In this document: piece by piece, positions 1-64,000 of the stretch
How the letters are laid out: each line of letters begins with the position of its first letter
Numbering within the stretch: the stretch's first letter is position 1
Origin: Planctomycetota bacterium
Lineage (GTDB): Bacteria; Planctomycetota; B15-G4
Direction: 5' to 3'
Assembly (NCBI GenBank): GCA_029259715.1
Contig: JAJDEP010000017.1
Location: 124,001 to 188,000, forward strand
DNA: 64,000 bases
Notes under the pieces: model-generated
Seen by the model: only the letters and a program-made list of their open reading frames with translations
What the model was told of the DNA's origin: nothing
Databases searched by the model: none
Program-made: the position numbers and the translations under genes

Positions 1-1031
1 CAGGTGGGCGGGCGGAAATACTCGCCATCGTTGACCTCCGCGAAGCCGAACGCGAAGGGCGCGAAGACCACGCGGTCGGCGGTGATTTCCCCCGACGTGA
101 GCCGCTCCTTGTAGGGGCTCGTCTCGAACGACGCGTCGCGGGCCTCCCACAGCAGGGCAGCGAGCAGCGGCACGATCACCATGGCCGCCGCCTTGAAGCG
201 CCGGGCCCCGCGGATGCGCTCGCGATCGGCTCCCAGCAGCCAGCGGTTCACCGCCCCGTTCCACACGGGCAGGAACATGACGCCGAGCCACAGCACCATG
301 AAGTAGATCTCGGCCCGGGTGAGCGAGTCGATGAGCGGCCATTGCCGCGTGGGCAAAAGGGTCACGGTGGCGCCGGGCTCGGGGGTGGTGCCGGTCAGCG
401 CCGCCTTGCGCTCATCCTTGATGCGACGCGCCAGCTCGACCAACGCGCCCGCCTTGTCGGCGGCGTCGGCGGCGTTGCTCGCCCCGGCCACCACCGTCGC
501 GTCGACGGCCTCGATCATCTCGTCGAGCAGTGCGGCGTCCGTCGCGCTGAGCTGCGACGCCATGGTGTCGAGACGCGTGCGCAGTGCCGCCCCCTCCGAC
601 GCCAGGGCCTCGCCCCACCCGGGCAACGACGAGTCGTCGGCCGCTTGCCCGGCCGCCAGAAGCTGCTCGCGCCGCACCTCCTGCTGAGCCAGGTGCCCCG
701 CTTCGCCCTTGCCGATCATCCCGCGCAGGTTGAGGCTGATGGGCACCAGGCTCGTGTAGGCCCGGCGGTACGACTCGGCGTCGGTGGCCTCGAGCAGATA
801 CGGCCGGTCGTTGGCCAACAGCGGCGCGAAGATGGCCACCGCGTAGAGGAAAACCAGCCCCCCCGCCGCCAGGATCACCGACGGCTTGCGCTTGAGCTGC
901 ACCAGGACGAGGTCCCAATAGTCCTTGCTGCCGTGAAGCGCCTCGCCCTCCGCCGCGACGCTCGTCGCCCCTGGGCCGGCGGCCGCACTCGCCCCGGCAG
1001 CCTCCCCCGTCCGTGCGCCGCGATCACTCAT
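1..1031 (-). CDS. Peptide-type ABC transporter permease (DppC/OppC-like), partial
   Basis: Second permease of an Opp/Dpp-type importer; its 3' part lies beyond the left edge. The ATG at 1031 overlaps the stop of the upstream permease by 8 bases (ATGAGTGA), so translation is probably coupled. About 343 residues are visible. A cytoplasmic start and first membrane segment (around residues 50-70, ending in APLLAND) match the OppC N-terminal region. The usual loop is then replaced by roughly 250 residues: a helical, Ala/Glu-rich, coiled-coil-like stretch and two extra hydrophobic segments (LWLGVMFLP and MVIVPLLAALLW). Only at the window edge does sequence resembling the normal pre-permease loop appear (FAFGFAEVNDGEYFRPPT). 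The transmembrane core and EAA loop must lie outside the window. Family assignment rests mainly on position and the N-terminal segment. Confidence 0.8.
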   Translation of the reverse strand, partial: MSDRGARTGEAAGASAAAGPGATSVAAEGEALHGSKDYWDLVLVQLKRKPSVILAAGGLVFLYAVAIFAPLLANDRPYLLEATDAESYRRAYTSLVPISLNLRGMIGKGEAGHLAQQEVRREQLLAAGQAADDSSLPGWGEALASEGAALRTRLDTMASQLSATDAALLDEMIEAVDATVVAGASNAADAADKAGALVELARRIKDERKAALTGTTPEPGATVTLLPTRQWPLIDSLTRAEIYFMVLWLGVMFLPVWNGAVNRWLLGADRERIRGARRFKAAAMVIVPLLAALLWEARDASFETSPYKERLTSGEITADRVVFAPFAFGFAEVNDGEYFRPPT

Positions 1032-2028
1032 AGGAGATCCGCGGGTCGACGATGGCGTAGAGCACGTCGCTCACCAGGAACCCGCCCATGGTCAGCATGG
1101 CCGAGAAGGTGGTGGTGGCCATGACCACGTTGTAGTCGCGCTTGATCATCCCCTCGAAGGCGTACAGCCCCATGCCGGGGATCGAGAAGACCATCTCGAC
1201 GATGACCGACCCGCCGATGAGCACTGGCAGGATCTGCGCGAAGACGGTGATGACCGGAATGAGCGAATTGCGCAGGGCGTGCTTGAACACCACCACCTTG
1301 GCGGGCAGGCCCTTGGCCTTGGCGGTGCGGATGAAGTCCTGGCGCACGATCTCGAGCATGCCGACGCGCATCTGGCGCGAGAGGTACGCAAGACCGCCGT
1401 AGGTCAGCGTCGCCACCGGCAGGATGCCGTGGAGAATCGTGTCCCAGATGTAATCCCAGCCCTGCAGCTGCGACGCATCCTTGTCGTGCAACCCCATGAT
1501 CGGCAGCAGGTCGAAGCCGCTGGCCCCGAACAGGAGGATCAACATGAGGCCCGCCCAGAAGGTGGGCAGTGAATACAGCATGAACAGACCCGACGTGGTG
1601 ATCTTGTCGAGCCACGAGCCTTGCTTCACCGCCGAGAGGATGCCCAGCGGCAAGGCCAGCAGATAGGAGAGCAGCACCGAGATCAGCGTGAGCGGCACCG
1701 TCACTTGCAGGCGCCGCCACAGCTCGTCCGAGATCTGCACGCCTGGCCGGGTGAACTCCTCGCCGAAGTCGAGCACGGCCATGTTCTTGATCCAGATCCA
1801 GTACTGGACCAGCAGCGGCTTATCGAGGCCCCACTTCTTGTGGAACTTGGTGATGGCGTCCTCGATGCCGCCGCCCGCGCCGCTCACGGCGTCGCCCGAA
1901 CTCACGTCGGTGACCATCAGCGCCGCAGGGTCGCCGGGCGCCAGCCGCATCACGCAGAAGATCAGCAGAGTGATGCCGAACAGAGTCGGCACCATCCACA
2001 ACACTCGGCGCAGGATGTAGGTGGCCAC
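1024..2028 (-). CDS. Peptide-type ABC transporter permease (DppB/OppB-like)
   Basis: Inner-membrane permease of a family-5 (peptide or nickel type) ABC importer, 334 residues, the usual length for DppB. The N-terminus (MATYILRRVLWMVPTLFGIT) is the classic DppB start with the first membrane helix. PGDPA follows at about residue 31, and LPTFWAGLMLILLF lies in a central helix. The cytoplasmic EAA-type loop that contacts the ATPase reads RTAKAKGLPAKVVVFKHALR, followed by NSLIPVI. It lies 45 bases downstream of the binding-protein gene on the same strand and overlaps the next permease by 8 bases, giving the order SBP, B, C. No ATPase genes are in view; they probably follow outside the window. Substrate cannot be told from sequence. 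Confidence 0.93.
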   Translation of the reverse strand: MATYILRRVLWMVPTLFGITLLIFCVMRLAPGDPAALMVTDVSSGDAVSGAGGGIEDAITKFHKKWGLDKPLLVQYWIWIKNMAVLDFGEEFTRPGVQISDELWRRLQVTVPLTLISVLLSYLLALPLGILSAVKQGSWLDKITTSGLFMLYSLPTFWAGLMLILLFGASGFDLLPIMGLHDKDASQLQGWDYIWDTILHGILPVATLTYGGLAYLSRQMRVGMLEIVRQDFIRTAKAKGLPAKVVVFKHALRNSLIPVITVFAQILPVLIGGSVIVEMVFSIPGMGLYAFEGMIKRDYNVVMATTTFSAMLTMGGFLVSDVLYAIVDPRISYE

Positions 2029-2073
2029 GGAAGCGGTCAGTCCTCGGGGACGGGTGCGACGACTTCGGTGGGC

Positions 2074-4248
2074 CTAGTTGTTGATCGGGCGGGTGCCGGG
2101 CGTGCCGGCCGCGTAGTACATGTCGCGCAGCTTGAAGCCCGGCGGGATCAGGTACATCTTCACGCCGTGCAGCTTGCGGTTGAAGGCGAACTTGCGCGGC
2201 GGGCTGTTCATGAACAGGTAGGGCTGCAGTTCGTAGAGCCGCCGTTGGAATTGGCGCCACAGGCCGTAGCGGGTCTCGTCGTCGAGCTCGCCACGGATGG
2301 CCGCGATGAGGCGGTCGATCTCGGGGTCCTGCACGCCGGCGGCATTGGTGCTGCGCACGTCGAAGGCACCCTCTTCACTGTGCCAGGTCTGCTTGGGGTC
2401 GCTCTCGAAGCCCGGGATCGTGGTGGCCATGTTGATGCCGTCGAAGTCGCGCTCGTGCTTGCGCTCCATCAGGCTGGCCCACTCGGCCTGCACGATCTGT
2501 AGCTTGACGCCTGCTTTGCTGAAGCCCTCCTGCATCTTCTGCACCGTGGACTCAGAGGCCTTGTTGCCCTGGGGAATGAGGATGTCGAGCACGAGGTCCT
2601 CGTTGTCCTTGTCGACGATGCCGTTGCCGTCGCGGTCGTACCAGCCGGCCTCGGCCAGCAGCTCCTCCGCCCTGGCCGGATCGTAGGGCACCACCGGGAT
2701 CGAGTGGTCGTAGGCCGGCGTCATGAAGAACACCGGGCCGTGGATGGGCATGGCCAATCCGAAGTATTTGCTGTCGACCCAGCCCTGGTTGTCCATGCAG
2801 TGGGCCAGCGCGAGGCGCACCTTGGGATCCGACAGCTTGGGGCGGTGGTTGTTCCAGGCCGTGTACTGGTACGCGGCGGTGTAGGTGTAGGCCTTGTAGA
2901 AGTTCTTGGTGAACAGGTCGCTGGAGGTCAGGTCGCCGAAGTAGTCCTCGGTCTTGATCCGGTAGAAGACGTCGATGTCTTCGTTGAGCAGACCCTGGAA
3001 GGCGGTGTTGTCATCGCTGATGAGCTTCCAGCGCAGCACGTCGACGTAGCCGCGCTTGGTCGGGTCGTCGGTGTAGTAGTCGTCGAAGCGCACGGCCTCG
3101 ATGTAATCGTCGCGCTTCCATTCCGTCATGCGGTAGGGCCCGAGTCCCACCCAGTCGATGTTGTGCGGGTTCGAGTTGATGGCCTGGGCCCGCGCCGACT
3201 GCGAGGCGTCGGGGTCGTAATCGGCGTGGTCGGGATCCGTCAGGTCGTACAGATGGCTCGGGAGGATGCAAAAGTCGGACGTGAAGCTACCCACCGCCTG
3301 GAAGTACTGCTGGCGATAGAAGAAGCGGATCGAACGTTCGTCGAGGACGTCGGCCGCCACGATCTCATTGAAGCGGAAGCGGATCTTGTCGCAGTCGACG
3401 TCCGGGTTGTTGTAGAGATCCCAGGAGAAGAAGACGTCGCGGGTGTCGAAGGGATGGCCGTCATGCCACTTGGTGTTCGGGCGCAGGTGGAAAGTGAACA
3501 CCGTGCCCTTCTCGATCGACTCGATGTCGCGCTTGGCGATGGCCCGCACGCCCGTCGGGTTGCTCGGAGAACCCGAGGTCACCTCCACCACGTCGCCCTT
3601 GTCGACGACCTTCCCGAACACGATGTTGCCGTTGTCGGCGGAGCGGCCGCCCTTGAGGATGACCGTGTCCTCCACCTCGTAGGACTCGGCCATGATCGGC
3701 TCGACCTCCCAGGTCTCCCAGTTCATCTCGACCAGGGGTTCGTGCAGTTCGTAGAGGGCCCAACGCGTGATCGACGAGTTCTCGATGGGCAGGCACAGGT
3801 TCGCGGGCTGGCTGGGGATGTGCTGGATGATGCGCCCGCCGAGGGCCGGTTCGGCCTTGCCGTCCGGATGGAAGGCGTCGACCGGGATGGGGTGCGGTCC
3901 GATCAGGTCCTCGGGGTTCACGCCGGCATCGATCAGGCGCTTGCGGGCCTCGGGCGTGAGCTTGCCGTCGTCGTCGCCTCCGTGCATACCAGCCTGCGCG
4001 CCCATGGCCGCTGCGGCGGCGGCCACTCCACCTGCAGGGCCACCTGCGACGCCTGCGCTTGTCGCCACGAGGTCATCGTCAGCACCGATGATCTCGTCGC
4101 TACAGCCCGCGGTCAGAAGGGTGCCGAGCAACAGTGCGCTGAGAACCGCGGCGCGGGGCAAATGGCCGCCGACGAGATCCGTGCGCTGCGTCCTTGGCCG
4201 GAAGAGAGCACGGAAGAACGGCACCGGAGCGGTGGAGGCGGAGGTCAT
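2074..4248 (-). CDS. Extracellular solute-binding protein family 5, lipoprotein
   Basis: Substrate-binding lipoprotein of the Opp/Dpp-type importer encoded just downstream. I start it at the ATG at 4248 (724 residues). An in-frame start at 4323 exists, but it would fall inside a good promoter -35 box and give a non-signal leader. From 4248 there is an Arg-containing N-region, a hydrophobic stretch and a lipobox ending LLTAGC, with the lipidated Cys at residue 49. A low-complexity Ala/Gly linker follows, then the SBP_bac_5 fold, including FTFHLRPNTKWHDGHPFDTRDV, which is typical of the family. A DRDGNGIVDKDNED segment resembles the acidic calcium-type loop common in these proteins. At 724 residues it is longer than most DppA (about 530). 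Transcription probably starts near 4288. Confidence 0.92.
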   Translation of the reverse strand: MTSASTAPVPFFRALFRPRTQRTDLVGGHLPRAAVLSALLLGTLLTAGCSDEIIGADDDLVATSAGVAGGPAGGVAAAAAAMGAQAGMHGGDDDGKLTPEARKRLIDAGVNPEDLIGPHPIPVDAFHPDGKAEPALGGRIIQHIPSQPANLCLPIENSSITRWALYELHEPLVEMNWETWEVEPIMAESYEVEDTVILKGGRSADNGNIVFGKVVDKGDVVEVTSGSPSNPTGVRAIAKRDIESIEKGTVFTFHLRPNTKWHDGHPFDTRDVFFSWDLYNNPDVDCDKIRFRFNEIVAADVLDERSIRFFYRQQYFQAVGSFTSDFCILPSHLYDLTDPDHADYDPDASQSARAQAINSNPHNIDWVGLGPYRMTEWKRDDYIEAVRFDDYYTDDPTKRGYVDVLRWKLISDDNTAFQGLLNEDIDVFYRIKTEDYFGDLTSSDLFTKNFYKAYTYTAAYQYTAWNNHRPKLSDPKVRLALAHCMDNQGWVDSKYFGLAMPIHGPVFFMTPAYDHSIPVVPYDPARAEELLAEAGWYDRDGNGIVDKDNEDLVLDILIPQGNKASESTVQKMQEGFSKAGVKLQIVQAEWASLMERKHERDFDGINMATTIPGFESDPKQTWHSEEGAFDVRSTNAAGVQDPEIDRLIAAIRGELDDETRYGLWRQFQRRLYELQPYLFMNSPPRKFAFNRKLHGVKMYLIPPGFKLRDMYYAAGTPGTRPINN

Positions 4249-4294
4249 CGCTGGCTCTCTCTGGAGGAAGGCTGCCCGTGGTGGCGCGCTCGGC

Positions 4295-4323
4295 AAGCTA
4301 AGCAGGTCGCCGAGGGGTGTCAA
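4295..4323 (-). promoter_or_regulatory. Sigma70-like promoter for the ABC importer
   Basis: On the minus strand a perfect TTGACA (4323-4318), a 17-base spacer and TAGCTT (4300-4295) precede the binding-protein gene. The predicted start near 4288 leaves a leader of about 40 bases and a purine-rich AGAGAGAG upstream of the ATG at 4248. No operator could be recognised. Confidence 0.55.
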
Positions 4324-4443
4324 TCACTCCCGGTAGGCCGCAAACGGCGCGCGGATAACGGTTTGTGCGCGAGCGGACAGCCCAGGCCCCAGCGGCGCTG
4401 CGGGGGCGTCCGGGCCGCGCGCGCCTCGCGCCGGGCCGCGCCC

Positions 4444-5010
4444 TCAACCCAGCTCCAGCAGCCCCGAGATGGCCCTCAGGCCCCCCACCGTCTCGTCCCG
4501 GGGAACGATGCACAGCAACAGCATCAGGCTGCCCTCCACGATCCGCGCCCAGCCGGCGTGGCTGCGGGTCCACGGCATGAGCGAGCGGCCGAGGTAGGTG
4601 ATGCCCGCCGCCGCCGCCGCCAGGGTCGGGGCCGCCGGGTAGATGCTCATGGCCATGGAGAGCACCGCATGGCGGATGGCCGAGTCCTCGCTCAGCCGGA
4701 TGCCCTCGCCGATGGCCGTGCGGCGTCCGGCCAGCACCGTGGCCAGGCCCAGCATCCCCCCGAACACGGTGAGGGTGCCGCCCAGCCTCGTCGGGAGGAA
4801 CAGGTTCGGCTCGTCGAGCAACAACAGGCGCACGACCAACAGTCCGGTCACCGCCGCCAGCGCGAACACGCCGCCGCTCATCAGCACCAGAGCCCGGCGC
4901 CACGAGAGCTGGCCGCTGGTGCTCGAGCACGCCGCGATGATGGGCCGGATGGCCACGAGCATGGCCACCACGGCGGCCAGCTTGTCGACCAGATCCCAGC
5001 CGACGGTCAC
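4444..5010 (-). CDS. Small integral membrane protein of unknown function
   Basis: 188 residues, GTG start. Several hydrophobic stretches are visible: residues about 9-27, 43-63, 80-95, 115-135 and 155-170, so perhaps four to five membrane helices. I do not recognise a family. The start overlaps the ridA stop by four bases (GTGA, 5007-5010), so it is probably translationally coupled to ridA. No charged catalytic motif stands out. The coding strand, length and coupling make it a credible gene, but its function is open. The region 4249-4443 between this gene and the binding-protein gene holds only the ABC promoter and leader. Confidence 0.72.
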   Translation of the reverse strand: MTVGWDLVDKLAAVVAMLVAIRPIIAACSSTSGQLSWRRALVLMSGGVFALAAVTGLLVVRLLLLDEPNLFLPTRLGGTLTVFGGMLGLATVLAGRRTAIGEGIRLSEDSAIRHAVLSMAMSIYPAAPTLAAAAAGITYLGRSLMPWTRSHAGWARIVEGSLMLLLCIVPRDETVGGLRAISGLLELG

Positions 5011-5405
5011 GACCGCGCCGGCACACGCGCGACGGCGTCGACCTCCACCAACGCACCGAGCGGCAGGTCGGCCACCGCCACCGTGGCCCGCGCCGGCTTG
5101 TGCGCGCCAAAGGTCGCGGCGTAGATCGAGTTGACCGCCGCGAAGTCGTTCATGGTGCGCAGGTAGACGGTGGTCTTGAGCACGTCACCGGGGCCGCAGC
5201 CCCCCGCGGCCAGCACCGCCATGAGGTTGGCGAGGGAGCGCTCGGCCTGGGCTTCCACGCCGCCGCTCACCAGCTTGCCCGTGCCGGGGTCGATGCCCAC
5301 CTGCCCCGAGCAGAAGACCAGGTCGCCGCTGGCCACCGCCTGGACGTAAGGGCCGATGGCGGCGGGAGCATCGTCGGTGTGCACGGCGCGGGACTGCGGG
5401 GACAT
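5007..5405 (-). CDS. ridA: RidA family reactive-intermediate deaminase
   Basis: RidA/YjgF proteins hydrolyse reactive enamine/imine products of PLP enzymes such as threonine dehydratase, as cytoplasmic homotrimers. The 132 residues match the family length. Visible signatures include AIGPYVQAV, LVFCSGQVGIDP, KTTVYLRTMNDFAAVN and PARATVAVADLPLGALVEVD. Arg106 corresponds to the carboxylate-binding Arg105 of E. coli RidA and Glu121 to Glu120, so the active site looks intact. It ends in a GTGA overlap with the downstream membrane-protein gene, and coaD lies about 100 bases to the right on the same strand in genomic coordinates. Confidence 0.95.
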   Translation of the reverse strand: MSPQSRAVHTDDAPAAIGPYVQAVASGDLVFCSGQVGIDPGTGKLVSGGVEAQAERSLANLMAVLAAGGCGPGDVLKTTVYLRTMNDFAAVNSIYAATFGAHKPARATVAVADLPLGALVEVDAVARVPARS

Positions 5406-5502
5406 CGGACTCTCCTGGAGCGGCGGGAACGGGGATGAGGTTGGGGGCGGTGAGGGCTTCGGGGTGCGAGGGGCTCGGATCAGACGAGAGGTCGTCCGAC
5501 GC

Positions 5503-5970
5503 TCAGCGCTTCTGCAGCGCGGCCACCACCATCGGCGGGACGAAGTGGCTCACGTCTCCCCCCGCCCGGTGCACGTCGCGCACCAGCCGGCCCGAGATGT
5601 GCGCCACCTCGGTGGACGCCACCAGCAGCACGGTCTCGAGGTCACTGGCCAGCTTGCGGTTGGCCAGGGCCATCTGCGTCTCGAAGTCGACGTCGGCGAA
5701 GGCGCGCATGCCGCGCACGATGAGCCCGGCCCCCGCCGCCCGCGCCGCCTCCACGGCGAGCCCGGTGAACGAGATCACCTCCACGCCCTTGGGCGCCATC
5801 TCCTTGAGCAGCGCGACCCGCTCCCGTGCCGGCAGCCACGGTGTCTTCTCGGCGTTGATGCCGACACCGACGACCAACTCGTCCACCACCACGGCGGCCC
5901 GACGCATGAGATCGAGGTGCCCCAGGGTGGGCGGATCGAACGACCCGGGGAAGAAGCCCTTGGTGACCAT
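5503..5970 (-). CDS. coaD: Phosphopantetheine adenylyltransferase
   Basis: Fourth step of coenzyme A synthesis: 4'-phosphopantetheine plus ATP gives dephospho-CoA. 155 residues, close to the usual 160. It has the nucleotidyltransferase signature PGSFDPPTLGHLDL (TxGH at residues 15-18), the substrate-binding segment VRGMRAFADVDFETQMALAN, and a C-terminal HISGRLVRDVHRAGGDVSHF that corresponds to the ISSxxVRExxxxGGDVS motif, with ISS changed to ISG. It starts divergently from the comEC-like gene across a 181-base gap. The next CoA-pathway gene in the window, coaX, lies at 41.9 kb, so the pathway is scattered. Confidence 0.95.
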   Translation of the reverse strand: MVTKGFFPGSFDPPTLGHLDLMRRAAVVVDELVVGVGINAEKTPWLPARERVALLKEMAPKGVEVISFTGLAVEAARAAGAGLIVRGMRAFADVDFETQMALANRKLASDLETVLLVASTEVAHISGRLVRDVHRAGGDVSHFVPPMVVAALQKR

Positions 5971-6151
5971 GGGTGGCGCGCTCCGACGGCACGGATGGGT
6001 TGATGAGCGGCCCGCGATCCCGTGCGCGAGCCGACGCTCAGGGTATCAAGCGGCCCCGCTCGGAGACCTCACCGAAACGCCTCGGCCAGCAGGGCCCCTG
6101 CTCGAGGCGCCGACGCATGAAACGCCCGGCTGCCGCGCCCGACAGTCGAGC

Positions 6152-7468
6152 ATGCCCCACGCCCTGCTCGTCACCCTGGCCCTGACCTGCCTGCTGACCC
6201 CCTCGGGACTCGGGCTGCTGGTGCTGCCCTTCGCCGGGCTCGCCGGCGCCGACCGCTCTCAGCTTGTGGGCCTTGCCCTGCTGGGGCTGGTCCCCCTCGC
6301 GGCGCGCCCGCCCCCCGTCTCAGGCTCATCGCAAGAACCCGAGGCCGCACCGCGACATCGACAAGCCGTCGAGGTGCGCGGACGTTGGCGCGCCCCGCCC
6401 CATGTTGACCCCTTCCTCGAACTGGCAGACCGTCGCGTCGCCGTGCGCCTCGCGTCCGACCTCGACCCGCCCCGACCGGGGCAGGCCATCGTCGCCCGCG
6501 GCATCGCCGAGCCCGGCCGCCCCCTGCGCCTCGTCGACATCGTCGAACGGGGCGCCATCTCCGGCGCGTGGATCGACCGCTGGTCGCAAGTATGCGATCG
6601 GCGCCTCGCGCGGCTGCTCCCTCCGGACCAACGCGGACTCGTCGGCGCCCTCGTGCTGGGACGTCGTGCCGAGTTGCCCTTCGAGGTGCGCGAGGCGGCG
6701 CGCGCCACCGGCACCATGCATCTCTTCGCGCTGAGCGGATTGCATGTCGGACTCATCGCCGGGTTCCTCGAGGGGCTCGCGGGCTTCATGGGCACGCGTT
6801 CGCGCTTGCTGCGGCTGGCCTTGCTGGCGCCTTTCGTCGCCCTGGCCGGGGCGCGACCTTCGCTGCTGCGGGCCACCACCGGTTGGTGCGTGGCGTCACT
6901 CGCGGCGCATCGCGGGCGGTCGAGCCGGTCGCTGCCGCGTCTGGCGACGGTGGCCCTGCTCGTGTTCGCCTGGGACCCGGGCCTCGCCCACGACCTCTCG
7001 GCCCAGCTGTCCTTCGTGGCGGTGGCGGGCCTGCTCTCGGTGGCCGCGCTCTTCTCCGGACGTCTGTCCCTCTGGTTCGCGCCCTGCGGCGCCTTCCTCG
7101 CCACAGCGCCGCTCATCGCCGAGACCTTCGGCCGCGTGCAACCGTGGGGGCTGCTCGTGACGCCCCTGCTGATCCCCCTGGTGTCGGGCATCCTCACCCT
7201 GGGGCTGGTCTGCATCGTGGCCGGGCCCTGTTTCTCGGTGTTCGATGGCCTCGCCGGCCCGGCCCTCTCCGTGCTCGCCGACCTGCTGGCCGACACCCTG
7301 TGGTGGTCGGCGCAGCTCGTGCCGCCGCCGGTGTGGCCCGCGCCCCTGCCGGTGTCCGGCCTCGTCGGGTCGCTGGCCGTGGTCGCCGCCCTCGCGACAT
7401 TGGCCCACTGCCGGCCCCACCCGTCGGGCGACGCGGCGTCCGCCGCCCTGCAGAAGTGGACGCAGTGA
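6152..7468 (+). CDS. Short ComEC/Rec2-like DNA-uptake channel protein
   Basis: Likely the inner-membrane channel that takes single-stranded DNA into the cell during transformation. 438 residues from the ATG at 6152. The ComEC hallmark MHLFALSGLHVGLIAG lies near residue 190, followed by many hydrophobic segments typical of the Competence domain (for example ATAPLIAETFG and WGLLVTPLLIPLVSG). ComEC is usually 700-800 residues with an N-terminal OB-like domain and a C-terminal metallo-beta-lactamase-like domain. Here a short RGRWRAPPHVDP region may represent the OB part, and the beta-lactamase-like domain is absent: the ORF stops at 7468 in a GTGA overlap with comM. It could be a minimal ComEC or a related exporter; the motif favours ComEC. 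Confidence 0.85.
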   Translation: MPHALLVTLALTCLLTPSGLGLLVLPFAGLAGADRSQLVGLALLGLVPLAARPPPVSGSSQEPEAAPRHRQAVEVRGRWRAPPHVDPFLELADRRVAVRLASDLDPPRPGQAIVARGIAEPGRPLRLVDIVERGAISGAWIDRWSQVCDRRLARLLPPDQRGLVGALVLGRRAELPFEVREAARATGTMHLFALSGLHVGLIAGFLEGLAGFMGTRSRLLRLALLAPFVALAGARPSLLRATTGWCVASLAAHRGRSSRSLPRLATVALLVFAWDPGLAHDLSAQLSFVAVAGLLSVAALFSGRLSLWFAPCGAFLATAPLIAETFGRVQPWGLLVTPLLIPLVSGILTLGLVCIVAGPCFSVFDGLAGPALSVLADLLADTLWWSAQLVPPPVWPAPLPVSGLVGSLAVVAALATLAHCRPHPSGDAASAALQKWTQ

Positions 7469-8976
7469 GCCGCGCCGAACCGCCCCCGCCGCGCCTCTCG
7501 CCCAGCGTCGAAGAATGTCGCGTGCAGACGTTGTGTCTCGTGGGTTCCCGGGCGGTGCCCGTGGAGATCGAGCTGCGCTACACCGGCGGCCTGATGCAGC
7601 GCATCATCCTCACCGGGCTCCCCGGCGGCGCGCTGCGCGAGGCTCGCGACCGCATCCGCGGCTGCCTCGACCACTACGGCCTGCCGGCGCCGCGGCGCTC
7701 GGTGCTGGCCAACTTTGCGCCGGCCGACTTGCCCAAGGTCGGCAACGCCTTCGACCTGCCCCTCGCCGTCGGCATCCTCGTGCTCACCGGCGTCATCGAA
7801 CCTTCCGCCATGCAGGGGCGGGCCATCGCCGGCGAGCTGGCACTCGACGGCCGGCTCCGGCCCATCCGCGGCGGGCTCGCGCTGGCGCTGCAGGCACGCC
7901 AGCTGGGCTTCGACGCGTTGCTGGTGCCGGCCGCGAACGGCCCCGAGGCACAGCTCGTCCAGGGCCTGCGCGTGGAGGCGGCCGATTCGCTGGGGCAGGC
8001 CCTCGAGATCCTCGCCGGCGCCCCGCCGCCCGCCATCCCCGCCGCAAGGCGCGACCGCGTAACGCCCCTCGACCTGGTCGACGTGCGCGGCCAGGCCTCG
8101 GCGCGGCGCGCCCTCGAGATCGCCGCCGCCGGGCGCCACAACTTGCTCATGAACGGCCCGCCCGGCACCGGCAAGACCATGCTGGCCCAACGCATCGTGG
8201 GCTTGCTGCCACCCCTCGGCGAGGAGACGAGCCTCGCGGTCTCGGCGCTCCACGGCCTGGCGCTGGGCGGGCCGACGGTCATCCACACCCATCCGCCGTT
8301 CCGTGCGCCGCACCACACGGTCACGCGGGCAGGACTCATCGGCGGCGGCAACCCGCCCCGGCCCGGCGAGGTGGCGCTGGCCCACGCGGGTGTCCTGTTC
8401 CTCGACGAGATGCCGGAGTTCGGGCGCGGCCTGCTCGAGACCCTGCGCCAACCCATCGAGGACAAGCAGGTGCGCCTGGCCCGCAGCGGCTCCCCCGCCA
8501 CCTTCCCCGCCGACTTCCAGCTGCTCGCCGCCATGAACCCGTGTCCATGCGGCTACCGCGGCCACCCCCGCCGCGGCTGCACCTGCACGCCCTTGGAGGT
8601 CGACCGCTATCGCCGCCGCATCTCCGGCCCGCTGCTCGACCGCTTCGACCTGTGCGTGGAGTTGGTCGCCCCCGAGGCCGCCGACTGGAGCGCCATCGGC
8701 GACGGAGAGGACAGCGCCACCGTCGCCGCCCGCGTGGCCGCGGCCCGCGCGCACATCGGAGAGTCTCCCGAGGCGATCGTGCCGCTCCCGCGCGAGGGCA
8801 AGGTCCGACGCCGGCTGATGCGGGCCGTCAGCGCCTACTCACTCTCGGGGCGGGCCGTGCACCGGTTGCTCGCGGTGGCGCGCACCATCGCCGCCCTCGA
8901 GGGTCAGGCAACGGCCACCGTTGAACACCTCGACGAGGCGCTCTCGTTCCGGACGGGGCTCATGTCGAGCGACTGA
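7465..8976 (+). CDS. comM: ComM/YifB family Mg-chelatase-like AAA+ ATPase
   Basis: AAA+ hexameric helicase that in transformable bacteria drives branch migration during integration of incoming DNA. 503 residues, the expected length. Domains in order: N-terminal S5/Lon-protease-like ChlI domain (about residues 20-185), Mg-chelatase AAA core with Walker A GPPGTGKTM (231-239) and Walker B VLFLDEMPEFG (310-320), a Cys cluster NPCPCGYRGHPRRGCTCTP, then the C-terminal lid ending near FRTGLMSSD. I use the GTG at 7465, which forms a GTGA overlap with the comEC-like stop; a second in-frame GTG at 7456 is possible. The tight coupling supports a shared role in transformation. Confidence 0.94.
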   Translation: MSRAEPPPPRLSPSVEECRVQTLCLVGSRAVPVEIELRYTGGLMQRIILTGLPGGALREARDRIRGCLDHYGLPAPRRSVLANFAPADLPKVGNAFDLPLAVGILVLTGVIEPSAMQGRAIAGELALDGRLRPIRGGLALALQARQLGFDALLVPAANGPEAQLVQGLRVEAADSLGQALEILAGAPPPAIPAARRDRVTPLDLVDVRGQASARRALEIAAAGRHNLLMNGPPGTGKTMLAQRIVGLLPPLGEETSLAVSALHGLALGGPTVIHTHPPFRAPHHTVTRAGLIGGGNPPRPGEVALAHAGVLFLDEMPEFGRGLLETLRQPIEDKQVRLARSGSPATFPADFQLLAAMNPCPCGYRGHPRRGCTCTPLEVDRYRRRISGPLLDRFDLCVELVAPEAADWSAIGDGEDSATVAARVAAARAHIGESPEAIVPLPREGKVRRRLMRAVSAYSLSGRAVHRLLAVARTIAALEGQATATVEHLDEALSFRTGLMSSD

Positions 8977-9008
8977 GACGAGGACGACCGCGCGACTCAG
9001 TTCCCGGA

Positions 9009-9941
9009 TCAGTTCCCTGACTTTTCCGCCGGCAAAGGATACGCCTCACCCCGCGGCACGTAGACCAGGTCGTATTCGGGCGCCCAGGTCCGGCCGCCGT
9101 CGGACGATTGCGTGCCCGTCTGCTGCACGCGGCCATTGCCGATGGGCCGCACGAACATGCGCTTCTTGTTGGTCGTGGGCTTGCCGTCGTTGTGCGGCCC
9201 CTCGAACAGGATGCCCTTGCCTTGCGGCTTGCCGTCGTACTCGAAGGGGTTGCCCGAGCCGTCCACCCAGAGCTGCCGCCAGGTCTGGGTGGCGGGGTTG
9301 AAGTAGTTCCAGCTCTCGCCGGGACCGCCGCCGCCCACGGGCTGCCAGTGTTCGTGGATCACGCTGCCGCCCATGCGCGAGACCATCTCGTTGGTGCCGT
9401 TGAGCTGGCCGGTCTTGGCCGAATAGCAGTCCCACGAGCCCACCCAGAACTGCAGGCGTGTGTTCACGGGCGCACCGCCGCCGGCCAGGATGGCCTCAAA
9501 GCGTTCGTCGCCGCGGATCGACGCGAGGTCCGTGTCCGCGCGGGCCAGGCTGACGTTGGCGAAGCCGGCGCTCACCGCGCCTTGCAGGGCCTCGAGGGCC
9601 GGCTCGGTGGCGCCGAGCAGGGCGTGGGCGCAGGCGGTGTTGTAGAGAGCGGGAGCACGCGTGCCCGTCGAGCGGGCGGCTTGGGCGTAGCACTCCAGAG
9701 CCGCTGCGTAGTCACCCTGGTAATGCGCGCAGATGCCCAGGTTCATCCAGGCCGGGTCGTTGTCCGGTTCGGCGTCGACGATGGCCTGGAATGCGACCTG
9801 GGCCGCCTCGAATTGACCCTGCTGGATCAGCGCTGTGGCCGCCGCGAAGGCCGGACTCCCGGGTGGCGACTGCGCCGGGACACTTGCCACCAGCCCCAGG
9901 ACCAGCACTGCCACCACGAACACCCGGCTGCCTCGCTGCAT
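9009..9941 (-). CDS. Exported TPR protein with C-terminal DUF1579/lipocalin-like domain
   Basis: 310 residues. A signal peptide (MQRGSRVFVVAVLVLGLVAS, then VPAQ, cleavage likely near residue 24) directs export. Residues about 30-150 are tetratricopeptide-like (ALIQQGQFEAAQVAFQAIVD, then DPAWMNLGICAHYQGDYAAA). From about 165 a beta-rich domain begins with RLQFWVGSWDCYS and contains SVIHEHWQPVGGG, SWNYFNPATQTWRQLWVD and a SSDGGRTW motif, the pattern of DUF1579-type lipocalin-like domains. A GGGAGA ribosome site precedes the ATG. It is convergent with comM (32-base gap) and stands alone, with 159 bases upstream in which I see no clear promoter. Ligand and role unknown. Confidence 0.8.
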   Translation of the reverse strand: MQRGSRVFVVAVLVLGLVASVPAQSPPGSPAFAAATALIQQGQFEAAQVAFQAIVDAEPDNDPAWMNLGICAHYQGDYAAALECYAQAARSTGTRAPALYNTACAHALLGATEPALEALQGAVSAGFANVSLARADTDLASIRGDERFEAILAGGGAPVNTRLQFWVGSWDCYSAKTGQLNGTNEMVSRMGGSVIHEHWQPVGGGGPGESWNYFNPATQTWRQLWVDGSGNPFEYDGKPQGKGILFEGPHNDGKPTTNKKRMFVRPIGNGRVQQTGTQSSDGGRTWAPEYDLVYVPRGEAYPLPAEKSGN

Positions 9942-10100
9942 CGTCTTCTCCCGTCTTGGAATCGGACCCCAGCGTAGGGCATTTCGCAGGTCGCCCCTTT
10001 GTTCGGTTTCGTAACGGCGACGGCACGGTTTTCACACGCCAGCCCGTGTCCCGCCCATCAGCCCGCGTCCCGCCCGGCGTCGGGCTCTCCGCGCGAATCC

Positions 10101-12632
10101 TCACTCCGTCGCAGCGACGAAGCGATCGGCGGACAGGCGGCGGATCGTCAGCAATCCCAACAGCAGCACGCCCATCGTGCCCAGCCAGCGCAGCCCCGTG
10201 CCCGTGTCGAGCCCCGCCGGCGAGTAGACGAAGCGCACCTCGTGCTCACCCGCCTCCAACGCCACCCCGAGCAGGGCGTGGTCGGCGATGAGCACCTCGC
10301 CGGGCTGGTCGTCGACCTCCACGCTCCAGCCCGGGTCCCACGCCTCGGTCAGCACGAGCACGCCGGCGAACGCGGCGGACGTGCGCATGTGATAGGTCGC
10401 CGCGAAGTCGTCCATCGACACCAGGTCGACCGGCATGGTCGTGCCCCTCGGCGGCAGCGTGATCCCCGGCGCTCGTTCGAGCAGCACCGTGGCCCAGGGG
10501 TCGAACTGGCGGCTGCCGAGCCGCGCGAGTCGCGCGTCGGCGGACGGCACCACCTCGGCGCCGCCGCACAGGAAGGCCCGCCGCCCGCGCGAGGGCCGGT
10601 CGTGGACGGCCAGACCCTCCGCCTCGCTCAGGTGGATGCGCGTGTAGGGCAGGGTGTCCATGAGGGCCGGGTCGCCGTGGACGATGGTTTGCACGTCGAG
10701 CAGGTCGAGCAGCGGGTGATCGAGGCTCGTCGCCTGCCGGAACGGGCTGAGGATGCGCGGGTCGCCCGGGTTCACGAGCGAGCCTTCGATGGTGCCGAGC
10801 AGCTCGGCGGTGCGCGTGGGGATCATGGGCGCGACGCCGTGCACCGAGCGGATGCCGTGGAGCGAGCTGGCCGTGGGCGGCAGGATGTTGTCGCCGCCGA
10901 TGACCGCCACACGGCCCGGGCGCTCGGCCAGCAGCGCCAGCGTGGGCGTCGACGGGAACGCCGGCCCCTGCACCGGGAAGGGGTTGAAGAGCATGGCGCG
11001 CAGGCCGAGGTCGACGACCAGCAGGGCGGCCGGCAACCAGGTCATGGGGCCGCGTCCGCGATTCACGGCGAGGGTCAGCGCCAGCATCCCCGCCACGAGC
11101 AACAGCAGCTGCTGCGCGACGTGTGCGGTCACGAGGTCGGACATGCGCGCGCCCTCCTCGGGGCTGCCGGCATGATCGAGCCCCGCGGATCCAGCCCACA
11201 GCCAGGTGCCGCCGAGCACCGCCACGAGCACGAGCGCGCCCACCCGCGGCAGGGCGACGCGTCGCGCGAGCAGGGCTTCGAAGGCGTGGGCCGCGGCCAG
11301 CGGCAATCCGGCGTGGACGAGCACGAGCATGCGCTTGAGGTTGCCGGCCCCGAGCACCCGCGCCCCCGGCACCAGCTCGGAGAGCAGGGGCCAGACCAGA
11401 CACAACCCCACGGACGTCGCCGCCATGAGCGCCAGGCCCCGCGCGCCCCCGCCGGTCCCCTTGCGGAACATTGCCGGCAGCAGCAGCAGCACGAGCATGC
11501 CCGGGTACAGCGCGTTCTCGACGGGGTTGTCGAGGGGGTCGTCGCTGAGCAGCGCCCGGCGCAGGGCGTAAGCTTCGAGGGTCGGCGCGGGCGGCCGCGG
11601 TCCGGCGAAGTCGGCGGGCAGTCCGAAGAGCTCGGGCATCACGCCGCCGAGCAGCGCCCCGGGCGCCAGGCTCTGACTCGCCATGTGCTCCTGCGCCGCC
11701 TCGCCCGAGCGCAGCGAGTGGGTGAAGGCATCGGCCGAGAGGGTCAGCACCGGCCCCGCCAGCAGAATCGCCACGACCACGCCCGCCGCCGCCGGCAGCA
11801 TGCGACGCCAGACGCTCGGCACGCTCGGCACTTCGCGAGCCCCGCCTGCAGCCCCGGCTGCAGAGTCGCTCGCTGCGTCGCCCGCGGCCCCGCCCGCAGC
11901 GTCGCGCGCGCCGGCACCTGCGCTTCCCCTGGCCCGTACGTCGAGCAACAGCAGCAGTCCCAGCCCGCCGCCGAGCGCCACCGCCACCTGCGGGAACCCC
12001 GACAACAGCGACAGCCCGAGAAACACCGCGATCTCGAGGGCCCCACGGGCGGCCTTGCCGCGCCGTAGCCACTCCAGCCCGCACACCATCCCCGGCCACC
12101 AGGCCGTCGTGTGCATGATCTGCGGCAGGTGCCAGCGGGTGACCATCCACGTCGAGAGCGGGAAGGCCACCGCCGCCAGCGCCGCCGCCGCCGGTCGCGC
12201 CCCCCCCATACGAACGGCGCGATACGCCAGCAGCCCCCCCATCAACGTGTGCCACCACAGCAGCCAATCCAGGGAGGAGATCGGATCGAGCCAGTGCGTC
12301 ACCGCCGCGAAGGGCGAGAACAGCGGGTAGGGCTGGTTGGCGGCCAGGGGATAGCCGAGCAGCTGGCCCGCGTCCCACCACGGCGCCGCGCCGGCGTCGT
12401 GGAACTGGTCGACCCGCGCCACGCCCGGCAGGACGAAGAAGTCGATGTCCGGGGTGATCGGGTTGATGGCCGGCAGTTCGGCCGCGCCGCCGGCGGGCAT
12501 GGCGGCGGCCCAGGGCCGCACGCCGATGCGCGGGTCGTCGATGGTGAAGGACTGGGTCGAGCGTCCGCCGAAGAGCACCGGCCACAGCAGCAGCGCCGCC
12601 AGCACGGCGACCACCGCTGCGGCATTGCGCAT
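10101..12632 (-). CDS. YfhO-family multi-pass membrane protein (GT-C type)
   Basis: 843 residues from the ATG at 12632; longer in-frame starts give only an Arg-rich non-membrane leader and cross the promoter. The family has a GT-C-like membrane architecture and acts in surface or teichoic acid glycosylation in Bacillus; the substrate here is unknown. Visible family features: the first helix (residues 2-20), a long extracytoplasmic loop with APWWDAGQLLGYPLAANQPY, many hydrophobic helices, and a C-terminal beta domain with LVLTEAWDPGWSVEVDD, then GEHEVRFVYSPAG, followed by a last helix. A Gly/Ala-rich low-complexity insertion (around 11830-11930) sits in a cytoplasmic loop. It is divergent from the membrane glycosyltransferase at 12827. 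Confidence 0.85.
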   Translation of the reverse strand: MRNAAAVVAVLAALLLWPVLFGGRSTQSFTIDDPRIGVRPWAAAMPAGGAAELPAINPITPDIDFFVLPGVARVDQFHDAGAAPWWDAGQLLGYPLAANQPYPLFSPFAAVTHWLDPISSLDWLLWWHTLMGGLLAYRAVRMGGARPAAAALAAVAFPLSTWMVTRWHLPQIMHTTAWWPGMVCGLEWLRRGKAARGALEIAVFLGLSLLSGFPQVAVALGGGLGLLLLLDVRARGSAGAGARDAAGGAAGDAASDSAAGAAGGAREVPSVPSVWRRMLPAAAGVVVAILLAGPVLTLSADAFTHSLRSGEAAQEHMASQSLAPGALLGGVMPELFGLPADFAGPRPPAPTLEAYALRRALLSDDPLDNPVENALYPGMLVLLLLPAMFRKGTGGGARGLALMAATSVGLCLVWPLLSELVPGARVLGAGNLKRMLVLVHAGLPLAAAHAFEALLARRVALPRVGALVLVAVLGGTWLWAGSAGLDHAGSPEEGARMSDLVTAHVAQQLLLLVAGMLALTLAVNRGRGPMTWLPAALLVVDLGLRAMLFNPFPVQGPAFPSTPTLALLAERPGRVAVIGGDNILPPTASSLHGIRSVHGVAPMIPTRTAELLGTIEGSLVNPGDPRILSPFRQATSLDHPLLDLLDVQTIVHGDPALMDTLPYTRIHLSEAEGLAVHDRPSRGRRAFLCGGAEVVPSADARLARLGSRQFDPWATVLLERAPGITLPPRGTTMPVDLVSMDDFAATYHMRTSAAFAGVLVLTEAWDPGWSVEVDDQPGEVLIADHALLGVALEAGEHEVRFVYSPAGLDTGTGLRWLGTMGVLLLGLLTIRRLSADRFVAATE

Positions 12633-12732
12633 CTCGCCGACCGTCGTGTCGCGGCGCACGCGGGCCTCCCCTCGCCCGTCGGCCGCCCTGCGTCTCCGCC
12701 GAAGCGCGGAGCCGAGGCAGCCCGACGTGCGA

Positions 12733-12760
12733 ATGATACGCTCGGCCTGCTCGCCTTCAA
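12733..12760 (-). promoter_or_regulatory. Sigma70-like promoter for the YfhO-family gene
   Basis: Minus-strand TTGAAG (12760-12755), 16-base spacer, TATCAT (12738-12733). The predicted start near 12726 gives a leader of about 94 bases to the ATG at 12632. It lies in the 194-base divergent gap shared with the plus-strand glycosyltransferase. Confidence 0.45.
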
Positions 12761-12826
12761 CGCGCAGACCGCGCGACCGCGACCCGCGCAACCCGGGCGG
12801 GGCGGCGACCGCGAGCCGGCCAGGGG

Positions 12827-14758
<1,932 letters not shown>

Positions 14759-14838
14759 GACGCCGCCACGCTCGGCCGCAGCGCTCGGCCGCAGCGCGCG
14801 CCGCGGCCCACGCCACCGCCGCCCACACATGTGTCCCG

Positions 14839-16848
14839 CTAAGCCGGGCCGCCGCGCTCGGCCAGCAGGGCACGCAACGACGACGCGAGTACGCTCGCGC
14901 GGGCATCGCACTCCTCGCGGGTGCGGGCCAGCGCGTCAGGCGTGAGGTCGGCCCGGGGCGTCGCGCCCGGCATCTCGACGTAGAGCTTGATCTTGGGTTC
15001 GGTGCCGCTCGGACGCAGGCTCAGACGGGCGCCGTCCTGCAGGCGCAGCGTGAGCACGTCGCGGGCGCGGGCGTCGCTGGCCGAGCGGATCGGACCCAGG
15101 GGCCCGTCGGGGTCGGCCAGGTCCTCCATGCGACGCAGGTCCGACCCGGCCAGGGCCGCCGGCGGCTCGGCCCGCAGCGACGCCATGACCTCGGCCACCC
15201 GCCGGCGTCCGGCCTCACCCGCCATGGTGAGTCCCACCGTGTGATGGGCCACGTAGCCGAAGCGCGCGTAGATGCTGTCGAGGACATCGCCCAGGTTGCG
15301 CCCCTCCGCCTTCGACCGCGCCGCGAGCTCGGCCAGGATCAACGCCGCGCCCCCCGCGTCCTTCTCGCGCAGCGCGCTCGTGACCATGACGCCGTGACTC
15401 TCCTCGGCACCGAGCACGAAGTCGGCCGGGCTCGCCACGAGCTCGCGCCAGCGCCCCTGGGCCTCGAGGCTCGCGAGCACCTCCGCCATGGAGCGGCACC
15501 CGGTGGGCAGGTGGTCGATCACCCGACACCCGTAGGAGCGGGCGATGGTGCCCACCAGCGACGACGTGACCCGGGTGGTGAGCACGAAGGCGCCCTCGTC
15601 GAGGCGGCCCGTCGCCATGCGCCGCTCGAGCAACGCCCGCAGCACCAGGAAGATCTGTTCGTTGCCGGTGACGAAGCGCCAGGGGCGGGCGTCCGGGCCC
15701 GCGCCGGTGGCGCCCGCGCTTGCGCCTGCCCCTGCGCCCGCTCCCGCCCGGGGCCGGGTCTCAGGGACCTCGAGGCCCAGCCGGTCGGCGTCGGCATCGG
15801 TGGCCAGCAGCAGGTCGGCGTGGCACTGCGCGCCCAGGGCCTCGGCCGCGGCGAAGCACGCCGGCAGCTCGGGGTTGGGACTGAGGTCGCCCAGCGTGGG
15901 GAAGTCGCCGTCGGGCTGCCACTGCTCCGGCACCCCGTGGAGGGCGAAGCCCTCTTCCTCGAGCAGTTTCCCCACCGTGGCACCACCTGTTCCGTGCAGG
16001 GGCGTGAAGACGATGATCGCGTCGCGGTGTTCGGGATCCCCCGCGAGTCGTCGCACAACGGCCCGGTAGCGCTCGTGCACCTTCGCGTCAAGGAGCGTCA
16101 CGCGCCCCGCGGCGCAGGCCTCGTCGAAGGGCACGCGCCGGATCGTGCCGACGCCCTCCACCCGCCGCGCCAGGATCTCGTCCCGGGGCGGCGTGTCCTG
16201 GGCGCCGAACGCGTTGTAGACCTTGCCGCCGTTGTCGTCGGGCGGGTTGTGGGAGGCCGTGATCGCCAGGCCGCCCTGGGCCCCGAGGCGGCGCACCGCG
16301 AGGCTCAGCTCCGGCGTCGAGAGGGCCCGCTCGGGCTGCGGCGGCGGCATCGAGACGCGCACGCCGTTGGCCACGTAGATGCCCGCCGCCTGGGCGGCGA
16401 GGGCCGCCGACGTGAGCCCCAGCAGCGGATTGGGCAGGTCGGGGTCGAACACCCGCCGCCGATCCCGGAAGACACGCACGTCGAACCCGATCACCACGTG
16501 CAGGTCGCCGTCACCGTCTCCGCCACCTTCGCCTGCGCCGGCATCGGCCAGGTCGGCCTTGAGCAGCTCGGCGTGGCCCTGCACGGTGCGCGCCAGGGTC
16601 CACGGGCTGAAGCGGTTGGGACCGAATCCCACCGGTCCGCGGCGACCGCTCGTGCCGAAGGGCAGGCTGCGGCCGAACGCGTCGATCAGCTCCTCGAAGC
16701 AGCCGCGCCGCACGAGGCTCTCCAGCTGGGGCCGGGCGGCGGCCTTGTCGTCGTCTTCCAGCCACGCGCGCAACGCCGCCAGGGCGGCGGCCACACGTTC
16801 GTCGGGCGCGCCGAGGGCGGCCAGCCCGTCGGCGGCGGTTTGCAACAC
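14839..16848 (-). CDS. Phosphoglucomutase/phosphomannomutase-family phosphohexomutase
   Basis: Interconverts hexose 1- and 6-phosphates through a phosphoserine. 669 residues from the GTG at 16848. An in-frame GTG at 16983 would add 45 Arg/Pro-rich residues with no family match, so I prefer the shorter form, though the start is uncertain. Motifs: N-terminal FGTSGRRGPVG, catalytic Ser199 in ITASHNPPDDNGG, metal loop DADAD (351-355), TPLHGTGG near 282, sugar-binding GAEESHGV, and phosphate-binding PSGTEPK (613-619). The metal loop is followed by a Gly-Ala repeat insertion (about 367-384). Layout resembles PGM2-type enzymes. It is convergent with the left glycosyltransferase and divergent from the right one, which fits supply of sugar phosphates for surface glycans. 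Confidence 0.92.
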   Translation of the reverse strand: MLQTAADGLAALGAPDERVAAALAALRAWLEDDDKAAARPQLESLVRRGCFEELIDAFGRSLPFGTSGRRGPVGFGPNRFSPWTLARTVQGHAELLKADLADAGAGEGGGDGDGDLHVVIGFDVRVFRDRRRVFDPDLPNPLLGLTSAALAAQAAGIYVANGVRVSMPPPQPERALSTPELSLAVRRLGAQGGLAITASHNPPDDNGGKVYNAFGAQDTPPRDEILARRVEGVGTIRRVPFDEACAAGRVTLLDAKVHERYRAVVRRLAGDPEHRDAIIVFTPLHGTGGATVGKLLEEEGFALHGVPEQWQPDGDFPTLGDLSPNPELPACFAAAEALGAQCHADLLLATDADADRLGLEVPETRPRAGAGAGAGASAGATGAGPDARPWRFVTGNEQIFLVLRALLERRMATGRLDEGAFVLTTRVTSSLVGTIARSYGCRVIDHLPTGCRSMAEVLASLEAQGRWRELVASPADFVLGAEESHGVMVTSALREKDAGGAALILAELAARSKAEGRNLGDVLDSIYARFGYVAHHTVGLTMAGEAGRRRVAEVMASLRAEPPAALAGSDLRRMEDLADPDGPLGPIRSASDARARDVLTLRLQDGARLSLRPSGTEPKIKLYVEMPGATPRADLTPDALARTREECDARASVLASSLRALLAERGGPA

Positions 16849-17000
16849 TGAGGTCAGCGCCGGCCTCCGATGCGCGGCGCCACCGGGGGAGGGCCGGAGC
16901 GGGGCCGCGCCCGCGCAATGTCGCAGGCTGCGAGGGCGATTCAAGTCGCCGTCGGGCGCCGAGGGCGGGCGCCGGGCTTGCACGGCCGCTTCCAGAGGCC

Positions 17001-18452
17001 ATGCTGGAGCCTCGACCGCACGGGAGCGCGCACCTGCCCACCACCGAGTCGCCTGCCGAAGTGCCCCCCCGCTGGGCCGCGCCGCTGCTGGCCCTGCTCG
17101 TGGTCGTCCTGCACGCGCCGGCGCTGGGGACGCCCTTCCCCGACGGGCCCCACGGCAACTGCGGCGGCATGTTCGGGATCATCGCCCGCAACGCCCTGGC
17201 GCTCGGCCTGGAGGCCCGCGGCGTCCCCGTGCTCAACCCCGTGGCCCCGGATGCGGCGGCCACCGCCCTCTTCTACACCCACCATCCGCCCGGGCTGCCC
17301 TGGCTCACGACGTTGGCGCAAGGCGTGGGCGCCCTGACGGGAGCCGCCTTCGAGACGAGCGCGCGCCTCGTTGCCATGCTGCTGAGCTGGTGGGCGGCCG
17401 TGCTCATGCTGCGTCTCGCCACGGGCACGGCGGGCCGCGCCGTCGGCTTCGCCGCCGCCCTGTTCATGCTGGCCCTGCCCGCCGGCCGACATCACGGCGC
17501 CCTCGTGAACTACGAGACCATCGCCCTGCCGGCCCTGCTGTGGCTGCACCTGTGCCTCGTCACCCGCCGCGGCCCGGCCTTCCTGGCGGGGCTGGTCGCC
17601 GCCCTTTGCGATTGGATCGCCCTGTTCCCCCTGGTGACGGGCGGCTGGGCCGCCGGCCGGCAACGCTGGGTCTCGGCGGTCATGGGCGGCCTGCTCGGAC
17701 TCGTCGCGTTCGCTCTGCTCTACCGCTCCCTGGCGCCGTCCACGGCGGGCGCCAACCTCGGCCAGGCCCTCGGCGCGAGCTTCCTCGCCCCGGGCTTCGA
17801 CGTCACCGCCTGGCGCCTCGCCCTGCAGGACCACCTGCTCGGGCTCTACGGCTTCACCCTGGCCCTCGCGCCCTTGTGCTTGTTCACCTTCTGGTCGGTG
17901 GCGCCGCGGGCCGCCGGAGCGCTGTTCACCTTCCTCACCGTCGGCGTGCTCAACGTCACCCTCTTCGCCCAGCACGCCACCGGACACTTCCACTTCAGTC
18001 TGCTGCTACTGCCCTTCATCGCGCTCGGCTCCGCTCTCGCCCTGGCGCCGCTCCGCCGGACCCGCGCGGGCGACCCCGGCGTGGTCATCGCCACCGTGCT
18101 CGTCGTGGCGCTGCACCTGCTGCCGGCCCTCGAGGCCGGCACACCGCCCCCGACGACACACGAGGCGGACCTGGCCGACCGCTTCGCCGCCGTCACCGCG
18201 ACCGACACCATCTACCTGCGCCCCCACGGGGCCTCGTTCGTCTTCCTGCACCGCGCCGAGCGGCACGTGGTGCCGTTCCCCAGCGCCGACCGCGAGCAGG
18301 CGCAACAGCGGGTGACGCGTCAGCGCGAGGACTTCGGGGCCGCCGGGCTCCCGGCGCAGGTCGTGCTGGCGCCGGATGAGACCGCGCCGGCATGGCTGGT
18401 CGACGAAGCGCCCGTGCGCGAGGCCGACGGCTTCCGCTTCTACACCCTCTGA
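17001..18452 (+). CDS. Polytopic membrane protein, GT-C glycosyltransferase-like
   Basis: 483 residues. The first helix is at about 25-43. The outer loop contains FPDGPHGNCGGMFGIIARNA and then FYTHHPPGLPWLTT, which matches the THHPP-type loop of GT-C membrane glycosyltransferases, followed by about nine more hydrophobic segments and a short soluble tail of about 95 residues ending in FRFYTL. The classic Asp-Asp pair is not obvious; Asp48 (in FPDGPHG) is a candidate. An AGAGG ribosome site sits just upstream of the ATG. Divergent from the phosphohexomutase and convergent with proline dehydrogenase. A 7-bp GC hairpin (18455-18474) follows without a U-tract. Family call moderate, substrate unknown. 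Confidence 0.72.
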   Translation: MLEPRPHGSAHLPTTESPAEVPPRWAAPLLALLVVVLHAPALGTPFPDGPHGNCGGMFGIIARNALALGLEARGVPVLNPVAPDAAATALFYTHHPPGLPWLTTLAQGVGALTGAAFETSARLVAMLLSWWAAVLMLRLATGTAGRAVGFAAALFMLALPAGRHHGALVNYETIALPALLWLHLCLVTRRGPAFLAGLVAALCDWIALFPLVTGGWAAGRQRWVSAVMGGLLGLVAFALLYRSLAPSTAGANLGQALGASFLAPGFDVTAWRLALQDHLLGLYGFTLALAPLCLFTFWSVAPRAAGALFTFLTVGVLNVTLFAQHATGHFHFSLLLLPFIALGSALALAPLRRTRAGDPGVVIATVLVVALHLLPALEAGTPPPTTHEADLADRFAAVTATDTIYLRPHGASFVFLHRAERHVVPFPSADREQAQQRVTRQREDFGAAGLPAQVVLAPDETAPAWLVDEAPVREADGFRFYTL

Positions 18453-18490
18453 CCCGCGCCGCCATTCCGGCGCGCACCCGCTGGCGCCCG

Positions 18491-19408
18491 CTAGCGGTCG
18501 CCCCCGCGGAACAGGGCGCGCATGACGTGGCGCGCGATCTCCGGGTTCTTGGCGAGGCGACGCATCGAGTAGGCGTGCCAGTCGCGACCGTAGGGCACGT
18601 AGACCCGCACCGGGTGCCCCGCGTCCCGCAGCCTGGCCGCGAAGGCCCGCCGCACGCCCATCAGGCACTGGAATTCGTAGCGCCCGCTGTCGGGCCCCAG
18701 GCCGCGCTCGGTGAGCAGCTCGAGGCCGCGCTCCGCGACCTCATCGTCGTGGGTGGCCAGGGCCACGAAGGCGCCGGCGTCGAGCAGGCTGGCCACCCGC
18801 GCGATGAAGTTCGTCCGGATCTCCTCGGCATCGGTCCAGGCGATCTCGGGCGGTTCGAGGTAGATGCCCTTGACCATGCGCACGTTGAGGTCGGGCGTCG
18901 ACCCAATCAGCCGCTCGACGTCGTCGGCCGTGCGGAACAGGCGCGACTGCAGCACGCAGCCCAGGTTGCCGTGCCGCGCCGCCACCCGCTCGAACACCTC
19001 GAGGGTCGCGGACACGGTGGGCGCGTCCTCCATCTCGAAGCGCACCCGACGGCCGCCCGCCCCCGCCGCGGCGCACAACTCGTCGAGCAGGGCCTCGCAC
19101 AGCGCGGGGTCGAGCAGCAGCCCGAGGTGCGTCGGCTTGACCGAGATGGGCGTGTCGCGATCCGCGTCGCCCAGGCCGGCCAGCGCGCGCTTGTACTCAT
19201 CAGCCGCGGCTCGTGCGCCGTCCTCCGACGACACGCCCTCACCCAGCACGTCGAGGATGGCTCCGAAACCTTCAGCTCGCAGCGCAGTCACCCGCGCCAG
19301 GGCGTCGGACAACTCGGCGCCGGCCACGTAGCGCCGCGCCACCGTCCACATCACCCGCTTGGGGATGAGCGGCATCACGCCGCGGACCAACCCGTCGAAT
19401 GCGCTCAC
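18491..19408 (-). CDS. Monofunctional proline dehydrogenase
   Basis: FAD-dependent oxidation of L-proline to pyrroline-5-carboxylate at the membrane. 305 residues, the length of the bacterial monofunctional PRODH barrel. Signatures: SVKPTHLGL (strand with the conserved Lys), RFEMEDAPTV, LQSRLFRTADDVE, RMVKGIYLEPPE, ALATHDDEV, YEFQCLMGVR and the C-terminal VRVYVPYGRDWHAYSMRRLA, which carries the paired Arg residues that bind proline. It is the last gene of a run with only 9-31-base gaps: amidohydrolase, DHH phosphoesterase, metallophosphoesterase, PRODH. No P5C dehydrogenase is nearby, so the second step is encoded elsewhere. Confidence 0.93.
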   Translation of the reverse strand: MSAFDGLVRGVMPLIPKRVMWTVARRYVAGAELSDALARVTALRAEGFGAILDVLGEGVSSEDGARAAADEYKRALAGLGDADRDTPISVKPTHLGLLLDPALCEALLDELCAAAGAGGRRVRFEMEDAPTVSATLEVFERVAARHGNLGCVLQSRLFRTADDVERLIGSTPDLNVRMVKGIYLEPPEIAWTDAEEIRTNFIARVASLLDAGAFVALATHDDEVAERGLELLTERGLGPDSGRYEFQCLMGVRRAFAARLRDAGHPVRVYVPYGRDWHAYSMRRLAKNPEIARHVMRALFRGGDR

Positions 19409-19439
19409 CGCGTGAGCAGCGCCACTTCGTTGCGGAGCG

Positions 19440-20198
19440 TCACTTGCCGATCTCGAGCCGGGCGGCGCAGAGGTCGGGGATGTTGGGGTTGTCGTAGATC
19501 TTGCGCTGCACCGTGCCGATGTCGTAGTCGGTGCGCAGGAAGCGGACGCTGCCGTCCTCGACGATCACGCAGCAGGCCCGGGGATCGCCGTCGCGGGGCT
19601 GGCCCACCGAGCCGACGTTGATGATGGCCTTCTCGCCGGTCCACTCGTAGGCGTAGTCGAGCTGGGTCACGTCGCGGAACTGCAGGTCCTCGGTGAACAC
19701 GCCCGGGAAGTGGGTGTGGCCGACGAAGCACATGCCGGTGAAGTGCTCGAAGATGTCGCGGATCTTGTCGGGGATGAAGATCACGTCGGTCTTCATGATG
19801 TACTCGTGCACCGGGTCCCGTGGCGATCCGTGCACCATCAGCGTCTCGCCCTCGCGGTGGCTGATGGGCAGGGCCTCGAGGAAGCGCCAGCGACTGCGCC
19901 GCGCCGCGCCCGACAGCAGGGTCGGCTTGAGCGTGCGGCGGTTGTATTCGATCACCTGCCGGGCCACCGGGTTGAAGTCGGTGGCGCCCTTCATCAGCGC
20001 CTCGTCGTGGTTGCCGCACAGGGTCAGGGCGCAGTTCTCCATGACCATGTCGATGCAGCGCTCGGGGTCGGGGCCGTAGCCCACCACGTCACCCAGGCAC
20101 ACGATGCGCTCGACGCCTTCCTTGGCCAGGCGCGTCAGCACGGCACCGAGCGCCTCGGTGTTGCTGTGCAGGTCGGAGATGATGGCGAAGCGCGTCAA
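19440..20198 (-). CDS. Calcineurin-like metallophosphoesterase
   Basis: Cytoplasmic two-metal phosphoesterase, 252 residues. All family motifs are present: SDLHSN (Asp9, His11), GDVVGYGPDPERC (Asp37), CGNHDEAL (Asn63, His64), LMVHGSPRDP and FVGHTHFPG. It resembles the YfcE/diadenosine-tetraphosphatase-like group, whose members act on phosphodiesters or nucleotides; the substrate cannot be read from sequence. It lies 10 bases downstream of the DHH gene and 31 bases upstream of PRODH, so it is probably in the same transcript. Confidence 0.92.
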   Translation of the reverse strand: MTRFAIISDLHSNTEALGAVLTRLAKEGVERIVCLGDVVGYGPDPERCIDMVMENCALTLCGNHDEALMKGATDFNPVARQVIEYNRRTLKPTLLSGAARRSRWRFLEALPISHREGETLMVHGSPRDPVHEYIMKTDVIFIPDKIRDIFEHFTGMCFVGHTHFPGVFTEDLQFRDVTQLDYAYEWTGEKAIINVGSVGQPRDGDPRACCVIVEDGSVRFLRTDYDIGTVQRKIYDNPNIPDLCAARLEIGK

Positions 20199-20208
20199 TG
20201 GGGCCCCT

Positions 20209-21213
20209 TCAATCGGGCCTCAGAGTACGACGGATGACCGTCACAAGCGACTTGATGTCGTGCTCGGCGGTATTGGCGGGCAAGGTCGTGCCCGCCGAGA
20301 ACACGTGACCTCCTCCTCCGAACTGCCGGGCAATCGCGTTCATGTCCGGCACCCCCCTCGAGCGCAGGCTGACGCTCACGCCGCCGTCCACCTGCTCGGT
20401 GAACAGGGCCACGGCCTGGACCCCGTCCCCCATGCGCAGGACGTCGAGGATCGGGTCGACGTCGAAGCGGTCGACGTCGAGCTCCTCCATGAACTCCCTG
20501 CGGATGAGCGACCAGACGAAGGCGCCCCGGCACTCCTCGCGCATGAAGCGGGTGGCGTGGCCCAGCAGGCGCAGCATGGCGGTCGAGTGGCTCTGGTAGA
20601 TCGAGCGGTAGATCTCGGGCACGTCGAGTTGGTAGCGGCTCAGGATGGAGGCCAGCTCGAGCACGGCTGCGGTGGTGTTGGCGTAGCGGAACCAGCCCGT
20701 GTCGGTGCAGATCGAGACGAACACGCTCTCGGCGATCTCGCGATCGACCTTGCCCTGCACATGGTTGATGTAGTCCCAGACGATGCGGCCCGTCGCCGTG
20801 GCGGTGGCGTCCACCAGGTTGATGTCGGCCGGCCCGTCGCCCTCGTGGGGATGGTGGTCGATGCACACCGTGGTGACGCCCTCGCGCTCGCCCATCCCGG
20901 CCAGCGCACCCAGGCGCGGCCATGACGAGAGGTCGCACATGATGAAGACGTCGGCGCTCTGCAGCAGGGCCTCGTGACGGGCTTCGTCGTAGACCTCGTA
21001 GTGACGCCCGAACTCCATGAAGCCGTAGCGCGTGTTGAGCGGCTCGAGCAGCAGCGCATGGACGTCCTTGTCCTCGATCTCGAGGTGGCGCCGCAGGGCT
21101 CCGACCGCGCCGACGGCATCACCGTCGGCCTTCTCGTGACCGCTGATCACGATCCGCTGCGCGCCTTCGAGGGTCGCGCGAAGCTCATCAAAACGCGCCT
21201 CGATGGCAGCCAT
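20209..21213 (-). CDS. DHH/DHHA1 family phosphoesterase (NrnA-like)
   Basis: 334 residues, the length of NrnA-type nano-RNase / pAp phosphatases, which degrade very short RNAs, pAp or cyclic dinucleotide products. Motif I reads ISGHEKADGDAVGAVGAL (usually HxxPDGDA, here with Ala instead of Pro), motif II MCDLSSWPRLG, motif III CIDHHPHEG (the DHH), motif IV around SICTDTGWFRYANT, and the C-terminal DHHA1 substrate-binding FGGGGHVFSAGTTL. The metal ligands appear intact. Nine bases separate it from the upstream amidohydrolase and ten from the metallophosphoesterase. It could serve RNA turnover or second-messenger clearance. Confidence 0.92.
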   Translation of the reverse strand: MAAIEARFDELRATLEGAQRIVISGHEKADGDAVGAVGALRRHLEIEDKDVHALLLEPLNTRYGFMEFGRHYEVYDEARHEALLQSADVFIMCDLSSWPRLGALAGMGEREGVTTVCIDHHPHEGDGPADINLVDATATATGRIVWDYINHVQGKVDREIAESVFVSICTDTGWFRYANTTAAVLELASILSRYQLDVPEIYRSIYQSHSTAMLRLLGHATRFMREECRGAFVWSLIRREFMEELDVDRFDVDPILDVLRMGDGVQAVALFTEQVDGGVSVSLRSRGVPDMNAIARQFGGGGHVFSAGTTLPANTAEHDIKSLVTVIRRTLRPD

Positions 21214-21222
21214 CCGAGGAAA

Positions 21223-22467
21223 CTATCCACGTCCCGTGGGAGAGTCAAGGAACGCAGGGGACACCGCGGATTCCTCACCTCGATGCACGTGCAAGGCCCC
21301 CTCGCGGACCGTCGCCACGACCTGTGACGTGCGCTCCAGGAACCAGCCGAGCGCCGCCGCCGCGGTGAGCTGATCAGCATCGTCCGGCGCGGGCCCCAAC
21401 AGCGCGCCCTCGGCCGCCGAGCCCGGCGCGAAGCGCGACGCTGCCGTGTCGAGTCCCAGCGCGCGACGACCGCCCGCCGTGGCCGCGTGCAGGATCAACG
21501 GGGGCGGGACGTCGGCGCGATCGGCGGCGAGACGGCGCAGCTCCTCGAGCAGGTCGACGCCCGTATTGGAGAGGGCCGAGTCGGTGCCCAGGGCGAGGTT
21601 GACGCCGGCGCGGTGCAGGTCGAGCAGACGATGCGGCGGACGCTCAAAGTGACGGTGGGTGCCGTGGCAATAGACGACGGTGCTGCCGCTGCGTGCGAGC
21701 CGCCCGACGTCGTCGTCGTCGAGGTCGTTGCCGTGGATCACCAAGCCGTCCGGGCCCAGGAGTCCGGCCCGTTCGGCCAGGGCGATGGGCCGCAGGCCGG
21801 GCGGGCGGCCGAAGGGCAGGCCTTTGCCGATGCGCTCGAGCAGGCCCGTGAAGGGACCGTCGCCGTGGGTCATCAGCCGCGTCTCTTCGGGCGTCTCGGC
21901 CAGGTGCATCGCCAGCGGCAGACCCCGTCGCCGGGCCGCGCGGGCGATCTCGGGCAGCACGTCGACGTGGACCGAGTAGGGCGCATGGGGCGAGAGGCCC
22001 AGCTCGCGGCCGCCCCCACCGAGCCGGTCGATGCGCTGCAACAGGTCCGCCAGCCGGGCCCGCGCCGCGGCCGCCCCGACGCCGATCAACTCGAGGTAGC
22101 TGCGGCCGCCGAGGCCGGCGCGCCGGCGCCCCCGCGTGCCCTCACCGCGCGAACCGTCGATGTCGCCCGCCGCCGTCACGCCTGTGGCATGCAGAGACCG
22201 CGCCAGCGACTCGGCGCGCTCGTCCGGCGCCTGCTCGTCGCCACGCACGCCGCCGACGCCCCACAGCCATTCCGTGAAGTCACCGGTGGCCGGCAGGGCC
22301 TCGCCCTCGCCGAGGTCGAGGTGGGTGTGGGCATTGATCAGCCCCGGCACCAGCACCACGTCCAGGTCCGCGGCGTCGCAAGGCTCGAGGGAAACGGTCA
22401 CGCCCTCGCGCACGGTCCAGGCGGCCGGCGCCACCCAGCGGCCGTCGGCATCCAGCGCCCCCCGCAC
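21223..22467 (-). CDS. Amidohydrolase (TRZ/ATZ/SsnA-like metal-dependent deaminase)
   Basis: 414 residues from a GTG at 22467; sequence upstream in frame (RVWR) would also fit the family, so a CTG start near 22488 overlapping the previous stop is possible. Metal site motifs: VPGLINAHTHLDL (HxH), LSPHAPYSVH, MHLAETPEE (His), LVIHGNDLDDDD (His) and LGTDSALSN (Asp). This set is typical of deaminases acting on cytosine, guanine, melamine/atrazine analogues or aminofutalosine. I cannot choose the substrate; no menaquinone-pathway partner is nearby. It lies 17 bases after the giant lipoprotein gene and leads the amidohydrolase-DHH-phosphoesterase-PRODH run. Confidence 0.9.
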   Translation of the reverse strand: MRGALDADGRWVAPAAWTVREGVTVSLEPCDAADLDVVLVPGLINAHTHLDLGEGEALPATGDFTEWLWGVGGVRGDEQAPDERAESLARSLHATGVTAAGDIDGSRGEGTRGRRRAGLGGRSYLELIGVGAAAARARLADLLQRIDRLGGGGRELGLSPHAPYSVHVDVLPEIARAARRRGLPLAMHLAETPEETRLMTHGDGPFTGLLERIGKGLPFGRPPGLRPIALAERAGLLGPDGLVIHGNDLDDDDVGRLARSGSTVVYCHGTHRHFERPPHRLLDLHRAGVNLALGTDSALSNTGVDLLEELRRLAADRADVPPPLILHAATAGGRRALGLDTAASRFAPGSAAEGALLGPAPDDADQLTAAAALGWFLERTSQVVATVREGALHVHRGEESAVSPAFLDSPTGRG

Positions 22468-22484
22468 CCTCCAGACGCGCGTGC

Positions 22485-25400
22485 TCAGAGCGGCTTGTTC
22501 TCGTAGGTCAGGATGACCCGGTCGATGCGCACCTTGCGGAACTCGGTGCCCTCGATCACGGGCTCGCCGAGCAACTCGATGCGGAAGCGGATGAACAGGT
22601 CGCCGTCGATCATGCTCTTCGCCTGCGCGGGCAGCTCGGCATCGAAGGCCGTGATGGCCAGCTCGGTTTCACCCAGCAGCGGGCTCAGCGAGAACTTGAC
22701 GATCTCCGACACGAGCGGGTCGACCGCATGGATCAGGAACAGGTCGCTGCCGTTGAGACCGAGGGCGGACGGCACCAGCCCGGCGTCCGTGGCGTCCTTC
22801 AACTCGAGCAGGACATGGTTGCTCGAGATCGACTCACCCAGGGACGCCGGCGCGGCGTCCATCTCGATCAGCCGGCGGGTCAGAGCGTCGGTGGCCCACA
22901 GCGACGGCCCCGCCGCGTCATAGGCGAGCCCGACGAGCTCCACCGACAGGAACTCGCCGTCGCGGTCGATGGGGGCGACGGACAACGGCTCGGTGATCAC
23001 GAAGTCGGTGTTCACCGGATCCACGGCCCCCGGGTCGTTGGTGGGGATCACCACGAGGCGGTTGCGGATGTTGTCGGCGATCACCAGCTGGTCGAGGGGC
23101 ATGTAGGCCATGGCGCCCTGGAGACCGAACGGCAGCATCAGCCGACGCCGGAGCGCCAGCGTGGTCCGGTCCAACACGATGATGTCGCCGCTCAGCCGCT
23201 CGAGCAGGAACAGCTCGCCGCCGAACTCGGGGCTGTAGGCCATCGACACGACGTCGATGCGGTTCGTGGGCGTGGCCACCGCCGGGTCGAAGAGTGTCGA
23301 CCCGACCAGCGACATGTCCGCGGGGTCGAGTTCGTACAGGGTCGCGGTGCCGTGTCCGGGGACGTACAGCAGCGTGCCGGCGTCCGCGTCGTACACCAGA
23401 CCGGTGCGCGCCGAGACGAGGTCGGGGGCGAGGTAGAAGCCGGCGTCGATGGCGCCCGCGTCGATGAAACCGCCGGCGGTGGAGTTCACCGAGTTGAACA
23501 GGATGCGGAAGGGCGGCTGCTCGTAGTCGCCGAAGATGCCGTTGTCCGTGAAGCCCCACTGCAGGTCGACGGCGGGCGCGCCGTCACCGGGCCCCACCAC
23601 CGCCTCGTACTCGACCAGCACGCCGTCGAACTCGGGGTTGGCGAACTCGCCCTGATAGAAGCGGCTGTGGGCCAGGCCCCCGGCATCGGAAATGAGCAGG
23701 CCCACGTTCTCGCCCGAGAGACCCGGGTTGGCCAGGAAGGAGATCGCGGCGGGGTTGAGGTTGTCGCTGCCCGTCTCGATGCGGATGAATCCGCTGCCGC
23801 CCGATCCGCCGCGGCCGGCACCCATGGTGCTGCCGCCCTCACCGCCCAGCGCCGTCACGCGGCCGCCGGGGAAGGCCAGCAGGCTCTTCACCGCCCGCAG
23901 CACGACGTTGCCCGCACCACCACCGCCGCCCCCCGCGAGTTGCGTGAGCAGGTCGAACACCTCGCCGCCCAGCCCGCCGTCGGCGATGATCTCCGCCGAC
24001 TCGGTGATCAACAGATTGCGTCCAGTCTCGAGCATGATGCTGCCGGTGCCGGCTCCGCCCGTGGCGCCCGGCTTGAGGCGCGGCAGCACGGTGGGCGAGA
24101 AATTCACGGTGCCGGTGACCGACACGCCGACGCCCCCGCCCCCGCCGCCCCCGATGAACAGGGTGGGCATGATCACGATGGACGGGGTGGACAGCACGGG
24201 CAGCTGCGGCCCGGCCGGTACGAAGCCGTTGGTGCCGGACATCAACCCGATGTCGAGCACGTCGACGATCTGGCGCTCGATGGTCAGGTCCATCCCGATG
24301 CTGTCGAAGTCGGCGATCTCGAAGATCCAACCGTCCGTCGGCGCGCCGACGATCACCAGGGAGCCCTCGAGGGCGCCTGGCGCCACGGTGGAGAGGTCGA
24401 CGCCGGAGCTGGTGGCATCGATGTGCAGCACAGTGTCCGACATGACCGTGGCCACGCCGCGGATGACACCCGCCCCGTTGACGCCGCCCGGCGAGTCGTC
24501 CAGGGACATGCCGCCGGTGCCGCCGCGTTGATTGAGGGCCGGGTTGGACGCCGGGCCGTCGGAGTCGCCCGGCGTGCCGGGCTGGAACGATCCGCCGCCC
24601 CCACCGCCACCGTTGGTGGTGATGATGCCCAGGGCGCCCTCGTTCACCACCACAAAGGGCTGGCTGCCCTGACCCTGACGTTCGAACGGCGTGGGATCGC
24701 CACCGGGCTTCCCGAGCAGGTCGCCGATCAGGTAGGCATCACCGGCACCGGACACGGGCGGATTGCCGATGTTCTCGCTGGGCTGGTTGAGCGTCGGCGC
24801 CCCCGGCCCGCTCGCCACGGTGAAGGTCGTCTTGCCCGCGTTCACTTCGACCGTCTCGATCACATAGACCGGATGGTTCTCGTCCATGTTCTGGTTCGGT
24901 GAACCGGAGTTGCCGGCCAGCGAACTGCCCACGCCCAGGTTGGGTTGCAGCAGGAGTTCGCCCGCGGCCAGGGTCGCGGCGAGGCCGGGATCCGTGTTGA
25001 TGATCGAGAAGTCGTTGAGCGGGTCCTCGAGGGTCGTCGCCGTCACCAGGCTGCTGCGGCCCGTGGCACCGATGAGTTTCGCATCGGCCACCTGGAACGG
25101 CGGGAAGGCCGCCGGCGACTGCAGCGGGATCGCGACCGCGGGCGTCGGATCGCTGGTGAGCAGCAACACGCCGCCACCGTCTCCGCCATTGCCGGCTGCC
25201 AGCGTGGCCAGGGTCCCCGGGGCGCCTTGGCCCTGGTAGTCGGCATAGGCCGGGTCGACCGGCCCCGACGGCACCACGAGGGGCGCGGAGTCGGGCGCGC
25301 GACCGTCGATGGTCCCGCGCACGTCGAGATTGTTGGAGGAGCGGATCACGAGCGGGCCGCCGAGTCCGTCGAGCAGCGGCTCGTCGCGGTCGGCGACCAG

Positions 25401-26918
25401 GTACTCCTCGGGGTCGGGCTCGCCGTCACCGTCCCGGTCGAACAGCGGCTTCAGCGTCCAGCCGTCCGGCAGGAAGAAGCGGTCGAAGTTGTAGACCATC
25501 GGCGCGAACACGTCCGGCGCCCGCTCGAAGACCGTCGGGATGCGCACGAGCATCTCGTCGAAGTCGAGGGTCGCGCCCAGAGGCAGACGGGTGGTCCGCA
25601 AGTCGTCGGCGGTCGTCAGGGCATCGACCAGGAAGGGGCCCAAGGTGCCGGGCCCGCCGCCGATGATGGGCGTGAGCAGGCCGGGGTTGGGCGTGGCCCA
25701 CCCGCTGTTGGTCAGCGTCGTGTCGTTGCGGGACCCGTCATCGAATGGCTCCACCAGCGTGGTCGATTCAGGACTCTCGCCGGGCCCGAGCGGAGCCACA
25801 CCCAGAAACTCGTCCACGTCGGGGGCGCCATTGCCGGTGTCCCCGAACTTGGAATTCCCCGCGAGGTCCTCGACGCCCGCGCCGACCTGGGCCTCGATCA
25901 ACGCGCCGGGCGGCAGCGCCGACAAGAGCGACTGCCAGCTCACCACCGTCAGGTCGAGCTGCTGGTGGCTGATGAACACGTTGGCCGGGATGACCTTGGG
26001 CACGAAGGCCGGGGGCGCCGCCGAGTTGTAGGAGATCGTGAGCTGGGGGCTGGTGCCGTCGATGGGATTCACCAGCGTGCTCGGGATCGCGGCCTCGTCG
26101 AAAATGAAGATGAAGTCGCGCACCGGGCTGGTCGGCAACTCGATCAGCGGCGCCGTCGTCTCCACCTTCACCGGGTTGCCGAAGAAGGCGAGGGTCTCCG
26201 CGGTGAGGTTGTTGTCACCATTGCCGTCGACGACGGTGCCGGGGATCACACCCAGGGAGGCGTCGTCGACGATGTAGATCTCGGCCGACGGGAAGCCCGG
26301 GTAGTAGTCGAATGCCGTGGCCGGCGTGCGGAAGAACAGCGTCACGCCCACGTTGGACAGGGCCTCACCCGAGGTGGACTCGATCACCGAACCGCCCGGC
26401 CCTGGACCGAAGCTGATCTCGTACAGCGCGTCCTCGACAAAGCCGTACTCGACCTGGGACGGCGACAGCACCGTCACGGGGTGGATCAGCAGCGTGTGCC
26501 CGATGACTTCGTAGGTGACCTGGGGCACCGAGCCGCCGGGGGCCGGCGAGACGCCGGAAGGGTCGGTGACGGTCACGACCTGGAGCGAGGTCGAGCTCAC
26601 CGTGGCGATGTCGGGGATGTCGTTGAACAGAATGGTGATCGGCACGTTGACACCGCCGACCAGGCCGCCCGAGGGGCCGCCGGTGATCTGGAACGCGCCC
26701 CCCCCATTGGCGACGCCCTCGCCCGGAGGCGCCTCTTCACCGCCCTCTCCGCCACTCCCTTCGGATGCCTCGGGATCGGGCGCCACCCGATCATCGGCGG
26801 CGAGCAGGCTCGTACCGCCGCCGGAGGAACCGCCGCCGCCACACGCGGTGACGAGGGCGAGCAAACCGGCCGCGCCGAGCAAGGCCGTCGATCGCAAGCT
26901 GAAGAGCGGTGGCGTCAT
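22485..26918 (-). CDS. Giant Ig-like / Gly-rich lipoprotein (family member 3)
   Basis: 1,477 residues from the ATG at 26918. A signal peptide ends in a lipobox (ALVTAC, Cys26) followed by GGGGSSGGG and an acidic linker. An SbsA/Big-like Ig region follows (about 70-180; FNDIPDIATVSSTSLQVVTV). A DRDGDGEPDPEE loop near residue 490 looks like a calcium-binding EF-hand loop. Several Gly-rich blocks lie at about 770, 930-1000 and 1030, interleaved with short beta repeats such as GNVVLRAVKSLLAF. A stretch resembling a beta-propeller runs from about 1160 to 1410 (LVYDADAGTLLYVPG, DIIVLDRTTLALRR). The C-terminus has LFIRFRIELLG and RIDRVILTYENKPL, shared in pattern with the other two giant proteins. 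Probably anchored in the outer membrane and surface-exposed. No enzymatic motif seen. Confidence 0.85.
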   Translation of the reverse strand: MTPPLFSLRSTALLGAAGLLALVTACGGGGSSGGGTSLLAADDRVAPDPEASEGSGGEGGEEAPPGEGVANGGGAFQITGGPSGGLVGGVNVPITILFNDIPDIATVSSTSLQVVTVTDPSGVSPAPGGSVPQVTYEVIGHTLLIHPVTVLSPSQVEYGFVEDALYEISFGPGPGGSVIESTSGEALSNVGVTLFFRTPATAFDYYPGFPSAEIYIVDDASLGVIPGTVVDGNGDNNLTAETLAFFGNPVKVETTAPLIELPTSPVRDFIFIFDEAAIPSTLVNPIDGTSPQLTISYNSAAPPAFVPKVIPANVFISHQQLDLTVVSWQSLLSALPPGALIEAQVGAGVEDLAGNSKFGDTGNGAPDVDEFLGVAPLGPGESPESTTLVEPFDDGSRNDTTLTNSGWATPNPGLLTPIIGGGPGTLGPFLVDALTTADDLRTTRLPLGATLDFDEMLVRIPTVFERAPDVFAPMVYNFDRFFLPDGWTLKPLFDRDGDGEPDPEEYLVADRDEPLLDGLGGPLVIRSSNNLDVRGTIDGRAPDSAPLVVPSGPVDPAYADYQGQGAPGTLATLAAGNGGDGGGVLLLTSDPTPAVAIPLQSPAAFPPFQVADAKLIGATGRSSLVTATTLEDPLNDFSIINTDPGLAATLAAGELLLQPNLGVGSSLAGNSGSPNQNMDENHPVYVIETVEVNAGKTTFTVASGPGAPTLNQPSENIGNPPVSGAGDAYLIGDLLGKPGGDPTPFERQGQGSQPFVVVNEGALGIITTNGGGGGGGSFQPGTPGDSDGPASNPALNQRGGTGGMSLDDSPGGVNGAGVIRGVATVMSDTVLHIDATSSGVDLSTVAPGALEGSLVIVGAPTDGWIFEIADFDSIGMDLTIERQIVDVLDIGLMSGTNGFVPAGPQLPVLSTPSIVIMPTLFIGGGGGGGVGVSVTGTVNFSPTVLPRLKPGATGGAGTGSIMLETGRNLLITESAEIIADGGLGGEVFDLLTQLAGGGGGGAGNVVLRAVKSLLAFPGGRVTALGGEGGSTMGAGRGGSGGSGFIRIETGSDNLNPAAISFLANPGLSGENVGLLISDAGGLAHSRFYQGEFANPEFDGVLVEYEAVVGPGDGAPAVDLQWGFTDNGIFGDYEQPPFRILFNSVNSTAGGFIDAGAIDAGFYLAPDLVSARTGLVYDADAGTLLYVPGHGTATLYELDPADMSLVGSTLFDPAVATPTNRIDVVSMAYSPEFGGELFLLERLSGDIIVLDRTTLALRRRLMLPFGLQGAMAYMPLDQLVIADNIRNRLVVIPTNDPGAVDPVNTDFVITEPLSVAPIDRDGEFLSVELVGLAYDAAGPSLWATDALTRRLIEMDAAPASLGESISSNHVLLELKDATDAGLVPSALGLNGSDLFLIHAVDPLVSEIVKFSLSPLLGETELAITAFDAELPAQAKSMIDGDLFIRFRIELLGEPVIEGTEFRKVRIDRVILTYENKPL

Positions 26919-27130
26919 GAAGGCAGGGCGAGAGGATCGGGACCGGGTCTCGGGAGGCACCCGAGGCCTGCCACCGGTTCGGGGAGCGGCCCACGATAGA
27001 CTGCGGCACAGGATGCCATCTGACCGTTCGGACCGCCCAGCGGTGACCCCGGGAAACGACGGTCTTGAGGACCACCCGGGACATGACAGCATAGGTCCCC
27101 ACAGCCCTCCTGGAAACGCATTGAGCGCCC

Positions 27131-27928
27131 ATGCCACGCCTCGTCGACACCCATTGCCACCTCGACTTCGACAGCTTCGACGACGACCGCGACGAGGTCC
27201 TCGACCGGGCCCGCCAGGCCGGCCTGGTGCGCTGCGTGGCGGTGGCCGTGGACATCCCTTCCGCCGAGCGCTCCCTGGCCCTCTCACGGGCCACCGACGG
27301 CTACCTCGTCGCCACGGTGGGGCTCCACCCCAACGAGGAGTCAGCGGGCGATCCCGCCGCCCTGGACCGGGTTGAGGAGCTCGCGCGGACCGGGGCCTTC
27401 GTCGCCATCGGTGAGACCGGCCTCGACACCTACCGGGACGACGTCCCGCTGGAGCGGCAGGTCGACTCCCTGCGTCGCCACCTGGCCCTGGCCCTCGACC
27501 TCGACCTGCCGGTGATCCTGCATTGCCGCGACGCCTTCGAACCCCTGGCTGCCGTGCTTGCGGAGTCCGCCGGCGCGAGCCTGCGCGGCGTGCTCCACTG
27601 CTACACCGGCACCCGCACCGAATTGCCCGCGTTGCTGGAGGCGGGGCTGCACATCGGCGCCGGCGGCATCGCCACCTTCAAGAACAGCCACGAGCTGCGC
27701 GCGGCCCTCGACGAGGTGCCGGACGAGCGCCTGCTGCTCGAGACCGACGCCCCCTTCCTGGCGCCCGCCCCCATGCGTGGCAAGCGCAACGAGCCGGCCT
27801 TCGTCGCCCACACCGCGACGTACCTGGCGGAGCGCCGGGGCCTCACCACCGAGCGCCTCGGAGAGATCACGACGGACAACGCGGTCGCGCTGTTCGGCCT
27901 CACGGACGTCGGACCCGCGGCGGGTTAG
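27131..27928 (+). CDS. TatD family metal-dependent deoxyribonuclease
   Basis: 265 residues, the standard TatD length. Two-metal TIM-barrel hydrolase with 3'-5' exonuclease activity in characterised members. Motifs: LVDTHCHLDFDSF (His8, His10), VATVGLHPNE, AIGETGLDTYRDD (Glu metal bridge), VILHCRDAFEPL, GVLHCYTGT, GGIATFKNS and the signature LLETDAPFLAPAPMRGKRNE. It is the only plus-strand gene between 18.5 and 56 kb. Its stop overlaps the stop of the convergent EF-G-like gene by four bases (27925-27928). The 212-base gap to the divergent giant lipoprotein gene (26919-27130) holds no promoter I could identify with confidence. Confidence 0.95.
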   Translation: MPRLVDTHCHLDFDSFDDDRDEVLDRARQAGLVRCVAVAVDIPSAERSLALSRATDGYLVATVGLHPNEESAGDPAALDRVEELARTGAFVAIGETGLDTYRDDVPLERQVDSLRRHLALALDLDLPVILHCRDAFEPLAAVLAESAGASLRGVLHCYTGTRTELPALLEAGLHIGAGGIATFKNSHELRAALDEVPDERLLLETDAPFLAPAPMRGKRNEPAFVAHTATYLAERRGLTTERLGEITTDNAVALFGLTDVGPAAG

Positions 27929-29940
27929 TCGTCGTCGTCCTTCGGCTTGAACTCGGCCATGATCTCCTTCTGGATGTTGGCCGGCACGATCTCGTAGTCG
28001 TGGAACGCGCAGGTGAAGCTGCCTTCACCCTGGGTCATGGCGTGGAGCGCGGTCGGGTAGGTGAGGATCTCGCGCTGGGGCGCGTTGGCCTTGACCACCT
28101 GCACGTCGCCGAGCGTGTCCATGCCGATGATGTGGCCGCGCCGACTGGTGAGATCGGAGGTGATGTTGCCCATGAAGCGCGAGGGCACGGCGATCTCCAT
28201 GTCCATGACGGGCTCGAGCAGCACCGGCTTGGCCTTCTGGAAGGCGTCCTTGAAGGCCATGGCGCCCGCCTTCTTGAAGCTGGCCTCATCGCTGTCCACG
28301 TTGTGGAACTTGCCGTCGTGGACTTTCACCACGATGTCGACCACGACGTGGCCCGCGATGACGCCTTCCGCCATGGCGGCGACGATGCCCTTCTCGATGG
28401 CCGGGATGAAGTTGCGCGGGATCGAGCCGCCCACGGTCTCGTTGAGGAACGTGAGCCCCGTCCCCCGCTCGCCCGGCTCCACCTTGAGGTAGACCTCGGC
28501 GAACTGGCCGCGGCCGCCGGTCTGCTTCTTGTGGCGGTGGTGACCCTCGGCCGGGATGGTGATCGACTCCTCCAGCGAGACGTGCGGGATCTCTACCTTC
28601 ACCTCGACCTTGGTGCGCTCCTTGATGCGGCGCAGCACCGTCTCGACGTGCATGAGCGTCACGCCGTGCACCACGAGCTCGCCGGTGGCCTCCTCGCGCG
28701 CGAAGGTGAAGGTCGGGTCCTCCGCATGACAGCGGCGCAGCGCCGTGGCGAGCTTGACCTCGTCGGCATGGTCGAGGGGCTCGATAGCTCGGGCCACGGG
28801 CGACGACGGCAGCACGAGCGGACGCATGGTCACCTCGTGGGCCGGGTCGCAGAGCGTGTCGGAGGTCTCCAGGTTGTCGTGCTTGGCCACGGCGACGAGG
28901 TCGCCGGCCACCGCGGTGTCCACGGCCTTGTGGTCCTTGCCCTGCATCGACTCGAAGTGGGCCAGGCGCTCGTGCTTGCCGGTGCGCATGAGCTTGAGTT
29001 CGTCGCCCGACTTGAGCGTGCCGCGGATCACACGCAGCAGACACAGCTTGCCCACGAACGGATCCATGATCGTCTTGAACACGAAGGCGGTCGTGCCCTC
29101 GCCATCGGCTTCCACCGCGTTGCCGTCGGTGTCGACGAAGGCCGGACCATGCAACGGCGAGGGGAAACAGCGCTCGGCGAACTTGAGGAACTCGTCGGCG
29201 CCGGTGCCGTCGAGGGCGTTCGCCACCAGCACCGGCACGAGCGAGCCCTCGACGATGGACATGCGCATCAAGACGCTGATCGAGTCGGCAGTCGCCACGA
29301 ACTTGTCTTCGAGGAAGGCGGTCATGACCTCCTCGTCGACTTCGACAGCGGCTTCGATCACCGCGTCGCGGAGCGTGGCCAACTCGCCTTCGGCCTTGCC
29401 CCCGAACGGCACCGCCTCGACGCCGGAAAACTTCTCCCCCGTCCCCTTCGGCATCATCACCGGGAGGCAACGGACGCCGAGGGACTCGCTGAGCTCTTCA
29501 CAGAAGGTGCCCCAGTCGATCTCGGCCTGGTCGACGTGGGTGACCACGACGGCGCGACCGCGTGATTGCTTCGCGGCCAGGTCCCAGGCCCGCCGACCGG
29601 TGAAGGTCACGCCCTCGGAGGCATTCACGAACATGACCGCCGTCTCGCAGGCCGCCAGCGCCGCCGCCGCCTCACCCACGAAGTCGGGGTAACCCGGCGC
29701 GTCGAGCAGGTAGAAGCGCGTGCCCTTGTGGTCGCCGTGGAGCACGCCCAGCGAGATCGAGTGCTGGCGCTCCTTCTCCTCGTGTTCGTGATCGGAGACC
29801 GTGGTGCCGTCGGCGATGGTGCCCGCCCGGGGAATCGCGCCCATCTTCGCGAGCAGCGCTTCCGTGAAGCTGGTCTTGCCGGATCCTGACCCACCGATGA
29901 GGGCCAGGCTGCGAATCGCGCCAGGGTCGTTGGTCGTCAT
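27925..29940 (-). CDS. EF-G-like translational GTPase paralogue
   Basis: 671 residues, a little shorter than EF-G (about 700). Domain order matches EF-G: G domain (1-250), domain II (about 275-365), domain III, domain IV with ITIPAEGHHRHKKQTGGRGQ and IPRNFIPAIEKGIV, and domain V (EPVMDMEIAVPSRFMGNI). The G motifs depart from true EF-G. The P-loop is GGSGSGKTS (16-24). G3 is DAPGYPDF, where EF-G has DTPGHVDF, so the catalytic His is Tyr84. G4 is THVD (134-137) instead of NKxD. These changes mark the FusA2/EF-G-like clade, whose role is less clear than canonical elongation and may be in recycling or stress. The C-terminus is Asp-rich. It is 33 bases downstream of pilD. Confidence 0.9.
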   Translation of the reverse strand: MTTNDPGAIRSLALIGGSGSGKTSFTEALLAKMGAIPRAGTIADGTTVSDHEHEEKERQHSISLGVLHGDHKGTRFYLLDAPGYPDFVGEAAAALAACETAVMFVNASEGVTFTGRRAWDLAAKQSRGRAVVVTHVDQAEIDWGTFCEELSESLGVRCLPVMMPKGTGEKFSGVEAVPFGGKAEGELATLRDAVIEAAVEVDEEVMTAFLEDKFVATADSISVLMRMSIVEGSLVPVLVANALDGTGADEFLKFAERCFPSPLHGPAFVDTDGNAVEADGEGTTAFVFKTIMDPFVGKLCLLRVIRGTLKSGDELKLMRTGKHERLAHFESMQGKDHKAVDTAVAGDLVAVAKHDNLETSDTLCDPAHEVTMRPLVLPSSPVARAIEPLDHADEVKLATALRRCHAEDPTFTFAREEATGELVVHGVTLMHVETVLRRIKERTKVEVKVEIPHVSLEESITIPAEGHHRHKKQTGGRGQFAEVYLKVEPGERGTGLTFLNETVGGSIPRNFIPAIEKGIVAAMAEGVIAGHVVVDIVVKVHDGKFHNVDSDEASFKKAGAMAFKDAFQKAKPVLLEPVMDMEIAVPSRFMGNITSDLTSRRGHIIGMDTLGDVQVVKANAPQREILTYPTALHAMTQGEGSFTCAFHDYEIVPANIQKEIMAEFKPKDDDD

Positions 29941-29973
29941 GAGCCCAAACCTAGGGCGACATGCGCCGAATCG

Positions 29974-30864
29974 TCAAGCCGGGCGGGTCAGATGCAACAA
30001 CAGCTCCCAGGCCTGGCCCGGGACAGCCAACTCGACCAGCACGCCGGCCGAGAGGAAGGGCCCGAACGGGATCGGCGTGGCATCGGCCTGGCCACGCAGC
30101 CGGGCCGCCAGCTTGAGGACCACCCCCACCAGGGCGCCCAGCAGGCAGCCTTCGGCGATGGCCGCCCAGGCTCCCCAGGCCCCCAGAAACGTACCCGTGT
30201 GGGCCATCCACTTCACATCCCCGAAGCCCATGGCGTCCTCGACGCCCGCCTCCTCCATCTGCCGTCGCAGGAACGGGGTGGCCAGCTTGCCCACCAGCCA
30301 CAGCGAGCCGCCGCCGGCCAGGGCGCCCCCGACGCCCGCGAACAGCGACGAGACGTGCGGCGTGGCCTCCTTGAAGAGCGGGTGACCCTCGTGCAGGTAG
30401 GGGAAGACGAAGGAGAACAGCAGGCCGATGCCGATGCCCGGCAAGGTGATCGTGTCCGGGATGATCAGGTGCTCGAGGTCGATGAACGTCACGGCCACGC
30501 ACGACACGGCCAGATACACGAGCACGATGAAGCGCACCGACGACACGGTGTCGACGGGCGGACTCAACACCCACGCCCCGACGAACAACAGCCCCACCAG
30601 GACTTCGATGGCGGGGTAGCGCGCGCTGATGGTCTGCGAGCACCCCCGGCAGCGCGCGCGCAGCAGGAGCCACGAAAGCACCGGCAGGTTGTCGTACCAG
30701 GGGATTGCGACGCGGCAGTTGGGGCAGAACGAACGCGCCGGCCGGAAGCTGCTCAAGCCGTCCAGGGGCGAGCGGTAGATCACGACGTTCGTGAACGAAC
30801 CGAAGAGCAGTCCGAAGACTGCCGCCACCGACATCCCGAAAGCGTCACTCCATCCCGCCGCCAT
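29974..30864 (-). CDS. pilD: Prepilin peptidase (A24A family, PilD/GspO-like)
   Basis: Inner-membrane aspartic protease that cleaves and N-methylates type IV prepilins and pseudopilins. 296 residues. An N-terminal helix with FGLLFGSFTNVVIYR is followed by the methyltransferase loop with a zinc-type Cys set (Cys47, 50, 72, 75: FCPNC and RCRGC). The two catalytic aspartates are in TFIDLEHLIIPD (Asp129) and MGFGDVKWM (Asp216, the GxGD motif). About seven membrane segments. It lies 11 bases downstream of a small exported protein and 33 upstream of the EF-G-like gene, within the giant-lipoprotein transcript direction. A GspC-like protein is encoded 12 kb away; no pilins are in this window. Confidence 0.95.
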   Translation of the reverse strand: MAAGWSDAFGMSVAAVFGLLFGSFTNVVIYRSPLDGLSSFRPARSFCPNCRVAIPWYDNLPVLSWLLLRARCRGCSQTISARYPAIEVLVGLLFVGAWVLSPPVDTVSSVRFIVLVYLAVSCVAVTFIDLEHLIIPDTITLPGIGIGLLFSFVFPYLHEGHPLFKEATPHVSSLFAGVGGALAGGGSLWLVGKLATPFLRRQMEEAGVEDAMGFGDVKWMAHTGTFLGAWGAWAAIAEGCLLGALVGVVLKLAARLRGQADATPIPFGPFLSAGVLVELAVPGQAWELLLHLTRPA

Positions 30865-30875
30865 GGCAGACCATC

Positions 30876-31667
30876 CTAGGAAGCGGCGAGCTCGACTTCA
30901 GGTGCCGGCTGAGGAACCTCGCCGGCGATCCCCCTCAATCCGAATCGGCGCAGGGACAGGAGCAGCTCGCGCGGCGGCTGGGGTGGCCTCAGGGTCAGTT
31001 CGAATCGCTGCCCCACGCAGGTCCAATCCACGTCCGGGAGGACCGGCGTCAACGACATGCCCTCGGCCGAGGGCGACAGCGGGCAGGCCGCGGGCGTGAT
31101 CGTGGCCGGGTCCAGGGGACGATCGTAGACCAGGACCAGTCCCTCCGGTCCGTAGGCTGATCCGATCCTCCGCGGGAGCTTCAGCGCGGTCGGATGCCCC
31201 CCCAGCGAGAGCAACCGGGGGCTGCCCTCCTGCTCCGCCACCAACCCGACGCCGATCCGAAAACGAGACGGCCTGGATTGATGGATGCGTTCGGCCGTGG
31301 GCGTCCGCACCGCGTGAACGGACGTGTGGCGGGCGAGATCGACGACCACCTCACGCGGCGGGTCCGCCAGCAATTCCGGCGTGACCACCAACTCGACGAA
31401 CAGCTCCCGCCCCCGGACCGTCCGCCGGGCCGGGAGCGGCCGCCCCCCGGCATCGGTCACGCGCACGGAGCGCGCGTTGACGCTGAGGGCATCGATGGCC
31501 AGCGGGAAGGCCAGCTGCATGCGGCCGTTCAGGGGGATGGATCCGGCGAAGGCCACCGGCTTGCCTCCGGCCGGCGCCGGCCCGCAAGCTCCCGGCGCGC
31601 CGACGGCAGCCACCATCACGGCGACTCCCCACGCCACGGCGCCCCACCGCCCCCGGGCCCACCTCAT
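30876..31667 (-). CDS. Exported protein with Ig-like (SbsA-type) region
   Basis: 263 residues. The N-terminus has an Arg/Trp-rich start and a hydrophobic stretch ending in VGAPGAC (Cys28). The Pro at the -3 position makes this a poor lipobox, so lipidation is uncertain. LNGRMQLAFPLAIDALSVNA and VRVTDAGGRPL resemble the bacterial Ig-like pattern seen in the giant lipoproteins, and LVLVYDRPLDPATITPAACP looks like a second SbsA-type Ig module (a value assigned to a named constant-like strand). It sits 16 bases after the giant gene at 31684 and 11 bases before pilD. A reduced relative of the giant proteins is the simplest reading; function unknown. Confidence 0.7.
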   Translation of the reverse strand: MRWARGRWGAVAWGVAVMVAAVGAPGACGPAPAGGKPVAFAGSIPLNGRMQLAFPLAIDALSVNARSVRVTDAGGRPLPARRTVRGRELFVELVVTPELLADPPREVVVDLARHTSVHAVRTPTAERIHQSRPSRFRIGVGLVAEQEGSPRLLSLGGHPTALKLPRRIGSAYGPEGLVLVYDRPLDPATITPAACPLSPSAEGMSLTPVLPDVDWTCVGQRFELTLRPPQPPRELLLSLRRFGLRGIAGEVPQPAPEVELAAS

Positions 31668-31683
31668 GGCGCGCTGCCGCCGC

Positions 31684-34600
31684 TCAGTAGTCCGTCCGCA
31701 GGCGCACGTAGTCGACGGCGGGGCGGAACGAGTTGAAGCCGAACGGGAACTCCACCGGATTGCGGTCGAGGTCGAAGATCACCTGGAAGCGCACGAGCGG
31801 GTAGCCGCTGAGCTCGGTGATGTCCGCGACCCAGTCCGAAAGCGACGAAGCGTCGGGGACGTGACTGCCGGCGCGCACGGGGAAGGCGCCCTGGAACACC
31901 AATGTGACCAGTGCGTTCTTGGTGATCGCATTCTGCAGCGAGAGCGACGGCTCGGGCGCGTCCACCTTGATGTCGTTCTTGGGCGGCCCGCCGAACGACG
32001 GCAGCAGGAAACCCGGCAGTCCCGGGTCGATGGGCGAAGTGTCGTCCACGCGGGACGCGAAGTCGGTCGAGGCGAAGGTCCCGTTGGCCGCGATCGATCC
32101 GAGGGGGCCGTCGCCTTCGTTCGCGTTGAAGGCGTTGTAGGTGCCATGGATGCCGCGGAACAGCGGAGGCGTGCGGCCGAGGGACGCACCGGCAAGCGAC
32201 CGGGCCCGCAGCGCCGGCCCGTTGAAGTCGAACCAGCGAGACGTCCCGCGGCTCGATGTGCCGAAGTCCACCGGCGCGACCGAGTTGGGGATCACCGGCA
32301 GACGATCGACGACGTTGTCGGGGTGGAAGCGATCCGGGTCGGTGGGATGCTTGATCGGCGTCCCGTCCGGCTCGACAAGGTACACGCTGAGCGGGATCAC
32401 ATCGGAGTCAACGTAGGTCTCACCCGGCCGCAGCGTTCCGAATCCCGGCTGGGAGATCATGATCTCCTCGAAGGTCACCGGATCGAAACCCTCGTAGCGC
32501 TTCATGATCTTGCGCGGTTCGGGTTCCCTCACCACGGTCTCGCCGTAGTGCTCCAGCGTCGCCGAGTCGAGTTGGTACGGGCCGGGCGGCGTGCCGTCGG
32601 CCGTCGCCGCCTGGATGATGGGCTCCATGGAGCCGTTGAGCAGAAGCCACCGGTGCGTGTCGAGGGCTTCATTGCCCTCGTCAGGGTCGTAGACGAAGTA
32701 CCGGTGGTGCAGCATGTCGATGTAGCGGAACACGTTGGGCGGCGGATTCCCGGCGTCGAACGCCGGACTGTCCTCCTGCTCCTGTCCGTCGCCCGGACCG
32801 CCCGTCCAACCGCCGAGCTTGAGGATCGAGACCAACTTGGCGAACAGGAAGGCGCCCTGTTCGACCTCCGCCTTCCCCAGCGTCCCGCCGGCTTGCAACT
32901 GGATCAGGCCGAAGCCGCCCTGGCCGCCGTCGCTCCGCGTCCAATTGTCGTCGGCGGGCGCAGGCGCAAAGATCTGACCCGTGGCCGCAGTGTCGGCGTC
33001 CATGCCGCGCCCGCCCGAGACTTCGATCGATGCGCCTTCATCACCGTCGGCATCGCGATTGAAGGGGGTCACGTGCTCGGCATCGCCCTCGATGATGATC
33101 CGACCGGCCGCTTGCAGGACGACCGCGCCACCGCTGCCGCCGCCGCCGCCGCCGGAGAATGTGCTGTTGCGCACCACCTCACCGCCGTTGCCGTTGCCGC
33201 CCTGGGCGTCGATGTGGCCCGTGCGACCGATGATGATGTCGCCGAAGCAGCGCACCAACGCCGAGCCCGCGCCACCGCCGGCCCCACCACCCTTGGCGTC
33301 ATAAGCCGAGGGCGAGGCGTTGAAGCCGAGGAACAACTTCGGGTAGCAGGTCGGCGGGAATCCGCCGGGCCCGCCCTGACCGTTGGCGGCCCAGGTGTTG
33401 TGCTGGATGCTGTCGATGCGACTGCCGCCGCCCCCACCACCCTGACCACCGATCAGGATCTCGAGCTCTCCATCGGGACCGATGTAGTCGTTGTCCGGGT
33501 CGCCGTCGCTGAACAGGGTCTGGGTGTAGCCGGGACTCACGCCGAACACGTTGAATTTCGACAAGTCCTGGAACCCGGCGGCGCCGCCCGGTTGGATCGG
33601 CATGAAGGTCCGGTACACGCAGTTGTTGAAGGGCGGCGAGTTGAAGGCGACGGCGTTGTTGCACTTCCACTCTTCGAGGCCGTAGAGCGCGTGGGTCTTC
33701 TTGTTGTTGACCGGGCAGAGCGAGAAATTCACGGGGCTGTTGTTGAGCTGCGCCGCGTAGATGGCGCTCGTGCTCTGGACGATCCAGTCGCCGCTCCCGG
33801 TGTGCCCCGCCATGCCGTGGAAGTAGAAGCTCCCGCCACCGCCACCCGGCGGCCGGTGGAACTCGTTGTTGCCGCCGTCGGGCACGCCGGGCAGACCGCT
33901 GCCGAAGGGGTTGTGACCCGCGGTACAGAGGCCGCCGCGTCCGCCCACCGGCTCGATCTGACCACCGAGGAAGCTGCCCACGGCTCCCGTACCCGGGAGA
34001 CCGTTCTGCTGCGGCGCCAGGAGACCGCCCGGCACCGGCCCGTAGCCGTGCTCGCCCGTCTCGGGGACGGCATACGACTGCGGACCGAGTTGGCCGGCCG
34101 GATTCAGCGGGTTGAACACGTTCGGGTGACTCGAGCCGCCGCGTCCGCCACCCGGTCCGCCCGCCCCGCCCGGAACGGGCAGGAAGCCCGAGTTGAATGT
34201 GTCGTCGCCGGCGCCGTTGGCGCCCGAGAGGTCCAGGATGCCGTGGACTTCAAAGCGGTTCGTGACGGTGAGGATGAGCGGGTTGTCGCCCACCACCGTG
34301 ACCTTGACGCCCTCCGGGATGATGAAGTCCTCGAAGGCGAAGCGGCCGTTGAAGATGCTCACCGGATTGGTCACGCCGACCACCGACCCGTCGGGGATCG
34401 GGAAGTTCTGGACGTTCGTGTTGAGGAAGATCTCCTTGAAGTTCGCGACGTTCACGCCGGCCTTGCCGCTGATGTAGCCGGGGACGTCGTTGGCGCCGGT
34501 CTGGCGCTTGACGTAGGCCTGATTGGGGAGATAGTTGACGGGGGTCTGGGGCAGGAAGCTGCCGAGCGGGTCCACATCCGAGATACCCACCGAGGCGCGC

Positions 34601-36762
34601 AGATGCTCGGTGGTCACGAATCCGTTGACGGGCTGGGCCCATTGCGCCAGGGGATTGCTGTTCGGGGGGTTCTTGTCCTCGAACGTCTTGTCCTTGAACT
34701 CCTCGAAGACCGTATCGAGGATCCTGTCCGCACCGTCGGCGCCCGCGGCGTCCGCGGTGTCGGCCCTGAGCAGGCGCACGGCGCCCAGGGGCAATCTCGG
34801 GTTGTCAGGGTCCTCGTTGACGAGTGAGATCTCGGCGAGAGAACTCAACGTGTGCCGTTGCATCAACTCGATGGTCGCCCCGATGGGCAGCACACCCCGC
34901 GGCGTGAGCTCGAACACGGCCCCGTTGTCGGGGTCGTTGGAGAGCAGCTTCGTGCGCACGTCGAGGTTCATGTGGCCGGCCGCCAGGGCCAGGGGCTCCG
35001 TGCCCCCGAAGCTCCCGATCCCCCCGGACAGGCCGGACTGAGCACCCGTCTCCAGGTCGACGCGGATGATAGAGTCGGTCTCGACGGCGAGGAGCATGAC
35101 CTCGTTCGCCAGGCCGGCGACCATGTCATTGATCGTCCCGACGCCGACCGACGGCACCACCATGTCGGACGACAGGCCGCTCCACGTGCCGGCCTCCGGG
35201 TTCTCCGCATCGATAGGCTGCAACCGGACGATGTCGTGGACGAACGGACCGGCGGCGTCGGGATCATGTCGGATCAGGCCCAGCAGTCGACCGTCCGGCA
35301 TCTGCTGCAGACCCACGAGGGCCAACTCGCCGGGGTCGTCGCTGACGGGTTCGCTGCGGAACAAGTCGTTCAGGCCATCCGCAACGGTGACCGACTCCAG
35401 GACCGGCGCACCGGTGGGCCGATCGCGCGTCACCACCGGGGCGATCTCGTGCAAGCGGTGCGAATCGCGGTCGTAGGCGATGACGCGCCCGTCGAGCAGC
35501 GTCGTCAGGGCCCGCACATCGGTCAGGCCGAAGGGCGCGGGTCCGGCCGGGTTGATCAGTGCAAAGGAGGGGTCACCCAGGACGTGATCGATGACGCCGA
35601 ACCGATGACTCACCCCGTCCGCCACATCGACATTGAACACGCCGAAGAGCAACCCAGGGTCGTGGGCCGACGCGAGCGCCACCGGCGCCGACGGAAAGGC
35701 GGCCTGGGTCCCAGCGAACTCGGTCGAGTTGTGCACGAAGGTGTCGGACCCGTCGCTCGCGGCCCCGAATTGGAAGTCGTCCAGGGCCGTCAGGCCGGAG
35801 AAGTTGACCGAGGTGCCGGTGACGCTCCCGCCCAGGAGTTCGTGGGACACGATCAGTCGCGTCGCCCGTGACCGAACGAAGAACGTGGGGTCGACGACGC
35901 CGTCCTCATCGAGGTCGATCCCCTCGATGTTGCTCGACGAGGGGTCCACCGACTTGTTGTAGACCACGTTGAAGACCGTCTTCGTCGTCGGGAACACCGG
36001 CGCCGTGCCCAACGGCATCGTCGAGAACGGGTTCGGGCTCAGTCCCGTCGACAGGTTCGGCGGGAAGGTCGCCAGCATCGCGGGAGCCAGCACGCCTTCG
36101 GATCCGACCGGGAAGAACAGGGCCGGGTTGGAGGTCGTGCCAAACTGCACCTGGCCACCGACTCCCACCAGGTTCGTGATCTTCTGGCCGGGCGTTGCCG
36201 AGACCTGAGCTGTGTAAAGCGTTCCCGGCAACAATCCGGGCACCTTGTCGGATGGCGTCGCCAGGTTGAGAGAGATGTCACCGGTCGGAATGAAGGGGCG
36301 GAACTCGACGGTGTTCCCCACGCGCAGGTAGGTGCCACGCGCCGGCACCTGGGTGGTCCCTGCGGGCACCGAAACCCCCGGACCCAGGTTGGGGACGGTC
36401 GCGAAGATCGGCAACGTCTCCCCATTGAAGGGCCCCGCCGGCACGGCCGGCTCGCCATCGGCGCCGTCCGCCGCCGCATCCAGGAAATTGAAGATGATCG
36501 TGAGGCTCAGCGGCGCGCCGACGGTCGGTGGCGCTGTCGTCAGGTTCTCGAGGGGCGGGATCTGGGTCGGCGCCCCGTCCCCGGTGCGAAAGGTGATCTT
36601 CGAGAAGGTCACGCCGCCGGTGGCCCCCGCCGATCCGCCGCCTCCGCCGCCGCCGCTTCCACCACCGCCGCCGCCGCCACCGCCTCCACCACCGCAAGAA
36701 ACGCCGACCCCCAGGAGGGCAGCGACGAGGAGCAGGCGGCAGGTCATGGTCATGGCGGGCAT
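31684..36762 (-). CDS. Giant Ig-like / Gly-rich lipoprotein (family member 2)
   Basis: 1,692 residues, the largest gene in the window. ATG at 36762 overlaps the stop of the upstream giant gene by one base (TGATG); later ATGs at 36753 and 36747 also fit. The signal peptide ends in a lipobox (GVGVSC, Cys23) followed by 12 Gly, Ser and 7 Gly. Then comes an Ig-like region (about 50-330, several SbsA-type strands), a propeller-like region at about 400-620 (DGRVIAYDRDSHRLHEI, DGRLLGLIRHDPD), and Gly-rich repeat blocks at about 855-980 and 1105-1215 alternating with short beta strands (AVVLQAAGRIIIEG). A middle segment carries several Cys (FSLCPVNNKKTH, WKCNN). The C-terminus has YPLVRFQVIFDL and AVDYVRLRTDY, a motif shared with its relatives. 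Probably a surface lipoprotein. Confidence 0.86.
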   Translation of the reverse strand: MPAMTMTCRLLLVAALLGVGVSCGGGGGGGGGGGGSGGGGGGGSAGATGGVTFSKITFRTGDGAPTQIPPLENLTTAPPTVGAPLSLTIIFNFLDAAADGADGEPAVPAGPFNGETLPIFATVPNLGPGVSVPAGTTQVPARGTYLRVGNTVEFRPFIPTGDISLNLATPSDKVPGLLPGTLYTAQVSATPGQKITNLVGVGGQVQFGTTSNPALFFPVGSEGVLAPAMLATFPPNLSTGLSPNPFSTMPLGTAPVFPTTKTVFNVVYNKSVDPSSSNIEGIDLDEDGVVDPTFFVRSRATRLIVSHELLGGSVTGTSVNFSGLTALDDFQFGAASDGSDTFVHNSTEFAGTQAAFPSAPVALASAHDPGLLFGVFNVDVADGVSHRFGVIDHVLGDPSFALINPAGPAPFGLTDVRALTTLLDGRVIAYDRDSHRLHEIAPVVTRDRPTGAPVLESVTVADGLNDLFRSEPVSDDPGELALVGLQQMPDGRLLGLIRHDPDAAGPFVHDIVRLQPIDAENPEAGTWSGLSSDMVVPSVGVGTINDMVAGLANEVMLLAVETDSIIRVDLETGAQSGLSGGIGSFGGTEPLALAAGHMNLDVRTKLLSNDPDNGAVFELTPRGVLPIGATIELMQRHTLSSLAEISLVNEDPDNPRLPLGAVRLLRADTADAAGADGADRILDTVFEEFKDKTFEDKNPPNSNPLAQWAQPVNGFVTTEHLRASVGISDVDPLGSFLPQTPVNYLPNQAYVKRQTGANDVPGYISGKAGVNVANFKEIFLNTNVQNFPIPDGSVVGVTNPVSIFNGRFAFEDFIIPEGVKVTVVGDNPLILTVTNRFEVHGILDLSGANGAGDDTFNSGFLPVPGGAGGPGGGRGGSSHPNVFNPLNPAGQLGPQSYAVPETGEHGYGPVPGGLLAPQQNGLPGTGAVGSFLGGQIEPVGGRGGLCTAGHNPFGSGLPGVPDGGNNEFHRPPGGGGGSFYFHGMAGHTGSGDWIVQSTSAIYAAQLNNSPVNFSLCPVNNKKTHALYGLEEWKCNNAVAFNSPPFNNCVYRTFMPIQPGGAAGFQDLSKFNVFGVSPGYTQTLFSDGDPDNDYIGPDGELEILIGGQGGGGGGSRIDSIQHNTWAANGQGGPGGFPPTCYPKLFLGFNASPSAYDAKGGGAGGGAGSALVRCFGDIIIGRTGHIDAQGGNGNGGEVVRNSTFSGGGGGGSGGAVVLQAAGRIIIEGDAEHVTPFNRDADGDEGASIEVSGGRGMDADTAATGQIFAPAPADDNWTRSDGGQGGFGLIQLQAGGTLGKAEVEQGAFLFAKLVSILKLGGWTGGPGDGQEQEDSPAFDAGNPPPNVFRYIDMLHHRYFVYDPDEGNEALDTHRWLLLNGSMEPIIQAATADGTPPGPYQLDSATLEHYGETVVREPEPRKIMKRYEGFDPVTFEEIMISQPGFGTLRPGETYVDSDVIPLSVYLVEPDGTPIKHPTDPDRFHPDNVVDRLPVIPNSVAPVDFGTSSRGTSRWFDFNGPALRARSLAGASLGRTPPLFRGIHGTYNAFNANEGDGPLGSIAANGTFASTDFASRVDDTSPIDPGLPGFLLPSFGGPPKNDIKVDAPEPSLSLQNAITKNALVTLVFQGAFPVRAGSHVPDASSLSDWVADITELSGYPLVRFQVIFDLDRNPVEFPFGFNSFRPAVDYVRLRTDY
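36634..36693 (-). repeat. Poly-Gly codon tract (12 Gly, Ser, 7 Gly) after lipobox Cys
   Basis: Twenty near-identical GGN codons directly after the lipidated Cys codon of the giant protein at 31684-36762. Codons mix GGC, GGT and GGA, so it is an imperfect trinucleotide tract; length change by whole codons would alter only the tether. Confidence 0.9.
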
Positions 36763-39700
36763 CAATCGAAAGTGACGGGCACGCGCTCGTACGGCAGGAC
36801 GACCGAATCGAGGGAGGGCGGCTGGCTCGTACCCGGCGCGATGGAGAACACCGCGCGGAACTTCACGAAGCTCCGGTTGGAGAGCGACGCAGGGCCTGAG
36901 ACGTCGGAGACGAAGGTCTCCTCGGACGGATTCACGTAGCCTGAGTCGGCGGTCGGAGCGGTGAAGTCGAGCACGCTTGAGGCGCGCACGTCGAGGCGCA
37001 CGCCCGCGTTCACATCCACCGTGTCGAGCGGCGGCTGGATGATCGGGCGCCGGTGGCGGATCTGTCCCGACGGACCGGCGACGACCGCGATGGCCGGCGA
37101 CTCGATGGCCGAGACCCGCTTCACGAAGTTGAACAGCATGAAGTAGCGCTCGTTGCCGCCGTACTCACCGGGCGTACCCACCATGCCCGGCTCGTTGCAG
37201 AAGATGGGGCCGTTGGTGAAGCAGGGCTGGTAGCCGATGTACGCGTTCGGCGCGTTGCTCGGGCCGGGAAAGAGCCCCGGAAGAACCTGGCCCGTGAAGA
37301 GCGTGTCCGGCAGCGGGTAGGCGAGCATCCCGTTGGCGAAGTACCAGTTCGTCTGCGGATCGGTGTTGCAGGTCGGCAATGCTGCGGTTGTGTCGATGCC
37401 GCCGGCGCCGTTGAGAGTGTTGTCGCCCTCGACCCAATCCTCACCCTTCTGGGCATCCTGCAAGGCCGGGTTCACGATGGGAGGCGCGATGATCTGCGCA
37501 GGCATTCCGTTTCCGCCGGTGGGCGGAAGGAATGCCGGCGACACGACGGTGAATCCGGGCTCGTACAACGGGCCGCCCTCGCCTCCGCGGTAGTAGCTCT
37601 GGTCGAATCCGCCGAAACCGGTGCCGCCCAGGTTGAAGGAGTTCACGCCCACCGTCGTGTTGGGAACACAGTGCGCCAGCGGGTCCTGGCCCTGACTCCA
37701 GACCCGGAAGCGCGGCATGGCCGACGAAAGGATGCCCGGCGAGAAGCGGAAGAAGTTCTGGGTCGAGGGGAAATTCAAGTCTTCCGGACCGACCCGGTAC
37801 TCGATGACCATCCCGAAGCGGCTGTCGTATGGATAGCTGTGCACGTTCGAGTTGCCGAAGAACGGGTCGAGGCCCGCATTGAAGGCCGGGAACGGGTGGT
37901 AGGAGTTGAAGCCCGTCACGGAGAACAAGGCGTTCGCCGGCTTGAACAGGTTGGCGTTCGAGACCGTGTAGTTCGTGTTCTTCTTCACGACGTGCGCCCG
38001 CTCCGGCTGCTCGTCGACGAATTCCGCCAGGGAGAAGAAGGGGGTGAAGCCGCACTCGTCGCGGAAGTCGAGCACGTTGCAGTCGAAGTGTTTTTGCAAG
38101 CCCGACCCCACGCCGTCCGGGATGCCGGCCGTCTGGGCCGTGTTGGGGCCGCGGCCACCGCTCGCGGTCGTGAGCCCGATCAGGATCGAGAAATCTGAGA
38201 AGGTCGTATTCACCACCGCGTTGGCCACCGGCGACCACGCCATCCCGACCAGGTCGAGCACGACGCCGGAGAACTGACTCACCGAGGGCGACACGTCCGC
38301 GTTGCGGAACACGTGCTGGAAACGGGCACCAAAGGGCGAGTTGATCGGGACGCTGGTTCCGAATCCCAGGTTGACCAGCTTGTCGGGTCCGCCCGGCGCC
38401 GTGTAAGGCGTGGGCTCGGGGTCGTTGAAGTCGTCGAGGACTTGTTGCAGGGCCTGCGCCGGTGAACCCGTGAGCCGGCCGAGTTGGTTGAGTCCGAGAT
38501 CCGGGATCGTCGGGCCGTAGAGGAAGCGGCGCTCGGCCGTTCCATCGTCGTTGACGTCGAGCGGCGGGTGGTCCGAATACTCGATGCCGCGCTGCACCGG
38601 GTCGGCGAACTCCGGCGCGGAAGGAGTGAACGAGCCGGTGACCGCCTGCCCCATGAAGCGGTGCACGATGGCGCCGAAGTCCCGGTCCGACGTCGGCAGG
38701 GTCGTGAAGCTCAGCTTGAAGTCGACGCCCGGCGGGAACGGCCCGTGTCCCGGACTCGAAGCGCGCAAGATGAAGTTGTCGATGTCGCCCTGATCGAGCA
38801 AGGCGCCGGGCAAGCCCAGGCCACGGCCACCGAGGTCGGTCACGCCGCGCACACCGAAGACGTCGATGTCCTCCAGCAGGCCCTCGGCCGTCTGCGGTGA
38901 GGCGCCGGACTCGAGCGCGGCGATGTCGCCGATCTCGGGTCGCGTGCGGACCACGAGCTTGAGCGTGCTCGCCGTGCCGCCAAATCCGATGAACTCGGAG
39001 TCCGGTCCGAATTGGTCGACCAGATAGGGCCGGAAGGACACCGTGCGAGAGTTCTCGCTCAACTCGGTGACGCCGATGCGGTGCCGATCGAAGCCGGACT
39101 CGCTGTCGGGCACCGAGCCGTCGATGACGTAGAACGATTCATACGGCAGGAAGCTCTCCGCCGACATCTGCTCGTTGAATTCCATGCGCAGCACGGAGTT
39201 CGGGTTGATGGACTCGAACAGGCTGATCGTCGGGTCCCACTGTCCCGTGCGCTCGATGGCGTTGTCCTGGTCGAACACCCGGACGAAGTACCTCAGGTCG
39301 CTGTTCTTCTCGTCCTCGGGGTCGAACGGGTCGCGCGGACGTCCCACCGGATCGACGGTGATGGCGTCGAGGGCGGGCCCGGGCGGAGGCAGCGGACCGG
39401 GAATGGGCTCGTAGAATTCCGAGCGGATGAGTCGGTATGTGTCGCCGATGCCGACCATCGGGTCGAGGGTCTGCCCGCTCGCGAGGTGGAAGGTGGGCAC
39501 GTCCGGGACGAAGGGCCCTGCGAGATGGAACTCCTCGGTGTTCATGGCCACCGCGTAACGGGTCGTCTTGAACACTCCCAGCGATATCGGTGAGTCGATC
39601 TCGAGCAGGGCATCCCGCCATTCGCCATCACCCTCGTTGGCCACGAGCACGGGCTCGTCACCGCCGATGAGGGCCGCGTCCTGGATGCGGGTCGCGGAGT

Positions 39701-40616
39701 CCGTCCCGGTGATGGAGCCACTTGCCCGGACAGGGCGGATGATGCGCGGCGCCGAGAGGTCGGGCAGGAAGCCGTTGAAGCTGATCAGGCCGGCCTCGGT
39801 CTGCTGCTCGATGGCATCGAGGGCCGGATTGCCCGGATTGAAGGGCAGCGGAAGGGCCAGCGAAGCCAGACGGTCATCGCGCGGCTCGAGCACTTCACCG
39901 GTGATCGCCAGCAGTGGTGAGAAGCCGATGCCCGGCCCCATGACGATGCGCAGCGTGCCGGTGGGATCCTGCACGACGTTGCCCTGCGGGCCGAGGAGGA
40001 ACGGACTGGCCTCCCAGCCGATGGCGTCACCGACCAGGGGAGAGAGGATCACCCGCGGTCCCTCGACGACCACTTGCACAGGCACGAGGCCGCCGTCCTT
40101 GCGTCGCACCTGGAGTGGGCTGGCCGACGTGAGCAGGCCCGCCACGACGCTCGTGCCATCGGCAGGCGCGGACAGATTCAGGCTGCCGATGCTGACGTCG
40201 CGACTGAACTCAAGGACGCCGACACTGTTGCGCGGCAGGACCGGGATCTCGGGGGTCAGCGGATCGAGGATCTGGCCCATGTTCACGAAGGCCAGCTGAT
40301 CGAGCGACGTGCCCGGCTCCAGCACCTTGGGGAAACCCGGGGGCGCGACACCGGTCAGGGCGTCGGTCTCGTGCAGCGACGCGGGGTTCACCACTTCGAG
40401 CAGGTTGCCTTGCAGGTCGAAGATCGGCCGACCGAAGGCGAAGCGCTCGAGGAAGAAGTCCGTGGCGGGATCGTTGCTGGTGGCGGAGCCACTGCCGCCT
40501 CCACCTCCGCCGCCTCCGCCACCACCGCCTCCGCCACAACCGACGAGGAGCAAGAGGCCGACGAAGAGCAGGACGTACGAGACCCGAGGGCGGTGCTCAG
40601 CGCTCAAAGGCAGCAT
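36762..40616 (-). CDS. Giant Ig-like lipoprotein (family member 1)
   Basis: 1,284 residues from the ATG at 40616; in-frame sequence further upstream lacks a signal. The hydrophobic segment SYVLLFVGLLLLVGC gives a lipobox with Cys27, then 14 consecutive Gly. Two SbsA-like Ig regions are visible: residues about 110-200 (NSVGVLEFSRDVSIGSLNLS) and 460-540 (NSVLRMEFNEQMSAESFLPY, then SENSRTVSFRPYLVDQFG). The latter is the typical pattern in which an expected minimum/maximum operator-like strand precedes a strand pair. It has fewer Gly-rich blocks than its relatives and a Cys-containing region at about 840-1120. The C-terminus has SFVKFRAVFSI and SLDSVVLPYERV. First gene of the tandem pair; 220 bases upstream separate it from the MnmE-like gene, with no clear promoter. 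Confidence 0.85.
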   Translation of the reverse strand: MLPLSAEHRPRVSYVLLFVGLLLLVGCGGGGGGGGGGGGGGSGSATSNDPATDFFLERFAFGRPIFDLQGNLLEVVNPASLHETDALTGVAPPGFPKVLEPGTSLDQLAFVNMGQILDPLTPEIPVLPRNSVGVLEFSRDVSIGSLNLSAPADGTSVVAGLLTSASPLQVRRKDGGLVPVQVVVEGPRVILSPLVGDAIGWEASPFLLGPQGNVVQDPTGTLRIVMGPGIGFSPLLAITGEVLEPRDDRLASLALPLPFNPGNPALDAIEQQTEAGLISFNGFLPDLSAPRIIRPVRASGSITGTDSATRIQDAALIGGDEPVLVANEGDGEWRDALLEIDSPISLGVFKTTRYAVAMNTEEFHLAGPFVPDVPTFHLASGQTLDPMVGIGDTYRLIRSEFYEPIPGPLPPPGPALDAITVDPVGRPRDPFDPEDEKNSDLRYFVRVFDQDNAIERTGQWDPTISLFESINPNSVLRMEFNEQMSAESFLPYESFYVIDGSVPDSESGFDRHRIGVTELSENSRTVSFRPYLVDQFGPDSEFIGFGGTASTLKLVVRTRPEIGDIAALESGASPQTAEGLLEDIDVFGVRGVTDLGGRGLGLPGALLDQGDIDNFILRASSPGHGPFPPGVDFKLSFTTLPTSDRDFGAIVHRFMGQAVTGSFTPSAPEFADPVQRGIEYSDHPPLDVNDDGTAERRFLYGPTIPDLGLNQLGRLTGSPAQALQQVLDDFNDPEPTPYTAPGGPDKLVNLGFGTSVPINSPFGARFQHVFRNADVSPSVSQFSGVVLDLVGMAWSPVANAVVNTTFSDFSILIGLTTASGGRGPNTAQTAGIPDGVGSGLQKHFDCNVLDFRDECGFTPFFSLAEFVDEQPERAHVVKKNTNYTVSNANLFKPANALFSVTGFNSYHPFPAFNAGLDPFFGNSNVHSYPYDSRFGMVIEYRVGPEDLNFPSTQNFFRFSPGILSSAMPRFRVWSQGQDPLAHCVPNTTVGVNSFNLGGTGFGGFDQSYYRGGEGGPLYEPGFTVVSPAFLPPTGGNGMPAQIIAPPIVNPALQDAQKGEDWVEGDNTLNGAGGIDTTAALPTCNTDPQTNWYFANGMLAYPLPDTLFTGQVLPGLFPGPSNAPNAYIGYQPCFTNGPIFCNEPGMVGTPGEYGGNERYFMLFNFVKRVSAIESPAIAVVAGPSGQIRHRRPIIQPPLDTVDVNAGVRLDVRASSVLDFTAPTADSGYVNPSEETFVSDVSGPASLSNRSFVKFRAVFSIAPGTSQPPSLDSVVLPYERVPVTFD
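40494..40535 (-). repeat. Poly-Gly codon tract (14 Gly) after lipobox Cys
   Basis: Fourteen consecutive GGN codons immediately follow the lipidated Cys codon (40536-40538) of the giant protein at 36762-40616. Codon choice varies (GGC, GGA, GGT), so this is a selected protein tract and not a pure DNA microsatellite. Confidence 0.92.
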
Positions 40617-40836
40617 GGGTCTCCGAATCGTCTGCGACGGGTGGGTGCCGGGAATCGGTGGCGCGGCCACACAAGCCCGGAAGGTTGGAAAACCCTGCCA
40701 GCCTACCCGTTGAGGACCGATCTTGCCTTGACGATCCAGCAAGGCGGGGTCTGACGAGACCGGGTCGGGGGCAGAGCCGAGGGCTCCTCATTCTAGGGAA
40801 CTCGGAGCTTCGAGTGACGCCTGTGCCGGAGCACCT

Positions 40837-41874
40837 TCAGGTCGCCCTTCCCCCGAGGCGTCGCCCCGCCCGAAGCACCCGTGCACGCACGGTCGTCCCG
40901 ACGGGTGTCCAAGCGTCATCTGGCCCTTCAGGGGGGATTTGCAGCCCCTCAGCGATGGCATCCGAGAGTGCTGCCACCCCCTGCCCGGTGAGGCCTGAGA
41001 CGGCCAGACCGTTGCACCCGTCCGCTCCCTGGGGTGGACCGGGTCGATCGGCCTTGCCCCGGACGGCGATCACACTCGGCTCCCACTCCGGGCGGCGCTC
41101 CTCGCCCTCCGAGGAAAGGTGGACGACCAGGTCGGCACCGGCAACCTGGTCTCCGGGTTGGTCCACGCCGGCGCTGTCCTCGAGCCGGACGGGCACGTCC
41201 CGCAAGCGCCAGCGGGCTGTCACCGTGTCGCGGGTCGTCCCGGCTCGCGGCGAGACCAGGGCACGACTCCGTCCGAGCAGGGCGTTGAACAGGGTGCTCT
41301 TGCCGGCGTTGGCCCGCCCCACCAGGCGCACCACCGCAAGACGCTCGAGCCGCTCGCCGAGGCCCAGCAGAGCGCTGGCTCGTCGGAGGTCGGTCTGCTG
41401 TTGCGGCGTCAGCGGGGCGTCCGCCGGCATCGCCTCGATTGCGGTGAGCAGGCGCGCCAGCGGGCCGGATTCGGAGGTGAGGCGCGCGCGAGCCTGGCGC
41501 CAGGTCCAGACTTCCAACGCTTCCACGAGCCGGGGCCGCGCCTCGAGCACCCCACCGCGTTCGAGTTGCCGGGCGACGCCCTCGAGGACGCCATCCCCTC
41601 CGTGCAGATGCAGTTCCCAACCGTCCACGCGCCCCACGACGATGACCTCGTCGAGCACGCCCGAAGCCGCTCGCAACTCCGCATGGCAGAGCCGGCCCGG
41701 CTCCGGCCAGGGGCGTCGTTTTCCGTGCGCGCCGGGGACCATGAGCGTGCAGCCCCCGACCTCGCCATTCCGTTCCCGAGCATGGACCGAGACCACGGTC
41801 ACCGCTCCGAGGCCGGTCGGAGTGAGCCGGCACCAGTGCGAGGCGTTCCGGTCCGCGCCCGCGGGCGCGCTCAC
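40837..41874 (-). CDS. MnmE/TrmE-like GTPase lacking the C-terminal Cys motif
   Basis: 345 residues from a GTG at 41874 that overlaps the coaX stop (GTGA). The N-terminal 120 residues resemble the MnmE folate-binding domain (LTPTGLGAVTVVSV, ELHLHGGDGVLEGVARQLER), followed by a helical part and a Ras-like G domain: P-loop GRANAGKST (186-194), AGTTRDTV (211-218), DSAG (233-236). G4 is degenerate (GKAD, 273-276, for NKxD). MnmE is about 450 residues and ends in a CxGK motif needed for tRNA wobble-uridine modification; here the ORF ends RAGRRLGGRAT with no such Cys. It is therefore unlikely to be the tRNA-modifying enzyme itself and is better seen as a divergent relative of unknown role. No MnmG is nearby. 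Confidence 0.8.
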   Translation of the reverse strand: MSAPAGADRNASHWCRLTPTGLGAVTVVSVHARERNGEVGGCTLMVPGAHGKRRPWPEPGRLCHAELRAASGVLDEVIVVGRVDGWELHLHGGDGVLEGVARQLERGGVLEARPRLVEALEVWTWRQARARLTSESGPLARLLTAIEAMPADAPLTPQQQTDLRRASALLGLGERLERLAVVRLVGRANAGKSTLFNALLGRSRALVSPRAGTTRDTVTARWRLRDVPVRLEDSAGVDQPGDQVAGADLVVHLSSEGEERRPEWEPSVIAVRGKADRPGPPQGADGCNGLAVSGLTGQGVAALSDAIAEGLQIPPEGPDDAWTPVGTTVRARVLRAGRRLGGRAT

Positions 41875-42593
41875 CCGACCGACGCGGCCATTGCCCACGC
41901 GCGCATGCCGCGGTGCACGAGGTACGGATCGACCTCGATGTCGTCCCGGCGACTGTCCGCGGCCCAGGCCGCACCCCACGCTCCCGTGGCCACGACCCGG
42001 GCGCCCGCCGGCAGTGTCGCGAGGGCTTCCTCAACGAGCCGATCCGTGCCGCCCACCGCCATGCCCCAGAGGCCGCCTCCCAGGGCGCCGTGGGTCTCGC
42101 CGGCCGGCGCGATCGCCACCGGCTTGCCGTCGAGGTGCGGCAACTGCGCGGTCGCTTCCGCCAGCCCCCGGCCGGCGATGGCCGGGCCAGCGGCGATGAA
42201 CCCGCCGGCGTAGCGCCCCTCGCCGTCGAGGATGTCCACGGTCACGGCGGTCCCCGCATCGACGGCGACGCCCGGCCCGGGCAACAGGGCCCAGGCGTTG
42301 GCGATGCGATCGGCGCCCGCCGTGGTGGCCAGGCGAGGGTCCGCCAGCGGCAGCTTCGAATCACGCAGGATCGTCACATCGTCGACGCGTGCGGCCGGCA
42401 GGCCCGCGAGCACGGCCCGCAGGCGATCGGGATGGACGCTGACCGCGACCACCCGCGCATCCCCGATGAGCTGCAGCAGCTCGGCGGCCTCGGCGGCCTC
42501 GACCACCGTGGTCACCTCCACCGTGTCCCCGTGCCAGCGCCCCACGCCGATGGTCGAGTTGCCGACGTCGAGAGTGAAGTCCGGAGCGCTCAA
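41871..42593 (-). CDS. coaX: Type III pantothenate kinase
   Basis: First committed step of CoA synthesis: ATP phosphorylates pantothenate. 240 residues, in the range of CoaX. Motifs: TLDVGNSTIGVGRW (Asp9, phosphate loop), GADRIANAWAL (pantothenate-binding GADR, 93-96, with Asp95), AVDAGTAVTVD (Asp112) and YAGGFIAAGPAIAG. Type III enzymes are not inhibited by CoA and need a monovalent cation. The stop overlaps the GTG of the MnmE-like gene. It lies 13 bases downstream of the GspC-like gene in the long minus-strand run. The pathway's coaD is at 5.5 kb. Confidence 0.94.
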   Translation of the reverse strand: MSAPDFTLDVGNSTIGVGRWHGDTVEVTTVVEAAEAAELLQLIGDARVVAVSVHPDRLRAVLAGLPAARVDDVTILRDSKLPLADPRLATTAGADRIANAWALLPGPGVAVDAGTAVTVDILDGEGRYAGGFIAAGPAIAGRGLAEATAQLPHLDGKPVAIAPAGETHGALGGGLWGMAVGGTDRLVEEALATLPAGARVVATGAWGAAWAADSRRDDIEVDPYLVHRGMRAWAMAASVG

Positions 42594-42606
42594 CGCTGCC
42601 GGGCGC

Positions 42607-43629
42607 TCACTTCGAGTGGAACTTGATCGTCTTCAGCGCTCCGGCGCGCTCGTAGCGCACCACATAGGTGCCTTCGTCCGGGTTGGCCTTGAACCAGTTG
42701 ATGGCGGCCGACGTCGACGTCATGGGGATGCCGTTGACCGAGATGATGCGGTCCTTGGAGCGCGCGCCCAGGCGATACGCCAGCGACCCCTCTTCGACGT
42801 TGGTCAGTTCGAGCATGGAGCGCTCGCCGGTCTTCGGCGCGATGGTGCGGACGCTCACCTGCTCTTGCAGGAAGGCGTGGGGATCGTCCGCCACCGCCTG
42901 CTTGTCGACGGTGCCGAGCAGCCATTCACCCTCCGCGATGTAGACCGATTCGGCCGGAGCGCGCTCGTAGTCCTCGAAGGGATCAGCCTTCGTGTTGGGG
43001 TCCCATTCGTTGACGGGTACGCCTTTGCCGTCGCGCCCGAGCCCGGGATTCACCACGGCCTCGTCCTCGCCCCACTGGATCACCACCTCCTGCGCGCGGA
43101 CCTCCAGGACCCTGCCGTTGTAGGGCGCGGCGTCGTAGGGCGCCCGCAAAGGCTCGCCCTCGGAGATGTGCAGGCGACGCTGCTTGCCCAGGGCGGGTGC
43201 GCCGGGCGACGCCTCCTTGTATTCGATGGCCACGAAGCGCGTGGCCGCATCCGAGCCCCAGAAGATCAGGCTCACCTCGAGCACGTCCTCGATCTTCTTG
43301 AGCGTCTTGACGACGACGGGCGCCTCGCCGGTGTCGGTCTCGATCTTCTCCGGGTTGGGATCCCGGAAGTCGAGGAAGGCCGTCCAGAGCGTTTCGTACT
43401 GGCTCCGGGCGGGCAGGCTCGGACCACGGCTCACCTCGGGGACGTCGGCCGCCCCGTCGCGCATGAGCTGGCCGTAGTAGTCGCCGGAGCGGGCGGTGTA
43501 GGTCCCCTTCTGCTTCTTCTGGTAGATGTCGAAGAAGGTCCAGCCGTCCCAGGCGAACAGGGCCAGGCAGCCGATCCAGATCAGGGCTTTCGTCTGGCGG
43601 ATGTTGAAGCGGGTGCGCATGGAGACCAT
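42607..43629 (-). CDS. Membrane-anchored PDZ protein, GspC-like
   Basis: 340 residues. A short cytoplasmic start, one membrane helix (about 14-33, ALIWIGCLALFAWDGWTFF) and a long periplasmic part. The middle, with RRLHISEGEPLRAPYDAAPY and VLEVRAQEVVIQWGEDE, resembles the homology region of GspC, the inner-membrane linker of type II secretion. The C-terminal 90 residues form a PDZ domain (LTNVEEGSLAYRLGARSKDR, then IISVNGIPM). An ATG four codons in (43620) is an alternative start. It sits between obg and coaX, not in a gsp operon; prepilin peptidase lies 12 kb away. GspC-like is the best reading, but a stand-alone PDZ protease-adaptor or secretion regulator is possible. Confidence 0.7.
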   Translation of the reverse strand: MVSMRTRFNIRQTKALIWIGCLALFAWDGWTFFDIYQKKQKGTYTARSGDYYGQLMRDGAADVPEVSRGPSLPARSQYETLWTAFLDFRDPNPEKIETDTGEAPVVVKTLKKIEDVLEVSLIFWGSDAATRFVAIEYKEASPGAPALGKQRRLHISEGEPLRAPYDAAPYNGRVLEVRAQEVVIQWGEDEAVVNPGLGRDGKGVPVNEWDPNTKADPFEDYERAPAESVYIAEGEWLLGTVDKQAVADDPHAFLQEQVSVRTIAPKTGERSMLELTNVEEGSLAYRLGARSKDRIISVNGIPMTSTSAAINWFKANPDEGTYVVRYERAGALKTIKFHSK

Positions 43630-43690
43630 GGTTTGCCACTCCCGGAGGCCGGACGCAAGGCGCGCCCCCTCCGTCGGGGACGCTCGCGCG

Positions 43691-44794
43691 TCAGTCGTCT
43701 CCCTCTGACGCCTGCGCCGGCCCGGCCTTCCCGGCCGCGCGCTGCTCCGCCCGCTCCGCGGCCTTTTCGGCCTCCCACTTGTCCTCGTGGGCCTCGGCGA
43801 CCTGCTGACGCAGGGCGTTCAGGATCGCCGCCACGCCTTCGCCTGTCGCGCTCGAGAGGGCCACGACGTCGCGGCCACTGGCCTCCCGCAGGGCCGCCAC
43901 CACCCCCGGGGCATCGTCGGCGGCATCCACCTTGCTCGCCGCCAGGATCGTCTCTTTCTCGGACAGCCCCAGGCCGCTCTGCTCCAGTTCCCCTCGGATC
44001 GTGCGCCAGTCCTCGACGGCCACCTCCGGCCCAACGCTGGCATCGACCAGGTGCAGCAGCACGCCGGTGCGGGCCACGTGCCGCAGGAATCGATCGCCCA
44101 GTCCCGCGCCTTCGTGGGCCCCCTCGATGAGCCCGGGGATGTCGGCCAACAACAATCCACCGCCATCGTCGAAGGCGACCAGGCCGAGCACCGGCTCGAG
44201 CGTCGTGAAGGGATAGTCGGCCACCTTCGGCCGGGCTCGGGACACGGCCCGCAGGAACGTCGACTTGCCGGCGTTGGGCAAGCCCACCAGGCCGGCGTCG
44301 GCGATGAGCCGCAGCTCGAGGGCCAGGCGACGGGTCTCGCCCTCGCGGCCCGGGGTCGATTGGCGCGGCACCTGATTGGTGGACGACGCGAAGTGCTTGT
44401 TGCCCACTCCACCGTCACCGCCACTGACCACGGCGAACTCGATGCCGTCGCGGTCCATGTCGCGCAGGACGTGGCCCCGCGTGGCGTCGCGCACGATGGT
44501 GCCCACGGGCACCTCGATGAGCACCGACTCGCCGTCGCTGCCGTGGCGGTTGTTCACACCGCCCGCTTTCCCGGGGCCAGCACGGAAGTGGCGGCCGTTC
44601 TGCAGGCCGGCGAGCGTGTTCAGCCGCGCCGTGGACCGCAGCAGGACGTGCCCGCCGCGTCCGCCGTCCCCGCCGTCGGGGCCGCCGCGGGGGATGAACT
44701 TCTCACGCCGGAACGAGACCGCACCATCGCCTCCGCGCCCGGAGGACACCGTGAGGGCGATCTCATCGATGAAGACCGGGGCCGACCCCGGCAC
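43691..44794 (-). CDS. obg: Obg/CgtA GTPase
   Basis: Essential large-subunit ribosome assembly GTPase linked to stress and (p)ppGpp. 367 residues. The Gly-rich Obg fold is intact (SGRGGDGAVSFRREKFIPRG, GGDGGRGGHV, NNRHGSDGE). The G domain shows P-loop GLPNAGKST (171-179), FTT of G2 (196-198), DIPGLIEGA (218-226), and a changed G4: SKVD (287-290) instead of NKxD. A C-terminal Lys/Glu-rich tail replaces the OCT domain. The order rplU, rpmA, obg is the classic ribosomal arrangement. It is 9 bases downstream of rpmA. Confidence 0.95.
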   Translation of the reverse strand: MPGSAPVFIDEIALTVSSGRGGDGAVSFRREKFIPRGGPDGGDGGRGGHVLLRSTARLNTLAGLQNGRHFRAGPGKAGGVNNRHGSDGESVLIEVPVGTIVRDATRGHVLRDMDRDGIEFAVVSGGDGGVGNKHFASSTNQVPRQSTPGREGETRRLALELRLIADAGLVGLPNAGKSTFLRAVSRARPKVADYPFTTLEPVLGLVAFDDGGGLLLADIPGLIEGAHEGAGLGDRFLRHVARTGVLLHLVDASVGPEVAVEDWRTIRGELEQSGLGLSEKETILAASKVDAADDAPGVVAALREASGRDVVALSSATGEGVAAILNALRQQVAEAHEDKWEAEKAAERAEQRAAGKAGPAQASEGDD

Positions 44795-44803
44795 GAGCAG
44801 CCC

Positions 44804-45058
44804 TTAGACGCCGGCGTCGGCGACGTCGACGTGGATGCGGCGGCGACTGCCGAACCGCACCGTTCCTGCTGTGAGCGCGAACAGCGTGTGGTCATTGCCG
44901 TGGCCGACGTTGAGGCCCGGCAGGAAGGTCGTGCCGACCTGCCGCACGATGATCGTCCCGGCCGTGACGGCCTGCCCGCCGTAGCGCTTGATGCCGCGGT
45001 ATTGCGGGTTGCTGTCGCGACCGTTGCGAGTGGAACCCTGTCCCTTCTTGTGTGCCAT
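44804..45058 (-). CDS. rpmA: 50S ribosomal protein L27
   Basis: 84 residues. The flexible N-terminus that reaches the peptidyl-transferase centre is conserved ([16 protein letters not shown]), followed by [19 protein letters not shown] and [14 protein letters not shown]. No N-terminal cleavage extension of the Firmicutes type. Lies 19 bases downstream of rplU and 9 upstream of obg. Confidence 0.97.
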
Positions 45059-45077
45059 GGCGAAGCGATCCGGTGCG

Positions 45078-45380
45078 TTAGGAGCTGATGGACTCGATGG
45101 TCAGTCGCGTGTACTGCTGCCGATGGCCGTTCCGGCGGCGGTAGTCCTTGCGCCGCTTGAACTTGCTGACGAAGAGCTTGCGCGAAAGCTCGTGGCCCTC
45201 GACACGCGCTTTCACCGAAGCGCCGGCGACGAGTGGGCTGCCGAACGTCGCATCGACGGCCAGCACTTGATCGAAGACATGGTCGCTGCCGGGTTCGGCA
45301 TCGGCCAGCAGATCGACGATCAGAACACTGCCCTCGTTCACCACGTATTGGCGTCCGCGGTCGAGGATGACGGTGGCCAT
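45078..45380 (-). CDS. rplU: 50S ribosomal protein L21
   Basis: 100 residues from the ATG at 45380 with a GGAG ribosome site eight bases upstream; a longer in-frame start at 45446 would overlap the promoter. Family features include [13 protein letters not shown], the [15 protein letters not shown] segment and the basic C-terminus [20 protein letters not shown] that contacts 23S rRNA. First gene of the rplU-rpmA-obg operon, with its own promoter in the gap after RNase E/G. Confidence 0.96.
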
Positions 45381-45417
45381 CACAGGCTCCGGTGAGCGGG
45401 TACGGAAAAGGGCGCCA

Positions 45418-45446
45418 AGCCTAGCGGCCGACCCGCAGGCGGGCAA
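45418..45446 (-). promoter_or_regulatory. Sigma70-like promoter for rplU-rpmA-obg
   Basis: Minus-strand TTGCCC (45446-45441), 17-base spacer, TAGGCT (45423-45418). Predicted start near 45411, about 31 bases before the rplU ATG. It lies in the 135-base gap after the RNase E/G stop. Confidence 0.45.
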
Positions 45447-45515
45447 GGGCAGCGCGGCCGGACCTGCCGGCCCCGCCGCGCGCCCACCCGCCGAGGGGAC
45501 GCCTGCTGGCGTGGA

Positions 45516-47711
45516 TCAGGCGCGACGATGGTCCATATCCGAGGGCAGAGCCACCATCGATCTGAGCTCCACGTCCTCGTAGGCCAGGCGATGATCGGCG
45601 CGAACGAAGACCTCCTTGCCCGATTCCCGCTCGAGGTCGGCGATGACCCCGCGCTGGCTGTTGAGCACGGCCTCGGCCACCTCGGGACGCACCGTCACCA
45701 CCAGGATCCGGCCCGGCTTCCAGAGATTGTCGCGGATCTTCCGGACCACGGTGAGGCACGAGGTCTCGTCGGAGGGGATGAATCCGGTGCTCGAGCAGTA
45801 GGGACACTGTTGGTGCACCGAGCGCTTGAGACTGGTCCGCACCCGCTGGCGCGTCAGCTCGATCAGCCCGAAGGGCGACAGCCGGGCGACCTTGATCCGC
45901 GCCCGGTCCTTGCGCAGGGCCTCCTTGAACTGCCGCTCGATGGACTTGCGGTGCTTCTCCAAGCGCATGTCGATGAAGTCGACCACCACCAGGCCGCCGA
46001 GGTCGCGCAAGCGGATCTGCCGGGCGATCTCGTCGGCGGCCTCCGCGTTGACGTTGAAGGCCGTCTCCTCGATGGACTGCCCCGCCTTGCCCTTGTAGCG
46101 ACTCGAGTTGACGTCGATGGCCACCAGGGCCTCGGTCTGCTCCATGATCAGCGTGGCGCCCGACTTGAGCTCGATGCGGCTCTCGAGCAACTGGCCGAGC
46201 TCGTTCTCCAAGCCGTGATGGCTGAAGAGCGGTCGCTCGCCCTCGTAGTCGATGATCTTGTCGACGCACGACGGCATGATCTCGCCCATGAACTCACGCG
46301 CCTTGCTGGCCGTCAGCGGGTCGTCGATGACGACTTCGCCCTGACCGTCGTAGAGGTCGCGCAGGGTGCGGATGACCAGATCGTTCTCCTGGTAGAGCAG
46401 GACCGGCGCCTCGTGCTCGTGCACGCGAACCTTCATCTGGTCCCACAGCCGCAGCAGGTAATCGAGATCGCGCTGCAGGTCTTCCTTGGAGCAGCCCAGG
46501 CCGGCGGTCCGCACGATGAACCCCAACTCCTCGGGGCACTCGAGCTCGGAGACGACGGTCTTGAGGCGGTCGCGATCGCCCGGGTCGTCGACCTTGCGCG
46601 AGACGCCGCGCTTGTGGATGCCGGGCATCAGCACCACGAAGCGCCCGGGGATCGAGAGGTAGGTCGTAAGGGTCGGGCCCTTGTTGCCGATGCCGTCCTT
46701 GATGACCTGGACCACGATCTCCTGGCCCTTCTGCAGGATCTCCTGGATGGGCGGGAGTTCGCGCTGGTCGCGGTTGCGCGGCTTGCCGCTGCTCTTGCCG
46801 CCACCGCGGCGTGAGCGCCGACGGCCCCGCTGACGCGCCGGGCGAGCCGGCGTCGCCGTCGCGGAACCGCCTCCGGCGGCCGCGCCGACGGCCATCGCGG
46901 CTTCGGCGGGCGCCTCCTCGGATTCCTCGTCGGTAGCGTCCTCGTCCTCGTCCTCGTCTTCGTCGTCATCCTCGTCGTCTGCTTCATCGTCGTCGGAAGC
47001 GCCGTCGGCTGCATGCTCGTCGTCGGCGTCATCCTCGGAGTCATCCGCATCGTCGTCGTCTTCGGCGTGGACATCGAGCGGCTCCGATGACTCGGCGTCG
47101 TCGTCCTCGTCGACCTCGATGTCGTCACCGCCGGTCGCGTCGGGGTCCCAGCCGGCTTCGTGATCTTCGTCGTGATCTTCGTCGTCGTCCTCGGCGTGGG
47201 CCTCATCTTCGGCGTCATCGCCATCGACGGGGTCTGCCTCCTCGTCCACCCCGGAATCATCATCCGCGCCGGACTCCGTCTCGGAGACGGCGTCGACAGT
47301 GTCGTCGTCGGCATCGCGTCGGGCATCCTGCAGCGGCTGCAGCAGGGCCCGGGAGTCGGAGGATACGGCGTCCATGCACAGGTCGGAGACGTGCAGGAAG
47401 CCCTGACGCTCATGCCCGAACTCGACGAACGCGGCGCCGATCGACTTCTCGACGTTCGTGATGCGCGCCTTGTAGATGTTCCCCAGGGTGCTGCCCAGGG
47501 ACTCGCGCTCGATGTAGTACTCCTCGAGACTCCCGCCCTCGAGGATCGCGATGCGGCTTTCTTCCGCCTCGCGAGAGTTGATCAGCAGCTTGCGGACGGG
47601 GTTGCTGGTACTGCGGGAGCGTGAACGGCCCCCTCCGGAACGCCCGGTGCTGGAGCGCCCACTTCCGGAGCGCTGGGATCCTGAACGGTTACCTCTGCGG
47701 CGTCGAGCCAT
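45516..47711 (-). CDS. RNase E/G family endoribonuclease with large acidic insert
   Basis: Single-strand RNA endonuclease for rRNA processing and mRNA decay. 731 residues. A basic Arg/Ser/Gly-rich leader (1-38), core start KLLINSREAEESRIAILEGG, S1 domain from about 70 (NIYKARITNVEKSIGAAFVE, then GFLHVSDL). The S1 domain is interrupted at about 111-318 by roughly 200 residues of Asp/Glu-rich sequence ending in a basic RGRRRSRRGGGK patch, then resumes (ILQKGQEIVVQVIKD). Catalytic Asp533 (ALVAIDVNSSRY) and Asp578 (VVVDFIDM) are in place, and Cys636/Cys639 (CPYC) form the zinc-link. No long C-terminal degradosome scaffold. The first 43 codons overlap the 3' end of the DUF2344 gene. Confidence 0.93.
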   Translation of the reverse strand: MARRRRGNRSGSQRSGSGRSSTGRSGGGRSRSRSTSNPVRKLLINSREAEESRIAILEGGSLEEYYIERESLGSTLGNIYKARITNVEKSIGAAFVEFGHERQGFLHVSDLCMDAVSSDSRALLQPLQDARRDADDDTVDAVSETESGADDDSGVDEEADPVDGDDAEDEAHAEDDDEDHDEDHEAGWDPDATGGDDIEVDEDDDAESSEPLDVHAEDDDDADDSEDDADDEHAADGASDDDEADDEDDDEDEDEDEDATDEESEEAPAEAAMAVGAAAGGGSATATPARPARQRGRRRSRRGGGKSSGKPRNRDQRELPPIQEILQKGQEIVVQVIKDGIGNKGPTLTTYLSIPGRFVVLMPGIHKRGVSRKVDDPGDRDRLKTVVSELECPEELGFIVRTAGLGCSKEDLQRDLDYLLRLWDQMKVRVHEHEAPVLLYQENDLVIRTLRDLYDGQGEVVIDDPLTASKAREFMGEIMPSCVDKIIDYEGERPLFSHHGLENELGQLLESRIELKSGATLIMEQTEALVAIDVNSSRYKGKAGQSIEETAFNVNAEAADEIARQIRLRDLGGLVVVDFIDMRLEKHRKSIERQFKEALRKDRARIKVARLSPFGLIELTRQRVRTSLKRSVHQQCPYCSSTGFIPSDETSCLTVVRKIRDNLWKPGRILVVTVRPEVAEAVLNSQRGVIADLERESGKEVFVRADHRLAYEDVELRSMVALPSDMDHRRA

Positions 47712-48376
47712 GGAATGTCTCCAGGACGACGCTCCCAGTCGAGCTGCTTGATCGCCGGCCCGAACTCGGGCGGCGTCAGACCAGCCTCCTCAGCCAGGAC
47801 CTTGAGGGCCTGCTGGAAGGGTGCGGGTCGGGATTGGGCGGACGAGAACCGAACGACCAGGGTCTCCGCCACCGGTTCGCAGGACACGATCATCGATCGC
47901 ACCTCCACGGTTCGGTCGCGACGCGGGTCGGCCACGGTGAATTCGTCTCGCTTGAGCAGTTCTTCGAGAGCGTCGAAAGCGGACCTCGCATGGGCCGTGA
48001 TGGTCAGCCGATAGCTCACCGTCCCGCTGGGGGACGGCATGGAACCCGGCACGACCGCCACGATCCTCACGGATACGGGCAGGGCGGGGGCCAATCGGCG
48101 GACCACCTCGATCGGAGCGAGGTCCTCGGTCAGTTTCAAAGCCACCCATTCACCCTCGGAAGCGAGGCCCACAGGCAACGCATCGATGAATGAGAGGCAC
48201 AAACGGGGATTGAATCCCTGCGTGTACTGCAACGGCAGGCCGCTGCGGCGCAACGAGCGCTCCAGCAACCGCGAGAAGTCGAGGTGCCCCATAAATCGGG
48301 CGTCGCCATCCTTGCTGACGCACACAGCCATCGGATGGCTGGGTGTGGGAGCGACCGTCCCGGGGGCTATCGACAT
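47582..48376 (-). CDS. DUF2344 / radical-SAM-associated protein
   Basis: 264 residues from the ATG at 48376; a TTG at 48445 would add 23 residues. The N-terminal domain matches TIGR03936: MAVCVSKDGDARFMGHLDFS, then RSGLPLQYTQGFNPRLCLSF, followed by LPVGLASEGEWVALKLTE. In many bacteria this domain partners, or is fused to, a radical-SAM protein (TIGR03960) in front of RNase G, rplU and rpmA. Here the rng-rplU-rpmA order is kept but the radical-SAM partner is not adjacent; upstream lies ptsH. The last 43 codons (Pro/Ala-rich tail) overlap the start of RNase E/G by 130 bases in a different frame. Function unknown; a role in RNA modification is a guess from context. Confidence 0.85.
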   Translation of the reverse strand: MSIAPGTVAPTPSHPMAVCVSKDGDARFMGHLDFSRLLERSLRRSGLPLQYTQGFNPRLCLSFIDALPVGLASEGEWVALKLTEDLAPIEVVRRLAPALPVSVRIVAVVPGSMPSPSGTVSYRLTITAHARSAFDALEELLKRDEFTVADPRRDRTVEVRSMIVSCEPVAETLVVRFSSAQSRPAPFQQALKVLAEEAGLTPPEFGPAIKQLDWERRPGDIPWLDAAEVTVQDPSAPEVGAPAPGVPEGAVHAPAVPATPSASC

Positions 48377-48440
48377 GCCGTCTGTCCGGCGGTGACCACC
48401 GTTGGCGGCCTCCCGCGATTGGGCAGGAATTGGGCTCAGA

Positions 48441-48453
48441 TCCAAACTTTGGA
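48441..48453. promoter_or_regulatory. Perfect inverted repeat TCCAAA-C-TTTGGA
   Basis: A 13-base dyad with six-base arms in the 193-base gap between ptsH and the DUF2344 gene, which otherwise holds no gene. It lies about 65 bases upstream of the DUF2344 ATG. Arms are short, so an operator role is only a possibility. Confidence 0.25.
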
Positions 48454-48569
48454 CCCAAGAAACTTGAAGGGCTTATAGCCCATCACCACTCCCCGATCCA
48501 TCGACAGACCGGTCGCGCCTCCTTGCGCGAGACCACCTGCGGCCCCACCCCACGGGCCTGGTCCGGGCC

Positions 48570-48839
48570 TCAATCTTCGCCGAATCCGCCGGCCACGAGG
48601 TCCCTCAGAGCCTTGAGCACGGCCTCGGCCCCCTCCCCCTCGGCCCTCAGCGTCAACTCAGCCCCCTGGGCTGCGGCGAGAGCCATCATCGAAAAAACGG
48701 AGCGCCCGTCGGCCACGGTGCCGTCGGGCCCCGTCACCGAGACCGCCACCCCTGACTTGGTCACCACCTCGACGAAGCGACTGATCGGACGGGCGTGGAG
48801 TCCCTGCCGGTTGACCAGCTGCACCCGTTGCTCGGTCAT
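48570..48839 (-). CDS. ptsH: HPr-type phosphocarrier protein
   Basis: 89 residues, HPr length. The active-site His15 is in NRQGLHARPISRFVE, and a conserved regulatory Ser47 in DGRSVFSMMALAAA matches Ser46 of Gram-positive and NPr-type HPr, the site of HPr kinase action. It lies 13 bases downstream of ptsN on the same strand. No enzyme I or sugar permease is nearby, so with PtsN it probably forms a regulatory (nitrogen-type) phosphorelay. Confidence 0.93.
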   Translation of the reverse strand: MTEQRVQLVNRQGLHARPISRFVEVVTKSGVAVSVTGPDGTVADGRSVFSMMALAAAQGAELTLRAEGEGAEAVLKALRDLVAGGFGED

Positions 48840-48852
48840 CGCTCGGTCGGCG

Positions 48853-49326
48853 TCAGCCGGCCCGCTCGACCAGCACTTCGAGCATGGCTTCGGCGCTTCC
48901 GGACTGGCGGATGAAGCTGGCGAAATCGGGATCGCGCGCCAGCGTCGAGACCCACTTGAGCATGGCCAGGTGCTGCTCGGATCGGCTCTCGGGCGAGATC
49001 AGCATGACGATGACGGAGACCGGCTCGCCGTCGACCGCTTTGAAGTCCACCCCGGCAGGTGCGCGACCGATCACGCCGGCCTGCTTGCGGAGCCCCGCGA
49101 TCTTGGCGTGAGGGATGGCGACGCCCCGCCCCATGCCGGTGCTGCCGCGCTCCTCGCGCGTGGTGATCGCCTCGATGACCTCGGCCACCCGCCCCTTCGG
49201 CAGGACGCCGCCGCGGGCGGCCGCCTTGACCATCTCCTCGATCACCTCGACCTTCGAGCCCCCCTGCAGCTCGTGCACCATGGCTTCCGGCGCGAACATC
49301 TCCTCCAACGCGGGCAGACCTTCCAT
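48853..49326 (-). CDS. ptsN: PTS EIIA domain protein (PtsN/EIIA-Ntr-like)
   Basis: 157 residues from the ATG at 49326. A TTG at 49335 would overlap the hpf stop by four bases and add three residues; either may be used. The fructose/mannitol-type EIIA fold has TTREERGSTGMGRGVAIPHA, with the phosphorylated His73, and LISPESRSEQHLAMLKWVS. As there is no permease domain, it probably accepts phosphate from HPr and regulates other proteins. The hpf-ptsN-ptsH order close to rpoN is the known rpoN-associated Ntr cluster. Confidence 0.93.
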   Translation of the reverse strand: MEGLPALEEMFAPEAMVHELQGGSKVEVIEEMVKAAARGGVLPKGRVAEVIEAITTREERGSTGMGRGVAIPHAKIAGLRKQAGVIGRAPAGVDFKAVDGEPVSVIVMLISPESRSEQHLAMLKWVSTLARDPDFASFIRQSGSAEAMLEVLVERAG

Positions 49327-49331
49327 GTCGG

Positions 49332-49649
49332 TCAACGGCTCGGCTCACCGCGGTGATGATCTTTCAGGCGCTCCTTGGCCTTCTTGATCTGACGCTCGAG
49401 CTTGTCACAGACCGAATCGATGCAGGCCATGACCGAGTCATTGGTGGCATGGCCGACGAAGTGCAGGTGGTGACTGGCCGTCACGTTGACCTCCACCGAA
49501 TGCTGGTCGCGTTCCTTGTCGAGCACGACCTCGATGGACTGCAAGCCATCGAAGAATCGCTCGAGGCGACCGACCTTCTCGATGGCGTACTCCTTGACGG
49601 AGTCAGGGTGGGCGGCGTGGCGGTCGGCCAGGTCGATGCGTGTGGACAT
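49332..49649 (-). CDS. hpf: Ribosome hibernation promoting factor, short form
   Basis: 105 residues with the S30Ae/HPF fold: MSTRIDLADRHAAHPDSVKE, EKVGRLERFFDGLQSIEVVL, VEVNVTASHHLHFVGHAT and a Lys-rich C-terminal helix. It binds the 30S decoding centre and silences idle ribosomes in stationary phase. The C-terminal dimerisation domain of long HPF is absent, so it belongs to the short type. Directly upstream of ptsN. Confidence 0.93.
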   Translation of the reverse strand: MSTRIDLADRHAAHPDSVKEYAIEKVGRLERFFDGLQSIEVVLDKERDQHSVEVNVTASHHLHFVGHATNDSVMACIDSVCDKLERQIKKAKERLKDHHRGEPSR

Positions 49650-49740
49650 GCGGCGCTCGCATCCGGGGGAATGGCGTGGGGATGGCGGGAAGCCCCAGCA
49701 CGAGCGGCTGCCTGCCCGCGCCCAGGATACCTGCCGCGGC

Positions 49741-50592
49741 TCAGGATAGCAGTCGTCGCGGTCGCGCGCCGTCAGGGCCGGGACGGGCGTAGCGCACCAT
49801 CCACAGGCTCAGGCCGTGGGCAGCCAGGGACGCGGGCGCCGCGGTGCGATCGCGAGCCGCCAGCAGGGCCGCCACTTCGCCGGGGTGGCGGCGCCCCGCA
49901 CCGATCTCCACGAGCAGCCCGGCCATCAGGCGCACCATGCCGTACAGGAAGCCCTCTCCGGTCACGACGACGGTCAGCCGGTCGGGCGCCGTGAGCAGGC
50001 GGACGGCCCGTACGGTCTTCACCGTCGAGCGCCCCGGCGGCATGGCCTTGCTCAGCGTGGTCCAGTCGTGTCGGCCGACCAGCACCCGGGCGACCTCGCG
50101 CATGGCCTCCAGGTTGAGGTCCGAGCGCACGGCCAGGTGGGTGTGCCGGAGCCGTGGCGGCACCGACAGCTCCACGGTGCGTTGCCCGCCCTGCGTCCGG
50201 GACCGGTAGAGCGAGTAGGCGTAGGTCTTGTCGACGGCGTCGCCCAGGGCGTGGAAGCCCTCGGGCACCTCCGCGGCCCCGAGGATGCGGATGTCCCCGG
50301 GGAGCGCCGTGTTGAGCGCGGCCGTGAGCCGCTCGACCGGCCACCCGCACGGGTCGTCGAAGTGCGCCACCTGCCCCCGGGCATGCACCCCGGCATCGGT
50401 CCGTCCGGCACCGACGATGCCCACGGGACGGCCCAGGGCCGCGGACAAGGCCGCCTCGATCTCGCTCTCCACGGTGGGCCGATCCGGTTGGACCTGCCAG
50501 CCCGCGTAAGCGCCGCCGTCGTAGGCGATCACCAGCGCCCGCCGACGGCCGCCGGCGGAATCCTGGTCGGGAGCCGAGCCGGCCACGCTCAC
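49741..50592 (-). CDS. truA: tRNA pseudouridine(38-40) synthase
   Basis: Modifies U38, U39 and U40 of the anticodon arm. 283 residues, standard length. Motifs: ALVIAYDGGAYAGWQVQP, catalytic Asp66 in GAGRTDAGVHARGQ, VDKTYAYSLYRS and GEGFLYGMVRLMAGLLVEIG. The GTG start overlaps the rpoN stop by four bases (GTGA, 50589-50592), so it is probably translated from the rpoN message. Confidence 0.96.
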   Translation of the reverse strand: MSVAGSAPDQDSAGGRRRALVIAYDGGAYAGWQVQPDRPTVESEIEAALSAALGRPVGIVGAGRTDAGVHARGQVAHFDDPCGWPVERLTAALNTALPGDIRILGAAEVPEGFHALGDAVDKTYAYSLYRSRTQGGQRTVELSVPPRLRHTHLAVRSDLNLEAMREVARVLVGRHDWTTLSKAMPPGRSTVKTVRAVRLLTAPDRLTVVVTGEGFLYGMVRLMAGLLVEIGAGRRHPGEVAALLAARDRTAAPASLAAHGLSLWMVRYARPGPDGARPRRLLS

Positions 50593-51983
50593 CGCGAGCC
50601 GTAGGTGCGCCGGCCGCGGGAGGAGCCCAGACCCATGGCCTTGCGGTACTTGGTCACCGTCCGCCGGGCGATCTCGAGATGATGTTCATCCTTGAGCCGC
50701 GTCACGATTGCCTCGTCCGACAAGGGGTGCCGCTTGTCTTCGGCATCGATGATGCCGCGCACCAGCTCCTGCACGCCGGTGCGCGAGGCGGCGTCGCCAC
50801 CGCCGGCTCCCGGCATGCTCGGAACCTCACCCACGAAGAGAGCTTTCAGCGGGAAGATCCCCCGCGGCACCTGGATCGACTTGCCGGAGATGGCCCGGCT
50901 CACCGTCGAGACGTGCACGCCGAGGGCGTCCGCCACTTCCTGCATGCGCAGCGGGCGCAGCGCCCCCTTGCCGTGCTCGAGGAACTCCGGCTGGCGGTTG
51001 ACCAGCTCGCTCGCCACGCGGAAGAGCGTGTTGCGACGCTGCTCGATGGCCGCCACGAGCGAACGGGCGCCGTCGATCTTGCCCCGGATGTGCTTGCGCA
51101 ACTCGACGTCCACGCTCCGGTCGGACGCCATCTGGAGGTAGGCCCGCGAGACGGTCACCCGCGGGATGCTGCTGTTCTCGAGGGAGATCTCGTAGTCCTC
51201 GCCGACGCGGCTGACCACCACGTCCGGGCGCACGTAGGGCACCTTGGAGACCCCGAAGCAGCGCCCCGGGATCGGGTCGAGGTGGCTGATCTCGTCGATG
51301 GCCGTGAGCACGTCATCGATGTTGGCGCCCGTGTCGCGGGCGATGCGCGGGATGCGGTTGTGCGCGATGTCGTCGAGGTGCTGGACGATGAGCGTCACCA
51401 GCAGGTCGTACGACTCGTCCGCCTCGTCGAGCTGCAGCAGCAGGCACTCGGTCAGGTCGCGCGCCCCGACCCCGGCCGGCTCGAGACCCTGCACGACGTG
51501 CAGCACGTGTTCGCACTCCGCCGGGGTCGCCGGCGGGTCGAGGTCGATCGTCAGGTCGTCCAGCGAGCCCTCCAACCAGCCCCGTTCGCTGAGCGAGACG
51601 ACGATGGCATCCGCGATGACCCGCTCCCGCTCCACGAGGTCCATCTCGTCGAGCTGGCGGGTGAGGTCCTCGCCGAGGGTCATCACGGCCGCGGCCGTGG
51701 CCTCCATGTACTCCATCTGCGAGATGCCCTCGCGCCGGATGGGCGACCGCAGCTCGTCGAATTCTCCCTCCTCGTAGGGATCCGACTCGGGCGCCTCGAC
51801 CTCGGTGGACGGGGCCTCGGCGTCCATCTCCAGCGCCTCGTTCTCCTGCAGTTCGTGCTCGATGAGCTGGGCCAGGTCGAGCGCGGGCAACTGCAACACC
51901 TCGATGCGCTGCAGGATCTCCGGCGACAGCCGCAGAGAGAGGTCCTGTCGGACCGACTGATGCAGTCCTAGGCGCATGGCCAC
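50589..51983 (-). CDS. rpoN: RNA polymerase sigma-54 factor
   Basis: 464 residues. Region I is Gln/Leu-rich (QDLSLRLSPEILQRIEVLQL), region II acidic (SDPYEEGEFDE), then the core-binding domain (GLEPAGVGARDLTECLLLQL) and the DNA-binding HTH (VADALGVHVSTVSRAISGKS). The RpoN box near residue 440 reads ARRTVTKYRKAMGL, close to the consensus ARRTVAKYRE. It needs an AAA+ enhancer-binding activator; none is in the window. Order recR, rpoN, truA, hpf, ptsN, ptsH places it in the regulatory PTS cluster, with a 14-base gap to recR. Confidence 0.96.
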   Translation of the reverse strand: MAMRLGLHQSVRQDLSLRLSPEILQRIEVLQLPALDLAQLIEHELQENEALEMDAEAPSTEVEAPESDPYEEGEFDELRSPIRREGISQMEYMEATAAAVMTLGEDLTRQLDEMDLVERERVIADAIVVSLSERGWLEGSLDDLTIDLDPPATPAECEHVLHVVQGLEPAGVGARDLTECLLLQLDEADESYDLLVTLIVQHLDDIAHNRIPRIARDTGANIDDVLTAIDEISHLDPIPGRCFGVSKVPYVRPDVVVSRVGEDYEISLENSSIPRVTVSRAYLQMASDRSVDVELRKHIRGKIDGARSLVAAIEQRRNTLFRVASELVNRQPEFLEHGKGALRPLRMQEVADALGVHVSTVSRAISGKSIQVPRGIFPLKALFVGEVPSMPGAGGGDAASRTGVQELVRGIIDAEDKRHPLSDEAIVTRLKDEHHLEIARRTVTKYRKAMGLGSSRGRRTYGSR

Positions 51984-51997
51984 CGTGCGCGCTCCCC

Positions 51998-52597
51998 TCA
52001 GCCGTCCAAGGCTGAGCGGCCCTGCAACGCGTCGGAGAGCATGGCGGCGTTGCTGTATTCGATGGCGCTGCCCGACGCGATGCCGCGGGCGATGCGCGTC
52101 ACGCGCACGTTGCCCTTCTCGAGGCGGCGGCTCACGTGGAGCGACGTGGCGTCCCCTTCGTAGTCGGGGTCGGTGGCCAGCACCACCTCCTCAACGCCGC
52201 CGGCGGCCACCCGATCGACCAGCCCGTCGATGGTCAGGTGCCGGGCCTCGATGCCCTCGAGCGGATTGATGTGCCCGAGCAGCACGTGATAGAGCCCATG
52301 CCAGCCGGCTTCTTCGAAGGCGGCGACGTCCCGGGGCTGCTCGACCACCAGCATGCGCTTGCGGTCGCGTGACTCGTCGGCGCAGATCGGGCACGGATCC
52401 GTCTCGGCCAGGTCGTTGCACTGCGAGCAGGCGATGATGCTCGAACGCAGGGCCAGCATGGCTTCGGCCAGTTCGCGGCCCTCGTCCGGCGGCGCCCGCA
52501 ACAGGTGGAAGGAGAGCCGCTCGGCCGTGCGGGTGCCGACGCCCGGCAGGGTCTTGAAGGCATCGATGAGACGCGTGACGGCGGGAGGGTAGGCCAC
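51998..52597 (-). CDS. recR: Recombination protein RecR
   Basis: 199 residues, standard RecR. N-terminal HhH segment (LIDAFKTLPGVGTRTAERLS), zinc finger Cys57, 60, 69, 72 (CSQCNDLAETDPCPIC), and a Toprim domain (RMLVVEQPRDVAAFE; LATDPDYEGDATSLHV). It loads RecA with RecF/RecO at gaps. Follows ybaB by ten bases in the conserved dnaX-ybaB-recR order. Confidence 0.96.
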   Translation of the reverse strand: MAYPPAVTRLIDAFKTLPGVGTRTAERLSFHLLRAPPDEGRELAEAMLALRSSIIACSQCNDLAETDPCPICADESRDRKRMLVVEQPRDVAAFEEAGWHGLYHVLLGHINPLEGIEARHLTIDGLVDRVAAGGVEEVVLATDPDYEGDATSLHVSRRLEKGNVRVTRIARGIASGSAIEYSNAAMLSDALQGRSALDG

Positions 52598-52607
52598 GGC
52601 CCCGGGC

Positions 52608-52913
52608 TCAGAGCTCGGGCAGCTTCAGGCCGCCGGTCAAGGCCGCCCGCTGCTCCTCGCGATAGGTCCGGCTCGCACCGGTGGCCTGGTGGAGCGCCGC
52701 AAGGACGGTCTGCTCGATCAGTGCGCCGTCCCCCGTCGCCAGCAGTTCGGGGTCGATCTTCACCGCGAGCACATCGCCCGCCCCGTTCACCGCGACCTTC
52801 ACCGCACCACTGCCTGCGGATCCTTCGCTGACGTGCGCCTTCAGGCGCTCGTCCACTTCGGCCAGGGCCTTCTCGAGATTCTTGGCCTGCTCAAGCAGGT
52901 GTCGCACGTCCAT
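52608..52913 (-). CDS. ybaB: YbaB/EbfC family nucleoid-associated protein
   Basis: 101 residues, the usual length. The N-terminal coiled helix (LLEQAKNLEKALAEVDERLK) and beta sheet with VAVNGAGDVLAVKIDPELL match the family; members bind DNA as tweezer-like dimers. Position between dnaX and recR is diagnostic. It starts 50 bases downstream of the dnaX stop. Confidence 0.93.
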   Translation of the reverse strand: MDVRHLLEQAKNLEKALAEVDERLKAHVSEGSAGSGAVKVAVNGAGDVLAVKIDPELLATGDGALIEQTVLAALHQATGASRTYREEQRAALTGGLKLPEL

Positions 52914-52963
52914 GAGCGCGTCTTCTCCCGCGGGGGACGCTGCTCATGGTGCCCCATTCGGGG

Positions 52964-54733
52964 TTACATGTCGACTCGTTCGGCGCCGGGCCACGCGTCG
53001 CGGATGTCGTCGTCGACGCCTCCCTTGCCCGGAGCTCGGGTCGACGGGGCGGAGTCCGTCGGTGCCGCCGGCGGCGTACCGGTTCCCTTTGGACCGCCCC
53101 CCACCGTGTGTCCGGACGGCGCGGCAGCCCCTCCTCCCTTTGCGGCCCCCCCGGCTTCCAGGCGCACCTCGACCCGGCGACCCGACACCTCGGCGGCGGC
53201 CTCGCGGATGCGCGAATGGAATTCCTCGCTGTCGACGGCGAACAACCCGCCCGGCGCCGCGTTCGATGGCACCAGCACCACCGTGTCGCCGTCCAGCCGG
53301 ATCTCGGAGTACTTGGAGAGCTCCATGCGCAATGAGCGTGACGACTTGCCCACCGCTGCGATCAAGCGCGCCGCGAAGTCATCCGGGGGGGCGACGGCGG
53401 GCGCCGGGCTCCCGCGCGGCGCCGCCTTCGTCTCCGGTGCCGGTGCCGGTGCCGGTGCCGGTGCCGGCGTTGGCGTGGGAGCGGCCGGCGATGCCGACGG
53501 GGCTTTGGCAGGCCCACGAGCCGCCGGGGCCGACGCTCGGGGGCGAGCAGCCGGCGGCGCCTTCGCCTTCGCCGCGGGCGCGGGCGCAGGTGCAGGTGCA
53601 GGCGGGGACGCACTTCGTCCGGCGAGCGCCTCCGCCACCGGGGCCAGCAGGTGCAGGCGCGCCAGGGTCAGCAGGGCCATCTCCACCACCAGGCGGGGAT
53701 CGTGCCGCTGCCGCAGGCGTCGCGTCGCCTCGACGAGCACGTCGAGCATGGCCACCACGTGGTCGACGCCGGTCCGGTCCGCCAGGTCCTGCAGCGCTGA
53801 GACCTCCTCCGAGGTGCGATCGTGCAGTTGCCCCCCGGCGGCCAGCACCAGCACGCCCTCCAGGACCTCGGACAACTGATCCACCAGATCGGAGGCCCGC
53901 GCGCCCTTGCCCAGCGACTCGTCGGCCGCGTCCAGCACCGCCGCCGTGTCGCCGGCGAGGGAGGCATCGACGATGCTCACCAGGGTCTGCGGCGCCAGCC
54001 AACCGGTGAGGCGCTGAAGGTCCTCGAAGGAGGGCTGGCCGTCGCCGTAGGTGATCAACTGGTCGAGCAGCGAGAGCCCGTCCCTCAGGCTCCCGCGTGC
54101 GTGCCGCGCCACGCCCGCCAGCACCTCATCAGGGACCTGCACCGCTTCTTGCTCGCAGATGTCCGCCAGCCGCGCACGGATCTGGATCGCCGTGAGCCTG
54201 CGGAAGTCGAACTGCTGGCAGCGTGAGCGGATCGTCTCGGGGACCTTGAGCGGCTCGGTCGTGCACAGCACGAACTTGGCGTGATCCGGCGGCTCCTCCA
54301 GGGTCTTCAACAGGGCGTTGAAGGCGGAGGTCGAGAGCATGTGCACCTCGTCGACGATGTAGATGCGATAGCGGGCCTCGACCGGGCGGAAGCGCAGGTT
54401 CTCGATCAGGTCGCGGACGTTCTCGACCTTGTTGTGGGAGGCGCCGTCGATCTCGACCACGTCGAGGCAATCGCCCCCCTCGTCGATCCCTTTGCAGACC
54501 GCGCAAGTGCCGCAGGGCTCGGCGCCCTCGCCCTGCAGGCAGTCGAGCGACTTGGCGAGGATGCGCGCCATGGACGTCTTGCCGACGCCTCGCGGGCCGG
54601 AGAACAGGTACGCCGGCGCCACGCGTCCCTGGCTGATGGCGCGCTCGAGGACGATGCCGGTCTCGTCCTGGCCGACCACGTCGCGGAAGACCCGAGGGCG
54701 GTAGCGCGTGGCGAGAACGGTGTAGGCAGCCAT
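52964..54733 (-). CDS. dnaX: DNA polymerase III subunits gamma/tau
   Basis: Clamp-loader ATPase. 589 residues. AAA+ core: VLATRYRPRVFRDVVGQDE, Walker A GPRGVGKTS (46-54), zinc Cys65, 74, 77, 80, IVDEVHMLSTSAFNALLKTL (Walker B), sensor CTTEPLKVPETIRSRCQ. Domain III follows to about 365. The tau part begins with a long Ala/Pro/Lys linker (about 375-470) containing a hexanucleotide repeat, then a compact domain (SRSLRMELSKYSEIRLDGDT) and a disordered tail. I see no obvious slippery heptamer for gamma frameshifting. SRP RNA lies directly upstream, ybaB-recR downstream. Confidence 0.96.
   Translation of the reverse strand: MAAYTVLATRYRPRVFRDVVGQDETGIVLERAISQGRVAPAYLFSGPRGVGKTSMARILAKSLDCLQGEGAEPCGTCAVCKGIDEGGDCLDVVEIDGASHNKVENVRDLIENLRFRPVEARYRIYIVDEVHMLSTSAFNALLKTLEEPPDHAKFVLCTTEPLKVPETIRSRCQQFDFRRLTAIQIRARLADICEQEAVQVPDEVLAGVARHARGSLRDGLSLLDQLITYGDGQPSFEDLQRLTGWLAPQTLVSIVDASLAGDTAAVLDAADESLGKGARASDLVDQLSEVLEGVLVLAAGGQLHDRTSEEVSALQDLADRTGVDHVVAMLDVLVEATRRLRQRHDPRLVVEMALLTLARLHLLAPVAEALAGRSASPPAPAPAPAPAAKAKAPPAARPRASAPAARGPAKAPSASPAAPTPTPAPAPAPAPAPETKAAPRGSPAPAVAPPDDFAARLIAAVGKSSRSLRMELSKYSEIRLDGDTVVLVPSNAAPGGLFAVDSEEFHSRIREAAAEVSGRRVEVRLEAGGAAKGGGAAAPSGHTVGGGPKGTGTPPAAPTDSAPSTRAPGKGGVDDDIRDAWPGAERVDM
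53434..53467 (-). repeat. Hexanucleotide tandem repeat (CCGGTG)x5.7 in dnaX
   Basis: Five and two-thirds perfect units in the linker of dnaX, encoding an Ala-Pro run. Unit gain or loss keeps the frame. A related GCAGGTGCAGGT-type run lies at about 53575-53605 in the same linker. Confidence 0.9.
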
Positions 54734-54798
54734 GGTGTCACCCCGGGCGGGCGTGGGGACGTCCGCGCGCGCCGCAGACGACCGTGTGCCGGCGCGCG

Positions 54799-54915
54799 GG
54801 TGCCGTTTCCACGAGACGATGAACGCACAACGGAAGCATCGCTTAGGGCTGCTCCCGTCAGGGCCTGACCCGGTTCACGCGTTCCGTTCGCGTCCGGCCC
54901 CGTGGAAACGACACC
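54799..54915 (-). ncRNA. ffs: Signal recognition particle RNA, bacterial small type (4.5S)
   Basis: Read on the minus strand, the core GUGAACCGGGUCAGG-CCC-UGAC-GGG-AGCAGCCC-UAAGC matches the SRP RNA domain IV. The symmetric loop (GUCAGG opposite AGCAGC) and the closing stem are conserved, and the apical tetraloop is UGAC, of the URRC type, where E. coli has GGAA. The ends pair over 15 bases (54915-54901 with 54799-54813, GUGUCGUUUCCACG with CGUGGAAACGGCAC, one G-U pair), giving a hairpin of about 115 bases. Position directly upstream of dnaX and near a tRNA-Ser is the classic ffs context. End points are estimated from the stem. Confidence 0.88.
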
Positions 54916-54932
54916 GGCGCGCCGTCGAGCCC

Positions 54933-54961
54933 ATCATCCTCGCGATGGCGACGAGGGGCAA
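54933..54961 (-). promoter_or_regulatory. Sigma70-like promoter for SRP RNA
   Basis: Minus-strand TTGCCC (54961-54956), 17-base spacer, GATGAT (54938-54933). Predicted start near 54926, about ten bases before the paired 5' end of the RNA. Lies between the tRNA-Ser(CGA) gene and ffs. Confidence 0.4.
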
Positions 54962-54985
54962 CCCGGGAGGTCCCCGAGGGGTCGA

Positions 54986-55073
<88 letters not shown>

Positions 55074-55139
55074 GTTTGCTGATCCTCCGACCGCCGTGCG
55101 GACTCCCGGCCCTGTCCCGACGCCAACGCGTTGCGGACC

Positions 55140-55229
55140 TGGCGGAGAGAGAGGGATTCGAACCCTCGGAACGGTTGCCCGTTCACTTGCTTTCCAAGCA
55201 AGCACAATCGACCACTCTGTCATCTCTCC
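55140..55229 (-). tRNA. tRNA-Ser (anticodon GGA)
   Basis: 90 bases with CCA encoded. Acceptor GGAGAGA/UCUCUCC, discriminator G. Anticodon stem CUUGC/GCAAG with loop UUGGAAA, anticodon GGA (codons UCC/UCU). The long variable arm pairs AACGG with CCGUU. T arm GAGGG-UUCGAAU-CCCUC. A CATAAT hexamer about 30 bases upstream on the minus strand could be a -10 box but has no matching -35. Confidence 0.96.
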
Positions 55230-55325
55230 GCGACCGGTCCGCCGACTCGCGACGAAGGGCTCGGCCAGGAGCGGCGCATTATGCCGACGACGCCAGCCGA
55301 AAGGGAGACGTCTCACCCCGACGCC

Positions 55326-55901
55326 TCAATCCTGCGGCCGGGCTCCCGGCGGGTCGTGGCCCGGGCCGGGGGCCTGACCACCCTCCGTCGGCGGTCGCTC
55401 GGGTGCCGCCACCGCGCGGCGCCGCGCGCGGAAGAATTCGGTCAGCAGCCGGCCGCACTCCGCGGCCCGCCGGGGCGACACCAGCGTCACCCGGTGGTTG
55501 AGGCGAGGGTCGCTCACGATGTCCCTGAGTGATCCGCAGGCGCCGGCCTTGGGGTCGGTGGCCCCGAAGACCAGCCAGGTCGGACGGGCGAGGACGATGG
55601 CACCGGCGCACATGGCGCAGGGTTCGAGGGTCACGGCCAAAAGGCTGCCCTCGGGGAGGCGCGTCCGGCCGACGGCGGCGCACGCTGCCGACAGTGCCAG
55701 CCGCTCGGCGTGAGCCGTCGGGTCGTTGAGCGTCTCGGTCAGGTTGTGTGACTCGCCCAGGACGTCGCCACCGCTCGACAGGACCACGGCCCCCACCGGG
55801 ACCTCATCCTGCTCGATGGCACGCCGAGCGAGTTCGAGCGCCCGCTCCATGGCCTGATCGGCAAGCCCCGCGGGCGGTTGCGGTAAGGAATCGCCGTTCA
55901 T
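55326..55901 (-). CDS. tadA: tRNA-specific adenosine-34 deaminase
   Basis: Converts A34 to inosine in tRNA-Arg(ACG). 191 residues, slightly longer than E. coli TadA (167) because of a Pro/Gly-rich tail. Catalytic motifs: HAE at 64-66 (His64 zinc, Glu66 proton shuttle), PCAMC at 94-98 (Cys95, Cys98 zinc), EVPVGAVV, SHNLTETLNDPTAHAE, and FGATDPKAGACGS. The tRNA-Arg(ACG) gene lies 93 bases upstream on the same strand. The C-terminal tail ends PPGARPQD. Confidence 0.95.
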   Translation of the reverse strand: MNGDSLPQPPAGLADQAMERALELARRAIEQDEVPVGAVVLSSGGDVLGESHNLTETLNDPTAHAERLALSAACAAVGRTRLPEGSLLAVTLEPCAMCAGAIVLARPTWLVFGATDPKAGACGSLRDIVSDPRLNHRVTLVSPRRAAECGRLLTEFFRARRRAVAAPERPPTEGGQAPGPGHDPPGARPQD

Positions 55902-55994
55902 GCCCTGTCCCTGTTGGACCGCCGCTCATGGGTCGCCAAACGGGGCCGGGAGTTATCCACGGGTTCTCCCCGGAGCGGGCTGCTCCCTCGACGC

Positions 55995-56071
<77 letters not shown>

Positions 56072-56094
56072 ACGTACATCGAGTGAAGGGCACG

Positions 56095-56123
56095 AAGAAA
56101 CAATCCCGCGACCAGGATGTCAA
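56095..56123 (-). promoter_or_regulatory. Sigma70-like promoter for tRNA-Arg and tadA
   Basis: Minus-strand perfect TTGACA (56123-56118), 17-base spacer, TTTCTT (56100-56095). Predicted start near 56088, 17 bases before the tRNA 5' end. The -10 is weak, so moderate confidence. Confidence 0.42.
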
Positions 56124-56544
56124 CGGCCCCACCTCTCTCCAATCTCAGAACGACGCCGTTGTCGGGTGTTGCGCCGATAAATTTCGCTGGTTTTGAAGTT
56201 TTTTTTCAATGGGACCCGAGCGACTTCCTGCCGGTCTTGCGCAAGCGCACCCGTCGGTGCGGAAAACCGTTCCCTGACGGGGCGGAAGAGATCATGCGCG
56301 CATAAACCCCTATATTTATGGCGCTAACGAACACCCTGGCACGACGCGGCCACCCTGCGCTCGCGTCGACTTCCCACGCGACAACGTGTTGCCGTGCGAC
56401 CACCGACAACGGCGAATCACGCGCGAACCGACGCCCACACTGCGTCGCGCCCTTCATTCACGCATGGGCACACCGATATTCCGAGTGAATGGGGGCGTGC
56501 GTCCCCGGAACACGTTTCTGCGTGCACGCAGGGAGAACGGAAAC
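56124..56544. other. Non-coding leader region upstream of the pentad-repeat gene
   Basis: About 420 bases without a credible gene, noticeably richer in A/T than the rest of the window. Notable stretches: GATAAATTTCG at 56177, a T-tract flanked by TTGAA and TTCAA (56196-56211), and CATAAACCCCTATATTTATG (56301-56320), which has a TATATT that could be a -10 box but no matching -35. It must hold the promoter of the histone-like gene; an exact site is not certain. Confidence 0.4.
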
Positions 56545-56784
56545 ATGGCAAAGAAGGCCAGCAGGAAGAAGGCGACTCGCAAGAAAGCGACTCGCAAGAA
56601 GGCTACGCGTAGGAAGGCCACTCGCAAGAAGGCCACGCGTAAGAAGGCCACTCGCAAGAAGGCCACGCGTAAGAAGGCCACGCGTAAGAAGGCCACGCGT
56701 AAGAAGGCCACGCGCAAGAAGGCCACGCGCAAGAAGGCCACGCGTAAGAAGGCCACTCGCAAGAAGGCTGCGCGTCGTCGCTGA
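56545..56784 (+). CDS. Histone-H1-like Lys/Ala/Arg pentad-repeat protein
   Basis: 79 residues: MAKKAS, fourteen five-residue units (R-K/R-K-A-T, the last RKKAA) and RRR. Nearly half the residues are Lys or Arg, with no hydrophobic core, like the C-terminal tails of eukaryotic H1 and of bacterial H1-like proteins (HctA/HctB, AlgP/AlgR3), which bind and compact DNA. Start at 56545 is preceded by GGGAGAACGGAAAC. In-frame upstream ATGs give unrelated sequence. A strong terminator follows 22 bases after the stop, so it is a single-gene unit. A nucleoid-packing role is inferred from composition. Confidence 0.85.
   Translation: MAKKASRKKATRKKATRKKATRRKATRKKATRKKATRKKATRKKATRKKATRKKATRKKATRKKATRKKATRKKAARRR
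56563..56772 (+). repeat. 15-base tandem repeat, 14 units, coding for RKKAT
   Basis: Fourteen 15-base units within the histone-like gene, of the form CGYAAGAAGGCCACK, differing mainly at third positions and in the ACG/ACT codon. Low divergence suggests recent unit duplication; copy number could vary between strains without breaking frame. Confidence 0.95.
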
Positions 56785-56805
56785 CGCCATCTGACTTGCG
56801 CTGAA

Positions 56806-56846
56806 CGGGCGCCTCCGGACCCCCGGAGGCGCCCGTTTCTGTTTCT
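56806..56846 (+). terminator. Rho-independent terminator after the histone-like gene
   Basis: A perfect 13-bp GC-rich stem (56806-56818 with 56823-56835) with a four-base loop, followed by TTTCTGTTTCT. It separates the plus-strand gene from the convergent HAD gene, whose stop is 41 bases further on; the hairpin may serve both strands although the T-tract favours plus. Confidence 0.85.
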
Positions 56847-56886
56847 GCGCAGCGCCCCGGCCCCAACGGGGCCCCGCCGTCGCACG

Positions 56887-57555
56887 TCAGCCGGAGGCCA
56901 GCCGCTCGAGCCCTTCGGGCGTCAGTTCGCGCAGGCTGCGCAGCACCGCGACGGCCCCCGCATCCCGATGGGCGTGGCTCTCGCCAACACCTGCAACGAG
57001 GGCTACGGGCAACATGCCCGCTGCGATCGCAGCGGTCACCCCCAGCGCCGCATCCTCGATCACCACGCAAGCGTCGGGCGCGACCCCCAAGCCCTCGGCC
57101 GCGCGCACGAAGAGGTCCGGCGCCGGCTTGCCGCGATCCACGTCATCGATGCTCACCGTGACCTCGAACAAGGCGCGCAGTCCGGTTCGAGCCAGCACGA
57201 GGTCCACCTGCAACCGCGTGGCCGAGGAGGCGAGCGCCAGGCGCCAGCCGTCCAGTTGCAACGCCAACAGACACTCGGCTGCACCCTCGGTGGGCGGGAG
57301 CGGGTCGCTCGCAAGGCGTTCCAGGCAAAGCGCCAGGCGCTGCCTCAGCAGTTGCTCCGGAGCGGCATCCAACGCGAAGCGCCGCACGAGCAACTCGAAG
57401 AACTCGGCCTCCCCCATGCCGGTCAGGGACGCGTAGAGGTCCGGCTCGACGGCCACCCCGTGGGGCGCGAGCACCGCGTTGGTCATGGCGTAGTGGAGCG
57501 GCTCGCTGTCCACGAGCACCCCGTCCATGTCGAAGATCACCGCCTCGAGAGCCAT
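56887..57555 (-). CDS. HAD-superfamily phosphatase/phosphomutase (beta-PGM-like)
   Basis: 222 residues, cytoplasmic HAD subfamily IA with a C1 cap. Motif I FDMDGVLVDSEP (Asp9 nucleophile, Asp11), motif II LALASSAT, motif III Lys in DRGKPAPDLF, motif IV VIEDAALGV. DVDGVLVDSEP-type starts and the cap suggest beta-phosphoglucomutase or a sugar-phosphate phosphatase; phosphoglycolate phosphatase is less likely. Substrate open. The ATG at 57555 lies only about two bases from the predicted start of transcription, so the message may be almost leaderless. Confidence 0.9.
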   Translation of the reverse strand: MALEAVIFDMDGVLVDSEPLHYAMTNAVLAPHGVAVEPDLYASLTGMGEAEFFELLVRRFALDAAPEQLLRQRLALCLERLASDPLPPTEGAAECLLALQLDGWRLALASSATRLQVDLVLARTGLRALFEVTVSIDDVDRGKPAPDLFVRAAEGLGVAPDACVVIEDAALGVTAAIAAGMLPVALVAGVGESHAHRDAGAVAVLRSLRELTPEGLERLASG

Positions 57556-57563
57556 GCGCCCAG

Positions 57564-57593
57564 GTCATAGCGAGACACCGGCGGACCTGTCCA
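57564..57593 (-). promoter_or_regulatory. Sigma70-like promoter for the HAD gene
   Basis: Minus-strand TGGACA (57593-57588), 18-base spacer, TATGAC (57569-57564). The predicted start is 57557, leaving a two-base leader before the ATG at 57555. It lies back-to-back with the NSS promoter. Confidence 0.35.
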
Positions 57594-57629
57594 GCACGTG
57601 GTGGTGCGAGTCGATTCTCGTAACGATTC

Positions 57630-57658
57630 TTGTACCGGGCGCCCTGCTCCCCTAGAAC
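57630..57658 (+). promoter_or_regulatory. Sigma70-like promoter for the NSS transporter operon, with direct repeats
   Basis: TTGTAC (57630-57635), 17-base spacer, TAGAAC (57653-57658); predicted start near 57665, 31 bases before the ATG. Two direct copies of CGATTCT (57612-57618 and 57624-57630), spaced 12 bases apart, lie just upstream of and touching the -35, a possible regulator site. Confidence 0.48.
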
Positions 57659-57695
57659 CGTGCCCGTTCCCTTCCCCCGTCCGGACCGCGAACGC

Positions 57696-59375
57696 ATGAG
57701 CACGTCGGACTACGCGCCACCTCAAGAGCGCGAACGCTGGGGCTCGCGACTCGGGTTGATCCTCGCCATGGCCGGCAACGCCGTGGGCCTGGGGAACTTC
57801 CTGCGCTTCCCCAACCAGGCAGTCCAGAACGGTCAAGGGTCGTTCATGCTCGCCTACTTCATCTGCCTCTTCCTGGTGGGCATCCCGCTCATGTGGATGG
57901 AGTGGGGCATCGGGCGCCGCGGCGGTAGCTACGGCTACTCGACCTGCCCCGGCATGTTCCAGAGCCTCACCCGCGCGAAGTGGGTGAAGTACTTGGGGGC
58001 GCTCGGCGTCGTCATGCCGCTGCTGATCGTCGTCTACTACGTCTACATCGAGTCGTGGACGCTGGGTTACGCCGCGAGCGCAGTGACGGGCGAACTGGCC
58101 GAAGCCACCGGCAACACCAGCGCGTTCTTCAACACGTACCTCGGTGCGGACGGCAACGGCTTCCTCGGCAACGACACCTGGATCGGGTCGAACAAGGCGC
58201 TGACCTTCTTCCTGATCACCATGGTCGTGAACCTGTGGGTGCTGTCCCGCGGGCTCTCGAAGGGCATCGAGATCGTGGCCAAGGTCGGCATGCCGGTGCT
58301 GCTGCTGTGCGCCATCGCCCTCGTCGCCCGCGTGCTCACACTCGATAACTACGAGGGCCGGTCGGCCCTGGATGGCCTGGCCATCTACTGGAACCCGGAG
58401 TGGCGCGCGCTGTTCGACGAGAGCCGCGCGATCGAGCTGTACGGCAAGGGCTCGGCCGCGATCTGGCTCGCCGCGGCCGGCCAGATCTTCTTCACGCTCT
58501 CCGTGGGCTCCGGCGCCATCAACACCTACTCGTCCTACCTGACCAGGGAGGACGACATCGCCTTGACGGGCCTGGCCACGGTGTCGACCAACGAGTTCTG
58601 CGAGGTCGTCCTCGGCGGAACGCTCGCCATCCCCGCCGCCTTCCTGTTCTTCGGCCTCGACGGCGTGATGGAGGCGAGCAGCGGCAACATGGGTCTGGCG
58701 TTCAAGACGATGCCGCGCATCTTCGAGAACATGCCGCTCGGCTTCGGCGGCGAGGCCGGCGGTGCCTCGGGCGTCGCCGTCTACGGTCTGCTCTGGTTCG
58801 GACTGTTGTTCGTCGCGGGCATCACGTCGTCGCTCGCGCTCTCGCAGCCCACGATGGCCTTCCTCGAGGGGGCCATGGGGATGACCCGGCGCAAGGCGGC
58901 CCTGGTCGTCGGCACAATCATCCTGATCTGCGTCGGTCCCGTGATCGTGCTCCCGGGCGTGCTGGACGAGATCGACTACTGGGCCGGCACCTTCGGACTG
59001 GTCCTGTTCTCGACCATCGAGGTGATCCTGTTCATGTGGGTCTTCCGACCGTCGCGGGCCTGGGGCGAGATCCACCACGGCGCCGACATCCGCATTCCGG
59101 TCGTGTTCAAGTGGATCATGACGTACGTCACCCCCACGCTGCTGTTGTGGATGTTGTATCGCTGGGGCACGACCCAGGCCCTGCCGATCTTGACCTTCCA
59201 GAACGATCCGAACGGGAACGCCTACGACGAAGCGACCCGCAGCGCTGCCTACCTCGCCCGCGCCGAGATGCTGGCACTGTTCGTCTTCTTCGCCGTGCTC
59301 GTCGGGGTGGCCTCGAAGCGCGGGTACTTCAAGAGGGCCGAGACCCTCGACTCGCCTGAAGGGAGCGCGACATGA
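57696..59375 (+). CDS. Neurotransmitter:sodium symporter (NSS/SNF) family transporter
   Basis: Na+-coupled amino-acid-type transporter with the LeuT fold. 559 residues from the ATG at 57696. TM1 signature WGSRLGLILAMAGNAVGLGN, then FLRFP, holds the unwound Na+/substrate region. Further marks are GIPLMWMEWGIGRRGG, SVGSGAINTYSSYL (TM6/7 area) and AGITSSLALSQPTMAFLEG (TM8, Na2 site). About 12 membrane segments. The stop overlaps by four bases (ATGA) the start of a 49-residue protein, which overlaps in turn a 160-residue membrane protein, so the three are one translation-coupled unit. Substrate may be an amino acid. Confidence 0.93.
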   Translation: MSTSDYAPPQERERWGSRLGLILAMAGNAVGLGNFLRFPNQAVQNGQGSFMLAYFICLFLVGIPLMWMEWGIGRRGGSYGYSTCPGMFQSLTRAKWVKYLGALGVVMPLLIVVYYVYIESWTLGYAASAVTGELAEATGNTSAFFNTYLGADGNGFLGNDTWIGSNKALTFFLITMVVNLWVLSRGLSKGIEIVAKVGMPVLLLCAIALVARVLTLDNYEGRSALDGLAIYWNPEWRALFDESRAIELYGKGSAAIWLAAAGQIFFTLSVGSGAINTYSSYLTREDDIALTGLATVSTNEFCEVVLGGTLAIPAAFLFFGLDGVMEASSGNMGLAFKTMPRIFENMPLGFGGEAGGASGVAVYGLLWFGLLFVAGITSSLALSQPTMAFLEGAMGMTRRKAALVVGTIILICVGPVIVLPGVLDEIDYWAGTFGLVLFSTIEVILFMWVFRPSRAWGEIHHGADIRIPVVFKWIMTYVTPTLLLWMLYRWGTTQALPILTFQNDPNGNAYDEATRSAAYLARAEMLALFVFFAVLVGVASKRGYFKRAETLDSPEGSAT

Positions 59376-59521
59376 ACTGGCTCGCCCTGCAGACGGCCCA
59401 TTTGACGCCGCCCGTGATGTCCAACTCCGGCTGGATCTTCATGGGGCTCGCCTGGCTGTTCGTGATCGGCCTGGCCATCTGGTGCTTCAAGCGCGTCCTC
59501 GGGGGCAACCCGAACGGGTGA
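59372..59521 (+). CDS. 49-residue membrane protein, NSS small-subunit-like
   Basis: Short gene overlapping the transporter stop (ATGA, 59372-59375) and the next start (GTGA, 59518-59521). The sequence begins MNWLALQTAHLTP and has one hydrophobic helix (SGWIFMGLAWLFVIGLAIW) followed by a basic end (CFKRVLGGNPNG). Size, single helix and coupling to an NSS transporter resemble MetS, the small subunit of the MetPS methionine transporter, so it is a good candidate for a transporter subunit. The similarity is architectural; I cannot prove homology. Confidence 0.75.
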   Translation: MNWLALQTAHLTPPVMSNSGWIFMGLAWLFVIGLAIWCFKRVLGGNPNG

Positions 59522-60000
59522 GCGCCAGCCCCGATCCGGCGAGCAAGCTGTCCGTGAAGGCGCGCAAGCGCCTGGTGGAACTGGCCCGGGCGGAGTTGCC
59601 CGAGCCGGGTGACCCTCGGCGACTCATGGACCTGCTGGACGAGCAGGGCCTGGCCGGACCCGAGGCGCTTCAGGTGCTCTCGCGCACGACGCTGGCCTGG
59701 ATCCAGCTGCGCGACATGCGTCTGGAACGCATCTGGCAGAGCGGCTACGGCTGGTTCCTCGCGCGCAACCTGATCCTGTTCGGGTTGCTGATGCTCGTGT
59801 ACGCGCTCCTGGCACGGCCCGACTTCGCGGTGATCGTGGTGGGCATGGCGGGCGCAGCCCTGTACTACCTGATCGTGTGTGCACTCGGCCCCTTGCGCGT
59901 GAGGCGCCACAAGTTCCGTCGTGCCGGCATCCTGGCCGCATACGCGGATGACCTCGGCAACTACCTGCAAGAGCTGGAGAGCGGCGACAGCGGCTCCTGA
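59518..60000 (+). CDS. Membrane protein of unknown function, coupled to the NSS transporter
   Basis: 160 residues from a GTG at 59518 that overlaps the stop of the small protein (GTGA). The N-terminal half is soluble and helical, with basic KARKRLVELARAELPEPG. Two membrane helices follow at about 80-95 (WFLARNLILFGLLMLVYALL) and 102-120, then a charged tail (RVRRHKFRRAGILAAYADDL). No family recognised. Its coupling to the NSS transporter suggests an accessory or regulatory role. Convergent with spoVR, 71 bases away. Confidence 0.75.
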   Translation: MSASPDPASKLSVKARKRLVELARAELPEPGDPRRLMDLLDEQGLAGPEALQVLSRTTLAWIQLRDMRLERIWQSGYGWFLARNLILFGLLMLVYALLARPDFAVIVVGMAGAALYYLIVCALGPLRVRRHKFRRAGILAAYADDLGNYLQELESGDSGS

Positions 60001-60071
60001 GAGACACCGGCTGCCGGCCCCCCGGGCGCCACCCGGGCGCGCGAACGCACTTGCGCCTGCGCCTCGGGGCC

Positions 60072-61367
60072 TCAGCCCTCCGGATTCACCTCGACCGCCG
60101 ACGCGTCGACGACCTCGCCGTACTCCCGCGCAATCTCGCCCCCCACGCACGAGACCAGCAGCGCGCGACCCTCCTGACGGGTGTGCAGCCGCACCGGACC
60201 GCCCCACAGGGCCTGGATGTTGCGCAGCGTCTCCTCCGCCTGGGCGAGTTGGAGTTCACTACCGCTCCAACAGTGTTCGAGCTCGAGTTCGCCGGCCCCA
60301 CCATCCCCCTCGATGCGCCGGATCACGGGCTGTCCACCGTTGGTCAGGGCGGCGAGTGTCGCCTCGCGCGCCTGTTCGACCTCATCCCCCGTGCGCGCCA
60401 TGCCGCTCTCACGGCAGTAGTGCTCGTCCATGAAGTTGTCGATGAAGGTCAGGTCGTTGTGGACGGCCCGCACACGGAAGAGCTCGTCGAGGTCGCCGGT
60501 CCCGGTCTGCTCGATGTGCCGGAAGAGCTCCAGCCCGAGCTTGTAGGGGTTCTTGGGGCCCTCGTCCCCGCCCATGGCCCCCGAGTGCCGATCGGCGTAG
60601 TCGACGATCTCCGCATCGCGCAGCAGGCTCCCGGTCATCAGCCGGCTGTGCCAGAAGGAGGCCCAGCCCTCGTTCATCACCTTGGTCAGGAGCTGCGGCT
60701 GGAAGTAGTACGCCTCGTCGCGCAGGAAGCCCAGGATCTCGAACTGCCAGTCCTCGAGAGCCGCGCCCATGAGCATGTGCCCCAGGATGTCACCGGGAGC
60801 CACGCGCGGGTTCCCCGAGGCGTCGTGCAACGGCGGCGCATTGCCCGGATGGCCTCGCGCCCAGGCCATCGCCCCCGCGTCGACCATGTTGTCGAGCGAC
60901 GCCACCCGATCGATCAGGGACTCGACCGCCTCCAGCCCGAAGCGGTCGGCGAGCGACCGCACCCGCGCCCCATGGCTGGCCATGACGTCCATCATGTGGG
61001 GGTCGGTGTGGGAGAACCACGCGTTGTGATGGAAGAAGTCGGCGTGCCCGCACACGTGGGCCATGACGAGCTTCTGCTCCACCGGCGAGTTCTGGCGCAG
61101 CAGGTAGGCCACCACCGGGCGCGTGTTCACCACGAGTTCGTAGATGCGCTGCAGGCCGTAGGCGTGGCCCTTGGCCAGGCGGTCGTACTCCATGCCGAAG
61201 CGCCAGTGCGGGTAGCGCACGGGGAAGCCGCCGTAGGCTGCGATCTCGTTCAGCTCGCGGTGATCGACGACCTCGTAGCGGATCTCCGGGACGTCAAGTC
61301 CCGCATCGCGTGCGCGCGCTTCCACGTCGCGCTGCAGGGCCAGCATGTCCGCCGAAGGAGCCGCCAC
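60072..61367 (-). CDS. spoVR: SpoVR family protein
   Basis: 431 residues from a GTG at 61367, two bases after the DUF444 stop; an ATG at 61346 is an alternative. Family motifs: PEIRYEVVDHRELNEIAAYG, YPHWRFGMEYD, RIYELVVNTRPVVAYLLRQN, MAHVCGHADFFHHNAWF, LTKVMNEGWASFWHSRLMT and a C-terminal FIDNFMDEHYCRESG. Named for Bacillus spore-cortex defects, but found widely in non-sporulators as part of prkA-yeaH-spoVR (E. coli yeaG-yeaH-ycgB), an operon induced in stationary phase. Biochemical role still unclear. Confidence 0.94.
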   Translation of the reverse strand: MAAPSADMLALQRDVEARARDAGLDVPEIRYEVVDHRELNEIAAYGGFPVRYPHWRFGMEYDRLAKGHAYGLQRIYELVVNTRPVVAYLLRQNSPVEQKLVMAHVCGHADFFHHNAWFSHTDPHMMDVMASHGARVRSLADRFGLEAVESLIDRVASLDNMVDAGAMAWARGHPGNAPPLHDASGNPRVAPGDILGHMLMGAALEDWQFEILGFLRDEAYYFQPQLLTKVMNEGWASFWHSRLMTGSLLRDAEIVDYADRHSGAMGGDEGPKNPYKLGLELFRHIEQTGTGDLDELFRVRAVHNDLTFIDNFMDEHYCRESGMARTGDEVEQAREATLAALTNGGQPVIRRIEGDGGAGELELEHCWSGSELQLAQAEETLRNIQALWGGPVRLHTRQEGRALLVSCVGGEIAREYGEVVDASAVEVNPEG

Positions 61368-61368
61368 G

Positions 61369-62499
61369 TCACACCCCCTTGCCGAGGAAGGCCTTGATCG
61401 AGGGCAGGATCCCCTCGCGGTCGAGGATCTCGCAGGTGATCGCCTGCGGTTCGTCACCGAAGGCCTGGTCCAGGTCCTTCTTGAACTGCCCCGACCCGTA
61501 GGCGCTCTTCACCTGCCCGTAGCAGAACAGGTTGACGTGCGGCAGCAGGCGCTCGCGCAGCAGCGTCACGCACTTCTCGGTGTCGCGTCCGCTCCAGTTG
61601 TCACCGTCCGAGAAGTGGAACAGGTAGCAGTTCCAGTCCGTGGCCGGGAAGGCCCCCTCGAGCAGTTCCGAGGCGAGCATGTAGGCCGAGCTGATCTTCG
61701 TGCCGCCCGACTCGCGCAAGCGGTAGAAGACGTCCTGGTCGACCTCCTTGGCGGCCGCATCGTGGACCACGTAGCGCGTCTCGAGACTCTGGTACTGGGA
61801 GCGCAGCCAGGTGTCGATCCAGAACGACACGAGGCGCACGATCTCCTTCTGTTCGCGTCCCATCGAACCGGACACGTCCATCATGTAGAGGATCATCGCG
61901 GCGTGGTCGGGCTTGCTGACTTCCTTCCACGACCGGAAGCGCATGTCCTCCGGAGTCGGGGAGATGCTCGGGTTCTTGGGGTCGTACTCCCCCGCCGAGA
62001 TCTGTCGCTTGAGCGCCTCGCGCATCGTGCGTCGCATGTGGCGCAGGCTCTGGGGCCCGTCCCGGCGCACCGAGCTGAAGCGGTAGCTGGGCGAGTGGAT
62101 GTTGGCCTTGCCGCGCGGCTGGATGTTGGGCAGCGCCAGTTCCTCGCCCAGGATGCGCGCCATCTCGTCCATGGTCAGTTCGACCTCGAGCAGGTGCTGG
62201 CCCGACTGGTCGCCGGCCATCCCGGGCGAGTTGCCGTCCCCGGCCTGCCCCTCGCCGCCCGGCTCGCCCTCGCCCTCACCCTGTCCGCCGTCGTTCTTGC
62301 CGAACTGGAAGCGCGGCAGCTCGATGCGCGGCACCGGGATCGAGACCATGTGCCGCCCCTTGCGGCCGATCATCTCGGTCCCTGTGACGTAGCGCTTGAG
62401 GTCCTGCTTGATGTGCCCGCGGACGATGTCCACGAAGCGGCTGCGATCGCGCTCGATCCGCCCTGGCGAACACCCTGCCGGCCCTTGTTCGCCGCTCAT
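61369..62499 (-). CDS. yeaH: DUF444 protein (YeaH-like, von Willebrand A domain)
   Basis: 376 residues. Start MSGEQGPAGCSPGRIERDRS, then RGHIKQDLKRYVTGTEMIG, a Gly/Glu/Ser-rich linker (about 70-100, GGQGEGEGEPGGEGQAGDGN), and a C-terminal vWA fold with the metal-ion site DVSGSMG (Asp208-Ser212) and HFSDGDNWSGRD. The family accompanies prkA and spoVR. It lies 44 bases downstream of prkA and one base upstream of the spoVR GTG. Probably a scaffolding partner of the kinase. Confidence 0.94.
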   Translation of the reverse strand: MSGEQGPAGCSPGRIERDRSRFVDIVRGHIKQDLKRYVTGTEMIGRKGRHMVSIPVPRIELPRFQFGKNDGGQGEGEGEPGGEGQAGDGNSPGMAGDQSGQHLLEVELTMDEMARILGEELALPNIQPRGKANIHSPSYRFSSVRRDGPQSLRHMRRTMREALKRQISAGEYDPKNPSISPTPEDMRFRSWKEVSKPDHAAMILYMMDVSGSMGREQKEIVRLVSFWIDTWLRSQYQSLETRYVVHDAAAKEVDQDVFYRLRESGGTKISSAYMLASELLEGAFPATDWNCYLFHFSDGDNWSGRDTEKCVTLLRERLLPHVNLFCYGQVKSAYGSGQFKKDLDQAFGDEPQAITCEILDREGILPSIKAFLGKGV

Positions 62500-62543
62500 C
62501 GAGGCACGCTCATGATCGTGGCTCCGCTCCGCCGGACGGCCGC

Positions 62544-64000
<1,457 letters not shown>

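Follow-up and report, generated by a model that had tools for sequence, protein, structure and literature searches.

A long, acidic and family-conserved insert in the S1 domain of a planctomycetal RNase E/G

We report that the RNase E/G encoded in a 64,000-nucleotide stretch of DNA from a Planctomycetota bacterium (contig JAJDEP010000017.1; the whole stretch is hereafter called the window) has its S1 domain interrupted by a 211-residue insert. This insert is a genuine, family-conserved and independently evolved version, unusually long and acidic, of a feature that is already known. Indeed, alphaproteobacterial and plant RNase E were reported to carry highly diverse, charged and disordered S1 insertions of 50-150 amino acids (Voss et al. 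2014, PMC4245959). What is new is the phylum, the length, the extreme acidity, the repeated independent origin and the presence of a conserved helix and conserved motifs. Below, f1 designates the family of the window protein, in which six genera were compared, the window's own included; other families are numbered likewise.

An RNase E/G with an interrupted S1 domain

A preliminary description of this DNA had read an RNase E/G gene from its open reading frames, and its position, strand and extent proved correct (Table 1). The 731-residue product matches TIGR00757 at 466 bits (cut-off 326) and, in a Pfam search, the RNase_E_G catalytic profile PF10150 at 311 bits over residues 353-624. It is the only PF10150 gene found in the source genome, which is about 92% complete, and among named relatives the closest is a planctomycete MAG, with 74% identity in the catalytic part. 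The features of RNase E/G (Rne/Rng) are all present in the alignment: the catalytic pair D533 and D578 is invariant, and the S1 RNA-contact residues F95, F105 and K344 (K112 in E. coli), the 5′-sensor residues R401/T402 and the Zn-link cysteines C636/C639 are conserved, the roles being those of the corresponding residues in the E. coli enzyme. The hallmark of RNase E proper, a long non-catalytic C-terminal scaffold, is absent; the protein stops at the thioredoxin-like (Thio) domain in all six f1 members, with about 409 residues between the end of the insert and the end of the protein in each. As judged from sequence and model, the protein is a housekeeping enzyme with its S1 barrel, RNA-binding residues and active site intact. 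The neighbouring genes also form a housekeeping set, in the order DUF2344 - RNase E/G - L21 - L27 - Obg.

The 130 bases at the 5′ end of the RNase E/G gene (47582-47711) also belong, in a different frame, to the DUF2344 ORF (47582-48445, minus strand); in RNase E/G they code for the Arg/Ser-rich N-terminal tail. In this tail the M(A/G)RRR start is kept across f1 while the remainder is variable, and residues 1-27 are predicted to be disordered (pLDDT<50). Elsewhere in the window, a minus-strand cluster at 54807-56071 comprises three tRNA genes together with a small SRP RNA.

Table 1. Positions of the RNase E/G gene and its parts in the window
Feature	Residues	Positions	Strand	Basis
RNase E/G (Rne/Rng) gene, 731 aa		45516..47711	-	ORF, profile matches
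N-terminal Arg/Ser/Gly-rich tail	1-38	47598..47711	-	Family alignment, AlphaFold2
S1 region, first half (GFLHVSD at its end)	41-110	47382..47591	-	Pfam, half-domain HMMs, AlphaFold2
S1 insert, 211 residues	111-321	46749..47381	-	Half-domain HMMs
Conserved helix opening the insert (predicted)	118-135	47307..47360	-	Alignment, AlphaFold2
Hypervariable acidic stretch	145-306	46794..47279	-	Pairwise identity, AlphaFold2
WDPD, member of the [FWYL]xPD motif		47139..47150	-	Motif kept in 5/6 f1 members
DVH, member of the [DE][VI]H motif		47067..47075	-	Motif kept in 6/6 f1 members
Basic block RQRGRRRSRRGGGK	293-306	46794..46835	-	Family alignment; RRGG invariant
S1 region, second half (includes K344)	322-350	46662..46748	-	E. 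coli comparison, alignment, AlphaFold2
RNase_E_G catalytic region	353-624	45840..46655	-	Pfam, alignment
Thioredoxin-like (Thio) domain, Zn-link C636/C639	635-717	45561..45809	-	Pfam, alignment

That the S1 domain is split was confirmed in three ways. The Pfam S1 match is partial (residues 77-119, covering only positions 5-45 of the 74 of the profile), the alignment with E. coli RNase E stops at residue 113 and restarts at 311, and HMMs built for each half of the domain place the insert at 111-321, which slightly extends the 111-318 initially proposed. The insert is dominated by Asp and Glu and ends in a basic patch, as had been described: it contains 86 D/E and 16 K/R (net charge -70), with an Arg-rich block at its end. 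The order of acidic then basic residues, with the basic ones near the C-terminal end, is not random (p<=0.0005 when charges are shuffled within the insert). This acidity is not shared by the neighbouring proteins, since the most acidic 100 residues of the insert are 63% D/E and the runner-up among the long ORFs of the window reaches 30%; general acidity of the proteome, as in halophily, was thus rejected for the window. The insert also contains short tandem repeats, and with a GC3 of 0.79 against 0.91 for the remainder of the gene, it is slightly less GC-biased but still coding-like.

Predicted structure and conservation of the insert

Modelling had been suggested in the preliminary description, and we ran AlphaFold2 on a 79-sequence alignment of the window and locus proteins. 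The core is predicted with pLDDT above 90; both S1 halves exceed 90 and are modelled as strands (79-88, 93-97 and 104-107 in the first half), so that the barrel stays intact in the model despite the insert. Residues 118-135 form a predicted helix (pLDDT ~92 over most of its length) that the preliminary description had missed, whereas nearly all of residues 145-306 have pLDDT<50 and are predicted to be disordered. The insert is thus predicted to open with a helix, to continue as disordered acidic sequence and to close with a basic block. In a Foldseek search with the model, structures of E. coli RNase E head the hits, and Caulobacter 4oxp (S1 and 5′ sensor) is matched at a TM of 0.86, normalised to the target.

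The insert is common to the relatives of the window protein. All six f1 genera carry it in frame at the identical point of S1, with lengths of 211-367 amino acids; relatives lacking it and frameshift signatures, which the preliminary description had named as grounds for doubt, were looked for, and the frame was found open in each genus. Net charge ranges from -59 to -83 across the six although the sequence is not kept, and an Arg-rich block is present in 6/6, mostly at the C-terminal end. Mean pairwise identity is 74% in the core, 59% in the first 32 residues of the insert and 31% in its middle, which indicates that part of the insert is under constraint. The family consensus at its start is LCMAAVGDDSRxLLAPLQAARExAxDEDVV, and the helix falls within LCMAAVGDDSRxLLAPLQAARE.

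Two short motifs, [DE][VI]H and [FWYL]xPD, sit in the variable middle. For [DE][VI]H, the product of the per-sequence shuffle chances is 1.6e-9 over the six f1 sequences, and the best shared reduced-alphabet pattern of the f1 inserts was reached at equal strength in 0/400 shuffles. As the motifs were spotted by eye before the test and the six sequences are related, we consider them as candidates and not as proof, and their persistence may partly reflect shared ancestry. Because of the conserved helix predicted for the first ~25 residues and the conserved short motifs, the term flexible acidic loop, which had been applied to the whole insert, is only partly apt.

Distribution of S1 inserts

Among 51 Planctomycetota families surveyed, long inserts (median >=70 aa) were found in seven (f1, f2, f24, f32, f47, f68 and f83), of which three are strongly net acidic; in sampled enzymes outside the insert-bearing groups, the same site holds ~14-61 residues. 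In a tree computed from RNase E/G with the insert removed, f1 forms one clade with f2 as its sister, and no fewer than five changes of state are required within Planctomycetota (f1+f2, f24, f47+f83, f32 and one f68 member). The long inserts of f24, f47+f83, f32 and f68, while located at the same site as that of f1, therefore have separate origins. The alphaproteobacterial inserts are also of separate origin in this tree, where the long-insert clades are separate with short-insert relatives between them, and common descent of the f1 and alphaproteobacterial inserts is unsupported. The order of acidic then basic residues is found again in f2, f32, f68 and several alphaproteobacteria; it is missing from f47, from f83 and from part of the alphaproteobacteria. 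The f1-type helix is not general either: the f47 model has a 4-residue helix followed by ~280 disordered residues, and a stub helix plus disorder is not supported as the general architecture.

The f24 members L140, L169 and L170 combine an S1 insert of 255-297 amino acids with a long C-terminal extension. Their inserts also hold a conserved internal motif of their own, about FL[DE]xLxxxxPGHxxTxSP, which is likely a partner-binding motif of independent origin.

RNA-decay context

Few studies seem to deal with RNA decay in Planctomycetota; our literature searches found no papers on RNase E or RNA decay in this phylum. RNase Y is absent in 6/6 f1 genomes, and searches for RNase J gave no match in f1, f2 or f3. 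Thus, RNase E/G is probably the main decay endonuclease of f1. Within one order, the decay endonucleases are swapped: f1 has RNase E/G alone, f3 has RNase Y alone, and f2 has both enzymes. From the comparison of f1, lacking RNase Y, with f3, lacking RNase E/G, arose the idea that RNase Y loss drives the growth of long inserts, but it does not hold across the 51 families sampled from the phylum (Mann-Whitney test: insert length, p=0.37; net acidity, p=0.53). In each of the six f1 genomes, the PNPase frame (L181 and L184 included) also encodes a second S1 domain. In the source genome, RGG-rich basic tails are found on PNPase (L181, after the second S1) and on one DEAD-box helicase.

Discussion

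The f1 enzyme has the features of the S1-insert type of RNase E, in that the same loop of S1 carries a charged insertion, which is predicted to be mostly disordered and partly helical. The closest parallel is Caulobacter crescentus RNase E (4oxp), in which the insert lies in the same S1 region, is charged, largely disordered and partly helical, and has one helix in the putative RNA site (PMC4245959); in both enzymes the catalytic domain is otherwise conserved. The f1 insert differs by its length (211 residues, 211-367 in the family, against the ~50-150 reported), its far greater acidity, its discrete Arg block, its independent origin in another phylum and the lack of a C-terminal scaffold. Arabidopsis chloroplast RNase E, as described in PMC4245959, likewise carries a charged, predicted-disordered insertion inside S1, but it is the only one of these enzymes for which the effect of a deletion on function has been reported: without its insert, its activity is lower (PMC4245959). 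A third parallel is the disordered region (IDR) of alphaproteobacterial RNase E, whose alternating charge patches drive BR-body condensation (PMC12691583). This region, like the f1 insert, is disordered with patches of opposite charge; however, it is C-terminal while the f1 insert is inside S1, and f1 inserts consist mainly of one long acidic block with a basic end, clear alternation being seen only in some members (e.g. L038).

As to function, the reading that we favour, and to which we give about an even chance, is that the insert, next to the RNA entry site, scaffolds a degradosome or a condensate and replaces the absent C-terminal scaffold. By sequence and model, a long lineage-specific insertion occupies one surface loop of the S1 β-barrel, and the Arg-rich end of its ~160 disordered, mostly acidic residues abuts the second S1 half. 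The helix and short motifs might bind partner proteins (a DEAD-box helicase, PNPase or another decay factor), and the blocks of opposite charge might gather RNA-decay proteins with basic tails, together with RNA, around the tetramer. Such an insert would act as a scaffold at the RNA entry site of a protein that has no C-terminal one.

In favour of such a scaffold, we count the intact S1, 5′-sensor and active-site residues, the 4oxp match, the conserved predicted helix, the persistent [DE][VI]H motif, the probable role of RNase E/G as main endonuclease and the RGG-rich tails of PNPase and of one helicase. Basic RGG tails are, however, common among RNA-binding proteins, and with six f1 sequences the persistence of the motif is perhaps in part a matter of ancestry. 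The precedents also count in its favour: the RhlB helicase binds a Caulobacter RNase E fragment (PMC4245959), the plant deletion lowers activity (PMC4245959) and charge patches act in BR-bodies (PMC12691583). Against it, RhlB binding was mapped to fragment 1-274, which comprises the 5′ sensor as well as S1 with its insert, and not to the insert alone (PMC4245959), and across the phylum the length of the insert does not follow the absence of RNase Y. The preliminary description had suggested, as one option, a partner-binding region in place of the missing C-terminal scaffold. This fits f1, but it is no general rule since f24 combines a long insert with a long C-terminal extension; overall, that interpretation is partly supported. 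A more specific proposal, which we find hard to favour, is that the degradosome-organising region moved from the C-terminus into S1, where the helix, motifs and charge blocks would recruit a helicase or PNPase and drive condensation at the RNA entry groove, in cells without RNase Y or detected RNase J.

The main rival to the scaffold is autoinhibitory RNA mimicry, a tentative reading that we hold to be rather unlikely. Here the acidic stretch, the helix or both would fill the RNA groove of S1 and the 5′ sensor and be displaced by substrate or partner, thus gating cleavage. It is the RNA-contacting barrel that the insert interrupts, strong negative charge persists over the six genera where sequence does not, and the Caulobacter helix lies in the putative RNA site, with its Asp/Glu side chains proposed as RNA mimics (PMC4245959); both this idea and that of partner binding, the two raised in the preliminary description, are already in print for relatives (PMC4245959). 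However, deleting the plant insert lowers activity and does not raise it (PMC4245959), and filling the groove needs far less than 211-367 residues.

We consider it less probable again that the insert serves local RNA handling and has no protein partners, the Arg-rich block by S1 being, with the basic N-terminal tail, an RNA-binding arm that the acidic stretch tunes or shields. The presence of the Arg-rich block in every f1 member and the recurrence of the acidic-then-basic order in f2, f32, f68 and several alphaproteobacteria are consistent with this, but it leaves the conserved helix and both motifs unexplained.

Near-neutral expansion, in which a tolerated surface loop was grown by slippage at GAC/GAG codons and solubilised by its charge, a short anchoring helix being almost its only functional part, seems improbable to us. 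The short tandem repeats, the hypervariable length and sequence and the repeated gain of long inserts at a permissive site would all suit it; yet charge, acidic-then-basic order, helix and motifs persist across the f1 genera, and only 7/51 sampled families have inserts of 70 residues or more. Finally, a sequencing, assembly or frameshift artefact is refuted for practical purposes, as all six independent f1 genera have in-frame inserts of differing length (211-367 aa) at the same point and both S1 halves are modelled with high confidence.

Returning to the scaffold reading, S1-loop inserts arose repeatedly, in alphaproteobacteria, at least five times in Planctomycetota and, as reported, in plants, and this loop thus looks like a hotspot for regulatory or scaffold additions to a central RNA-decay enzyme. 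With neither RNase Y, detected RNase J nor a C-terminal scaffold, f1 would offer a clean system to ask whether scaffold work can be done inside S1.

Two further observations came from the sampled genomes. In f59 (G082, G100, G116, G162, G176 and others), most members show a pair of lower-scoring PF10150 matches in each genome, as might be seen with a split RNase E/G or one with a large internal insertion. The record L049 (JAHREI010000002.1), titled Bacillus subtilis, encodes an alphaproteobacterial-type RNase E with a length near that of the Pseudochrobactrum ones and is probably mislabelled or contaminated.
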